Source: Diplocarpon mali
Lineage: Eukaryota; Ascomycota; Leotiomycetes; Helotiales; Drepanopezizaceae
Assembly (NCBI GenBank): GCA_024741835.1
Contig: JAENRP010000084.1
Coordinates: 1-64,000 of the forward strand
Direction: 5' to 3'
DNA length: 64,000 nucleotides
Under the pieces are notes generated by a model that saw only the letters and a program-made list of their open reading frames with translations, was not told the DNA's origin and did no database searches. Shown here piece after piece: positions 1 through 64,000 of this stretch (the stretch's first letter is position 1; each line of letters begins with the position of its first letter). Made by a program: the position numbers and the translations under genes.

Positions 1-205
1 AATTCCTTAGTATTTTATATAGCCACCTTTTGCGTCAATCACCGCTTTACATCCATTTGGCATTTCCCTAATCAAATCTCTAATTATCTCAACTGTTATT
101 GATTCCTAAGCTTTAAGTACCCCCTATCGAAACCCCTGCACAAAAGAAAGTTTTAGTATAGCGCACAGACAGAAAACCTCAGATTATTTCCCTATGTACT
201 AAGTA
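1..205 (-). mobile_element. Tc1/mariner-derived MITE, family A, truncated by window edge
   Basis: On the minus strand, positions 105 to 7 read as the last 33 or so codons of a Tc1/mariner (DDE) transposase, ending in a tail like MPN-x3-AVIDAKGGY followed by a stop, as is usual for this family. The inner sequence then runs to a terminal repeat near 160-205 containing the block AACCTCAGATTATT. The same arrangement, reversed, occurs at 24,894-25,173, including the same join between transposase tail and opposite terminal region. This is therefore a non-autonomous deletion derivative and not a full transposon. The other terminal repeat lies beyond base 1. The end is set at the TA at 204-205, the expected target of this superfamily. 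The copy seems only lightly decayed. Confidence 0.75.
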
Positions 206-240
206 CATGCCTGCTTTAATAATTTACATGCAACGCACAT

Positions 241-552
241 GGGAGTCGATTGAAATGGCATGAGGCCATAAGGCACTCACTTACATACCCTCCACAACTT
301 TTGCCTTATCTTCAGACATACCTGCCACCCTAATAAGCGAAACTCCCCATTCTACTATGAGCTGTAAAAACTGCCTCCCACTTTGCAACGAGATACTGAG
401 AGTAAGTAATTTGCTAAAACTTCAGCGCCTATCATTTAATCCATTAGTATTATATATGTGACTTATAGGATTTAACTGCAACTTCGAATCCTGATATTAA
501 TTACTTTTCATGCGTGCCATATGGCCTTAGGCCATTTTAATCGATTTCCTCA
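241..552. mobile_element. Short inverted-repeat element (MITE), family B, copy 1
   Basis: The two ends are inverted copies of about 35 bp. The left end (241-275) holds TCGATTGAAATGGCATGAGG and the right end (about 512-552), read in reverse, holds ATCGATTAAAATGGCCTAAGG. CACAT lies directly outside both ends, which would fit a 5-bp target duplication. No open frame fills the 312 bp. The first 100 bp inside the left end match, in reverse, the right inner part of the element at 21,586-22,125 (shared blocks such as TCTTCAG-CATAC and TAATAAGCGA-ACTC). The superfamily is not settled; hAT or Mutator-like are possible. Confidence 0.6.
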
Positions 553-2079
553 CATGCCGAGCCCACCCTCCACCTCCCCAGGGGCATTGATTCGAACAAC
601 AAGGTTTTGGTGGGGTTTCTCGGGGAGTCATGAATCCCAATACCTCCGTAGAACCCACAAAACCTCGACTATCACGAGAGAAAGAGCCAAACGTTAGAAA
701 CAAAAGCAGCCATAAGCAGCGATAGAATAACCGAGTTCGTGTTCCTGGCGTTATTGACAGATGGCTTTGTAGAGAAGGGAATTCACTTTTGTCAGCCTCC
801 GGACTTGCTTACAGTCTCCTGTCTAAGGGGTACCCTAGCAGCGCTGATATCACGATTGACAAGCAAACAGCCCTTGACAGCCCTATTACCTGAGGCCCTA
901 TTTACTTCAAGAAGTTACTGCTCCCATTTGACCTAACCAACAATGGATCGAATAGCTGACTTGATGTATTCTCCAAGCGAAAGTAGCAATCTAGATTACA
1001 CCTGTAAAGAAGAAGTGTTACGATACTTGGCTTGTGTCGTACTGTATCTAGAGGTTGATTGTTAGTGGTGGCAGAAGCTTGTAAGATTCTAATCTAACTA
1101 TATATCTGAGCTCCTTTTATAAGAGTGCTCCGTGGCCACTTCAGGGGCTCATTACATAAGCCAGTCCTCGGAGCCTGAGGCTCCTCATAGCGCAACAGCT
1201 TGTCATCTGCGAAATTAGAAAAAGCAATATAGAGTAACTCACTTTAATCAGCTTCTGAGGTTTCAAGCGTTCACATGCTTCTCTCTACATAGTGAATATT
1301 CCTACCTTGGGATAAGATCCGGCAGGCTCTCGATCCACCGTCTGCGAGAGCAAAAATAGGAACTTCTTACTCCATACCAAGTTGCAAGAATTAAGAGCTT
1401 TTATCGGCGGTTGGAAAGGCAGTCTGCTGCACATAGTACTCAAGATTGACTTTCCTCTAGCGTAGCCATAACCCCATTGGGCAGATATCAGAAGCCGATC
1501 AACTGCTTTTCGGAAGAGCTCGTTTAGTTTGCTTACCTTTCGTTTTTCGCTAATCCAAAAGGAGCGAAAGATTGAATTTTGAGTCTAGCACTCCTAAAAA
1601 GTGATGCGAGAGAGCCACTCCATTGATACGGCTAAGACACTACTCGAACTTCCTGGAAAAGTTAGCCCTCATCTCACAGCCCGCAACTGTTTGGAAAAGT
1701 CAATCTATTTCTGGGCCGGTGAAGCGTCACTGTGATGAAGGTGGCGCTGGTACTCGTACTCCACCATAACTTCAGTTTGAATACCGAGTACTCCTTGTCT
1801 TTTTTCCCTGCAGACAACAGGGGCAAAAAGTTCGCCAACCATTCAAGAGCTTCATCGTGACGGACATCAAATAAGCCTCTACCAGGATGGGGATCCAGGG
1901 GTTGCCATTCGAATCCTACAAAATCAGTTCCGCAAAACAAGGTGCAGCATCCGTTTTTCGGTCTTGCCTACCACAACATCCCCCTGCGCATAAGGCTGTG
2001 ACCTTCAATAACAGAACAAAAAAGAAGAAAAAACACAAGAGTCATCTTCGCAAATGCCCGATAGCCTGCACAGGGAGTC
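553..2079. other. Intergenic, no supported gene
   Basis: No gene can be supported here. Several short frames exist, the longest on the minus strand at 1,674-1,940, but it lacks an ATG start and shows no recognisable domain. The last few hundred bases before 2,080 should contain the promoter and leader of the glycosyltransferase gene, with an A-rich stretch at 2,020-2,035. No TATA-like or operator site stands out. Confidence 0.5.
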
Positions 2080-3500
2080 ATGATAAAACTCCTAACAAGT
2101 CGCCCGCCCAGTCACTCTGCGGGCATCCGTTACATGGTGGTGGTCGCGATCTTGTTGACGCTCATCCAACTGCACCTCTCTTACGATAGCACATACCTGT
2201 CCTCGTGGAAATGGAGCTCCGGTAATGACAGCGCAGACAACGCGGTCTCACACACTGGAAGCATCATAGAGGGCTGTGATGGTTTGACTGGTTCCGGCCG
2301 CGTCGTCGTTACATTGAAAACGGGAGCTACAGAAGCGGTCAAAAAAGTCCCAACGATATTGAATACGTCGCTCCGATGTGCCCCACACGTGTATGTCTTC
2401 TCGGATCTGCCGCAAAAAATCGGGCAGACTGAGTTGTATGATTCGCTAGATACGGTTTCCGAGTCAGTTATGAATGAGAACTCCGATTTCGACCTTTACC
2501 GCAAGCAATTGGAATTGAGAGATCCGGAGAAGATCATGGAAGAGCTATCCGAATTAAGGGATCCACGAGAGCCTGGCTATTCGGCGGCTTGGACGTTGGA
2601 TAAGTATAAGATTATGCATCTCATCGAGAAAGCGTGGTCACTGAAGCCTGACATGGACTTCTACCTACACGTCGAAGCGGACAGTTATGTCATCTGGCCG
2701 AGTCTCATCACGTGGATCCAACGTCTAGACCCCTCGAAGAAATTCTACATGGGATCTGCGGCCCTGATTAACGACGTGCCCTTTGGTCATGGAGGAAGTG
2801 GTTATTTGATGTCGAGAGAAGCAATGCGATCGTTCGTCGTTGACCATAACGGTACCGCAGCGAAATGGGACCCTAGATTGTCGAATGAATGCTGTGGAGA
2901 TTACACGCTAGCCCTGGCTCTGAAAGAGTACGACATGCCTGTGATGAATGCATGGCCTACATTCAATGGAGAAACCCAATACACGATACCGTTTGGCGAG
3001 GATCATTGGTGCCAACCACTGGTGACGCTGCATCACATCTCCCCCGCCGAAGCTGAGGAACTCGCGAGCTTCGAAGCCAAGCGCGAGAAAAGAAGCGTAC
3101 GTGACCCATGAACGCAGGACTTCCGGCAGCAAACTAACAAACGCAGTCTCCCCTCCTCTACGCGGAACTCTTCAAAGATCTCATGCTCTCCAAAATCCCT
3201 GCCGAAGCCGCGGACTGGGACAACATTTCCAACGACGGCACAGTCCCCGACGTCGACTCCGAGGACGCCTGTTTCACTGCGTGTCAGTATATCCCAAATT
3301 GCCTGCAAGCACGGTATGATGGCACCATATGCTTGATTGGCACGGATCACGTTTCCATCGGCAGGAAACTCACGGGATGGAAGAGTACTTGGAACAAAAC
3401 GCGCATCGAAGCGTGGGCGAAGAGCCAGAAACAGTGTGGGGAGCCGGAGTTTCCGTTTGAGAAGTGGCCATCATCGAGCTGGTTTGCTGGGGCGCCGTGA
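2080..3500 (+). CDS. GT31-like type II membrane glycosyltransferase
   Basis: Two exons, 2,080-3,096 and 3,147-3,500, joined in phase 0 across a 50-bp intron (GTACGT donor, CTAAC branch site, GCAG acceptor), give 456 residues. Residues 19-33 form a single hydrophobic anchor behind a short basic N-terminus, as in Golgi type II enzymes. A glycosyltransferase fold follows, with an acidic E199-A200-D201 in the place of the family's DXD metal site and a conserved Gly-rich stretch (FGHGGSGYLMSR) as in fungal GT31/DUF604-type proteins. Exon 2 adds a small cysteine module (C381, C385, C391, C401) resembling the PAN/apple-like tail of these proteins. It probably adds a sugar to glycans or glycolipids in the secretory path; donor and acceptor cannot be told. 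The ATG at 2,137 is a possible shorter start. The family is fairly sure, the activity is inference. Confidence 0.85.
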
Positions 3501-4183
3501 TTTCGTTGCCATCTTCTCCTTTCTTTTAGATCATGCTTGGGAGCTTGGAGTTCGGGACTTGGGTTGGGGTTTGAAAGGGGCGCGGAATCTTTGTTACATG
3601 TGATATATAGATGCGGTAGCTCGCTATGTGCGGTAGCGCTGGTAGATGACTAAAATGTATTATTAATATGGCAGTTTCAAGAATGGTAGGTTTCCAGACT
3701 CAGGCTTTTCTTGAATCAGCAAACCTATCTGCGTTTAATACCCCCTCCGAGGTAGAGAGGTACGAGGTGTGTCGTTGGTGTTTATTCTCTCTTTCAGACC
3801 TCGGGAAAGAGTTGCCATGGCATCACAACCGAGCTTGACTCTCCCGTTATCCACTCAGCCTCGTCACAGAGTCACAGACCGCTCACCAGGAATCAACATC
3901 AAACCCATCGACTTCTACGTAATCGCATCCTGTCGTCCTATTCTATAAAGAGACATTATTTATATTGCATAAACTCTCTCGCCCGTTCTCTCGCATTGGC
4001 GGGCCACGATATTCTATCCTGGCGGCCGCCCGTACCCAACTCCTGGTCCATTGACCGGATCACGGCTCATCTACCTCTTAAGTACCTTTCACATCCGATG
4101 AAATTTGCATTGTGATCACAGTTCTCCCGTTTTCCATCTTATAGGCTTTCAAGAACCAACATGTATTCGTCCAAATCAACACC
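3501..4183. other. Intergenic region after the glycosyltransferase gene
   Basis: This stretch holds the 3' end of the GT31-like gene and the old upstream region of the hydrolase pseudogene. I see no gene, tRNA or repeat. Base composition is balanced, unlike the AT-rich sequence that starts after the pseudogene. Confidence 0.5.
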
Positions 4184-4690
4184 ATGGCAACAATCTCTCC
4201 TCAAGTCTCGGATAACATCTCGCACCCCCGCATCAACAGCATTCCCTCCCACCTCACCCCTCGATCTGAACCAGCCTACGTGGAGTACTACCAATAGTAC
4301 TCTGCTGGCCGCCTGGCTACTCACCAAGTTCCCACCTCAGACTTCCGCTAGAACCCGAACGCATACCTCATCTCTAACGGGCGCGCCCTGGTCCCGCAAG
4401 GCAAACTCGAATTTACCAAGCAGGCCTACCCTGTCTCGGGCTGCGGGATCATCGCTCAGATCTTCGAGCCCGATGAGCAGAAGTATCCAGTAAAGGACGA
4501 GGGCAGGCCGGTGTACGTTCATTTCCACGGGGGAGGGTGAGTATTTGGGGGCTTAAAGACGGACTTCGAGTACTGTAAGAGAGTTACCCATGAATTAAGC
4601 GCAGTAGTGTTTGATTTCGATTACTGGCCGGTCCCTGAGTTCAAGTTCCCTGTCCCAGTTGACCACTGCTGGACGACTTTTGAGTGGGTT
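4184..4690 (+). pseudogene. Alpha/beta-hydrolase (HSL/arylesterase-like) pseudogene, 3' truncated
   Basis: One uninterrupted frame from ATG 4,184 reads as the N-terminal third of an alpha/beta-hydrolase fold-3 enzyme. It has the HGGG oxyanion-hole motif at 4,526-4,537, then F-x-HELSAVVFDFDYWPVPE, where the family has a DYRLAPE-like box, then PVPVDHCW. Three in-frame stops break it: TAG at 4,295, TAG at 4,349 and TGA at 4,538, the last directly after HGGG where the family has Trp. All three are explained by single C-to-T or G-to-A transitions (CAG to TAG, TGG to TGA), and no frameshift is needed. The GXSXG nucleophile region and the rest of the protein are missing; AT-rich sequence begins just after 4,690. 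An intron starting at the TGA (GTGAGT) is unlikely because the frame continues coding-like straight through it. Confidence 0.75.
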
Positions 4691-7600
4691 AGTTGTCCTC
4701 TCTCAGCGATAAAGAACTTGTAAAAATGACAAATCATCAGAAATGAAATGGGTTGGCAATTTTCTTAATTGACTCGATAGATGAAGACAAAAGCTTAGAA
4801 GAAGCCAGCGAGTAAGTATATATGAACATTCAGATATTCTTGTTTGTGTTTACAGATTTGCCACGAGTGGTTGCTTTTCATATTTCGTCAGTAACTCAAT
4901 GATGACGCCTTGGATGCGCGAACCATTCAGAGCTGCGCACCAAGATGGGGATTGTGCAAGATCTGTCGCTTGCTGGCGTACAAAGACCTTCATTGTAGAC
5001 CCGATGCTGTCGAATTGGGTTGTAACCGGGTTTATGAAATGATACACTTGGGGAATAATAAATATTTACCTTTAGCGGACTCGGTTGAGGGACCCCCTAT
5101 CAATAACTTAAACGAGGGGACGTGCATGGCAACACAAGGCCACTCCTGCCGAGGGGTTGAAATAGTATTCCTGTAAGCAGCTTGATCTAGAGTTAATGAT
5201 CCCAGGTTTACGAAAAAATGGTAGATGGTATTTTCAGGGTATAGGGAAACCGTAAAGTGAATATTGATCCAAAGTACCTCCTATTAGCCAAACGCAGCTT
5301 CGTAGCGATGTGCTACGGCCCACGTATGCAGAGAAGAATCGATATGACCCCGGGGCCCAAGCTAAAGTTGTTCGTCCTAGACTCTCCTATTAGCTGCTTC
5401 TGTAAATTACTCGGCTTCTAGGGAAAGTGATTACTCGTATATGTCAGTGTTGGCGTACGGGTCGTCTGATTAGTAGTCATGTGACCAGGCACTTGACAGG
5501 TGAGGCTTGGCAAATACTGTATTTACTCTGCGCTCTCGAGGAATAGCTTCGAGAGCTAGCTCTTACACACGACTACAATCCAACGCATTCGAGAAGCTTC
5601 AACTGTGCGCACAATCACCGAATGTTATACCAACATTTAATCATTCGGATTGATCAGTATAGATCTTCGTAGACCATCGGCCTTGTTGGTGATGAGCCTT
5701 GCCGTTTCATGTTTCTTCCTTTCGAGAATCATGAATCTGGCTGTAGTCCGAGAAGAATTTTACCGGGGGAAGGATGTAAAGGGGGCGGAGGCGAGGGCAG
5801 AATTCCAGGTGAATCCGTTATTACAAGTTAGGCTTTTCAGCGTGTGAACTTGACAGCCCAGAGCACAGCAAGTTTCATGACCCATGATGTAATAAGAAAA
5901 GATAGAAACTCAAGCCTTGATCCTTTACAAGAGCTTACAGGCCATTGGAGCCCTTTGCGAACAAAACACAAGAACTAGTTCGTTATCATTAGCAGCATTG
6001 CTAGAAAGCTTACGGAGCATTTGAAAACATCATCCAGATCCCATCTCATGTGCTTTGCGCAAGACACATTCTTCTGGCTCTTGAACAGGATACTAAAGCG
6101 CATTAATTGCGAAAGAGAAACTACCAGAGTTGGACAACCCTGTCCGTCTTGCCCTGCAGTGACCAGGAGTTGGGCAGCAATCAAAAGCATGACTGGCACT
6201 CCTATCCAAAGACATCTCAGCATCTAGTAACAAGAACAGGAAGGGAACTCCGCGAAAGCCAGTGTTTGATATTCCGGCTAGATTGTATCCAGAGCATCAA
6301 CAATACCTTTCCGGCGACCATTCTGTGTTTGGTTCAAGAGAGATTTGAATATGATCAGAATCAGTGTTCTGTCTGTAAATGCGAAATTGATTAGACGACG
6401 TGGGAGCTATGTCGACACGCTAACTGCGAAGCAGAAACTTCAAGGGTCACATGACATCATTCTTGATTCCTCGAAGAAGCCTCTTCCTTTGTAAAGACGG
6501 AGAATAGTGATTGAGCAACGAAATATATTCATCGCACTTCACCATATACCCTCGTCGGATCTTATGAACTTATTAGATATAGTAAAGCATGTCACCCTCG
6601 CCATTAGTCAGAATCAGTCTTTCTGAAATCAAGTAGTTGAAATATTCTTCGTCGAATCGAAGAAAACGGAGCAAGAATAGCATCCCAACAGGAGCAGCTG
6701 CAGGTTAAGTCAATCGAAGAGATTTGGTATCTCAAAAATTCTGGTCGTCATGACAATCATCGCTGTCAAGTCTTGCAATACCCCCGCTTCAAATAGATTT
6801 TCAAGCCAGTAAGGATGCATGTGAATGTATATTCAATTCACATAAGAAAACAAGTGAACAACAAGCAACCGTATAACACCGTTCAGTCTACATTTGAGTT
6901 TGGAAACAAAAACGGCCCGCCTTGACTTTGAGGACTCCGCCGTTTGGAATGCAGTAGAGACAGAAATTATGCACACGTATCTATATACACCCCTCGCTCA
7001 GCATCGTGCCCAAGGCAGCCTCTGGCTGGAGGAAATAGATTTTGTTCATGGGATACCGTCGTGTCGAGGTACTACTGCCACTGTCCTTACTCGACCCAAG
7101 AAGAATTTGAGTCAGTAGATCGCGATTGATCTCCGAGCCAAAGAAAAAAAAGAAGAAGAGGAAGAGAGAAGCAGCCCTAGATTCCGACGAATATTTTCCT
7201 CAGATATGGATCGTCGTCACTCTCTGCGGCTGATACTCAACACAGGCTAAGAAAGGAGAATGTCCAACTACTCAAGCTCCACGACAAAGCGCGGGGTGAG
7301 TCTCAGATGCTCGATTCGACGATCAAGTCGTGACCCGGAGGCTTGAAGGACGATGATGCATCCTTACAAGAAGGTAACCAGGTATAAGTCACCGTTATAG
7401 CCATTGTCGTTGTCGATATCACAGACAGCACATACGCAGCACCCGCGATCTCTCCTTGAGTAGGAATCCGAACTATTCTTTGCCCCTCCAGTGAGCTAAT
7501 ACTTAATCGCAATATACTACATCAGCTTGCGACGCGCGGAGGCCAGGCCTATGAGTTCTGCCACGGTGCGAGCAGCGAGTCTGGGTCCTCGGAGGATGGG

Positions 7601-8856
7601 CAGGAGTATAGTGTGGTACATTTATCGAAGCAGACCTCTCTTCTTCTTCTTCTTCTTCTACAAACCCTGGCTGGGCTCATTCGGTTTATGCTACGTTTGT
7701 ACTGTCTTGCGTGCCGGGACGCATTCACACGCATATGTGTTGTGATATTGTGACATACATGCACGCATGCACCTGTACCTAAAACACATTACCGTCAATA
7801 TCTTACCCAAGGAATAGATACCCAAGAACTAACCAGAATCAGAATCGCTAGTCACCACATCCCCATCTCCTTATTCAAATTCATCTCCTGAAGCCTCCCA
7901 GGATCAGGCGATCTAGCTACCTGTCTGCCTACCTACTGACCTACTTACCTACCTATCTTTTCAATTCTATATATCCATCCATTGACCTATAACCCCGAAC
8001 CCAGTTCCACTCCCGAATCGTTTAGCCCAAGTCCTAGTAAATACCTTACTCACAGCCTTGACCCATCCCGAACCCCAAATTCAGCGATAGCTTACTTGAC
8101 TACTACTCTCCAGTTCATATTTATACAATCCCTAGTCTCCGGTGAAAGTTTTAATCCTCTAATCTCCAATCTTTATTCCAGCTTTCTACTTCGCTCTCGC
8201 CTAATATTGAGAATGTAATTCTTTCCCCCTCCCCCCTTCTCCATATAGCTAGCTAGCTACACACAGACCAGCAGCTAGAAGCAGAAAAGATGCAAACAGG
8301 AAGAGGGAAAATGAAAGAGGTCTTCAGGTTGAGTGTAAGAAAGGCACAAGAGCGAGAACAGAACGGGGAGAGACCGAGAGGAAAAAGATAGGCGAAAGAT
8401 CCATCTCACATCCGAGTGTTCCCATCTCCGAGTAGTTCCAAATGCCAAATCTGATCTCCACTTCATTTCTTTTACTGTTCATTTCCAGTTTCATTTTCGT
8501 ATCCATCTCAGATCCATATTCAATCCAAGGTGGCAGATTATCTACATATAAAGAAGCAATAATACCTCTTCATCTCCTATCACCTTCCCAATCCTCATCT
8601 TCATACACCTCATTCTTCCTCCACACACAGTCACATCCAACTCAAATCCCAACACAGATCCCCAGCCCCGTCCAGCAAAATAAAAGCTCTATCATGTACC
8701 CTACACATCCCATATGCCGCATGCTACTCCTAGGATAGCAAGAAGTAAATGGCAAACCCAACCCAAAGAATCCCAACATGATACAGAAAACGCCAAAAAC
8801 CACACTACTTGACACCTGTGAGGAAACCAGATTAAAAAGCACAACGAAATTAATCA
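4691..8856. other. Gene-poor, AT-biased intergenic region
   Basis: Up to about 7.1 kb the sequence is AT-biased with many stops in all frames, consistent with decayed repeats. A candidate secreted-protein frame at 5,975-6,223 is listed separately. From 7.1 kb to the kelch gene the sequence shows low-complexity tracts: a CTT run at about 7,639-7,659, ACCT-rich sequence near 7,910-7,965, a TAGC run near 8,246-8,262, and long pyrimidine-rich stretches to 8,720. I found no gene supported by domains, splice structure or family resemblance. Confidence 0.45.
5975..6223 (-). CDS. Candidate small secreted protein (weak)
   Basis: A frame of 82 codons starts at an ATG (6,223) and opens with a convincing signal-peptide pattern: MLRCLW, a hydrophobic core (VPVMLLIAAQLLV) and a TAGQ cleavage-like site. 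The remainder has a few cysteines. A GTAAGC donor near 6,010, followed by a TAG acceptor about 39 bp on, would join in phase 0 to another 45 open codons, but that intron would be shorter than any other in the window. The surroundings are AT-biased and gene-poor, where effector-like genes often sit in plant-associated fungi. No homologue is recognised. Chance opening of a frame is a real alternative. Confidence 0.25.
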   Translation of the reverse strand: MLRCLWIGVPVMLLIAAQLLVTAGQDGQGCPTLVVSLSQLMRFSILFKSQKNVSCAKHMRWDLDDVFKCSVSFLAMLLMITN

Positions 8857-11800
8857 TCAGCGCTCCGGGCTATTATTCCTCTCGATCCTCTCCACGATTT
8901 CGAGCACTCTGCTTCTTGGGGGGGAGGGGCTTAGCGCGCTCTCTCTCGCCTCCGTGGTACCTGCGCATTCAGACCCGGGATCAGGCTGGGTGATATTCTC
9001 TTTCTCCTTCCCTTTCCCATTCCCCTTCGCCGTGTCATTCTCATCATAAGTCGGTACCTCTCGAGCCCTATCATCATCTCTCTCCAAAAGCAACGCCTCC
9101 TCCTCATCTTCTCCGATACTACCCTCCTCCTGCTCCTCCGCCTCCGCCTCCGCCTCCCTTACCCCGGCTCCAAGCGTCGAGTTTCCCCTCCTCCTTAAAC
9201 CACTGCCAACACTCTTCCGACTCCTCACGCTCCCCCCCACCGAACTCCCCGCCTCATCTAGATCCCCCTCCCCGCAATTCACGACACGGAGCCGCTCGCG
9301 TGGGACAGTGAACATGACCTGCACGACCCTGTTCTCGACCGCGCGCTCGACGTCCCAGTCCTCGTCGTCGGTGTCGCGCTGTGACAGCGGCTTTTCGGAC
9401 GCGTTGAAGTGGTAGTTGTAATCCGAGTCGGTGAAGGTGTTTGAGCGCGGCGCGCTATCTTCCCAGTCTGATTTCCCTTGCTTGCGGCGCCAGAGAGCAG
9501 CACTTGCCGAGACGGTGCGGCGCGGCTGGTTGCGAGTCGGGCTGACGTCCCGATAGATCGGAACATGCGTGTCTGCGGCATCCACGGGGCTGAAGACGCG
9601 GCGGAGACTCCCGAGCCAACTCTTGCCCAGGGCAGAGGGTTTATTTTTCGATGGACTGCCCTGTGTGAACTCCCGATCGGCCTGGGAGCGCGCGGGTGTG
9701 TGATCGCCTGCCGAAATAGAGAAATCTTCTACCGGCCGCGGCAGCAGAGCCTCGCCTTCTGCCTGCAGGGCGGGAAAGCTGGTGCGTGCTGTGGCGAAGC
9801 TGCGCGAGGAGCCGCTGCCGGCGCTGTGAGGGATGGGGAGACCAGTGCTACTGTCGAAGATGGGAGATGGGGATAAGGAGGCGACCGTTGTGGTGACGAT
9901 GGTTGAGGTGAAGGGGTTAATGCCTGTGATGAACCCGCGGAGGGAGTTGGCTCGAGAACGTCCCTGGGAGCTGGATCCGGAGCGCGAGATGCTCATTGTT
10001 GACATGTTGACGCTGCGTTCGGTTCGCTCGCTTAGGTTACTGGCGGTGCGGCAGTCTTCCTCACCCGAGACGGAACCGATGGTCGTTGCTTGGACCAATT
10101 GTGCTCTTCGGGTTGGCGAGATACGGCCAACGCTTGAGTGGGTGCGAGCTTGGGAGTTGAGAAGGGCATCGGCTGCTGCCCAGTCGGAAACCCATTCTTG
10201 AACTTCCCTTTCGCGAGACTGTGCTGAGCTTTCGGCCTCGGAGTTACTCACGCTTCGATTTCGGCGAATGGGGACAGAGAAGTTGGCTAGTGGCGGGTTC
10301 TTGAAGGGGTCCGAGTAACTGTTTTCTTCCGCTTGACTTGGCGTGTAATTGGGGTCCCCGATAGCAATCCCGACGCCATCTAAACCATGATGACTGGTGT
10401 CATCCTCATCGGCCTCGTAGATCGGGTGGATGGGACCAGCTGTCCCGAGACTGTTTGCTCGACCGTGACCAGTACCGCTGGTGAAATCGAAGTTGGGAGT
10501 CGGTTGATAAATACCTCGAGTATTTCTTGAATGCAGTGGCTTGCGAGGAATTTTCTTCGGGGGTAGAATTTGTCCTCTATCCCCCAAACTAGGAGCACCA
10601 GACTGGAGTGTCTCATATCCAAGTGCAGCACCATTGGAGCCATAGCTGGGATCTTGAGAACCCCTATCATCACTTCGTCCACTCCAGCGGCCATTCGTCC
10701 ACAAGAACCCCCCGCTCTGGCTGTTCTCTCTGCTTGGCGACTCATAGACGTTCGCAGCTCCCAGACTCAAGTCTCGGAGATCCTTCTCTCGTGCTTCTTT
10801 CATTTTCCTGGCATGCCGCCGGTTGTACCAAAAGTACACTAAGATCGCACCAAGAATAGCTGCAAGTCCAAGACCAAGACCTGCCCCGAGCCCAACTTTC
10901 AAGGATGTCGAAGACGAGCCTGAAGAATCCGAGTCATCTGTGGGGCCGCTCGCCATAGCAGCCAAATACGACGGGTTGGTGTAGCTCGACGCCCACGTCA
11001 TGCTGGTGGCGTTGAAGAACTGCGCCTGAGCCCCCGAAGAAGCCTGTCTCTTCGAATTCCCCGAACTCGAGATATTGAGCCCGCCAAGCACCATCATGAC
11101 ATTCCCGGGAAGCACAACAGCGCCATGGCCATAAATCCCATCCCCAGCAGGCTGCTCATCCGGGACCGTCCACTGCCAATCTCCCGACCCCCCGAATCCC
11201 TGCCCCAGACTCAGAACAACAAGCTGCGGATCCGCCGCCTGAGAAACATCTCCGACCCAGCCTCCAAAGACGACAATCTTCGACCCATCTTCCGTCAACA
11301 CAGCAGTGTGTCCAGACCGGCTATCAACACTTGTCGGCGTACTCTTGACAGCCAGCTCCGTATTCCCCTTCGTCGTAGCTGGTGACTCGACCGTAACGAA
11401 ACTCCAATTCTCCTCTGGTAAGCTCCAGATCGCAACCTGGCTCATGTTGATAAACGCAGTCTGTGTATGTCCCCCCACCAGCACGAAGTTCTGCTGCTGC
11501 GTCTCGAGACCCGAGCCGTTCGAATACGTCGGCGTCAGCCCCGTAATGGTGAACCCAGCTTCCGCAATTGGTGCTCCCCGACTAGACGTCAGACCGAGCG
11601 TATAATTCGTCTCCTCCGAGGACGATGCCGCGGGGTTCAGGCGCAGCATACGGTTCGAGTACGACGCGGCAGACTGCCATGTTGACGTCGTGGAGGAATT
11701 CCTCGAACACATGCCACCAAACACATAGATCTTCGTCTGTGACACATTCGCTCTGGCCAACGTCGAAAAGCTGAAAGCCGAGGCTAGGAAGTCGGCCCCG

Positions 11801-12189
11801 GAGAGCGCAGCAGCCGCGACCTCTTTTCCCGTGCTGGCGACCTGCTGCTCCCACGTCCCATTTCCGACAGAACTGCTGTTGTCGGGCGTGAAGCGCCATA
11901 GTTCCGAGCTGATCGGGGTCGCGCAGGAACCCGTATAGACCGATATCTCGCCCGAGGGGGCGATAGAGGGGATCAAGGCATTACTGGTATTGCTCAGAAA
12001 GGGCAGATTCGGCGATATGTCGTCGAGGACTAGAGTGGAGGGCGAGAGCGTTGAAGAGAAATTAAGTGACACCAGTCTCTGGGTCTCCGCCGTGGTCAGG
12101 AAGGCGTATGCGAGGTCTCTCCTCTGCGCGGACGGGGGCGGCAGCAGGATGGTCGTCGGGTTGTAAGGGAGAGATCGCGACGTGGCCAT
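8857..12189 (-). CDS. Kelch-repeat single-pass membrane protein
   Basis: A single-exon frame of 1,110 codons from the first in-frame ATG (12,189). Roughly residues 50-420 form a kelch-type beta-propeller with repeated GG-containing blades (FVLVGG, IVVFGGW, MMVLGG) and many N-glycosylation sequons. One transmembrane segment follows at about residues 431-453 (Gly/Leu/Ala-rich, then YNRRHARK as a stop-transfer signal). About 650 residues of Ser/Arg/Glu-rich, probably disordered cytosolic tail come next, with a conserved-looking DEDWDVERAVENRVVQVMF box. Related Pezizomycotina proteins are annotated as cell-wall-anchored or galactose-oxidase-like kelch proteins; catalytic activity is doubtful. The frame stays open upstream to 12,327 without an ATG and includes hydrophobic VTVLWIPLS just before the ATG, so an upstream exon carrying the signal peptide may be missing from this model. 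It faces the gene at 12,899. Confidence 0.8.
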   Translation of the reverse strand: MATSRSLPYNPTTILLPPPSAQRRDLAYAFLTTAETQRLVSLNFSSTLSPSTLVLDDISPNLPFLSNTSNALIPSIAPSGEISVYTGSCATPISSELWRFTPDNSSSVGNGTWEQQVASTGKEVAAAALSGADFLASAFSFSTLARANVSQTKIYVFGGMCSRNSSTTSTWQSAASYSNRMLRLNPAASSSEETNYTLGLTSSRGAPIAEAGFTITGLTPTYSNGSGLETQQQNFVLVGGHTQTAFINMSQVAIWSLPEENWSFVTVESPATTKGNTELAVKSTPTSVDSRSGHTAVLTEDGSKIVVFGGWVGDVSQAADPQLVVLSLGQGFGGSGDWQWTVPDEQPAGDGIYGHGAVVLPGNVMMVLGGLNISSSGNSKRQASSGAQAQFFNATSMTWASSYTNPSYLAAMASGPTDDSDSSGSSSTSLKVGLGAGLGLGLAAILGAILVYFWYNRRHARKMKEAREKDLRDLSLGAANVYESPSRENSQSGGFLWTNGRWSGRSDDRGSQDPSYGSNGAALGYETLQSGAPSLGDRGQILPPKKIPRKPLHSRNTRGIYQPTPNFDFTSGTGHGRANSLGTAGPIHPIYEADEDDTSHHGLDGVGIAIGDPNYTPSQAEENSYSDPFKNPPLANFSVPIRRNRSVSNSEAESSAQSREREVQEWVSDWAAADALLNSQARTHSSVGRISPTRRAQLVQATTIGSVSGEEDCRTASNLSERTERSVNMSTMSISRSGSSSQGRSRANSLRGFITGINPFTSTIVTTTVASLSPSPIFDSSTGLPIPHSAGSGSSRSFATARTSFPALQAEGEALLPRPVEDFSISAGDHTPARSQADREFTQGSPSKNKPSALGKSWLGSLRRVFSPVDAADTHVPIYRDVSPTRNQPRRTVSASAALWRRKQGKSDWEDSAPRSNTFTDSDYNYHFNASEKPLSQRDTDDEDWDVERAVENRVVQVMFTVPRERLRVVNCGEGDLDEAGSSVGGSVRSRKSVGSGLRRRGNSTLGAGVREAEAEAEEQEEGSIGEDEEEALLLERDDDRAREVPTYDENDTAKGNGKGKEKENITQPDPGSECAGTTEARESALSPSPPRSRVLEIVERIERNNSPER

Positions 12190-12898
12190 TGAGAGAGGGA
12201 TCCAGAGGACTGTGACGTGGTGCTTCTTGGTGGAAGCCAGAGGTGGTTGGTTGCGGGCGGCGATATATAGAGTATGTATGTGGATGGCTGGGTGCGGTAT
12301 CACATTCTGTGTCGACAGACTCAGCACCTGTGTCGAATCCCAATACCAAATACCCCAATGGTTCGTTCGTCAAGCAAGGATCGTCTCAACGTGGAGCGAA
12401 GAACATGCGGAACTGGATACAAAGTCTCGGAAACGAAGAGGCTCCAAAATAGTGGTGGTCCTCACGCAGTCCCGCCGAGTCCAAGTAAACACGCGCCTCA
12501 CCCCACCGGGATTAGAGCTCAGCGCATTGTCCAATCACGGAGAATAATTCGCTCGAGCTTTTGTTGATTGCAGGGGTATGGCGTTGCTATGGTAACAACG
12601 AACATTTGCTTTGTTCTGCTTCGCTTTCGATGTGAAATGCGATAGTCCTTGCAAGTTGGGCGTCTTCCTGGGCGCCGGATGTGCGACATCTTAGAAGTTA
12701 TCTGATGAATTCTGTTCGGATGCGGCGTGGCTGGCCTCGGCCGATATTCCGGTGGCGGGGAACTGTGTCTTCCCCGGATTCCACCGTCACAGCTTCTGTA
12801 CAGTAACCCCTCCCAAAACTCTTCTGACCCAATTGAAGCCGTTCTTCACTTCAAGGCCTATGACTCAAGTGCTTATAAGCTCCTCCATTCGACACAAA
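12190..12898. promoter_or_regulatory. Divergent promoter region
   Basis: This 709-bp gap separates the start codons of two genes transcribed away from each other, so both promoters must lie here. The part next to the kelch gene (12,190-12,330) may also hold a short first exon of that gene. A CCAAT-type motif lies near 12,530. No other site is clear. Confidence 0.5.
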
Positions 12899-13720
12899 AT
12901 GCCAATCTGCACCATTCACCTCCTCTCCCTCTCCGTCTCGCTCCCCTCGTTCTTCGCAATCCTCTCCTCGACCCCCCTCCAGCCGTTGACAATAGCCCGC
13001 GTCTTGCGCTGGATTATCCTCCCCACCAGTCTCTCCACGTCCCCCCTCCTCGCGCGGAACATCCACTGGGACATCCTCCTCATCCTCCCTTCCCCCGTCC
13101 CCCTTCCTCAGCCTCTACAAGCAGCGATCCAGCACCACTGGAGCATCCAAGCCGGCGTCCCTGCGCGCCTGTTGAAACACTACGATGCGAAGAACCAGAG
13201 GCTCTTGACCCCAGAGAAAGGCGACGTGCCCCCGCTGACGGGCAGTCTGGAAAAGGGGCCGTTGATGAGCGAGAGTTCCCAAGGCTTAGAACTCAGTCCG
13301 GAGCTCTTGCGCTGGATCGAGGGGGCACCCGAAGGCAGAGACGCGGTCTCGATGCTGAACCTGCTATCGTTTCTGCCGGGCAAGAAAGAAGAGTACTTTA
13401 AGTACGGGCAGGCGTTTGCGGACGGGGCGGGGAGTCGCAGAGGAGGGAATGCGAAGATTGTGGGGAGCGTGATCCATCCCGAGCGCAGCGCGGGCGAAGA
13501 GTCGGTGGTGAGTGGGAACGAGAGGGACACAGAGCCGTGGGATGAAGTTGCTCTCGCGCACTACCCAAGCCTTTGGCATTTCGCAGATATGCTCGCGAGT
13601 GCAGATTACCAGGCCGCGAATCAGAGGTGGAGGGTGGGCAGCTTGAGGGATACGCTTATTCTCTGTACGAGCGAGGTTGCGCTGCTGGATTGGAGAGAGA
13701 AGGGAGGGGCGAAGTTGTGA
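12899..13720 (+). CDS. DUF1330-like dimeric alpha-beta-barrel protein, function unknown
   Basis: An intron-less frame of 273 codons. It starts at ATG 12,899 because fungal relatives begin with MP-[IL]-C-T-[IL]-HLL; the frame is open upstream to another ATG at 12,752 but that part looks like leader. The N-terminal half has the relatives' pattern around RVLRWIILPT, NIHWDILLILP and AGVPARLLKHY. The C-terminal half (from about residue 195) has the ferredoxin-like strand pattern AVSMLNLLSF, a conserved SRRGGNAKIVG segment, and W-x-HFADMLAS-x-DYQAANQ, as in YciI/DUF1330-type dimeric alpha-beta barrels. Proteins of this class bind or convert small molecules, but no reaction is known to me for this group. 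It has no signal peptide or membrane segment, so it is probably cytosolic. Confidence 0.8.
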   Translation: MPICTIHLLSLSVSLPSFFAILSSTPLQPLTIARVLRWIILPTSLSTSPLLARNIHWDILLILPSPVPLPQPLQAAIQHHWSIQAGVPARLLKHYDAKNQRLLTPEKGDVPPLTGSLEKGPLMSESSQGLELSPELLRWIEGAPEGRDAVSMLNLLSFLPGKKEEYFKYGQAFADGAGSRRGGNAKIVGSVIHPERSAGEESVVSGNERDTEPWDEVALAHYPSLWHFADMLASADYQAANQRWRVGSLRDTLILCTSEVALLDWREKGGAKL

Positions 13721-15608
13721 GGATGAAATCCGACGTTGAGGCCGAATAGAAGTGCTTCTTGTCATGAATGGTTCTTGGGAAAGATTGAAGGGAAAGACGG
13801 AGTGGAGACTGCGATGCAAGAAAGATCTGGACAGGATTGTTTCAATAGAGAGAAAGGTTTTTGAAGATGAACAAGAACCTGATATTGTTATTTTAGAAAA
13901 AAAAGAGCAGGAAATTCTTACGGCAGTTTGAATATGACACGTGATGAAAGTTGGTTTATTTGCCTTGATATAAATAAATTTAGATAAAACTATAATCATT
14001 CCCTAATCCGTTCATCTTGAAAATGCTCTGAGAAGACATAAAGCAGAAGCCACCAGATGCTGCGATTCCTAATGAGTCCTATTCAATTCGTCTTGGTTCC
14101 GAACACAGAAAGAAGGCGAGTACAATGAATTTATCTAATAATGAGAGCGAGCTCATCATTGAGTGCCTCTGTTGGAGACTAGGCAGCAGCACCAGGAGCC
14201 TGAAAGCTGCGACATGCAACAAAACCCTTCTTATCTACCTGGGGTAGATACAAGTATGAATCTAAACTTGAATGAGAAATTCTACAGAAGGAACCACAGA
14301 GAATTAGAAAACACAGGAATACAAGATGATAGTAATGAGACGTCGTGAAGCAGTCGGAATGTTAAGTTGAGTGATTATCAAGTAAGAAAGGGAAGAGTTG
14401 AAAGCTGAACTTGTCAAGTGATTCTGTAAAAAATCACAGATAGAACAAAAGCTGCCCAAAATTGCGCAGCGTATAACAAAATTCTCCTAATCTGCCTGCT
14501 GTAGATAAAGCAGGGACCACCTAGGAGGAAGAAGGGCCATAGCTACTGGTGCGGCTGGTAGAAGTAACTAGCGGTAAAATAGCTCTACAGATTACACAAG
14601 TTTCTTCATGCACATTGTCCTTTGTAGGAAAGTGGAAGGGTTAGATAAATTGAAAGCCAAGCGAATCTCTTAAAATGTCAATAAAGAAACAAACAATAGT
14701 GGGGGAAAAACCCTGGATATGATACATAGTAAGCTACTCCCCTACCAGTTCCCTTTGAAGTTTCTTGGCTTATTATCAAACGGGCGTAGAAGTACTATTA
14801 AGAGAAAGGAAAAAAGCGAACTCATTTTATAACCTCACAACTTATAAGAAGAAAAAATACAGAGTACCTAAAGCTACAATGCTACTAGAAGCAAACACAC
14901 GCTACAAGATTCTCCAAACGCGTAAGCGAGCCAAGTATCACCAGTCCCTACAGAGGATTTTTCTTATTCACTTGATAATTATAGAATGACTGAGATTAAC
15001 TGAGCCTATGCTACGTAGGTACTTGAAAGCTTGAGATTTCTTCTATAGTAGTTAAATATAAAAAATGTATTTTTACGATGAACGAGAATTATTATGAGTG
15101 TAGATAGGATATTACATTGAATACAAGTCTTTTCTTTCTTCAAGTAGTCTTATCATTCTACCACTAATAGCTCACTTTCGATAGCCTGCATTCAATGGCT
15201 TCCGTACTATTACAGCGTATTCTTAACCTATATAGTATGTTTCTAGCTTCAAATCTAGATCAAAGGAGGTATCGAATAGAACGAGATATCAAATCGAAGA
15301 TATCGAATCAAAGGCAATATCAAAGGTGCCAGAAAGTGTGTAAATAATGGTATTTATAGAAAAATACGAAGATCAGATGAATTCACTTCTAAAGGCAAGG
15401 ATATTTGTAATATTTACATTTCCTGCATGCAGTTGACTATGTGTTCAGTTGCTTTATGATTTTACTTCGGTGAAATCAAGAACACGAAGTAAGTATAAAT
15501 CAAAGTATATAATTACAGATAGAAGCTCCTTTTAACATTTTTTTCCAACTGCTATGGTTATCCTACAATGATTTGCAGCATTTCTACAGTTAACAACTAA
15601 CAAATACC
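13721..15608. other. 3' flank passing into AT-rich decayed DNA
   Basis: The first 250 bp are 3' flank of the alpha-beta-barrel gene. From about 13,990 the sequence becomes strongly AT-rich with stops in all frames, the look of RIP-mutated or otherwise decayed transposons. Apart from the transposase relic at about 14,765-14,989 I recognise nothing. Confidence 0.5.
14765..14989 (+). pseudogene. Possible pogo/Fot1-type transposase N-terminal relic
   Basis: A 74-codon frame without a proper ATG, in AT-rich DNA, resembles the Psq/HTH start of pogo-like fungal transposases. The order is a LLRERKKAN-type helix, KKKYRVPKATM in the place where such proteins have KKYGVPRSTL, and TRKRAKYHQSLQRI in the place of the usual hinge before the CENP-B-type domain. 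The frame then ends, and nothing recognisable follows. The match is by eye only and is tentative. Confidence 0.3.
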
Positions 15609-15648
15609 NNNNNNNNNNNNNNNNNNNNNNNNNNNNNNNNNNNNNNNN
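15609..15648. other. Assembly gap (40 N)
   Basis: Forty undetermined bases lie within AT-rich repetitive sequence. The size may be a placeholder, so distances across this point should not be trusted. Confidence 0.99.
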
Positions 15649-15899
15649 AATCTCAATGAGCAACAGGATCCTTATGCAAAAGACCAAGACGATTTTCTAT
15701 AACAAAAGAACACCAATCTATTATTGCCTTATAGATCAACGTACCATATATCAGCTCCCTTTTTCTATCTAGCATTCTAAACCCCAGCGGCTTGTTCATA
15801 ACATCTTATTCTGTCCATTTCAAGCTGCATACCATACCCAGAAGGCAGTGTATATTGCTTTTTCTTCTTCTTATTACTATACTTTATTAACTCTAAAGT
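15649..15899. other. AT-rich sequence after the gap
   Basis: No gene is visible. The sequence is decayed and AT-rich like the flanks, with a run of TTCTT units near 15,860-15,875. Confidence 0.4.
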
Positions 15900-16800
15900 A
15901 TTAATTGTAGGTGAAAATCGCTTTATTCGGATTAGTTATCAGGACAAACTAATATAAACTCCTTGAATTTAGTGTTTAGCCTATGATACTTGTAGGAGAC
16001 CCTCAATCTGTAGAAAAGAGTCCAGCCTATTCCTAGTTAATAGTCACGTCCTTTAAGTCCTAGGAAAATACATTCTTAGAATGTGCTTAGATAAATGGAG
16101 TCGCCCTAGGTTCCTTATTCTAGGACAAGCTCTCCTTACAAATAGTGGCTATTTAATTGATTATATTAGGAGAAGACGACTCAAAACCTATACGCGGTGT
16201 CTCCAATGAGCCTCCAGCTCCTTTAAGAGTCTGCAGAGCCAAGATTAAGCCCTTTAGACTACGAAAAAATGAGACCCGAAGTCGAACAAAGCTAGAACTT
16301 TTCAAAAGCTTTGGAAAAAAACTTTTATACTTCCTCTTTTCCAAATACCCTTTACTTTAGGTCTTTACTTATACACTTTAAAACTATTCAAATGTTCTCC
16401 TATAACCAAAGGAAAGGCTTAAGAAAGGATATAAAAGGGGAAAAGGCAGGTTATAGTATATAGGAAGGTAGAGGAGGGAAAGGGATACATAAGAGTCTAT
16501 AAAGACGGTTTCGCTTAGTAGCTAGTGGTAATAAGCAATATACTCAACTATCGCTAAATATATAGCCGCTATGAATAAAAAGGGCTTATACTAGAATAGA
16601 GAACCTAAGCAACTCAATTTGCCTAGGCACCTTTCTAAGAGCGTATTTGCGTAAGACCCAGATGAAGCAAGTATTGGCTAAGGTGTATATTAGACTCTTA
16701 AATAACGAATAAGAAACTATAAATATACTAGCTAAATAATAAAGGTTATAAAGAGTATTTATGCTAATTTTTCCTTTACATAAAATGCAACATAGCGTTT
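15900..16800. mobile_element. RIP-like decayed inverted-repeat element, copy 1
   Basis: The central part from 16,171 (GACGACTCAAAACCTATACG) matches sequence from 20,331 in the same orientation over several hundred bases, roughly two thirds identical and differing mostly by transitions. The left arm (about 15,957-16,100) matches, in reverse, both the right arm of this copy (about 16,600-16,700) and the right end of the copy at 20,331-20,900. The element therefore had long terminal or subterminal inverted arms. A 67-codon frame at 16,157-16,360 is not recognisable. The boundaries are approximate. Confidence 0.5.
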
Positions 16801-19800
16801 CCTACTCATATATATAGTTTAGAAATAACATATCATATCAAAATGAAGAAAGAAAACAAATAAACAATTGATATTTTAAGCGTCTTACTAACCATTGGCA
16901 TTAATCAGAACTCATCTTTTTAACATATGTAGAAGTCTTAAAATATATCCTTCCCCCTTCTTTTCGTTACTGATCATATCTTTTCCCCCGTATATATATC
17001 ACCATGCCCTTCCTTCACTTATAGGTATATATTTATCTAATCTTAGGAGACGTAAGTGAGTATTAAAAGTAGAGAGAAATGATAAAGAGGAAGTGACATT
17101 TTTTCATTGTATAAGTTTTTAAAAGCGCTAGCTTTATTCAACTCAAAGTTTGATTTTCACAGCCGGAAGGACTTTCTCTCGGCTTTACATTCTCTTTAGA
17201 AAAGCTTCAAAAGAATACAGGCTTATAGAAGACACCGCGTGTAGGTGCTGAGTTGTTGTCACACGACAAACATGTTGAAGTTAATATAAGTGATAGAAAT
17301 GATATATAGTAAGAGAAAATTCAAAAAGAAGTGAGAAAAGAGGTAATTATACGAATAATATTGCACCTCTTAGTAAGTAATACATAAGGCTTCTGACACA
17401 TAAGTTTCCAAGTTTGCGTGACGAAATATTTCAAGCTATGTTATTACATCTCACTAGGACTTAAGTATACTGTTATTTCAAGACCTCTAAAGAGTGATAT
17501 AGGTAATAAAGTCAGTAACTTACCTTGAGCTGGTTCACCTCAAAATGGACTTGCCTTAAAACCTGACTTTAGAATAAAATAAAAGGAAAAGACGAAGAAA
17601 TATATTACGCAAGTGAAGAAACGAGGAAGACGATAAAGGAAACTATACAAGAAAGGGAGAATAAGGGGGAATAATAAGAATAATAAGAAAGTTAAGAAAA
17701 GTGAGAAGGAGGAGAAGAACAAGAGGAAAGAGAATAGGAAGAAGAGAGGGAAGAGGGAGAATTTATTGCTAGAAGAAAACTAATACGTAGTCTTTTTTTA
17801 TGGTCATCCGAATTTCACATAAGTATAGTCGACATCCTACCATTTTCATTAAAAAGTCGAATTAACAATCCAAAATAAAGTAAACCATTCAACTGTAGAA
17901 ATACACCTATAGATTTACATAGCCCCCTCTACCCTTGCACCTGACAAGTAAACAGAAGAACTCGTGGACCGGGGGTGTAGCACTAAATGCCCGCTTCATC
18001 ATCATCATCTTCAGGAGTCCTCCTAGCCCATTCCACATCAGCACGCCTTCCAGCAGCTCTTCAGCCCGCAGCTTTCTATTTTTAATTGCTCTAGAGAAAT
18101 GGAAAGGGAAGATCACGACAGACAACGGAAGATGCGGCGCGCCTCACCTCCCCCTCCCCCTCTTCCCATTTTGGTATCCAGCGTCGTGATCATATGATAA
18201 AATGTGCATTCTCCTAGTCCTAGGTATGGAAATGTCAAGAAGCTGCTATATATCGGCAGCATTTCGTCAATAAGCTTGCCTCACCTTAGCCTGTGATGTT
18301 TTCGCAGCGGGGCGAGTGAAGATGAGATGGATGCAGGGAACTCTTAGGTATGCTCCCGAGGTGTGATGCAGTAGGTACGTACTGTAGATCGAACTCAAAC
18401 CTCGGGTTATAAGGTGCGAGGCTGGTTCGCGTGCTTTTGCTAATTCATTGATTGATATCTCGGTCGCTGGGTCGAGGACTTTTGGTCGGGCACGCGCCTG
18501 CGCAGCGCAATGAACCGAGACTTTTATCTGGGGTGCAAAGCGGAGAAATCTAGGAGGGTAGTACTTGTAACTGCAACTGTACTTGTAATTGATAGAGAAG
18601 TTGATATAATTTGACATGATATATACGGTCCGAAAGTTCATACCCCACAAACCGAGCGTCAAGGCCCGCATCAACGTGCATATATAAATGGAATTAAAGA
18701 TGATGAAACACATTTACGTAATATAAATAGACGAAGATAATCACCAAACAGAGATCTAATCATTTGCTCTACTCCCTACTTCCGACTCTCCTATCAAGGT
18801 GGATGTACCAGCAGCCCGCCGTCCCAAAATAACATCCCACTTACCTAAACCAATGCGATAAAAATAACACGACCGGCTCACGTGCGCGTCTTCTGCAGGT
18901 ACCTCCACAAATATGATACGATGCTAGGAGAGGTAGGAGAAAGTCCGAGATAGGAAGCCGGCTGCAACCCGTTATCCAGAAATTGAAAAGCCAGAACGAG
19001 ATGTGATGGTGATTATGCTTCCGAGCTGGCTTTGGAATGGTGGATAATAGGTAGAGTGCGTTGTTTTGAGGGTGTGGAACTGGAAGAGAGAAAGAGATAA
19101 GAGGTGGTTGAATGTATGGGTAAGTGGGTAGGTGAAGGGGGAAAAGGGGAGGGAAGGGAGAGGGCGATGGAGACGGCTAGGGAAAAAGAAAGAAGAGGTG
19201 GAAATGGGACTGCTGATATGAGTTTGGAAAGGGGGTTGCGGCTACAGCGGGTATCTTTTCTCCTTCGTTGAGTATCAAATCCCTTTTCTTGCAGATCATT
19301 CACGAGACAAGACACATCGATCGCTGCCGTATTAGTGCCTATTATGAGAAGATTCTGTCTTTTTTTCAGTGAATTTCACTAGGAAATAGGAATTGGAGAA
19401 TTATATGTATTGGAACAAGTCTCCAAGGACGTGAGCTGGGGGGCAAAAGAAACCCGCTGTATTACTGCACAGTAGGTATTCAATAATACGTTGTACACGC
19501 CCAGATAATCCACTACTTCCAGTCCGTGCCTCAGTGCTATAGGATTACGTGTAAAGGTTATATCTAATGATAAATCAATACTCACTGGCAGTTTCCCATA
19601 CTAGAAACTGGGAGTTTTAATACAGAACCGATCTGCAGGCAAGCAAAGCTGTCCTAGAACTCTACGAAAATCAGTAATCCGGAAGCTATTACGCCCGAAA
19701 GTATCGGCGAATCAATTCAGGGACTTTTTCAAAGATCGAAGTTAACGCAGTGATTTAAGCTAAAGAAGCATATGTACAAAGTAAAATCATGTTCCTGAGG

Positions 19801-20330
19801 CTCATCAAAACAGCAGCATTCAATTTGTCTCTTTGCCATGGGTATGTGCACGGCTTAGAAATGGTGAAATTTGTTGGGCAGGGACAAGGTAGGTTTCGAC
19901 GAGGAGAAGCTAACTTGAGTAGGTAGTTAGATTTACAGTACGCACGAGGTTATCCCAAGTTCAGGTACTAAAGGGTAAAAAAGCATTTAGTACATTGGAA
20001 AAAAAGGAAATGACGAAAGGTACAATCGCCAGTTGCGCTGGATATGCATGGTTTACAAGGGAGATCGTGATATCCTTTTCCATGCTCTTTACCTAGTTCC
20101 TCTTGTACAGTCCGTCCAGCTCCCCGCTCACTCGTCTAACGTACCACGCCTTTTTCATAGCCGAGCTGGATTTAGATGAGCCGAATATGGTATATAATAT
20201 GACACAATAAAGTATAGCATAATCATACCGAGCCAGCTTCCGACCAAAAGCCGCGGATCCAGAGCTCCCGGTCAAGGTAGAGTTTATCGACTTGTACACA
20301 GTACAGTAATGGCAACTTACTCCAAAGGGA
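16801..20330. other. AT-rich, gene-poor region
   Basis: From 16.8 to about 17.9 kb the sequence is very AT-rich and purine-skewed (A/G-rich near 17,580-17,760). From 17.9 to 20.3 kb composition is more balanced, but the frames present, such as one on the minus strand at 18,267-18,713, look random and show no domain. No tRNA or intact element was seen. Confidence 0.45.
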
Positions 20331-20900
20331 GACGACGACTCAACACCTGTACGCGGTGCCTCCTACAAACCTGCAGATTCTTTAATTCTTTGAAAAGAGT
20401 TTATAGAGTCGAGATTATGTCCTTTCAACTGCGAAATATCAAACCCTAAGTCGAATAAAGCTAGAGCTTTTCGTAGGCTTCAAAGTAAAAGTTTCTCACT
20501 ACCCACCTCTATTACGAACACTTTTTACTTTCGACTTCCATCTACGTACTCTAGAAACATTTATATATGTATAACTAGAGGGAGGGCTTGATAATAGATA
20601 ATAGGGAGAATAAGGCTTGTAATGGTGTAAGGAAAAAGATACGTTTTAAGACTTCTGTATAAGTTGATAAGAAGGTTTATATTTAGTAGATACTGTCAAC
20701 TATTAAGCCACTTATTATAACTTTATAAAGTGACTGTTTTTATTCAAGTATATGTTGAGAATATACTTACATAAGGCCCATAGGGATAACTATTGACTAA
20801 GGTTTAGGAGTTCTTGTCCAAGGAATCAGGGTCCTTTTTCAAGATACTAGGCCAAATACTAAGTTCAAGGAGTTTTTATACTAGTTCCCTCTTATAAATA
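20331..20900. mobile_element. RIP-like decayed inverted-repeat element, copy 2
   Basis: This is the second copy of the element at 15,900-16,800. It begins at the shared GACGACTCAACACCTGTACG block, and its right arm (about 20,755-20,890) matches in reverse the left arm of copy 1, for example ACTCCTTGAA-TTAGT. The left arm seems to be missing. The differences are dominated by C/T and G/A changes. Confidence 0.5.
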
Positions 20901-21585
20901 ATCACATTATAGCATTTGTTATTTGTGATATATAGTTTATAACTAATAGAATATGTTGAAAGGTGAAAACCAAAATGCGTTCTCCCAAGCATGATCAAAA
21001 AAGCTTTTGACGCAAGGCTGCACTACTGGATTCAGAGTTCACTACTCAGCAATCAGAGTTTGCAGCTCATCATTCAGAGTTCATCACTTACAGTTCACAC
21101 TTCCCATTCCGGAGCCCCGGCGGGGCTTGGAGATCTATTTTTACCTTTAGGCGCGCATACGGTTGCGGGAGCCGGGGCCGCTCGCACTCTTGGGTGTTTC
21201 TGGTAGATTTTGACTTGGCTTGATTGTGCGCGTGCGGGCGAGGAGAAGTACGCGGCTCATATCACTTGAGATTGTCATTCATGGTGTACCGTGGGTACAC
21301 GTCTATGAAAGTACCAGTGTACAAACTCGAGTAGAGAGGCATATCCTTCCCAAATGTATGTCGAGATCGGCGGTTTCAAAAAATCTAAGCAGCGTGAGAG
21401 ATACCAAAAAAGGTATACCGGTGGGTCATCTCGAGCAGATTATTTCTATAACAGGAGCGTCAACACATCTAAATGTAAATAGTCCCAATCTGCCCTTTTC
21501 CCTTTTCTCCCATTCGAAGCCGTAGTACTCGTAGCTTGTAACATATAATCCCCCGTTTAGGAAAAGAGGCGTCAAGGAAATTGAT
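20901..21585. other. Intergenic with degenerate short repeats
   Basis: Near 21,030-21,110 a CAGAGTTCA-type motif recurs several times in degenerate form. No gene is supported; the frames at 20,991-21,206 and 21,220-21,525 have no recognisable features. Confidence 0.4.
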
Positions 21586-22125
21586 CGGGATTGATTAGAA
21601 TGGCATGAGGCCATCGGGCACACAAGCACATCACCACAAATTTACCCCCGCTGCTTCTGCTGATATTATAAGCTGGCTCAGGGAAATCGAAGGTTGCCTA
21701 GGTACTTACCCATTGGAAGTACACCATAGTTATCCTATATTACACTACTAACTCGGATCTTCGATTCTCTGGTCTGAATTTATCTCCTCACACCATATTT
21801 CCTTGTATCCAAACAACTTTTGATTCTGATAGTACTTGAATAAGTATGTATACTTGGGTAAAATTTAATACTCATAAGTCGAGAGTAACTGAATTCAATA
21901 TATAGAATGATAATAAGACCTTGAAAACTCTTCCTACTTTACCTTTTGAAGTAATAAGATCAAAGGTATTGAATAGTTACTGTTAGTACTTAACTAGTAG
22001 GTGGGTCAGCAGCTTAGATAGGTGAGTCTCGCTTATTAAAGTGGCATGTATGCCTGAAGACAGGGGAACAGTTTGGTGTAGCTGGCCTTATGGCCTCACG
22101 CCATTCCAACCGATTCCGCTTGAAC
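21586..22125. mobile_element. Short inverted-repeat element (MITE), family B, copy 2
   Basis: The left end (about 21,586-21,622) reads GATTAGAATGGCATGAGGCC. The right end (about 22,085-22,122), in reverse, reads CGGTTGGAATGGCGTGAGGC, giving inverted ends of about 35 bp that match those of the element at 241-552. The inner right part (22,020-22,080) matches the inner left part of that element in reverse. The middle (21,700-22,000) is AT-rich and not shared, so this copy may contain an insertion or a longer version. No clear target duplication was found. Confidence 0.5.
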
Positions 22126-24893
22126 GCGTTAGCCACCTTGCGAGCTCGCTTTTATCTATATTGTCTCCTGGAATTCTATTAACCGCGAGACCGAGGCTAG
22201 TTCGCAAGCTAGGGACTCTACGCGTAAAGTGTCTGTAAGGCCAACTCCACTAGATGAATCAGTGAACAACATATTAAAACATAATAAACTAATCAACATT
22301 AGGTATGTACGCTCCCGTGATGCCTCCGCACCATGCGAAAGGTACATAGTACGTGATCTACTCTATCCCTCAACCTCCTCTCCCTCTCCATCTCCCTCCC
22401 GTCTCAACCCCATGTCACTCAACCCCACGACGTACACCACATAAACACAACAAGTCCCTCCTTACCTTTCAACCATACAGTCCTACTATATATTCCCAAC
22501 ACGTGACCTCACAGCATAGCAACTCACCACTTACCTTACCTTACCATTCATAGTTTATAAGTTACGCTAGGATCCGGGCATATCCTACCCTCGAAACCGT
22601 TTTCTCATTTTCATACAGTTCCGACGCCTTCTAAACCCGTTTTCATCCCCCTTTTTTCAAGCTGTAGCAATGAAGAAAAGACTAAAAAAATCAAGAAAAT
22701 TGGAACGAAAGAAAGAAGTGTCTGAATATATACATATACCAATAGACGAAATAATCAACACCTCAGCGCAAGCGAGACAGACTTATGAAAAGATTTACGC
22801 TCTCCAACCCCTCCGAGAAATCCACACCTTTATATACACGCCCACGTGATGTTTGATAGGCCTGCGATGAAGTACAAGGACTCTGTTATTGGCATTAGCT
22901 TAGCCGCAAGCCTGCACCACAAACCTACTCGGACTCTGTATCCCGCCAATGCAGAGCTTAAAAACTGCGCCTCTGCCTCGTTTTCTAAAGCTGAGTATCA
23001 TTTACACTTTTCGACCCTCTCCACTCTCTACTCTTCACTCTTGACTCCTTCTCCTCTACTTCATACGACTGAACGCTTGCAAGTCATCTACCTCTACCTA
23101 TCCCTCCGCCATCGTAATGAGAGCTGCGAACACGCTTGCTCCCTGCAGCTATAGGAGAGTCGGGAGCTCGGGAGGAGATTTGCTAGATCCCTGAGCTTTT
23201 TAGCTTTGAGAAGTAGCTTTGATCAGGCGTAGAAAGAGAAGGGGTGATCAAATTTAAGGATTATAGTAGGTACAGTACATAAGTAGGTTGGGGTAGGTAG
23301 GATGAGGTAAGGCAAGGTACATTCTACCTTTATGTAGACAACCTGCTGTCCACAGGTAAATCAACGATCGACACGAAGAGAACCCCATGTTTTTTTCTTA
23401 TCTTCTTCCTGTCCTTCTTTCAGAGAGCCGGATCCTTGTTCCCTCATTTCATCTTCTCATCTATTTCCCCTTTTACCCTCTTTTCTGCTCTAGTTCTTTT
23501 CCTTACAATTATTCCGAAAAATATATTCCCTACAATCCCTGTAGCCCCCCCCAACCTCCATAACCCCTACCTAGAGTCTGCCCTCTAACCTCGGGATGGA
23601 GGCTACAATCTACTTTAGCATACTCTATCACATATCCACTGCACGCAGAAGAAAGATGGCCCGGCACAGAGGAAGAGCACAGAGGAAGAGGGAAATCTCT
23701 CACGGCAGGGGTGCGGCGTCTTGGACGAGACAAGGAGGCGGCGGGAAGTTGGACGGGTTTCAGATACAGGGCCAGGCTGGAAGCGGCGCCGGGCTGGAGA
23801 TCTTCTTTCTTCATCTCGCTACTCGTACTCTGCTCCGCTTGTTACGCTTTGGGCGATAGCGATGACGGATGATCGCCGCGGATTTTCCTCCCCTGGTTAT
23901 ATTTGTTTGTTGTTTTTGGTCTCGCCTCGCCTCGCCTCGCCTCATTCCTGGTTTCCTTCTGGGCGGGGAGTGGCACACGTCATCATCTCAGGGGGTTCTA
24001 TGGGTTTTTTGAGTGGGTTCCATTAGGAGTGGGTGTTGGGTTGGTGAGTTGAGGGTCGAGGAGGTGAGGGTAGAGGAGGTGAGGGGAGGGTGTGGATGAG
24101 AGAGGAGATCTATGCCTGTGTAGGATGACTTCGAGTTGATATGTAGGCGGGTATGACATAATACGATATCACACTCCAAATTCTCCACTGCGGGAATACG
24201 AAAAGGGGGTGCATCCTCCGGGTTAGGTTCGCGCCACGCCCCCTACCCATGCGCAGCTGAGTAAACAAGCTTTTGCCGACCCCCCATACCATACGAAGGA
24301 TTGGCGTTCCCTATGACGCCGACAAGCGATCCGCCATCCCGACCGGGGCCAGAATGCGAGGAGAGTAGGTACTTTGTACATACTTCTCGCAGGTAGATTG
24401 TACAGTAGAGCTTGAGCTAGGGCCAAGACGGTGCGGATTCCCGCCAGGCAAGGAAATGGTGTCGGGGCGTGCGGGCGAGTCCATCTGGACGGAAGGGGGG
24501 GAAATGTGGAGTGAAACGGGGAATGGAATCGAGGAGGAGACGCTGGGGGGATATATACATGTATATCTTCATCCCGACTCGGCACGGTGGACTGAGACTG
24601 CACGGGGGGCAGGTGGGAGAAGAAGAAAAAGAGTATCCGGTGGAATCCCAGTCGTGCGGTCGGTGTTTTCTAGGACGGGAGTACGGAGGGGACACCCCTG
24701 ACTCTCGCAATCCCAGTCGCCATGGCCCAGTCACATGCCGCCGACAAGACTCGGCGGGCGTTCGATGGCGGCATGGGGGGGACATCTTTGCCTGTGGCAC
24801 TGGAGTTGGAATGGGCGGGCGTGGGCGTCGGTCTGACTGTGATCTGCGCTACAAAGGAAGGCCGGCGGCGGCGGAGGACACCGTCAGAATATC
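22126..24893. other. Gene-poor region with low-complexity tracts
   Basis: No gene is supported. There are pyrimidine-rich tracts (22,360-22,560 and 23,390-23,530), five tandem GCCTC-like units at about 23,922-23,943, G-rich sequence at 24,040-24,100, and several overlapping frames at 24,220-24,900 that look random. The final part borders the left end of the MITE at 24,894. Confidence 0.4.
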
Positions 24894-25173
24894 TACTTAG
24901 TCCATGGCGAAATAATCTGAGGTTTTCTATCTGTGCGCTATACTAGAACTTTCTTTTGTGCAGGGGTTTCGATAGGGGGTACTTGAAGCTTAGGAATCAA
25001 TAACAGTTGAGATAATTAGATATTTGATTAAGGAAATGCCAAATAGATATAAAGCAGTGATTAACGCAAAAGGTGGCTATATAAAATGCTAAGGAATTTA
25101 ATAAAAGCAGCATTGCCAAGAATCTAGTGTGCACAGACAGGGAACCTCAGATTATTACGCCCTGTACGAAGTA
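24894..25173 (+). mobile_element. Tc1/mariner-derived MITE, family A, complete copy
   Basis: The element is about 280 bp and is bounded by TA at both ends (24,894-24,895 and 25,172-25,173). The terminal inverted repeats of about 46 bp share TACTT-GT-CA-GGCG and AATAATCTGAGGTT. Between them lies only the end of a Tc1/mariner transposase frame on the plus strand (about 24,985-25,090), with the AVI-x-AKGGY tail and a stop. The N-terminal DNA-binding domain and the DDE core are absent. The remnant at 1-205 carries the same deletion join, so the two copies descend from one already-deleted ancestor that must have been moved by another element's transposase. Confidence 0.8.
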
Positions 25174-26520
25174 CATTGGAATACTTTCCCATGTCAAGGC
25201 AGAAGCAGAGCAGAGCAGATGCAGATGCAGATGAGATGCAGATGTAGGGGTGAGACAGGGGAAAGTAGAAGTAAACACGAGGAGGATGGGTAGCAAATCA
25301 ATAACACTCGCTCCCGAGCAGCTGCACTGCAATCGAGCTGATCCTTGACACCGAGCCAAGCCAACCTCGTCGGCGAACTCTCTTCTCTTCTCAGCTTGGA
25401 TTTGGCTTTGGGTCTATCGCAGAAGAAGAAAAAGAAAACTGGAAAAGCAAACCTCCCCCTGCCCGTCTTCATCTTCCCACCGGTCGCTAGCGGCCGACGT
25501 CCCCTTTTGCCTCTCGCTGGCCCTTTGTTCGTGATCTGGTGACTCCGCGGGCGAATCCCGAGGCTCACCCCATCATCATCATCAACCTCCTCCTCTTTCT
25601 TGTCGCCCTCATCTCGATTGACTGGACTGCACCGCACCGACTGAACTCTGCCTTGGTTGCCTCCCTTAGTCACGAGACTCTCGGTCACGCTTTTCACCTC
25701 TGAGCTCCCACAACACCTCACCTCACATCGGCTTCACCTCAACCGGCTTCCATTCCTCCCTCCCCTCAACCCACCCTACCTCGCCGGTCCCGAGTCGATT
25801 GTCGAATCAATCAACCCATCAATCAATCAATCAAGCGGTCCATCAGTCTCTTCTGGTTCCGCGCCGCGTCCAAGTCCCACCAGCCACTTCCAAGCCCAAG
25901 GAGGCCAAGCCGTCGCCGCACTAAACCCCCAAGACGATTCTGCTTCTGCATCTACTTCTGCTTCGACTTCTGCTTCGGCTTCGGCTTCGGCTTCAGCTGC
26001 TTTTTGACTCGGCTTTTGCTCGCCCGCATCTCTCAAAAGAAAAAACCCGCCGCTACGCAGAGCCCGGTCCCCGCGCTAGAGAATCACAGGATTGATTGGT
26101 CTCCACGCCCGCTCCTCCTCCTCACCTCTCCTCACCCCAACGAACCCGACCCACATCGTTTCGTTCACCTTTCATCTCCACCACCTCTTTCTTTCTTCCT
26201 TCTCCACCTTCTAACCATACTCTCGTTCCTCCCCCCACACCCCCCGTCGAGCCAGCACCAACAGGAGATAGCATCACCCATCGCCATCGCAATCAGCAAT
26301 TGACGACGGTGAGATGGCTGCAAACTGACAGCTCCTGTGCCCACCGACATCATATTCAGCACACGCACCATACAGGGGTGACTCGATGGGATACCTTGGT
26401 TGATATTCCGCCGTCGTTTGCACTCCACCCCCGCCTTCCCGCTTGCAGAATCGTCACCTGCGAGCCGCGCGAAAGACCATAAAACTTCGCTGCTCGATCT
26501 CGCCGTGGGATTCATCCACC
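25174..26520. promoter_or_regulatory. Upstream region of the WSC gene
   Basis: About 1.3 kb without a supported gene. It contains GCAGAT-type repeats at 25,202-25,245, CATCAT repeats near 25,571, a run of ATCAATCA-type units at 25,806-25,836, and a CTTCTG/CTTCGG repeat at about 25,938-26,000. The last 400 bp before the start codon are pyrimidine-rich, as is common for fungal promoters and leaders. Confidence 0.4.
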
Positions 26521-27854
26521 ATGGTGTCCTCGATCTGCCGCCGGTCTGCTCGACTGGCCTGCTTCACGGCCATCCTCCTCGCCCTCTGCCACCAGACGCA
26601 AGCAGATGCCAAGTACTGCTCGTCATTCAACACGGCCGAGACGCCCAGAAGTATGCTCACCACCGGAGTCGCAGCAAGAGCCTTCGCTGACATGCGAGAA
26701 TAGATGCCAGCATATATCAGTCCAACAGCCTCTGCACCGAATACTGCGAGGGAGGGGTTGGCCGATCGTACGCCTACGCCATCGTCTCGTATCAAGAATG
26801 CTACTGCAGTGACTATGCTCCTTCAACGACCACAACAGGTTGCGACACCAAGTGTCCCGGCTGGCAGGCCGAGCTGTGCGGGGGTTCTGACCTCTACGGA
26901 TACCTCGAGCTGCTCTCCAACCCGTCAGGAACTCGGGGGCCCTCGTCCGCGACTCCTACCCAGGTCAGTATCCCTGTCGCCTCTCCCGTGCCCTTTTTTT
27001 TTTTCCCTATGTTCTATACAGTCTGTTGTTCTGTGCCTGCGGCCAGCCCTGACATCTGAGTAAAGCAGGCTACGGTAACCCCTCCTCCTTCTGTCGTGAC
27101 CGTGACTGCAACTCCTACGGAATCGACGTCTTCAACACCATCTGTATGGAAACGCTTCTCTTGGGTTTTTCGCGGGCGTGTGGGCTTGCTTCCTGTTCCA
27201 TGCTGACTCTCTTCGCAGACCAGTACCTCGACCACCAAGACGTCGACCTCTTCAACGACCACAACCTCGAGCTCTCAGTCTTCGAAGTGGACTCCGATCC
27301 CGAGCACGTTGCTCGACACGGCCATCCCCGGCGTCACCCGCACCATTATTGCAACTCCGACCGTACCTCCCAGCTCGCCCGCCACCACCTCGGCTAGTAA
27401 GTCGAAGGGTGATGGCCTCGGCACCGGAGGGGCCGTGGGTCTCACGGTGGGATTGGTGGCAATGATTGCTCTCATCGTGGCTGGTATTTTCTTTTGGCTC
27501 CGCAAGCGTCGACAAGACAGGGCGATTGCGAGTCAGGAGCTGGGTCGAAAAGAGAGCTCGGCCGGCTTTGCAGTCGCTACAATCCCATCCAGGACGATGA
27601 GCGAGAACTCGAGATACGTGCTCGGCACCGATGGGCGGCGAGTAGTCGAGAACTGGGAGCCGGGCGAGGTGGAAGAGATTCGACGCAGCCGGTTGGTGCC
27701 CGTCGACCAGCGACTCGATCCCTTCTCCGCCGTCTACCAGCGCGGAGACAACAAGAGCACTGAGAGCATCAATACGATCCGAGACGACCACGATTACTCC
27801 CGACGAGTAGCCTCTGGCCCGGCCAAGATCCTCCGAGCCACCAACCCCGACTAA
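26521..27854 (+). CDS. WSC-domain cell-wall stress sensor
   Basis: Four exons (26,521-26,650; 26,704-26,963; 27,069-27,143; 27,219-27,854), all with GT-AG introns and matching phases, encode 366 residues. The order is a signal peptide (about 1-28), one WSC domain (about 31-117) with eight cysteines starting at C33 and the motifs CYCSDYAP and CPGWQAELCGG-x-DLYGY, a Ser/Thr-rich stalk (about 130-215) likely to be O-mannosylated, one transmembrane helix (about 226-249) ending in WLRKRRQDR, and a cytosolic tail of about 115 residues. This is the layout of yeast Wsc1/Slg1-type sensors, which feel wall stress at the plasma membrane and signal through Rho1 to the cell-wall-integrity MAP-kinase path. 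Which Wsc paralogue it matches cannot be decided by eye. Confidence 0.88.
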
Positions 27855-30800
27855 CAGCACCCGTCTTCTTTTTTTCTTACACGAATGTCACGACCTTTCT
27901 TTCTTCTAGACACCTACCTACAGGATTTGGACGTCATACTACCATTTGGGCAGGGCGTCGGCGTTGAGAGGTCATGGGAACTACCTCCAATGATGAATGG
28001 TAATCAGACCCGGGCATTACCGGAGAGCGCGTTTTCGACTCGCGCAGTTTTCTTCGCGGCCTGCCTCTCCTATTGTTTCTTCCGCCTGGGTCGGTCTGCA
28101 TAGCGCATGGCCTCTTATTTTATTTCACTCTGATTCGTAATTGTAGTTATAGACGCATATTGAGGGCCATGGAAAAGGGGTGTTGGATCGGGGGAGTGGG
28201 TAGGATGATACCTGTGATGGCTGGGTTACACGACGAGAGCTGTACATAAAAGGGGAGACACGGATGCCATGGCTGCTGCTTGGCTTGCTTGATATGGAAT
28301 CAATGCACATACAAAATATCAAGCATGAAGGTTTACTGGTGCGTACGAGGCGATAGAGGTGAAGTTAAGAATTATGCGTTTCGCAATGTTTGTATGGAAG
28401 AGTTCTCAATCCAAATGGGGAACCCCATGCCCAATGTGGCTCCAAATGGTCGGCCAACCCTAGACAGACGGAGATGGACACGGAGAAACACTACTCCAGT
28501 TCTCCTCTCCCTCGTGGCATGTCCAGTACCTCTGCCGCGGTAGGAATGGTAGACGAGGGATGGTATTGTCTCTCCCCCTCCCCTCCCTCATTTTCTTTTT
28601 CTTCTTTAATTGCAGCTTTCGATTTTTGATTTTGAGATTGACTTTTTAGAGTTTAGAAGAGTTAGGTGGGGAGACAAGATGGGAAAGGAGTAGGGAAGTA
28701 GTGGGTTTGGGGGCTGTGAGGTTGTGAGGTGATGTGTAGCAAGGTATGAGATAATCTGGGGTTTTTCCCCAAGGGAAAAGGTGAAGGGAAGTGGGGGTTC
28801 CTGGTATTAACAAGGCCGGGGGATATAGAGAGGGAGATTCTGAAGGGAAGAAGAGGAGAGGAGAGGCTTTTCCATTCCCATTCCCTTCGTCATCCCTGAC
28901 TCTGACGGGCTATGACTGATCTCGGTGGCTTCTCGCCGGTGATAGATGGGTAGATAGTGGGGGCAGTGCTGAGCGTCGGTATGGGGATGTGTCACCGGGT
29001 ATAAGTCAGTTGGCACAAGCATGATTCGCAGCTTTGGTAGCGAAACAAAGGAATGTGATGCCAATCAACGTTATCGACACCTCCCTGTATTAGATATCAT
29101 CGATAATCAACAACAAGTTTACCATTATGCTTCATGTACCTGAGGAATATAAGTCTTGCCACCTATTAGATATCCGATATTGAGAATGACTGTGACGAGC
29201 GTGAAGGTGTTGTTGCTCTTTGAGTAGAGCAGAAGTGCAGTTTAACATTTTTAAATAGTATATTATTAACTTCGCGCAAGAGCAGCCAGAATGGAGGGCT
29301 TGAGTATGAGTGGAACTCACTACAAAAGTGAGGGCGGGGGCTTGAAGATAAACATACTTTAAATGTTTCTCAACATGTCATCGGTTTAGTATCCAATTGA
29401 GCTGACTATATACATGTATCTGATATATCCAAAGATCTTGATCATCATGGGCCTACGCTAATGTGGTCGATGTTTTGACCAATCACTTGAAGATTATGAG
29501 TGGATATATAAGCAAACATGGCCAAGTAGGAGATAATAATTCAGATAGAAGAATGGAGGATATACGTGGGATTCTCCGAGAATTCGGAGCCACTGAAAAG
29601 AAAGGAGAGGTTTAGCCTACACCTTACTAATCCTCCATATGTACAGAAGTGCGCCATCATACTCGTCGGTTCTATAGTAACAAGCTCCTCAGACTTTTAC
29701 GTTAACTCTTTCCATATTAGATGAGCCTGATCTGCACCATGTCGTCATACGCAGTACCAGCCAGACCTCACGGCACACCCAATCCCGCCGGCTATCTCTC
29801 AGATCTTTGGAATCTTATCCACCATCGGAAAAAATCGAGTCTCAGGGGCGAGTTATTTCACATATCCCGATATCAACGGCGAAGAATTTCGGAAAATTAG
29901 TTCTTGAAAGCGAAAAAAATTAATTGATCTACCTTGTGAAGATTAATCGCCGTTTGGTTACCAGCCCTTGTCCATATACTTAAAATTTCAATGAGTTTCC
30001 TGGAGACTTGTAGCTATTGGCAATCCAATACTTCTTCCACAAAGAAGTAGGCGGGAAAAGAGAACTCTGTGGCTATTCGGCTGCTGCTATGACTAGGAAT
30101 GAGTTGTTAGTCGGCAACTGATATCAAATAGTTATATTTCTTAAAGTGAAAAGTATCTAGCTTTCTTTAATTTCTCTGCTCGCAGCATGCCTTGTAGGAT
30201 TAGATGGCTTCACAAATATGAATGATAATATTTAACTCATTTGAAATATATTTTCGCTTATATGGAAATGAAATCTCTGCTTTGCAACTAACCATTACTT
30301 TACGGCTTACGTATCAATTTTTTACAACATATTCCAAGATACAAATAAAGTCATATGTTGCTATTACTGAATTTGTAGTGATTATTCACAAGAATTAAAT
30401 GAAAAAGCAATATCATGGTCTACACCAGCCATTTTCTTAACATCAGTTCGCAGTGACTATAGGTAAGCATTGGCATTAAGCGAGAGACAGTAGCCTATTT
30501 TGGTTAACTCTATTGACATGGACAAGAGAACAATGTGCAGGGGCATGGTTGTCAAAAGCTACACCTGTTGCCCAGATATGATCTGCTTTACATGTGCTTA
30601 CTATTACAACATGAAATCACTATTCTGTAGACTATTCAACAGCTCTACAGGCAAGATATCTCGGTGCCTGTAGGGATTTTTGTCGCAAAGATCCAAACGC
30701 TAATTCTGTCGTGGATTTGAGCATCGAATCTAGTAAGGCGAGGTTGGCAATTGCTCGGGCCCTTCGAGCAGTTTGGTACGTGATGTAGCTCAGCACAAGC

Positions 30801-32262
30801 ATAGCTATTCTTGAGTTCTCTCTCTCCATGCTACTTTGAATACCATCCCGAAATAAAACAAAGCAAGGAACTAGCTACTCTTGATCTGTGTGTGCATGCT
30901 ACTTGTGATGATATCTCAATACTTGCGATATTCACCACCTCGCTTGAGGATGCGGAAGCACTCGACAGCTCTGGAGGTCGCTCTCCCCGCGAGTTTGCTA
31001 AACCGGCCATTGCATGGTTCCGACAGCGCGAAGCGACGAGAACCCGACAGCATCACCAAGAGCCACCCACGATCCAGAATAAGGATGAAGGACTTACGAT
31101 ACATGGATTCCCGCAATCTCAGTGGAATCCTCGCCGCTTTGATCAAGCTCCAAGCGAGGAGGAATGGATCACTAGGATATATTTTTGGCGCGATAAAGCC
31201 GGTTTATGGTCTGGAGAATTGTCTGCCATTGCCGCGGGGTGAAACCAGACAAGCACCGTGAATAATCTCCAGAGGCCTGGTTTCGAAAGCTGAATAGTTA
31301 GATCTCAATTATAGCTGCACACCTCATGGAAGAACTTCTAAACAGAAGACAACGGCCAGATATTTTCCGAACCGTGTACTAAAAGATAGACATGGCGACT
31401 TGCGAAACAGATTTAACACTCCAAGCATGGAACTCAGTTCCATCGCGAAGAGACGTAAGACCGAATGAAGTTGCAATGTCTCCGTATACGCGCTTACACA
31501 TGACCCAACTCGAAGTCTGCAACTGCAGCAGGTGACGCCAGAGAGAAGCATCAGTACCACTGACAGAAGGGCATTATCAGCATCTGCATAACCTGCAGAA
31601 ACCACCCGCACCCCGATCAAAAAAAGAAAAAAGGAAGGGTTCCCAGCGCCTTCTCCACTTTTCCCCCTAAATCTTGATATATACGCACAAACAAGCGAGA
31701 TGTCATGCTAAATGCCGCGTACTGGAGCGGCATAAATCCTGGGCGAGCCTGAACCCGCAAACCCAAGAAAACAAACCCGGCGACCAGCGACTAGCGCCCA
31801 GCACCAGCCGCGGGGCGCGATGAGATCTCCAAGTACCGCGTTCCGCGTCGTCGAACACCCTGAGCTGGAGAGGGGAACATAGAACCCACGCGGAGACTAG
31901 TTTTATGCGTTGGACGATCGAGAGCTGGGTTTGCCTGAAGCGAGGCTACGGGCTCGCGGCAGGTTGGCAGGGGTTTTTAGCCTTGTTTTCTTTCGACCTT
32001 TTCTTGCTGTTCTTCTGTGCTTGGGTTTGGGGTGTTGAAGTTTGGATGGCGGTGGCGGTGGGAGTAGGAAACTGAAAGAAGATGAGTTTGGGGCGGGAGA
32101 TAGCGATTCTTATGGTAATTGGGATTGGGGTTTGCTGGATGACATGGATATTGGGTACTGAGAGGTTTCCGAGAAGCGCCCGAGAAAATGGAATGGGGTT
32201 GGAAATGGGTATTGGTATGTTTATCACCAAGAAATGCTCCTGATAACCATCTCAGCAGAAAA
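27855..32262. other. Long intergenic region, partly AT-rich
   Basis: 3' flank of the WSC gene to about 28.3 kb, then sequence without a supported gene. From 29.1 to 30.5 kb it is AT-rich with stops in all frames. Between 30,630 and 31,240 there are moderately long frames on both strands (65 codons on the minus strand at 30,632-30,829; 143 codons on the plus strand at 30,811-31,242) with no domain I recognise. From 31.6 kb to the MBOAT gene I see nothing coding. Confidence 0.4.
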
Positions 32263-33815
32263 CTAGACTATTAGACACGATTCCAAAATTCCGACGCCAG
32301 ACTGAAACGAGAGTACGAAACGGCTTTTCAGACCCATCGAGTAGGCTTTCAACTCAGGTCGACGAACGACCTTCTCTAGAAATTCCGGCAAGGACAGGAT
32401 GTACAAAGGTCTCAGGCCGAGGATCCGGGAGACGCGAGTAAGCTCATCCTCGACGACGGGCACCGTATGGTAGAGAACGAAGCCTGTCCAGACCGTCCTC
32501 GCGAGAGCCAGAGCGAGCTCGAGCCAGTCTGGTCTGGGACCCATCAGGCCAAGCCGCCCAGCGGCTTTGACGAGGGCCATCTCATAGAGGACGCAAGCCC
32601 CTTGGACCCAGAAGAAAGAGGCGTACCGCAGGGGGCTGATGCCCGGGACGCCGCTTGGGAGCGTGGCCGAGTGGAGCGCGCTGGAGATGGCAAACGCGAC
32701 GGCGACCCGGATCGCGTACGCGGCGGTGGAATGCTCGGGGAGCCTCAACACGCGCGCGACCGCTCTCCCAGGGCCGACGAGGATCTATCCGGCGTCAGCG
32801 GTGTCTCCTTCGGATGCGATGGAACGCTGATGGAGGAGGGACTTACGTTGCGGAAGAGCTGGTGCCACGTCGCGCCCCATAGCCCTCTCAGGCCTCTGTG
32901 AGCGATGGCGAGCGGGCTCCCCATGATACTGGGCCAGCTCTCGACTCGTCCCCAGAAATCGCCGACCAGGCCCAGTGCCCCCAGCGACACGAAGAGGACG
33001 GCGGGGATGGCGCCCACCAGGGACAGGACGGAGTACTGCTGCAGCATCAAACACGATATCCGCACGAATCTCGGCGAGAGGAAGGACAGATGGTTTCTCG
33101 CAAAGAAGCCCGCGAGGCGGCGTGGGAAGTTCTCATCGATGGACGTGTCGATCTGAAAGTAGGGGTCGAAGTACTGGTAGAAGTTTGCGACGTCTATGAT
33201 TCCGATGCAGAGGCCGATATGGAAAAGCTGCTGCAGAACGAAGCTGGCGCGGGACTTTGCTGAGCCCAGCGGGGGCTGCGAGGAGTACAGCACGGTCTGG
33301 CTGGGAGATGTCGACCAGCCAATGTAGCGTAGAGACAGAACCAGCTTTGACACCCAGAGAAAGCGATTCCCGAGATCCTGGGGATAGGGCTCTGCCCAGG
33401 CTATTCTATGAGAGCCGTTGGCGACGCTTTTGGCGCGAGCGCGCGCCTTGGTCTCGTCGATGGCCGCTGTGATGTTCTCCAGCGCCTCGTCGACCTTGTC
33501 GTCTCTCCTGTGAACCGACGCGCTCGTCTTCCTGTCCTCAGTCGGTGGCCTGGAGGGGTCTCCGGAGTGTAGAACAGCGAAATCCTGTCTTGGGTTGCGG
33601 AACAGGAGAAGCTCGGTGGCCCACAGGGCGTGGACTGCCGCAACGTAGCCGAGTCCGAGATTCCAGGTGTGAAGATGAAGAGCCCAGATGGCTGGCAGCG
33701 CAAGCGTCGCAAGTCTGACTCGAGACAGAACCGACGGCGGCGTCAGGAGAGCGGCGTGGAGAAGGATATGAGCTGCCACATGGGCGCCCAAGGCCAGTTT
33801 GAGTCCACTGGTCAT
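32263..33815 (-). CDS. MBOAT/wax-synthase-like membrane acyltransferase
   Basis: Two exons, 33,815-32,847 and 32,784-32,263, separated by a 62-bp intron (GTAAGT donor, GATAG acceptor, phase 0), give 496 residues. Several hydrophobic helices lie at both ends. The conserved core RGLWGATWHQLFRN (exon 1 end), followed by SSALHS about 30 residues later, matches the wax-synthase-domain branch of the MBOAT family (MBOAT_2), where the Trp-His and the later His belong to the active site. Members move acyl groups from acyl-CoA to alcohols; several fungal ones acetylate terpenoids or other secondary metabolites. A basic, probably cytosolic stretch (about residues 90-150) precedes the core. No terpene cyclase, PKS or P450 gene is visible within 5 kb on either side, so the substrate is open. 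Confidence 0.8.
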
Positions 33816-35746
33816 GTCTCCTTTGGGGGAGCGAGAACTCGGTAAACAAGAGAGAATATGAGAAGTTCAGAATCCCGAGATGCAGGTACAGAGAGTGAGA
33901 ACACACTTCTGCGCGGGAGCTCTGGAAGATCTAATATACCTTGGCCTTGCACAGCAAGATGTGCAACGCACCATTGGCGAGTCATCATTTGAGATTACTT
34001 GTCACATGTATGACCACATATGTCCCCAGAAGAAGGGCGCAATTAAGAATGAATCCCCTCGTCTGTACTCTTTGTGCCGGGTCTCGCGACGATCGTCCCT
34101 CCATACAAAGTCGCCAGCTTGTTTCCGAGACTGAAATCCAGCCACGATGCAGGATGACCACTTCGAGGTTTTCTCCCCCCTCACTAACTATTCTTTATCC
34201 TTGTCCTCGCGGGATCAAATGTCATTCCCCAACATCCCTTGCGCGGAGTTTGAAAACTGCCATGTCGACTCGTAAGAATACTTTCCTACCAGGCTCTGCA
34301 CGATTCAATCCTCGACCCGCTCGACTGGGAGCTACGTTCCACCGACAGGCCGACCGATCCTGTCGTACCTCTGAGACTTCTCGTGATGAGCGTTCAATCC
34401 CATGCTCACTTGCGTTTGCCCGGCTGGGGATGGAGAGGTCGTTCCAATCCATACTTGGGAGATTCGAAAGAGCGAGGATTTCCCACTCCCTACCCACTAC
34501 CAGCATCTGAAAGCTGCATCGTGCCCCGTCACACAAGAATCTCTTGCCGTCGCCCAAGGTAACGTCGCGCTCATGACTCGCCAATTCCCTTGAACTGAAG
34601 TAAACAGGCAAGGCATGTTTCCCAACGCCTCACCAACCTCTATCCTCTCAATCGATAATGGCACACAGACCCGGAGCACGGAGCCGCGACGTCTAGCTCA
34701 TCCCCGTGACTCGGGTTCCTCACAAGCGACAGCGACAGCTGCCAAGGAGGAATCCAGAGACGCCGATCTGAACACCCCATCCACGCTGCGGATCGCCGCC
34801 CCAGACAACAAGTCGCTAGTTGCAACGCGCAGAGTCTGGCAACGAGCCCTCCGAGAGCCAGGACGACCCTGCCGCCCGCCCCCACCCCCTTTCTCGCAGT
34901 TCCGATTCGCGACGCCGACGTTCGTTCGGGCGCGAAGCGTGATGATCACACCTGGGGTTTTTTGCTAGCAACGAAATAGAGGCCGCAATCCAGAGCCTCC
35001 GACCCGGTGGCTGCGACATGCCTTGCCTCATATTCGCAACATTATATTTTCGGATTTGCAGACTCCTCTGCGTGGACGGTAAAGCATTACTCTATGCTCC
35101 CTCATATCTTGCGTACTGCTTGTAAAGTTTCAAAGGTCTCATCAGTTAAGTTTACAAAAAAAAAAACAACGATTCCACTCTAAAGTTATTGGAGAACCGC
35201 TTACCCACGGAAACCTGATAACTTGGGTTCATAATCAGGCATCTCCTGAGGTTGCTGCGAGATAAAACTTGCTGTTGGTTCTATTGTGGAATTTATTTCT
35301 TGGGGGGGAGGGAAGTTTTGTGCCGGGATTCTTTGCACGCTCTCGGCTTGTTTACTCGGCACCTCGGCTACGTAGTTCGCTTAAACTCCTATATTCTGGG
35401 GACTTGCTTTACGACTGGGAGAGGCAGAGTCGCATTTACGTTCGCATTTAGAGTCTTTGGGGTATGAAATTAGTATGCAAAACCATTCATCTCTCCCCTG
35501 CGAAAAAGGTCAAATTATTCAAATCTCGTTATTATTTTCTCTTATGTCTAGAACTAATCAAGCCATGCAAGCAAAACCCTCCAAATACCAAGTGTGAACT
35601 ACGTACCTGAGCATCTCCCCGTGCAGTAAAGGCAGGAAATAAAAGAACCCAGCCCAAGAAATTTAGTCAGAAGCGCTTTATCCATCTATGTGTGTAAAAC
35701 AAAACAAAAAAAAACAAAGGAGAGGGTGACGGTGTGTGCCCCGTGT
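33816..35746. other. Intergenic region, no supported gene
   Basis: The first few hundred bases are the MBOAT promoter. Frames at 33,941-34,510 (plus) and 34,222-34,611 (minus) overlap each other and show no domain or splice logic. From 35.0 kb the sequence becomes the 3' flank of the chitinase gene. Confidence 0.4.
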
Positions 35747-38700
35747 TCAGATCAGGTAAGCAACAGCCCCAGCTGCGAACGCAACCACGAGGCCGATGGT
35801 GCTCTTCGAGGAGCTGGCCGCGCCCGTGGCGTAGATTGGGAACTTGTTGGCCGTGGAGTTCGGCGGGGCGGACGCGGGGGCGGATGGGCTCGCTGGGCTT
35901 TCATATGGGTATGGTGCCGCGGGGTAGGATGGAGATTCTCCGCCTCCGTAGGGGTATGGTACCTTGGTGGCGTGAGGCTTTGGGATCACGGTCGCAGTCG
36001 TCCTGATGACTTCGCCTGGCTTGTGGATGGTAGTGGTGCTCTCTAGGGTGGAGGTGGAGGGTGGATACTCGTCACCTTCTGGGTAGGATGGAACAGCGCC
36101 GCCGTGGTTAGGATACTCACCACCTTGTGGGTAAGAGGGATAGTCGCCTCCTTCTGGGTAAGATGGGACAGCGCCGCCGTTGTTAGGAGACTCGCCCCCT
36201 TGTGGGTGAGAGGGGTACTTGTCTCCTTCTGGGTAAGATGGGACAGCGCCGCCGTTGTTAGGAGACTCGCCTCCTTGTGGGTGAGAGGGGTACTCGCCTC
36301 CTTCTGGGTGAGATGGGACAGCGCCGCCATTTTGGGGAGATTCACCACCTTGTGGGTAAGAGGGATATTTGTCTCCTTCTGGGTAAGTTGGGAATGCGGC
36401 TGGGCCAGCGGGTATCTTGGTGGGCTCGCTATCGGTGACTGGGCAAACCGTGGTAGAGATCTTGATGGTCTGCGTTGTAATGTGACCGAGCTTGGAAGTA
36501 CATTCGGGTACAGCTGGTGGGCATGAGGTGATCGTGTAGATGGCGGTCTTGTACACGGTGGAGGTTGTGTATTTGGTGACCGACACGCTGGGCACTGGGG
36601 TCACTGTTGGCTCTTCGACTGGGCAAACCGTAGTAGAGATCTTGATGGTCTGCGTTGTAACTTGACCGAGCTTGGAAGTACATTCGGGTACAGCTGGTGG
36701 GCATGAGGTGATCGTGTAGATGGCGGTCTTGTACACGGTCTTGGTTGTGTATTTGGTGACCGATACGCTTGGAGCTGGAGTAGTTGTTGGCTGTTTGCTA
36801 AGAGTCTCCATGGGATATTGCACGGCTGGAGTCGTTGTAACCGGGCAGACTGTCGTAGAAATTGCAATTGTCTTGGTCGTCACGCTTCCTAATGAGCAAT
36901 CCGGAACACTGGGGGGGCACCACGTGATTGTCTGGACATTGGTAGCGTAGACAGTAGACGTGGTGTACTTCTGGACCGGTGGATAAAATCCATATGGACA
37001 TGCTCCTCCTGTGCATTTTGACGGCGGAGGAGACATTGGGTACTTAGCGGCTGGCGGGTACGAGTTAAATGGGCACGCTCCTCCTGTGCATTGTGACGGC
37101 GGAGGAGACATTGGGTACTTAGCGGCTGGCGGGTACGAGTCAAATGGGCACGCTCCTCCTGTGCATTGTGACGGCGGAGGAGACATTGGGTACTTAGCAG
37201 CTGGCGGGTACGAGCCAAATGGGCACGCTCCTCCTGTGCATTGTGACGGCGGAGGAGACATTGGGTACTTAGCGACTGGCGGGGACGAGCCAAGTGGGCA
37301 TTCTCCTCCTGTGCATTTTGATGGTGGAGGAGACATTGGGTACTTAGCGACTGGCGGGGACGAGCCAAGTGGGCATTCTCCTCCTGTGCATTTTGATGGT
37401 GGAGGAGACATTGCGTACTTAACGACTGGCGGGGACGAGCCAAGCGGGCATTCTCGTCCTGTGCATTCTGACGGCGGAGCAGGAGACATGTCGTACTTGG
37501 CGGCTGGCGGGTACGAGCCAAGTGGACATTCTCCTCCTGAGCACCCGGGGGTTGAAATCCCAGTCGGCGCCATTCCGTAGCTGCGTGTTGGCCCGGCCGT
37601 GTTTGGAAGGCTGCTCGAGTTGGAAGCTTTTGCAACTGGATAATCGGACACATCGCTGGGGAGGGCTGGGCTTGGATTGCGGTAGATTCCAGTTGGATAG
37701 GCTGATGAGACGACCGGCCAGCTGGAGCCAGTAGGTAGCGCGTAGAACTTCGAATATGTTTCTCTAGTTGAATGGTGGGTAAAGCTCAGAAATGCTGATG
37801 CCGGCGCAGCATAGTACTGGCCACGATGCGTCTCGAAAGGATTCCTGCTCACAGCAATCTCTGTAGGTCTAGCATAGCCGTAGCTACTGACGCTGGGCAA
37901 GATGTCAGTTTGATTCTCGCCAGGCCGCGCGTCGCCGTATCAATGGTAACTGGTGCGAGAGACATACCTAGAGCGACTCGAAATTGGATGAGAGATATGC
38001 CCCGAGCTCCTGTGCGAGCCGTATGTGGCGGGATACCCAGAGCTGGGACTCGAAGCCTCGTATGTTGGCAATGCTGAAGTTGAGCTCTGGGAAGAGGATA
38101 CCGAGTTAGATGTTGGCTTCGCAGAAGGAGAGTAAACTTTGGTCGAGAGCGAGGAGGTTTCTGTTCGAATGGAGCCTACCGTGCTTGACCTCGTAACTGG
38201 CGGCGCAGGATTCAACAAGAGATGCTTGATGACCTGGAGATAGTCCATTTGGGGATAAGCGCTGTGGCGATTGTTTCTCGCTGCATGGGTGTTCTCCTAG
38301 AGGAAGAGCTCAGGGTCAGTACGACTACTTTGAGGGATGTTTCATAGCGTTGTGGTTAAATCAGAGCAGCAAGCATGACTTGAAAGGAGATTTATGTCTT
38401 GAGGCTCCGGAGGGGGAAAAAGAAGCCAGGGTAGACTCACCCAGATCATGACCCCACCAAACTGCTCTTCCCAATGATATTTTGCGAGGAGGGTCTTGAC
38501 TTCTCTGGGTTTGAGATAATCGTGCCCTGCTCCTCTTGCTGCTGCTTCAGGGGATCCCAGGAGACCAATGTGAAGCTTAGCCCCCTTGCTCTTCCCGGCG
38601 TTCACAAATCTTACCCACTGCTCGTAGTTAAAATGGCCAGTCTTGTCAATAAAATTTCGGGCAGTACATCCAAAATGCCGGTTGTTGTAGAACTGGATAA

Positions 38701-39524
38701 ACAACATATCAAACTTAGCCTCGCTGATTGTCCGACCCATGTTTTGCTCTGGGAGCGGGCATTGAGGCGAACCGGAGATCAAGTAGGTCTTGGAGTTGGG
38801 GTTGGCACGTTTGTGGGCGTCAAAGTGGGCACGCAGCCGGTTAATGGCGGCAATGTAGCCAGCTTGTCCGTCAGGCGACGGATTCTCGATGTCGAAGTCG
38901 AAGCCATCAACGTCGACTTTTCGGGTCAAATCCGTGCTGATAAATCCGCCGTCTAGGGGTCTGACCCCGCCGGCCTTAACCCACTCCTCGTCGTATGGCC
39001 CATATGCCTTCCACAGGAAATCGGCAAGGTGCTCCCCCTCGGCCTCTCCGTTCAAGTGGTAGTCTCCAAGTTGGCCACCGAGGGACAGGAGGATTTTCTT
39101 ATTCGTTTTAGTTTGACAGTAGTGGATATCATCTTGCAGAAACGGGCATCGCTTGTGCAGTCGATCGTGATCCGCGTTGTGATTACCGCCGTATCCAGGT
39201 CCTTTGTGGTAGCCATAGCTGGCCCAACATTGATTTCCGAAGTTCGCTCCCACCAGACCGTTTGCTTTGGATGGAAAGACGTTGATGAACGCGAGCGGGA
39301 TAATGTCGACGTCCGGACGGTCGCAGAGGTATTTCAAGCGTGATTGGTCAGAACCCTGACCCTATTTACCATCAGTATTTTCCCAGGGATATATACATCT
39401 GGATTGCCGGTCTTACATAGTACATAACGACGTTACTCCGTGAGCCCGCATCATATGCGGCCGAGGCCGAGGAGATTAGCGAGAGAGATGCGGCGGCGGC
39501 GGCAATAAATCGAGTCGAAAACAT
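35747..39524 (-). CDS. GH18 class III chitinase with long repeat tail and GPI-type signal
   Basis: Four exons, 39,524-39,417, 39,361-38,441, 38,296-37,968 and 37,892-35,747, with introns of 55, 144 and 75 bp, all GT-AG and in phase, give about 1,167 residues. A signal peptide (about 1-22) precedes a class III GH18 barrel (about 30-345) with the catalytic DGFDFDIE at 188-195, E195 being the proton donor. A Ser-rich linker follows, then eight 25-residue units with the core CTGGECPLGSxPPxAKY, three CPP-x-VP-x-C/TTVCPV modules, and Pro/Gly-rich PEGxxYPSxPQGG units. The end, SSSKSTIGLVVAFAAGAVAYLI in pattern, looks like a GPI-attachment signal. It should hydrolyse chitin at the wall or outer membrane face, as in wall remodelling and cell separation. 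The exon 2-3 junction (144-bp intron) is the least certain. Confidence 0.85.
36060..36395 (-). repeat. Intragenic 75-bp tandem array encoding Pro/Gly-rich units
   Basis: Within the last chitinase exon about four imperfect copies of a 75-bp unit are spaced exactly (for example GTTAGGAGACTCGCC at 36,182 and 36,257). They encode 25-residue units of the type GGAVPSYPEGDKYPSHPQGG. The period is a multiple of three, so copy-number change keeps the frame. Confidence 0.85.
36430..36800 (-). repeat. Intragenic 180-bp duplication in the chitinase tail
   Basis: Two nearly identical 180-bp units (starting near 36,441 and 36,621) encode the cysteine-containing modules YTT-x-TVYKTAIYTITSCPP and TTQTIKISTTVCP. 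A third, diverged module lies at about 36,830-36,985. The very high identity of the first two suggests a recent duplication or ongoing homogenisation. Confidence 0.8.
37005..37565 (-). repeat. Intragenic 75-bp tandem array encoding Cys/Pro-rich units
   Basis: About eight copies of a 75-bp unit (for example GTGCATT at 37,011 and 37,086) encode 25-residue units with two cysteines each (CTGGACP), a PP-x-AKY segment and PMSPPPS. Neighbouring copies are up to about 95 percent identical, while copies at the edges are more diverged, the usual pattern of unequal exchange. Because the period is divisible by three, long open frames also appear on the other strand and in another frame here; those are by-products. 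Confidence 0.9.
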
Positions 39525-41077
39525 GATGCCGGGGAACGACGACAAGAACCTGAACAGGTTGTGGTGTGGCCGAAGCCGGTAGAGGTCGCTCTGACGGGAT
39601 GATCAAGGAGAGGAAGCAAACGAATGTCTGCACGGCACAACAGTCGCCGCAGGGTGAGGAGGAGAGTTCCAATGAAGGAGAGGGTGGTGGGAAGAGGGAA
39701 GAGAGAGAAGGGGCAGAGACGCCATCATTTAAAGCCAGTCTTCTTGCTGAGCCAGATAAATCGGGAGTGCCCAGCTGGGTACCTGGCTCGAGATAGCAAC
39801 GAGGGACAGAAATGGCACAAATGTGGGTTGGACGAGCAAGATGGATCGTGATGGCGGTCCTGCTCGACTATTCCACGGGGGCTCGCTTAGCAGCTTCGTA
39901 GCTCGAAGGGGGGCCAGGGAGCATCAACAGTCGAACGAGGTCTACGGAGTCGGCCGTGCTTGCAATCCTGCCGCACTGCTTGCGTTTCTCCAGTCCAGGC
40001 TGCGGCTCGTGCTCACCACGTACGGAGCATTAGCCGTCGGGCGAGCAATCCAGATCCACCGGAATATAGATATTTACGCTTAGCGAGGACCGCATCTCAG
40101 CTTCCAAGTGCCTGATCCGGTGGAAGAACGTGCCTTGGCTTCGGGATTTTGGCGGCTGCTACCTCACCAACAATAGTATCTCGCGGTCATCCTGGCCGTC
40201 AGACGGGCGTCGTTTCTCCGACCAAAACAATCAAGCGGCTTGTTGTTCTGGAAATACATTTTCTGGTATAGGATGCCAAGTGATCCCACCAAAGGATCTT
40301 TCGGCTGTATATTTATCTGGGATGGGACCTTGCCCGGGACAAGAATAGGCGGATAAGAACGACCGGTCGTCGTCATCGGGCTGCGCGAGCACTGGGGAGC
40401 CGGCCGGCTTTCTCATGCACCCTCGGGCTATCCGGTCCGCGATGCGGTGTTGTCAGGATAGACTCCGATGACATCGAAGATTGAAAGGGGGTACGCATTC
40501 GATGACACCCGGGCGTGCAGGGATCGCTTCTGACCATGGAGTCTGGACCAGGGATCATGAAGCGGCGGAACCCATCAGAGGGGAACTCACGCATAATAGA
40601 AGGGGAATATTGACATAACACAGCAAGGCCGAGGGAGTCTTGGATGGACATGGTCTGCAGATTTAGCCGTACGCCGCTTGCTGGATACGCTGACTACTCT
40701 CTATCGCTTCGTATCTGATATATCGCAGCTCTACCAAGGTATTGGTCGCAACTAAAATGGCAATCGATTGAGTAGTCGCGCGGTCATGGAGATTGCAAAT
40801 ACAGTATGGTTTGTATATTGTGTACGGGTCACCCGCGCCGCTTCTGCCCGTTTTGCGAATGAACTTGGAGACGCTAACTGTTACGTGAGCGTATTATTTT
40901 TTATAACATGAGAGGACAGCTCTTCGTACTAGGGTAAATATAGCAACCGAGTCCTGCCCAATACACATGATTTATCGTTTACATCATAGGAAATCATAGG
41001 AAGTTCAATAGTGTTCGGTATGATCACTGCTTCTCGTCCCTTGATAATCTCAGAAGAGGACTGCACGACTGGGGAAA

Positions 41078-41130
41078 TGGAGTTGGTGTGAGCCTGGTGG
41101 CCCGATGCCATTTTGATCGACTCCCTCGAA
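41078..41130 (-). mobile_element. Single end of a family B MITE
   Basis: Read on the minus strand this segment is GGGAGTCGATCAAAATGGCA followed by TCGGGCCACCAGGC, closely matching the left end of the element at 241-552. No matching opposite end was found nearby, so this is a solo or truncated end. A 60-codon frame on the minus strand (41,111-40,929) starts inside it and is therefore suspect as a gene. Confidence 0.5.
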
Positions 41131-41736
41131 TGGTTGGAGGTATTGGATTCGGGAATGGGACTCTACGGGGGGCGGACCTTCGGCAACAGCGCAACTCTGG
41201 GTGGTGTGTCGACGGCCACGCTGTATTACTTCATAAAATTGAACTCAGCTGGACGTATGGGTAGGATAATAGGGCATCCCAGGTTTAATTCGTCGTTGGA
41301 GTGAGAGGGCCCGGTGCAGGATTATCTTCAACGTGTGAAAGGACGGTAAGATCCCTCTATATTAAGAGGAGGATTTCTCGGGCGCCGGGCACAGTCGACT
41401 GGGGAAAACACGAATTTCGAGTGCAGATTTGTGGGCAGAGAAGTGCGCTGCTCGATCAGTTGGAGGGGGCCGACGTAGAGATCCACCTTCGAATCCAATG
41501 GGTCCTATATGACTGTACGCGCCAGGCTCAAAGCAGTATTTATTGCTAGAATCCGAATGTGGAGCCAGTATATCCCAGGTTCGATGGAGCAAGGAGATCA
41601 GAACCGGAATCGCGACTGGGCAGGCAGAACACGTCAGTCCCCACGGGATAGAGGACGGTCAGACACCGATTCCCACCCTTCATGGCGGCGTGCTCCCAGA
41701 GGTAAGACGAAATGCTGATGTCAGAACATGGATCCC

Positions 41737-41865
41737 TCCTCCCGACTGCCTTGTTTACACGACGCCTCACAACGCGAAGCGGCTATTGAGGTTTCCTCCC
41801 GACTGCCTTGTTTACACGACGCCTCACAACGCAAAGCGGCTATTGAGGTCTCCTCCCGACGCGAA
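41737..41865. repeat. 57-bp tandem repeat, about 2.2 copies
   Basis: The unit beginning TCCTCCCGACTGCCTTG is repeated after exactly 57 bp with only a couple of differences, and a third copy starts and breaks off. The period is divisible by three and keeps an open frame, but the encoded 19-residue unit is not recognisable. Confidence 0.85.
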
Positions 41866-44800
41866 ATCCTTCCGACTCTCTTCTCGAGAAGTTCGGGCCA
41901 AACGCGTTATTGCCGCCAAGCAGCTGGCTACGTAGCGGTTTGGCTCCTCCCGGGGCTCGCTCGACGAGCCTGAAGGATGGTGCTCCCATGAGCCAGGTTC
42001 CGCGGCACAATACCGCCAGGGACGAACTCTATAAAAGCCGATCGCCGAGATGATCGGAATCAGCGAAAGCTTCAGTCAGCCCACGAGGAGTCGACGCCGC
42101 GGTGACGGGCCTCGAGACTTTGGCTTGGACATAAGGCCAAACATCTGCCCGACCGAGCCGAAGCAGCATCAACATCGTCGCAAACTGCCGACTTGCGGGA
42201 GTTGACCTTGGATCGGGATGTCTCGCTGCTCCATGAGACAAATCGTCATCACAAGCAGCAGCTGATCGTCGGTATGTGCCTCTCCTTCTTTCCCCCCCTC
42301 GAATTAGCCGCCAGGTCGAAGCTTCTATGACTTTTGACTCGTTGATATTGGAGTATTTCCCGTGACGGTCTCCCTGCTTCAAGTGCCTTGCGCTCCTCGG
42401 ACGAAGTGATATCTCAAGTCGGGTGCTAGGCTGGCTACTTGGTTCAGCCCGCGCCCTTTACCGACGGACGGTATACCAGAACACGTTCTTCTTTTTTGCT
42501 GTTGAGCGCTCGTCAAGATCTCTTCTTTACAGTAGCCTCCATCTTCCGGACCAGGTGCAGAAAAGTCTATGCGCAAGACTCCCACCATTGTCGAGATGAA
42601 GTACTACGTGGCGTTTTCCAGCCTGACCGTTGCGTCTTTTCACATTACTCACATATCTGCACTAATCAAGATACCTGCCTCTAAAACCAAGCTCGCCAAT
42701 ACAGCCTCGAACTTCTCGAGCTTCCTGGGCGCTTCTGTTCAGTCGAAGCTCTGATTTACATGGCGATCTGGCAAATCCGAAGCCATGCTACATCCAGGAC
42801 CACAAGCGACTCCCCGCAAGCGCCACGTGCCATCCGACCACTGCACGCCGCCCAAATCCTCTCTGAGCTGCCACTCGGCAGCGCGGCGGAGGATTCGTCT
42901 GCTCCCTGCATGGCTTCTTTCATCAGGTCGGGCGGAACATGACCGTGCGGATACCCACCCCGAGACGAATCTTCCCATCAGAATGGCCCTTGGAACGTAT
43001 ATCATTGGACGTTTGAGGTCGGCGTCTTCACAGATGCAAACACACCGTACCTCGGGATGCTCCCCGTCGGGCTCGTCGACCATGTAGAACAACCATGTAG
43101 CGACACACGCCGCTCGGCCGTACGATGCGGGGCTCCTCCTGGCTTCTTGACAAGATGCCTTCGTCGCCGTCGCTGTAAAGTGAGTCCCCCAGGCAGGGCC
43201 ATGAATAATTAACAGTAAACAGGTAACGCGGCTCTCCTTATTCAGAAGCAGAACATCTCCCAGACGGCCTCCACGGCAGTGGCCCCCGGCGGGCCAGCGG
43301 AGCGTCACCTGCTTATCTATAAACTCTCTATACGCGTGTCTCCCATAGCAGGAAAAAAGCTACGTGATTTTTGGACGCACTTGAAATCTGGGATATTTAC
43401 GTCTAAATTACAGAGCACGAAAAATAGAACTCCCAGACCAAAACGGCATGTTATCAATGTCTTCCAGATAGAATGTGGTGTAGAACACAGCCGAAATAGC
43501 ATCCAAGCATTCTCACAATCATAACATGAGGGAAACTAGTCTCTCACCCGTACTCTTCAATGCCGTTGACAGATGACAATACGTGACCGCGGCGCGGGTG
43601 CATAGTCGAGTGCCTGGATCCCTGCACGAGCACGTGACCTGCGGGGCTGTGATGTCGAGCTGTCGCATCGATGCTTCACGGCGCGTGCGACAGTTTCCAC
43701 GAACGCTCGCACCCATGGCTGTCTGCGCGTGGTCGAGTACAGGCAGTATGGTATATATGGTCTGAATCCGCTGGTTCGGCACGCGAGATATCGCAGTCGC
43801 AGCATAGTCTGGACAGAATCTGCGGGCCAATATCGCAGAATCGCAGGCAGGTCCTCCGCAGCATGTCTGGCCCTCACGTCTCCTCTGGGCATCCCAAGGA
43901 CGCTTGTAATTCTGTTGTTCCGTCTGTCCGGCCTGTCAGGTACCAGGCCCGAACTGACTCCGAGCCAGTATTCGGGGGGCATCGTCGGCCTCATCTCCGT
44001 TCTTGCGGATATCTGCCGAATCTCTGGTCACGGTGCTCAGGATTATCGGCTCCTTCGCCAGCGGCGACTTTGGCACGCACACGGCCGTTTCTGAATGGCC
44101 TTGGGCTTGGATCGGAGTATCCTGATCAGCAATGATGCACGGAGCGCGGCGCCTCTGCGGATGTCTCCAGCTGTCGAAAGCGCCGACCGACTATCGTGAC
44201 AGGCCCTCGGAATCCTTTCGCAGGATCAGGATTCGTCTTGGTCACGCCTCTCGGTCCGGAGTCTCTGCTGCTTCTGCACGTGCTGCTTTGGGAGGGCAGC
44301 TCTGGTCTCCCCAGCTGAGCACTGCCAGTCTTCAAGTGAATCTTGGTTGGCGTGCATAACAGGGGAGATATCCCACAAATCGACAATACCGCTTCGCTCC
44401 GTCGGGCGCAGAGGCGCGAACCGCGGTCCGTGATGGCAAAGGGTTGGCGAGGAGGGAGCCGCATTGCCCATCCAAACAAAGAGGGTCCCGAGACGTGGCA
44501 CAGTGCTCAGCATTGGGGTGGCCGTTGGATAAATACAAACCCCCGATGATAACCGACCTGACCATGTAGTGCACATTCCAGCATCAGCTCCCTTGCATTT
44601 CACAACAGTCATCGCAACATCCTCACCAGCCACCCTGCCAGACAATAGATGCGTTCAGCTCACCTCCCGCGCAGCCGACAGCAGTCGAACTCGAACCATA
44701 CGGATTTTCCCACGCGGCTCGGGATGGGGCGTCCTGCGCCAGCCTATCTACCGATTACTCGCCACCTCTCGAGAAATCTTCTCGTCTGAAGCTCTGGCGT

Positions 44801-45780
44801 CGAGGTTGCATTCAAGTCCCGGGAGATCGGTGGATGCTCTGTCACCGGCAGTCAGTCTCAGGCTCCGGCGACGAGGTGCAGACAGGTCCGCCAGCGGCGA
44901 CATAACAACTTCGCCAGTCAGGTGGCAGAGCAGAGCAGAGCAGAGCGAACGGGAAATCTTTGCTGGCGTTTCGATCCACTTCCCTCTTCAAAGGACCATC
45001 CTCTAGCTAGAATCCCTCATCTTGAATCAGTAGCCGCAGAAAGACGACCGCCCATCTCTCGGAGGCCTTGGGGCTGCTGCCTTCGGTGCCTTATCTAGAA
45101 ATCTGCACCCCGGGGACCGTCTTTCATCGAGGTCGAGACCCCTGCGGCATGTCATCTCTAAAACGTGATATGTGACGAGAATCCATAAAGTGATACGCAG
45201 CATCCGAGTGACTGGGTCTACCTATCTCTGAGTCCTCTCATCCCGGACAGAGTTACTAGCCTCCTCTACCCCTCGATCACACGCTCGCTAAAGGGTACTC
45301 CAGAGCGACAACTTTACAAACTGTTTGGAGGATGTCGCCATCGATAATAGCCGAGCAGAGATGATCGACTCCATACTCGAACCATCCCCACGGTCTCAAT
45401 CGCATCGCTAGCTGAGATTGCATTGGGGCTCTACCGCTCTTCATACCCCCTTGGCTTGCCGCCTATACCTGGCTCAAGATATCACCTTTCTAGTGCCATC
45501 GCAGAACATCCGGCATTCTACCAATATCAGCTTATGCCATGTGACTGGCTGGTAATCAGAATCCCAACGCAAATGCTAGTAATGGCTGTCAAGGTTAGTC
45601 GCGACAGACGATGCATCGCAGCACGGCATTTCCCTCCTTGAACTTCGCGTGGAAAATACAGAGAGCGTATGTAATGTCATCGGAGGGGAGAACCATTAAC
45701 GCAGATCCCTTGCATGAAATTATACTCCAGAGCACCATTCAGTTTACATACCGCTTCTATCGTGCCAGGATCCTGCTGTT

Positions 45781-46936
45781 TCAAAAGTATTTACTCCTCA
45801 GCGCCTGGCTCATTCTACTTGCCATGCCGCCCCCGGCTTGCATATTGCTCGCGAGCGCTTCTTCTAGTGCGGACTGAGTGACGGAGGCGTCTGGTCTTGT
45901 TAGCTTGTCTTCTTCCTAAGTCGCGTGGGGAAACGAGGGTGGGAGAACGTAGCATACCATCCAAATCACTGAAACTGCTGCCCATACTTGGCGTCCCATC
46001 ACTTCCTTTTCCACTTCCCTTCCCTTGTCCGGACAGTTCCACAGTCCGCCGAGGGCTCAACGGTCCTATAGGTCTATCTCCCACACCCCTCATGGCATTT
46101 TTCTTAGCAAGCTCGGTTGCTGGGGTTGAACTGGCCGAAGAATCACTCGTTTGCGACAACACCCCCAAGTCTACCGTCCGCTTGGTAGCAGTATTCGCAT
46201 GTGGCATGTTCCTCGCGATGTTTCTCGGATCACCGCGCAGAGTTGCCGATGGGTCTTGGTGTTGTATTGGCATGAACGCAGGCTCGTCGTCGCCGGAATC
46301 GACTGGATCCGGAGATCCAAGTTGCGTAGCTTTCTTGGCGTATCGGGGACGGTTCCGCAGGAGGCGGGATTGGTGAGGCAGCGGAGAATCGGAGCTCGAA
46401 GATGAAGACGAGGGGGAGAGAGGGGGGGAGGTCTCCACCGGGGGGGGACAGAGTTTGGGTGCTGGGGGAAAGGCGGGGCGGAGGGTAGCCTGTTGCGGCC
46501 GAGGGCTGGTTTGTGGTTGGGGAAAGTTGCGAGAGGTAATAGTTGTATTTGCTGACGAGGTTCGTGAGAAGGGTGGTGCGATCGCTCGAACGGGAGTCGA
46601 TGGTTCGTTTCCGCCCGCCGATTCGGTATTACTCCATGGTACGGGCGAAGGTGCCGCAGAACCTCTGGAGACGCCCACCTTGCGCATCTGCGCTCGTACT
46701 TGCAGGAGCTGTCGCTCATATAGCCATGCTGCCTGCTGGAGCAGGAAGGCTAGGGTGACTTCGAATCTGGTGGCTAGTTCGTTCCAATCAATATCACTAT
46801 TCTTGGAAGCTTTGGAGAGGATCTTCCACAATGCTTTGTCCTTCGAGGCGTCCCATTCGACGGATGGGGGATCTATAAAGTCTCCGCGGGGGAAAGGTAG
46901 GCGGATGAAGACTGTGTATGTTGGATCGGAGCTCAT
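45781..46936 (-). CDS. atg29: Autophagy-related protein Atg29
   Basis: Two exons, 46,936-45,958 and 45,890-45,781, with a 67-bp intron (GTATGC donor, CTAAC branch site, CCAG acceptor, phase 1) give 362 residues. The N-terminal 90 residues carry the Atg29 signature: YTVFIRLPFPRGDF, WDASKDKALWKILS, DWNELATRFEVTLAFLLQQA and AWLYERQLLQVRAQMRKVG. A long disordered Ser/Pro-rich middle follows. The end (GSSFSDLDDASVTQSALEEAL, with exon 2 finishing in MASRMSQALRSKYF) matches the conserved C-terminus of filamentous-fungal Atg29, which confirms the splice site. In yeast Atg29 works with Atg17 and Atg31 to scaffold the pre-autophagosomal structure when starvation lowers TORC1. Without the intron the frame would run on into unrelated sequence to 45,815. 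Confidence 0.95.
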
Positions 46937-47430
46937 TGTGATGTGCTGAAGAATGATGTGGAGCTGACGATGTGAGAGGTACCTGGTAGCTGGGGCGCTA
47001 AGATAAGGTTATATGTGCGATAAGCCTCAGCTCTCGGCTAGGGCCGAGACAAGAGACGCCTAGCGGGTAAACAAACTACTAATCCCACAAACGATCTCCC
47101 AGCGCGGATAAAAAAACGAATACTGCAAAAACTAATACGGAAAATTTTCCGCACGTCATTGTGTTGAGTGATTACGAATCACCTGCCTTGTAGACGAGGC
47201 AACAGACAAGCTTTCATCTTTGCAGTGGTCTGACGTGCCGATCTTCGTCGTATAGAGGGAAATCAAACAGAAATTACATGCTGATAGACTCTAATATTCC
47301 AATCAGTGAAGAGCAAAGGCTTTTTGATCCAACAAGAACTGAATCTTGAGCTCAAGCCCGACTACGCGGTTCAATAATCTTCGAGCCACAAATACAATTT
47401 TCTGAGGGATGGAACGGCAAAAAAGGTTCT
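46937..47430. other. Intergenic region between atg29 and the tRNA gene
   Basis: This stretch holds the promoter of atg29 and the 3' flank of the tRNA gene, including its T6 terminator (47,419-47,424). It is AT-leaning around 47,100-47,170. Nothing else is seen. Confidence 0.5.
47419..47424 (-). terminator. RNA polymerase III terminator of tRNA-Pro
   Basis: Six consecutive T on the minus strand begin seven bases after the tRNA discriminator base. This is the ordinary distance and form of a Pol III stop and supports the 3' end assigned to the tRNA gene. Confidence 0.8.
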
Positions 47431-47575
47431 GGGCGCATCCCGGGCTGATTGTTTGTCAGTCTAAGTAGTAGCTGATGATGGTCATTAGGAGTAGCTTACA
47501 TTGAACCGGGGACCTCTCGCAATCATTGATTAGAGTGAACCCTAAGCGAGAATCATACCGCTAGACCAATGCACC
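47431..47575 (-). tRNA. tRNA-Pro(AGG) with anticodon intron and a T-loop insert
   Basis: Reading the minus strand from 47,575: acceptor GGTGCAT, TG, D-arm with A-box GGTCTAGCGGTA, anticodon stem CTCGC, loop TTAGGG, an 18-nt intron, T, stem GCGAG, variable AGGTC, T-stem CCCGG, loop TTCAAT, then a 55-nt insert (47,499-47,445), then C, T-stem CCGGG, acceptor ATGCGCC and discriminator C. With both inserts removed every arm pairs fully (one G-T wobble in the acceptor), the anticodon is AGG, and the body is almost base for base the known fungal tRNA-Pro. The first intron sits after position 37, where eukaryotic tRNA introns belong. The second splits the B-box after GGTTCAAT. Whether the gene is transcribed and matured or is killed by the insert is unknown; the intact stems and terminator argue for function. 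Confidence 0.88.
47445..47499 (-). other. 55-nt spliceosomal-intron-like insert in the tRNA T-loop
   Basis: The insert begins GTAAGC, ends CAG, and has a CTGAC branch-like motif about 12 nt before the end. Its length equals that of the mRNA introns in this window (44-75 bp). Its borders are unique: no shift by one base in either direction keeps the T-loop at TTCAATC. It has no terminal repeats or flanking duplication. It lies between tRNA positions 59 and 60, where the tRNA splicing endonuclease is not known to cut in fungi. Confidence 0.85.
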
Positions 47576-48159
47576 TGAGTATGCCTCCGTTGGCAACTAA
47601 ACTATTTATAATTAAGTCTTTATCTAACTATGGCCTGGATCACTTGTGTATAAAATTTTGTACCGGGTGATCTGTTCATAGTATCTGGGTTTCGCTGGTG
47701 GGTATGGTAAAATGCAATCAGTCTTTATGACACAGGACACGTAAAAAGCGAATACACACGCCAAGGAGAGAGAGACTCGCACTTTCTTATCATTCATTTA
47801 GCTGTTTTCCACACGAAAGGTCAAGATACGTCCTCTGATCATAATGAAACATTTCACTTCCTTGGAGAAACCATGAATGCAAAATCTAATGTTTGCAAGT
47901 CGTGTAAGCCTTTTCAAGACAACAATAATATTCATATCTATCTGCGGACAAGCTTTATACGCCACATATACAGAAGACGGCTCGGCGAAACTTCGAGGCA
48001 GAAACACAACATGTGCTGAGATCTGAACGATCTAAAACATCCGAAGCAGTTCCGACGTCAAGACTCGGTATAGCATCTCATACATGGATTTCTTCCTAAT
48101 TAGGAGCACTGCGTGGAAAAGTCATGTAGAAGTAACATGGGTGCACGAGAGGCGTTGGA
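47576..48159. other. Intergenic region upstream of the tRNA gene
   Basis: AT-leaning sequence with no supported gene. A 69-codon frame on the minus strand (47,798-48,007) has no recognisable content. The left boundary of the MFS transcript probably lies near 48,100. Confidence 0.45.
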
Positions 48160-48242
48160 CTAGATGCCAGTAATTTCCTCGTCGACGAGGAGGTCGGGGT
48201 CGAGAGTGGGACTCTGGTGTTCGGGGGCAAGCGTGATGGTGT
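48160..48242 (-). other. Possible extra 3' exon of the MFS gene
   Basis: After a CTTGCAG acceptor (ending 48,243) the minus strand reads 26 codons with acidic, protein-like content (TITLAPEHQSPTLDPDLLVDE in pattern), then TAG. It lies just downstream of the MFS stop at 48,304. The only in-phase donor I see, GTAGCT near 48,346, would replace the last nine or so residues of the transporter. Another donor, GTCTCC, is out of phase. It is offered as an alternative C-terminus, not as an established exon. Confidence 0.35.
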
Positions 48243-48303
48243 CTGCAAGGTAGACTACGTAAAGTCAGTACTAGACGTAGGGAAAGTGAGGTGGATCTGA
48301 AAG

Positions 48304-50139
48304 TTAAAGAGAGGGAGACGAGCTATTCGGTCTGATGAACCAGCTACACCCCGCCGCAACGACGAAACAAACCGCCAATACAACGAACACCGCCTGCGGG
48401 AACGTGCCCACAGTGTTCGCGTATATTAGGTTGAAAACCACCGGACAAACAACTCTGGCCAAGGCGTGCAGCAAGCCCGTCGCGCCGAGCAGCTGGCCTA
48501 CCCGGTCACACGGCACGTGTTTGGTGAGCGCGGATTGCAACGTCGGGCTGCCTACGGCGCCTAGAGAGGCGAGGATACCAGCGAGCACAAACAGCGCCGG
48601 GGTGCGTGACACAGCGTACCCTACGTACCCGATGACCTCCGCCACGACGGCGACGCGGATGATCGCCAGATCGAGGGTATCGGACCCGGTGTTCGGCTGC
48701 GCGACGGCGAAGCCCAACTCTATGCGCTCGCGGTCAGCGCGGCGAGTGCGCACCAGGTAGTTGAGAAGCGGGAGGACAGTGACTAGTGCCGAGACGCGGC
48801 AGACATTGACGAGGGAGGTGAAAACGCTGATCTCGGCGGTGCCCCAAGCGAATTGGAAGCCGAGGTAGTAAACAGATACAGTGACAGCGCCCATGGCAAC
48901 GCCAAACACGACGGTGTCGACGAGGGAGAGGAGGATGAGGTTGGCGCGCAGGGCGGAGGAGGTTCCAGGCCCCGTTGGCCAGAGGATTTTGAGTGGCGAG
49001 AGGATGTTAATTTTGCCGAAGAACGCGAGGAGGGCTGTTTGTTTGTCTTTGCCAAGTGCGCCATTGAGATGAGATGTTTCGAGACCGGGGCTTCTTTCTG
49101 CGGCGTGACGCTCTCGTGCGAGGGTTTGACGTTTCGCTGTGAGTGACTCGGGGACGACGAGCAGGAGGAAAGCGATGAATGCTGTGTGGATTCCCAGAGC
49201 CATGTAGAAAGTGGTCAAGATGGACCCCGTCACTTTTACGAGAAAAGCGGCGAGGAGCGGACCAACTGCTATGCCAGAAAACAGACAAGCGTGAAAATAC
49301 CCAAAAGCCACTGCTCGCTTGGGGGGAGGGGTACAATCCGCCGCATAGGCGTGGGTCAGAGCCATTCCGGCAGTGAAAGAGCCGCATAATCCATCAAACA
49401 CAGAGCCAACAAGGATCCACTGGTAGCTGAAGGCCTCTGGATATCTGCCAGCAAGGATAGTGATGATCTCGCCGATGAAAGCACCCAAACTGGTGATCGT
49501 GAGGAAATTCAAACGCCCATAACGATCAGAGAGTGCTCCTAGTTTGGGCGACATAACCGCACTCAAAGTGCCTGTGATAATCGTCATATAGAGTGTGAAC
49601 TTCGTAGCCAAAGCTTGCACTTCTGGGATTCGACACTGCGGATTATCCGAGCCTAGCAAGACGGGCGTGAAGACGTGATGCGGATTCGCCGAGGACTTCT
49701 CAATAAAGTACTCTCGGCACACGAGCGACAAGATCATATTGAGCTTCGGCACCAAGATACCGCCCGCCGCGAGCGCATAGAAGAAGAATGGGGGCAGCAG
49801 CCAGTACATCTGCGTTTACAGTATCAGCACCACTCTGCCGCCGCGGATTGTAATCAGCACGACACTCACCGAAGGTTTATGCCACCACGTCAAGCCATCG
49901 TAGTCGGCATAGCCCTCCCATTCTTGCGTCTTGCCATTCCCGTTCTCGTTCCCATCACCATGCCCAGTCCCAGAGGGACTCGTACTCCCACTGGCCAGCA
50001 GTGGAGTCACCTCATCGCTGCCCAGCGGCTTCCATCCAGCATCGGCGGCATGTCTCCGCAGCGAGTTCTCCGCGCCCCAGGTCCCGTCCGTCGGCCCAGT
50101 ATGTCCTCCTCGGTCGCTTTCTTCATTTCCGCTGGCCAT
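48304..50139 (-). CDS. Major facilitator superfamily transporter
   Basis: Two exons, 50,139-49,870 and 49,809-48,304, with a 60-bp intron (GTGAGT donor, GCAG acceptor, phase 0) give 591 residues. Exon 1 encodes about 90 hydrophilic residues (cytosolic N-terminus, Gly/Asn-rich). Exon 2 contains the membrane part, apparently twelve helices in two halves, with the MFS motif A form SPKLGALSDRYGRL between helices 2 and 3 and a cytosolic loop (about residues 310-350) between the halves. It belongs to the TetA-like/MFS_1 group of fungal plasma- or vacuolar-membrane carriers; the substrate cannot be read from the sequence. A short acidic C-terminus on another exon (48,242-48,160) is possible. Confidence 0.88.
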
Positions 50140-50977
50140 GGTGGCCGTCGTCGGATGGGAGGCTTTGTCGCGCGTAGGCGCGGTACATGGAACCGTGTCT
50201 CAGGGGTGGAAGTCGCCCTGCGAATAGTTGCAGGCCTGTCCTGTCCCTCTTCTCTGCAATACAGCGATGTGAAGATATCGAGCGGACGAGCAGCGGACGA
50301 GCAGCAGAACGCGGAGGTTTGATTATGAGGCAAGTTGTTTATCTAGATCCTATCGTGCTGTGGCGCACGCCCAGCCCAGATAGGAAGTATACACCTCATG
50401 CGCGTCCGAGCTCATGCCGCCCAACCACCCCAAGGTAAATATCGTACTGTGTCAGTTGACTCGGTCTGCTGGGCCGCAGCGCGGAAATGCGCCTCAGGGA
50501 CGGCATTCCGGTTCGCGGATCAGTGCTTTTACCAATCTCTTGCCAATGCGAGCATCGCGTGCTGGGATCTCAGGCCGATGATGGAAACTCGATTCGGAGC
50601 TCGCTAGATTCGGAGCTTTGGATATGCCATCACTTCTTTTAAACGATGGGAATTCGAATAGAGAGTATCACGGGGCTTACACAGAAATCCACTCAACTTG
50701 CGGCCAAAGACGTGCATACATCGTGAAATGGCCGGCTGTCGCACAGGCGATAGATAGGTGGCACCTTTGTTGTTGTCAACAAGAAGCCGAGTGGTGACAT
50801 AATGCATCACAGTAGCTCGTTCCGCTGCAAGTCTGCATCATCATCTCCGCCTCGGCAATATGCAAACCCAGGGTCTGCCTCATTCTAACAGCCGAATAGC
50901 CTCAACATCTGTAGTCGCGTAATATACACGGCGCTCTGCTCAGATAAGTAGAAATGGTACATTCGCTAGCCTGTACT
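50140..50977. other. Intergenic region between MFS gene and hem15
   Basis: It contains the MFS promoter and the 3' flank of the ferrochelatase gene. A short direct repeat GCGGACGAGCA lies at about 50,282-50,300. No gene is seen. Confidence 0.5.
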
Positions 50978-52366
<1,389 letters not shown>

Positions 52367-52669
52367 ATCGAAGGTTTTGGTGGTTGGAATGAGATGCGTG
52401 TTTTGAAACGGGCTCTCAGTGACCGGACAGCTCTACGTAGCCATGACTTAAAATCTGCTAGGGACAGGGTTCAGGCGGCAGTGACGGCGCTCATCCACCG
52501 AGTGTCCAATCAAATCTCGTGGGTTTGACTGTCTTCATCACGTGTCTTCGTGAAATGCGACCGGCTAGACGCGTCTGCCTCGTTCCAACTCCCTTTCCAT
52601 GCGCTCAACCACTCACTCAAACAGAATCACGACTTTGACGTAACACCTTAAAGGAACCATACCACAGAT
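52367..52669. promoter_or_regulatory. Bidirectional promoter hem15/ku70
   Basis: The start codons of the two divergent genes are only 303 bp apart, so both promoters must share this interval. A CCAAT-type box lies at about 52,504-52,508 (TGTCCAATCAAAT). No TATA box is evident. Confidence 0.6.
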
Positions 52670-54725
52670 ATGGGAGATCCCAAACCACCCTGGCAGACAG
52701 AAGAGGACGAGGAGGAAGAGGATTACGACGAGAACGTAAGTCTCGCGAGACCACAGCAGAACTCTACTGAAATCCTCAGAACTATGTCTCCCAACATGAC
52801 GCCGTCCTCTTCGCCATCGAGGTCAGTCGCTCGATGACCACAGAGCCTCCCAAATCCGACGAGAAGAGGGCGGGAAAGGACAGTCCCGTCTTCGCAGCCC
52901 TCAAGTGTGCATACCAGATCATGACGCAGCGCATTATCTCCAGCCCGAAGGACATGATGGGCGTGCTGCTATTCGGCACTGAGAAGTCCAAGTTTCAGGA
53001 TGACGAGTCAAGTAGTCGGGGGACTATATCATACCCACACTGCTACCTGTTAAGTGACTTGTGCGTACCGTCTGCAGGAGATGTCAAGACCTTGCGGGGG
53101 GTTGCCAACAATGAGGAAGAAGCTGCCGAGTTGCTTGTTCCTTCTGAAGAGCCAGTCTCCATGTCGAACGTGCTATTCTGCGCCAACCAGGTCTTCACAA
53201 CCAGAGCCCCTACTTTCGGATCACGACGACTGTTCATCATCACTGATAGAGACGATCCACATTCCTCGGACAAAGCTGCTCGATCGCAGGCCACAGTCAG
53301 AGCTAAGGATTTGTATGATCTTGGTGTTGTAATTGAGCTTTTTCCCATCTCGCACCCTGATCAGGAATTCGATCGGTCAAGATTCTACGATGTACGTTGT
53401 AGGGGCCCCGGGTAGAGACGTAGCTAAGCTTGTAGGACATCATCTACCGAGACCCTGGGGAGGGAGAAGACCTGTGCGTTGCACGCCCCAACCTCAAGTC
53501 TTCTGGTGGAGGGATATCTCTGCTCTCCAACCTTCTATCAGATGTCAATTCGAAGCGGGTTGCGAAGAGGGCATTGTTCTCAGACCTTCCATTCGAGATA
53601 GGCCCAGATCTGACGATATCCGTCAAGGGTTACAATCTCCTGCAAAAGCAGCTCCCAGCACGATCATGCTATATCTACGAAAAAGGCGAACGCTTCGAGC
53701 TGGCGCACGGACAGTGCGAGAGAGTCACGGCCGACGCGAACCATCGAGTCACGAAGGGAGAGCTCCGCAAGGCATACAAGTTTGGTGGAAGCGAGGTCAT
53801 CTTTACTGCCGAGGAGCAGACGAAGCTGAGATTCTTCGAGTCTCCAGTTCTGCGCATCATCGGATTCAAACCACAATCTATGCTTCCGATTTGGGCATCG
53901 GTCCGGAAGGCCACCTTTATCTACCCTAGCGAGGATGGATACGTAGGCTCTACTCGGACCTTCGCGGCCCTGTGGAAGAAGCTTCTGAAAGACCGAATCT
54001 TGGGTCTGGCGTGGTTTATTGCAAGAGCAAACGCCACACCTCTCATCGTAGCCATTCTCCCATCTGCGGAGAGAGTCGACGGGACTACCGGTGCTCCGGT
54101 CGTCCCGCAAGGCCTGTGGCTGTACCCATTGCCCTTCGCGGATGACATCCGACGAACGCCCGACCTGCCCAGGCCTCTTTTAGCCCCCGACAACGTCGTC
54201 GACGAGATGAGAAGAGTCGTGCAACAATTGCAACTGCCCAAGGCTATCTACGACCCCACCAAGTACCCCAACCCCTACCTACAGGCCCACTACAAGTGGC
54301 TCCAGATCATGGCCTTGGATGACGAGGTCCCCGACGAGGGCGTGCCAGTAATCGACGACCAAACGATCCCCAAGTTCCGCCAGATCAACAAGAGGGCAGG
54401 TGAGTATATCAGCCAGTGGGGCCAAGTCTTGGACGAACAAACTCGCGCGTATCAAAAGGCCCAATACGGAGGCATCGACGGCGCAAGGCTGAAGCGTGCT
54501 AGCGACGACGACGGAGACGGGGCCCGTCACAAGCGAATTAAAATGGAGAAGGCTGGACTGGAGGGTATGAGCATGAACGAGCTGAAGAACATTGTTGGTT
54601 CCGGGGGGGTGGGCAGGTTTACGATCGCTGAGCTGAAGGGATTCTGTCATGCGAAAGGCCTGAGTCCGGTCGGGAAGAAGGCAGAGCTTGCGGAGAGGGT
54701 TGAGCAGTGGGTCGAGGAGAACTAG
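52670..54725 (+). CDS. ku70: Ku70, DNA end-binding subunit for non-homologous end joining
   Basis: Three exons, 52,670-52,735, 52,780-53,391 and 53,436-54,725, with two 44-bp introns in phase 0, give 655 residues. Ku70 pairs with Ku80 to form a ring that threads onto broken DNA ends and recruits ligase IV; it also acts at telomeres. Visible parts are an acidic N-terminus ([12 protein letters not shown]), a von Willebrand-A-like domain (about 30-235; [37 protein letters not shown]), the core barrel (about 255-480; [41 protein letters not shown]), a C-terminal arm, and a SAP DNA-binding domain (about 605-655; [20 protein letters not shown]). The length and order match filamentous-fungal Ku70. 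Confidence 0.96.
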
Positions 54726-56414
54726 GAATCCGGGGGAAGGGAGGAGGGGTGGATGCGCCGGGAGGCTGGCTGGGTGTATGGCTGGGTGCATGGCTGCCCG
54801 ACGACCTGCCATTCATATCCGTACAGATCTGAATCGAGCTGCAAGGTAGCGAATGGTCAAGGTGGAGGTGTATCCATACTTATGGCATGGTAGGTACAAC
54901 CAAGGCGAGGTGGTTTGGCTCTTCTCATACTGTCCTCGCCTCGCCTGCCGTAAAACGCCGTGCTCCTCTGCGGGTTTCCCCTCATATGCGGCGGGAGCGT
55001 CGAGAGATGGACACCAACGAGTCTACAGAGTAGTATTGCTCCGGATATTCCGTGGGCCCCGGGTGATTTGATTATTCTAGACCAGGCCTTGCTCGCAGGT
55101 CCGGGCCGCGGCGGAATCTGACCAGTAGTCATGAATGGGAGTACCTGCGAAGGCATACTGGAGCTGCATGTGCTGCGACGAGCGCGCTGACGAGTTGGGG
55201 TCGGGGCTCGAGCAGACATGAGAAGGGAGAATGCAAGGTTGTTGTTGCTCTTCTGCCGAGGGTACAGCTCGGGGGGGGGGGGTTGTTGGATGATGGACGG
55301 AGTGTGCGCGTTGGCGTTGGGCGAGAGGTCCGGTCAGGAGGTCGGTCGGGAGAGCAGGTCGTGCTGCTTCTCCGGCACTGGAAAGGTGAAGGGCTGGCTG
55401 CCTCCCTTGGGTACGCAAGCAGTAGGGATGGAAAAGGGTTCTTTGCGTATCCCTGGCGCCCTTGCAAAACCACGACGAGGAAAAGAAGAAGCAAGACGTC
55501 GGAAAGACAAGCTGTCGTGGTTCGGCGAGCCCGAGGGCCGCTCCGAAGACCTGGAATTGGATCCAAGATCGATGGCATCCCCCCCGCGGATCTCCTCCCC
55601 GCATCCCCCGCCACGTTCCCATTCCCCGCGTCCCGCGTCCTGCTCACGCGTCGGAGATGAGGCGTGGGAGCGCAAATGTCGATGGTGTAGCTGCGACGGT
55701 CCTATCGCACCCCAGATCGGTGGCCCGCGACCAAATGCGCCGGAGCCGAGGTCCCTGCCAGGGAATCCTGCGACGAAGTCTTATTTTGGAAAAGCCGACG
55801 GCATTCCTGGCGGCGGGGTGCTGGTCCTGCGTGGCGGAGGGGGTAAGCTTTTGTCCAAGACCGTCGGGCGCAGACGGCCGGGACTTGGAGGCCGAGGCGC
55901 ATGCCGGGTGCTCGGGGTGGGACGAGCGCGGAGATGGGATGGATGGGTGGATGGAGGGCTGGCTGGGCGGATGGACGGCGGCATTGTTGGCGGCTTTGTT
56001 GGCTGCTTTGCTTTGCTTGATCGATGGAGCGACGTGATCGCAAGACTCCCGCCGTGGACGGGGAATGTGTGGAGGCCGGCTGGTGTGGAGGTGTTGAGGT
56101 CGCCGTCGGACCTGGACATGCTGCTTGGGGCAGCTGGGAGTCGCTGAGCCCCGGACAGCTTGGCCGGCGCCACGAAAGCAGCAGGCGGGAAACATCGCCA
56201 GAAATATCGCCCGAAATATCGGCGGATATATGGCCCCAAGCATCCCGTCGACCGAGGTCGAGACGCCGCTGGCCGCGATACCGTCGACAAGTCAGCGAGC
56301 CCACGGTGTTCTCCCCGTTGGATCGGGCCAGGATCCGCGCGGCGCGACACCAGGGGGACGGGCTGAGCCACACTCGCAGCTCCAGGACCGGGGTCAACGG
56401 GCACTTGAAAATAC

Positions 56415-56462
56415 ACCCCTCCCCCTCCCCCTCCCCCTCCTCCTCCTCCTCCTCCTCCCCTC
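56415..56462 (+). promoter_or_regulatory. CT-rich tract upstream of the DUF300 gene
   Basis: Runs of CCCCCT pass into CTC triplets. Pyrimidine tracts on the coding strand are common just upstream of transcription starts in filamentous fungi. This one lies about 650 bp before the start codon, so its role as promoter element is only a suggestion. Confidence 0.35.
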
Positions 56463-56568
56463 ACGCGTCGGTGGTCATCATCCACCACTCAAGCAACAAC
56501 CACCACTCGAATCGCGGTCGATTCCCGGAAACGACAGTACGGCAACGGCACGGGTATCGATCAGAGCA

Positions 56569-56692
56569 GAGCAAGCAAGGGCAAGCAAAGGGCAAGCAAA
56601 GGGCAAGCAAAGGGCAAGCAAGGGCAAGCAGGGCAGGCAGGACAAGCAGGACAAGCAGACCAAGCAGACCAAGCAGACCACAGCAGAGTGTC
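56569..56692. repeat. GGGCAAGCAAA-type short tandem array
   Basis: About four copies of an 11-bp unit (GGGCAAGCAAA) pass into 10-bp variants (GGGCAGGCAG, GACAAGCAGG, ACCAAGCAGA). The gradual drift from one unit to the next is typical of a slippage-made array. Confidence 0.85.
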
Positions 56693-57102
56693 ATCTCCAC
56701 GACGACACGGCCTGACCCCCTCACCCAACCGACCTCGCGGAAGAAGCGTGTTGGAGCCACAACCCGAAGATCAGGGCTGCTTTCCCGCACAGCGCTGGAG
56801 GCCGGTCCATACTCGCAGCTGCGCAGGGCGACGGATCAGATCTCGAGAGACGCCTGCCTTCCAACTCGACAGGGCGAAACGGCATCGCAGGAATTCGGGA
56901 GGTCGGAACACCACCCACACCAACACCCGCGCAGCGCAGACTGGCCAGGACCGACGGCGGGCCATACATGCCTACGTACCTGCGTGCACGTCTCCAGCAA
57001 CCGGGAGGGTAGAGAAGCTGGCCCGGGTCTGCGAGATCGAGCACACCAACCTCCTGAACGAGCGCGCCTCTCGAGAGGCGTGGATGTGCAGCCACCGGAG
57101 CG

Positions 57103-58936
57103 ATGGGTCGTACCTTCAACACCACGTGCAATGCCACGCTGGAGGATATGCGCAGTAGGTTTCCTCCCCGCTGCGCGGGCCCACGGGACACGACACTGAC
57201 AACCACAGTCGGGGGCTCAGAGGAGTACATCGTGGGCCACCTAACCTTCCACACCCTGGGCCTGATCCTCGCCGCCGGGTGCGCTGCCATCGCCATCCTG
57301 CTCTCCTTCTACCTGATCTTCATGCACGCCGCTCATTACACCAAACCACACGAGCAGAGACAGTATGGCCTGGCTCCCCTCCTCCTCTTCCTCGGACCCC
57401 GAGACGTTGGCTGACATCCCCAGCATCATCCGCATCCTCTTCATGATCCCCGTCTACGCCACGGCCTCCTTCCTCTCCTTCTTCTACTACTGGCACGCCG
57501 TCTATTTCCAGGTGCTGTGCGACTGCTACGAAGCCTTCGCCATCGCCTCCTTCTTCGCCCTGCTGTGCCACTACATCGCCCCCGATCTGCACGAGCAGAA
57601 AATCTACTTCCGGAGCATCGAGCCCCGACCCTGGGTCTGGCCCGTCAGCTGGCTCAAGAGATGCTGCGGGGGGGAGAGGGGCCCGTGGAGGACCCCGAGG
57701 AGCGGCTTGACGTGGTTCAATATCATCTGGACGGGCGTGTACCACTACTGCTTCATCCGCGTGTCGATGACGTTCACCGCGGTCCTGACGCAGTACTTCG
57801 GCCGATACTGCGAATCGTCCAACTCGCCCGTGTTTGCGCACATCTGGATCCTGGTCATTGAGGGCGTGGCGGTGACCATTGCCATGTACTGCCTGATTCA
57901 GTTCTATGTCCAGCTCCGGGGCGACCTGGCGCCTCACCGCCCATTCCTCAAGGTCGTCGCCATCAAGCTGGTCATCTTCCTGTCGTTCTGGCAGTCGTTT
58001 ATGATCAGTATCCTCACTTCGGCAACCTTCCAGGTGATCTCCCCGAATTCCAAGATCGCCTACCCGGATCTGAAGGTCGGGCTGCCTTCTCTGTTGCTGT
58101 GCATCGAGATGGCTCTCTTTGCCGTCTTGCACCTGTTCGCGTTCTCGTGGACGCCGTACAGGAGAGCACCCGCCGGCTCGGACGATGCCGCGCCGCCGTT
58201 CGCGCACACGAGTGGACCGAACCACGGCGGCTTCCTCGGCTGCCGGGCTTTCGTCGACGCCATGAACCCTTGGGACCTGGTCAAGGCGTCCGCGCGAGGG
58301 ATGCGATGGCTCTTCGTCGGGGTCAGGCACCGCGAGAACGACGCGTCCTACAAATCCGCAACCGACATCAACAGCCCTCGACACGAGAACCTCAGTCTCC
58401 GATCCGCGAATGCCAGCGCCCCGAGCCTCCCAATCGCCGACGAGTTTCGCCGAAGCAGGTTCGGCTTGCCCGGCTTCGGAGGGAAGAAGCCGAGCGACGA
58501 AGGTGCGGGCCTCATAGCACACGCAGAGCCTCGGGGCCTCGGCTCAGGCTCCCCACGTTCCTACACCCCGTCTGGATACGTCCCGGCCAAGCATCGATAC
58601 GACGTCAACGGGCAGGAAATTAGTTTCGACGGCACCGTCTACCCTGCCCCAACCCCGATGGCGGGCGAGAGCCAAGAAATCGGCGTCGCCATCACCGGGC
58701 CGCCCGATCCGCAGCACAGCCAAGCCGCGCGCCCGTACGTACCTCGTCAGCCGTCGGAGGCGTACCGGGAGGGACTGCGGCAGGGGAGCCGGAGGCAGCT
58801 GACGCCGTCCCAACAGTGGGCGAACTCCAGCCAGCCTATCCCTGCATCCTCCCAGTCGGAAGTCCATGGTGCGCTGTGGGGACCGCAACCCCCCGCAGAC
58901 CAGTCTCCGCCCTCGCAGCGGCAGAATCATCCGTAG
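57103..58936 (+). CDS. DUF300/TMEM184 (OST-alpha family) seven-helix membrane protein
   Basis: Three exons, 57,103-57,154, 57,209-57,362 and 57,424-58,936, with introns of 54 and 61 bp in matching phases, give 572 residues. The N-terminus has two N-glycosylation sequons (FNTTC, CNAT). Hydrophobic segments follow, separated by the family's landmarks: HYTKPHEQRHIIRILFMIPVYA (across the second splice site), the DCYEAFAIASFFALLCHY box, LTWFNIIWTGVYHYCFIR, FGRYCESSNSP and KLVIFLSFWQSFMI. The last 250 or so residues are a Pro/Ser-rich cytosolic tail. Members are organic-solute-transporter-alpha relatives; yeast and plant relatives sit on the vacuole or other endomembranes. Transport in fungi is unproven. 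The long minus-strand frame over the same DNA (57,320-58,522) is a GC-driven mirror. Confidence 0.9.
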
Positions 58937-60793
58937 GTCTCGGTAGAAAGGGGGAAGCGGGAGCAAGTTGTCTGCTACGAACGAAACGAAAGTCATGATA
59001 CCCCACGGGGGGAGGAAAAGGGCGGGCTCTGGATGCCTGCCTTGCCTGTATGATTTGCTATGAATGGTTTCCGCAAGCATGGCGTTTTGGCGTTACCAAT
59101 TATGGTCCGTAGCGTTCCTCACACGAGGCACTTGAAATGGCGGGTTGGAAAAAAGTGATGCACGAATCGAGATGAGGAAGCCGGGCCGAGATAGCTCATA
59201 CCAGTATCACCAGGTGCGCGCTCATATGAAGAGAATGAGATCCCGTCTTGTCTTGTGGTGACTCGTGATGATATCTAAAGCTAGCAGGAGCTGCTTTCCC
59301 CCTTGTGCCATGGCCAAACTAGCATTCGAGGAGGTCTCCGTCGGGTGCCGACTCTGGTTTGCAGGCCTGGGCCATGCCCCCAGCTCTAGTCACCTATTCC
59401 TCTCCACCCTCGACCTGACACATCACGCCCGCAGAGACCATCGATTCGCAGCGCCCTCCAAGCATGCCGAGCCTGTGATCGAGGGAGGGGGGCATATAGC
59501 CTGACCGCTCCGCAACAACCGGCCGGAAGCGGGCGGCCGGAAGCGGAAAGCCGACAGGCACACGCGGAGTGGGAGTTTCGAGGGCGGCTCTCGGGTGTTC
59601 GTCCAGATGTCTTCTCGCCCGGATGAGGCGAGGGCTCTTCCAGATGCGGGTCCGCAGGCTGGGAGGGGTGTCGCGGGGTCGTATAGCCGGGCTTGGGAAT
59701 GGGCATGGGCATGGGAATGGGAATGGATTGGTTGTCAGGGGAAGGGGAGACGAAGAGAGGGTGCGGATTGAAATATGGCTGACAAGTCTGAGCAGAGCAG
59801 AGTAGGGGTTTCAAAAGCCGCTTTTGGATCTTGATTCGGATGGCTTATGGCTCGGATACGGCGAGGGCTCCTCTCGACTTGGATCGGCAGGATGGCTTGG
59901 CATCGCGGGCTCGTGTCCATGGCGCTGGGCTCGTACGCGGACCGGCCTGGTTGTTAGCCGGAGGGGTTCGCCGGAGCATCGATCTGCAGCTGTGCAGATC
60001 ACGTACTGCTTGGCTCCATCAGCCCTCGCTCCCCGGGCACGCTGCTGCGATCGGGACCGATGTTCCGGCACGCAAGGCAGGCGGTTGGCACGGCGCGCTC
60101 GCGTTGCGTTGGCCACGGGGGCAACAATTGGCAGCGAGACGTCTCGCGCGCGATGTCGCTCGATCCGAGCATGTGTGGCGCTGCCCCTGAGGGATTTGTT
60201 TACGCGGCCTGTGTTTGTTTCCGTAAGCGAGCCGGTGTCGTGACCCGGGCGGACTATCCTCCTCTCGCCGCCAATCGTGCTTTCGCACCCTCCTGGCTCC
60301 GAGCAGGAGTAGCTCTCTGCCAGAGAAGAGAGAACTTGCATAGGATCGCCCTTTCTTGGATTCTTTGGCTAAAGAGTTTTTGGACGGGGGAGGGCTTCTT
60401 TCTTCTGCTTGCCTGAGGATCCTCTCTGCCATTACTCCAGTCGTGACACCATACCCTCGGCGTGAGCCACATGAAATCGGGCTTGCTCTCTTCGGCAATC
60501 TTGAACTAGAAGCCACCCATTTATACCAGTCCGCCGATGTCAATTTTGAACTGACGTTCTAGTGGCCAGCTAGTGCTCAGACTAGACCGAAGTTTTGTTC
60601 GGTCAAGGCGCTAATAGTAGTGCGTCCCACTGTGATATATTCGAGCCAGCTCTTCCTGATTTTCCTTTGGAATGCATGGTTCGTTTCACTGTGTGCCAAT
60701 TTCTCCTATCCCATCAATATCTTCACTGTCTCCATTGCTACTCAGACAGTCTCGCAAAGCAAATTTACCACAGCACCCATCTCCTCGACCGTC
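58937..60793. other. Intergenic region, no supported gene
   Basis: Frames of 120-180 codons overlap on both strands at 59,386-60,341 without domains. Two segments (about 59,622-59,690 and 59,853-59,920) look like diverged copies of each other (GGCGAGGGCTC-T in both). GGGCATGGGAATGG repeats lie at 59,698-59,728. Nothing else is recognised. Confidence 0.4.
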
Positions 60794-61528
60794 ATGCAGC
60801 GTGGTGGAAAGCGATCCAGTATAGCAATACGGTACATCGCCCCGACACCATTCTGGATCACGGCCTACGAACGCGCAACGAAGAAGAATCCGGAATCTTC
60901 TGCGGAGGCCGGTCAACAAGGCCCTGCTGGCCCGGCCCTAACCCTAAAAAATGCCCGCGATGAGCTCAGGCTCCAGTCCTACCAGCAAGTCCGGCACATC
61001 TTACAAGACCACCAAGGATCGAAGCTTCCGTCTACGTTGAAACAGGGAGTTGTTTTTGCGGAGCCTGGGAGCTTGATTTATCCACGTGATAAGGCACCTG
61101 CTACGAGGCCGGCAGACAGTCCCGACCAGAGACAACACGGAAGACCAAGCAGGCTTGAGTGTTTTACCAGGCCGTCGTCTCCGTTGACCTCATGTACTTT
61201 TCCAGAGATCATGGCTTCTGTCATCAAGCCGAGGAAGCCGCTTGTGGGTCGGGACCGGATCAACAAGTTGTCGCGAGAAACAGGCTTCGTTGCATGTCGA
61301 TTGGCGTGGCGACGTCGCCTTGCTTCGTTGCAGACCGCAGGTCTCAAGACACAGATCAAGGCTGCCGAAACTGTGTGCGATCATCAGGAAGTACTGCAAG
61401 ATTACGACGACGAGTTGCAAGGAATAATCAAGAAGTATTTGAAAGACTTTAGTATGGAGAACTCAAAGCAATCTCTTTTGCCGGCGTCGACTCCTGGGCA
61501 ACCCGGGAATCTTCTCAACCGCACATGA
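60794..61528 (+). CDS. Hypothetical protein
   Basis: A frame of 244 codons from ATG 60,794; it is open further upstream to 60,620 without an ATG, and that part reads like leader sequence. The product is basic, with a Gln/Arg-rich first half, a Pro/Ser-rich middle and a C-terminal segment (about residues 175-225) with heptad-like spacing and charged residues that may form a coiled coil. I recognise no domain, signal peptide or membrane segment. No convincing introns were found. It could be a lineage-specific gene or a chance frame in coding-like DNA. Confidence 0.4.
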   Translation: MQRGGKRSSIAIRYIAPTPFWITAYERATKKNPESSAEAGQQGPAGPALTLKNARDELRLQSYQQVRHILQDHQGSKLPSTLKQGVVFAEPGSLIYPRDKAPATRPADSPDQRQHGRPSRLECFTRPSSPLTSCTFPEIMASVIKPRKPLVGRDRINKLSRETGFVACRLAWRRRLASLQTAGLKTQIKAAETVCDHQEVLQDYDDELQGIIKKYLKDFSMENSKQSLLPASTPGQPGNLLNRT

Positions 61529-61628
61529 TGGTCGGAAAAGCAGGAACACCTCAAGCTGCTACATGCTTGTGTAATGGTAGCGGTGAATCTTCAGACTGCC
61601 CCCACATACGAGAATACAATCATTCGCG

Positions 61629-62470
61629 ATGATGTATGAGAACTCAGGGCTCGAGCCTTCAGGACGAGAGGACGTATTGGAGGAGGCTATGTTCAGAAGC
61701 TTCCGCATCTATGAACTGAAAAGTGTCAACTCGATCCCAACTGCTGGTGAAATCGATTATACTCGAAAATTCTCGGGCAGCTATCACTGGTCATATGACT
61801 TTGAACATCAAAGTGCTGCTACCCGAGGCCCTATCAAGAGTCCAGAGATCGTTCTTGCGCATGCTGAGACGCTGGTTCGCGCCGCTCTTGAGCCCCTCAA
61901 CTCGCGAGCGAAGGGAATATCGTAAGCGAGCCTCAGACCTAAAGTTGCACCTCTCACTAAAGCCGCCGCTTCTCGAGGCATTTGGAAGAACGATGAAATC
62001 TCAATGGCTCTTGCAGAGCTGTGAGCATCTCTGGTCAATCCATCCCCAGAGTCTATGTTTCGAAAGCGAACTTAGTACACGAAGTCGCGACCTGCTACGG
62101 GGCCTTTCACGACTACCTCTCGCAGCTTTGCAACAGTCCAAATATTGACACACTTCTCCCGGACAGGATTAGACCACATCCAGCCTACATTTTGTCATTA
62201 TCAGCCGTATTGCCGTCACTTTTGGCAATTTTCGTCGCACATCAACTTCACTGGTAACATCCTGACTGGACATTACTACCAGTGCTGCGACGGCAAACTT
62301 TACCTTCATCGCGTAACACGCAGCGGATCTGGTATCTCTGGGGCGAGATCTACTACCCTGCTCGGAAGCTCAGCTTCCGCATGCAGTTGTTACCTGGACA
62401 CACAGAGCCAGTCTGGAACAGAAGCTCACATTGCTGCCAGGTGAGGGGCCTCCAGAGCAGGAGATGACGG
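61629..62470 (+). other. Possible multi-exon gene, structure unresolved
   Basis: Pieces in different frames read like protein. These are 61,629-61,922 from an ATG, a segment near 61,965-62,025 (IWKNDEISMALAEL), 62,050-62,257 (VYVSKANLVHEVATCYGAF in part) and 62,315-62,440 (RIWYLWGEIYYPARK). GTAAGC at 61,922, GTGAGC near 62,020 and GTAACA near 62,252 could be donors. However, the implied introns are only 29-41 bp and not all phases agree. No family is recognised. It may be a real gene that I cannot splice by eye, or a decaying one. Confidence 0.3.
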
Positions 62471-64000
62471 CCGCGACCTCGCGTCCGGGATACTGCAGGC
62501 CGCAGATGGGAAGGATGCACTTCACAAGCAAAGGCCAGGTGCCAGCTCAGATCCTCCGAAATTCTAGCCAGCACGACATGAGTATCACAAGTGTGGGCGA
62601 GATGTCGAGCGTCCAACCCATCTTGGCGCGCCGGGGTTTCCCGGTCCGGTTTTGGACCCTCTGGGCCCGAATTCTACATGCGATAGGGCTCCGGCTGCGA
62701 AGCCATATATTTTGGCTTGGACGAGAGATCCCCGCATTGTAGGAGCTCGCCGCACTTTCGCTCGTTCATAGGCCTCCCATCTCGCTTGGTCAGAGAGGTC
62801 AGCCTGAGGACGGACGGCTGTAAGGAACTTGAGCTGAGAAGGCCGATAACCCGTTTGCATCGCTACGATAATGCTCGCAGAGGAGAGCATAGCAACGCGG
62901 GTAAACTATACTCTCCATTGACTTCCTTCATACATCCTTGGATTTTGACACGAGACACGAAAAGTACATGTCAGCGACACCTCTTCAACAAGGATTCGGC
63001 GTAACACCGATCGGGTCGAGAAAGAGAGGGCCATCAGGCGCTACGGACCGTCTTTCATGAGCCTTGGGGGAAAGAAGCTGGAAGACCTTGGCCTGGGAGA
63101 ATCGAGCCCGTCCTCTATTGGCGACGAACGTTCCAGAGCTCGGAGAGTCTCTCAACGGTGTAGGCCGGCCCGAGGAGCGGCGAAAGAAAGGAAACCGGGC
63201 TCCGGACGAAGATTCAGTGGACTGTATCGCAAGGACGCTCACAGTAGGCTGTAGATTGTCATGAGAAGTCTTTTGATAGTCGCTTTTGTTGATACAGTCT
63301 GGATATAAAGCAGGTGGATACCGCCACATGGACACATGTGTGGCTGACCTCTCCCTCCCAAAAGCAGCTCTGTGAGAATGCCGAGACCTTGGGAGCACTC
63401 TCCAGTACTTCATTCATCATCTCCGCGTCGCTTCGCTTCACTCGGCGAAAAAGAATGACAGAGAGCGGGAGTGCTCAGCCGTCGACGAGACCTTCTCGCT
63501 TACCGATTCAAGTCTCAGGGGGCTGACTCGTTAAGTTCCGTCATCCCAAGAGCTTGGAGCCCCTTGACACACGCCTCGACAAGCCTCCCCCCGTGCCACA
63601 GCGAGTTTGTTGCACATCGCGACCCTGGAGTCTGGTAACCTACGCTGTAACCACTCCAGCATCTGGTCTCGGCGTCCCGCGACAGACGCCGCCCCGCGAT
63701 CCCCCTCCCCGAGACCCCTCTCCTGGCGCCCGACCGACAGAGCCCGTGCTGCATCTCACCGGCCAGGCGGCCCGCGCGACGCAGCCGGAGCACCCCATCG
63801 AGCGGCGGTTGCCCGTGTCGCGGAAGCTGTCGATAGATGTGTTTCGTGGGATCTCGACGCGATGTCCGCGCTGGACAGCCGGGTAAGAATGATGTGTCCC
63901 GATTACGCTGCGTGGGAAAGGGGGGATTCGGGGCGGGAGAATATAATTCCGAGCCGCCTCCCTGCGCTGCGCTCAAGCCAGGTACGTGATCCAGGGCCAT
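62471..64000. other. Right window edge, unassigned
   Basis: Frames of about 100-160 codons on both strands (minus 62,585-62,890; minus 62,985-63,413; minus 63,515-64,000, running off the edge) show no domain. The last 500 bp are GC-rich and may be the start of a gene extending beyond the window on either strand, but no claim can be supported. Confidence 0.35.

Follow-up and report, generated by a model that had tools for sequence, protein, structure and literature searches.

How can a tRNA gene whose T-loop is split by what looks like an mRNA intron give rise to a tRNA, and is such a gene more than a damaged copy? The question is raised by a tRNA-Pro(AGG) gene on the minus strand (47,575-47,431) of a stretch of 64,000 nucleotides from the apple-blotch fungus Diplocarpon mali, a member of the Drepanopezizaceae in the Helotiales (the whole stretch is called the window here; we take D. 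mali, D. coronariae, and Marssonina coronariae to be synonyms), which carries an anticodon intron of 18 nt and a further insert of 55 nt in the T-loop. In the textbook division of labor, the spliceosome serves mRNA, and a protein endonuclease together with a ligase serves tRNA. The elements of the locus, from upstream to downstream, are the following.

47,605-47,610, minus strand: TATAAA, a putative TATA-like element about 35 nt 5' of the first tRNA base (only some other tRNA genes share it)
47,500-47,575, minus strand: 5' exon part of tRNA-Pro(AGG), comprising the acceptor 5' strand, D arm, anticodon arm (with the anticodon intron), variable loop, T-stem 5' strand, and T-loop up to position 59, assigned from the sequence and from ARAGORN on the joined form
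47,522-47,539, minus strand: canonical anticodon intron of 18 nt at 37/38, without GT-AG ends (ARAGORN parse i(37,18))
47,445-47,499, minus strand: mRNA-type intron of 55 nt at tRNA positions 59/60, GTAAGC...CTGAC...CAG, with unique borders
47,455-47,459, minus strand: branch-site motif CTGAC, its A at 47,456, 11 nt before the intron end
47,431-47,444, minus strand: 3' exon of tRNA-Pro(AGG), comprising T-loop position 60, the T-stem 3' strand, the acceptor 3' strand, and discriminator C, identical across four Pro genes
47,419-47,424, minus strand: T6 run resembling a Pol III terminator, 6 nt 3' of the tRNA

As the first-pass annotation of this DNA had claimed, a complete tRNA-Pro(AGG) cloverleaf appears only once the 55-nt segment is removed: ARAGORN found no tRNA in the uncut gene and tRNA-Pro(AGG) in the joined form, in which the acceptor stem pairs at 7/7 positions and the T-stem at 5/5 around the loop TTCAATC, against 1/5 for the T-stem before joining. 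The segment itself was also as described there, beginning with GTAAGC, containing CTGAC, and ending in CAG with no possible border shift, and the pairing of the stems outside it and the T6 run behind the gene were likewise reproduced. The neighboring reading frames are ATG29-like and an MFS transporter, and other genes of the window are given below.

38,342-39,337: glycosyl hydrolase family 18 protein
53,574-54,725: Ku70, a 100% match to Diplocarpon mali JHW43_005007
57,365-58,936: TMEM184-like (Ostalpha-domain) protein

A second gene of the window has 99% identity to a Marssonina coronariae protein. Three mRNA introns of the window, of 44, 44, and 54 nt, resemble the tRNA inserts described below, and the earlier remark that the 55-nt insert has the length of local mRNA introns agrees with this small sample; two of the three come from an exact spliced alignment of Ku70, and the one of the TMEM184-like gene (57,155-57,208) was placed by eye. 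An alternative intron of the latter gene (57,279-57,363), suggested by spliced alignment, was taken as an artefact of strain difference.

Is the insert a peculiarity of one gene? We searched the assembly (49.4 Mb, 676 contigs) by reading weak tRNA matches and B-box matches, several of which were then followed by genome searches, and saw 76 tRNA-like loci, consisting of 49 (one mitochondrial-like, one decayed) and 27 others (one decayed). This inventory is partial when set against the 136 tRNA genes that the report on strain NL1 gives as the tRNAscan-SE count (PMC7864672). GT-AG inserts outside the anticodon loop were present at 22 of the 76 loci, in genes for nine amino acids, at 13 combinations of family and site and on 21 contigs, distributed as follows.

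Pro(AGG): three of three genes interrupted, at 59/60
Pro(TGG): one of two interrupted (contig C210), at the same site as Pro(AGG); the gene on C87 is intact
Elongator Met: two of two interrupted, in the variable loop at about 46/47 (C234) and at 55/56 (the other gene)
Tyr: three of three interrupted (C36, C55, and C52), at 52/53
His: two of two interrupted, at 12/13, exon 1 being 12 nt long
Lys(TTT): one of one interrupted, at 8/9
Gly(GCC): four good copies interrupted, at 13/14 in C53, C71, and C407 and at 8/9 in C60, plus one decayed copy
Gly(CCC): one of one interrupted, at 9/10
Ser(TGA): one of one interrupted, at 9/10, with no anticodon intron in the ARAGORN parse
Ser(GCT): one of one interrupted, at 5/6 (C210:1918-2218, minus strand)
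Ala(AGC): one of three interrupted (C75), at 15/16
Asp: two of four interrupted (C92 and C160), at 64/65; the other two are intact

Pro(CGG) (C202) and all three Phe genes are intact. The insert of Ser(GCT) splits the acceptor stem itself, and the interrupted Pro(TGG) gene lies on the same contig, about 61 kb away. Both Asp inserts read GTAAGT..AG; in the C92 gene the anticodon region is altered as well, and one T-stem pair is mismatched. The decayed tRNA-Gly(GCC) copy (C2:258641-259025) has an altered 5' exon and B box, with GTAGGT..AATAG still visible, and is apparently a dead interrupted gene. The anticodon 3' half of both tRNA-His genes (loci L084 and L085), CCGTTTCA, is peculiar in that its pairing with TGACG is imperfect, which may reflect a nonstandard stem or one more insert.

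The first-pass annotation had proposed a comparison with the other tRNA-Pro genes of this genome and a search for further tRNA genes with T-loop inserts, and both were productive: the place of interruption is common to all three Pro(AGG) genes and one of the two Pro(TGG) genes, and 18 tRNA genes beyond these four are interrupted outside the anticodon loop. It had also left a choice between a Pol III transcript spliced by the spliceosome or another machinery, which our results support, and an intron-like insertion that had recently hit this one gene, which does not fit four Pro genes sharing a site and the same exons around unrelated insert interiors, nor the 18 other interrupted genes. A lone damaged copy was rejected on the same ground, the site being common to four Pro genes. 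Nor can an assembly error at 47,445-47,499, which the annotation had named as a way in which its claim could fall, explain unrelated inserts with common splice signals at 22 loci across 21 contigs; we found nothing in favor of an assembly or sequencing artefact and give it practically no weight.

The D-arm/anticodon stretch of the window gene, used as a pattern, was matched by three more genes without mismatch. The string GGTTCRANGTRNGY had 96 matches in the genome. Besides the four Pro genes these comprise 92 others, and among the 20 of them that were read none was a tRNA. In about two dozen of the 96, two of which were read, the exact string GGTTCGAGGTACGT occurs, which belongs to a dispersed repeat and not to a tRNA. 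Searched against GTDB contigs, the Pro 5' half matched a single contig, which looks eukaryotic and carries an uninterrupted Pro(TGG) gene, and among viral contigs it had no match.

Dedicated searches for intact copies covered Pro, elongator Met, Tyr, Lys(TTT), Gly(GCC), and His. Among the best candidates, which alone were scored, so that unseen intact copies are possible, the genes for six isoacceptors, namely Gly(GCC), elongator Met, Tyr, His, Lys(TTT), and Pro(AGG), were all interrupted; intact tRNA-Pro(AGG) genes elsewhere, which by the first-pass annotation would have helped to mark the window gene as a dead copy, were thus not found. The two other matches of the Lys(TTT) search are Lys(CTT) genes, and Gly(CCC) was not among the matches of the Gly(GCC) search. 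For Gly(CCC), Ser(TGA), and Ser(GCT), which stood outside the dedicated searches, one of one means the sole gene seen.

What kind of inserts are these? They measure 48 to 80 nt (median 51.5, n=22), and their borders, which were first picked by eye in the expectation of GT-AG ends, leave no choice in 11 inserts and allow two to four equivalent shifts in the remaining 11. All 22 have GT-AG ends. The 5' ends are GTAAGT-like, with A at position 3 in 19, G at position 5 in 21, and T at position 6 in 18, and conform to a GTRNGT-like consensus; the 3' ends are CAG in 13, TAG in 8, and AAG in 1. YTRAY with its A 9 to 14 nt before the end occurs in 20/22, whereas 5000 shuffles averaged 1.38 such inserts and never exceeded 7, and the two inserts that lack it are those of Tyr C52, which starts with GTCAGT, and Asp C92. 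GT and AG ends, a 5' consensus, a CTRAC-like branch site, and a host-like length together are the marks of U2-type spliceosomal introns.

These signals were sufficient to find most of the genes blindly. Every GTNNG...YTRAY...AG segment of about 40 to 90 nt was cut out, and ARAGORN was asked for a tRNA across the cut. On both strands of the 64-kb window, a single cut among 311 made a tRNA, and that cut was 47,445-47,499; among 596 cuts in 127 kb of 40 other loci, only the four Pro genes did so, the window gene among them. By class of locus, 16 of the 19 interrupted loci then known were recovered (four of the 16 also yielding a second tRNA-making cut), with 0/20 among controls and 0/15 among others, the decayed Gly copy included. 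Over all 128 loci examined (347 cuts), 19 of the 22 genes were recovered and Ala C75 (GTACT), Tyr C52, and Asp C92 were missed; the sole additional match was an edge match, at base 1 of an uninterrupted Ala gene that appears in the set twice, as L032 and as L107.

Insert positions span 5/6 to 64/65, and none of the 22 falls in the anticodon loop, the place of canonical introns at 37/38. Group I or II introns were rejected, as the window has no Rfam match at gathering scores and 48 to 80 nt is too short. Introner origin was rejected on genome queries holding six of the 22 introns, which matched tRNA loci only and revealed no repeats of an insert.

The tRNA splicing endonuclease might itself remove the inserts, as it does out-of-place introns of archaea, Cyanidioschyzon, and nucleomorphs. 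Most of the interrupted genes also bear anticodon introns that this enzyme must cut, and one review credits it, at least partly, with the D- and T-arm introns of those organisms (PMC4090602). It would, however, leave GT, the branch motif, and AG unexplained in nearly every insert, whereas GT-AG ends are absent from all of the anticodon introns that could be parsed, those of 17 among 18 interrupted genes examined (the 18th, Tyr C52, gave no parse). The strict central helix of an archaeal-type bulge-helix-bulge (BHB), in which intron nt 2-5 pair with 3' exon nt 2-5, is complete in 1/22, about chance level, so BHB introns were rejected and we consider endonuclease removal of the inserts very unlikely.

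Could the interrupted genes be pseudogenes, with intact copies elsewhere being the functional ones? In eukaryotic tRNA genes, inserts in the D or T arm usually affect one of many synonymous copies and are taken as marks of pseudogenes, with exceptions in nucleomorphs and C. merolae, according to a review (PMC4090602). D. mali does have intact Pro(TGG), Pro(CGG), Ala, and Asp genes, the Gly copy on C2 has decayed, and Tyr C52 and Asp C92 look weakened. Against this reading stand six isoacceptors without an intact copy in dedicated searches, and the state of the joined products. With the anticodon intron also removed, the joined exons are identical at 72/72 positions among the three Pro(AGG) genes (71/72 compared with Pro(TGG)), at 70/70 among the four Gly(GCC) genes, and at 71/71 between the two His genes, whereas intron interiors in 13 same-site comparisons are 42-55% alike, against 39-49% for shuffled sequences and within about two standard deviations of them, with flanks at 41-63%; for the Pro interiors the values are 50-55% and, shuffled, 45-49%. 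Conserved joined exons beside diverged introns form the pattern of selection on the joined product.

The folds point the same way. After joining, the acceptor stem pairs 7/7 in 21 of the 22 (the exception, Ala C75, pairs 6/7, as do its intact paralogues) and the T-stem 5/5 in 20. ARAGORN reported a tRNA in 20 of the 22 joined forms and the expected isotype in 19; joined Pro C190 was named Asp because ARAGORN places its anticodon intron otherwise. Tyr C52 and Asp C92, each with a T-stem mismatch and no ARAGORN tRNA on the joined form, may be decaying. Outside the anticodon intron, the joined C75 copy has the same sequence as its uninterrupted Ala(AGC) paralogues. The Gly(GCC) gene on C60 (cut at 8/9) is continuous where those on C53, C71, and C407 (cut at 13/14) are interrupted, and vice versa, and each of the two elongator Met genes is continuous at the other's cut site. 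With stems intact after joining in 20/22, the set, with the possible exceptions of Tyr C52 and Asp C92, does not have the character of tRNA pseudogenes, and we regard that explanation as extremely improbable.

Which polymerase makes the precursors? A run of at least four T lies within 60 nt downstream of 19 of the 22 genes, compared with 17% of random window 60-mers. The sole U6 snRNA gene above the cut-off (C67:136807-136959) holds a 51-nt intron of the same kind, GTGAGT..GCTAAT..CCAG, between AGCATGGC and CCCTGC, with borders placed by eye. Pol III normally transcribes U6. Since U6 bears such an intron here, some Pol III RNA, namely U6, is very probably spliced by the spliceosome in D. mali.

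The introns may instead be spliceosomal in precursors made by RNA polymerase II, alone or within longer transcripts. Pol II transcripts are the main substrates of the spliceosome, and several introns break the A or B box: the A box is broken by introns at 8/9 to 15/16, and the B box is cut or touched by those at 52/53, 55/56, and 59/60. Introns that break these boxes should hurt Pol III initiation unless they are tolerated. The T runs and the intron of U6, normally a Pol III product, argue against Pol II, which we think unlikely to be the polymerase in question. In Tyr C36 and C55 the final AG of the intron restores GG before TTCGA. An extra T-arm-like hairpin with the B-box consensus lies 13 to 29 nt downstream of all three Ala(AGC) genes (L106, L107, and L060) and both His genes found (L084 and L085), as a possible external B box; the remaining genes scanned lack such a hairpin apart from Pro(TGG) C210, where it is weaker and lies at +40.

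Taken together, we infer that the T-loop insert, like the inserts of at least 21 further tRNA genes, is very likely a U2-type spliceosomal intron in a Pol III precursor that would be processed by both the spliceosome and the tRNA endonuclease. The window gene would be transcribed by Pol III with two introns; the spliceosome would recognize the T-loop intron by its GU, its branch A, and its AG and take it out; the anticodon intron would fall to the tRNA endonuclease and ligase; and the joined RNA would fold into tRNA-Pro(AGG). The uninterrupted copies of Ala, Asp, and Pro(TGG) count against this explanation. As several isoacceptors have no uninterrupted gene among those found, translation would depend on the spliceosome. 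The tRNAs for Gly(GCC), elongator Met, Tyr, and His are indispensable, and their introns must therefore be removed, unless the genome has intact copies that escaped the searches or the assembly. Taken singly, Pro(AGG) would make a less compelling argument, since in yeast every proline codon can be decoded by Pro(UGG).

If so, the spliceosome of D. mali is probably an essential tRNA-processing enzyme, with pre-tRNAs for Gly(GCC), elongator Met, Tyr, His, Lys(UUU), and Pro(AGG) that come only with spliceosomal introns, with two unrelated splicing machines acting on one Pol III transcript of roughly 150 nt, and with intron gain at about thirteen places, internal promoter boxes included. Splicing of these transcripts would mean that the spliceosome can handle short, tightly folding Pol III RNAs, that one fungus has tied translation to mRNA splicing, and that standard tRNA finders miss such genes, as ARAGORN and Rfam did in the window. 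Three matters would also become testable: the competition between splicing and tRNA folding, the gain of introns by noncoding genes, and the working of Pol III when its A and B boxes are broken.

How does this compare with known systems? Our literature search, with most subscription journals outside its coverage, found no tRNA gene reported to have a spliceosomal intron. In a 2026 review, tRNA splicing is a process apart from the spliceosome (PMC13149111), and the tRNAscan-SE 2.0 paper states that eukaryotic tRNA genes have no more than one intron (PMC8450103). C. merolae and cryptophyte nucleomorphs share with D. mali tRNA introns in the D and T arms, sometimes more than one per gene (PMC4090602). 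In contrast to the introns of C. merolae, tied to BHB and the splicing endonuclease, and to those of Guillardia, of 3 to 24 nt, the D. mali inserts have 48 to 80 nt with GT, branch motif, and AG. Of 18 interrupted genes examined, 17 contain a canonical eukaryotic tRNA intron at 37/38 beside the other intron, from which it differs in position, length, and end signals. Introners would account for many intron gains, but the D. mali inserts had no other copies in six genome queries. Spliceosomal introns of fungal rRNA genes likewise have GT-AG ends in structural RNA genes, and the polymerase and the class of RNA differ. In Schizosaccharomyces pombe and other fungi, mRNA-type introns occur in U6 snRNA genes, and these, like the D. 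mali tRNA inserts, combine GT-AG ends and a branch site in a small RNA gene normally transcribed by Pol III; the difference is that in D. mali the hosts are tRNAs of nine amino acids, with 13 combinations of family and site, and that most of their precursors also need the tRNA endonuclease.
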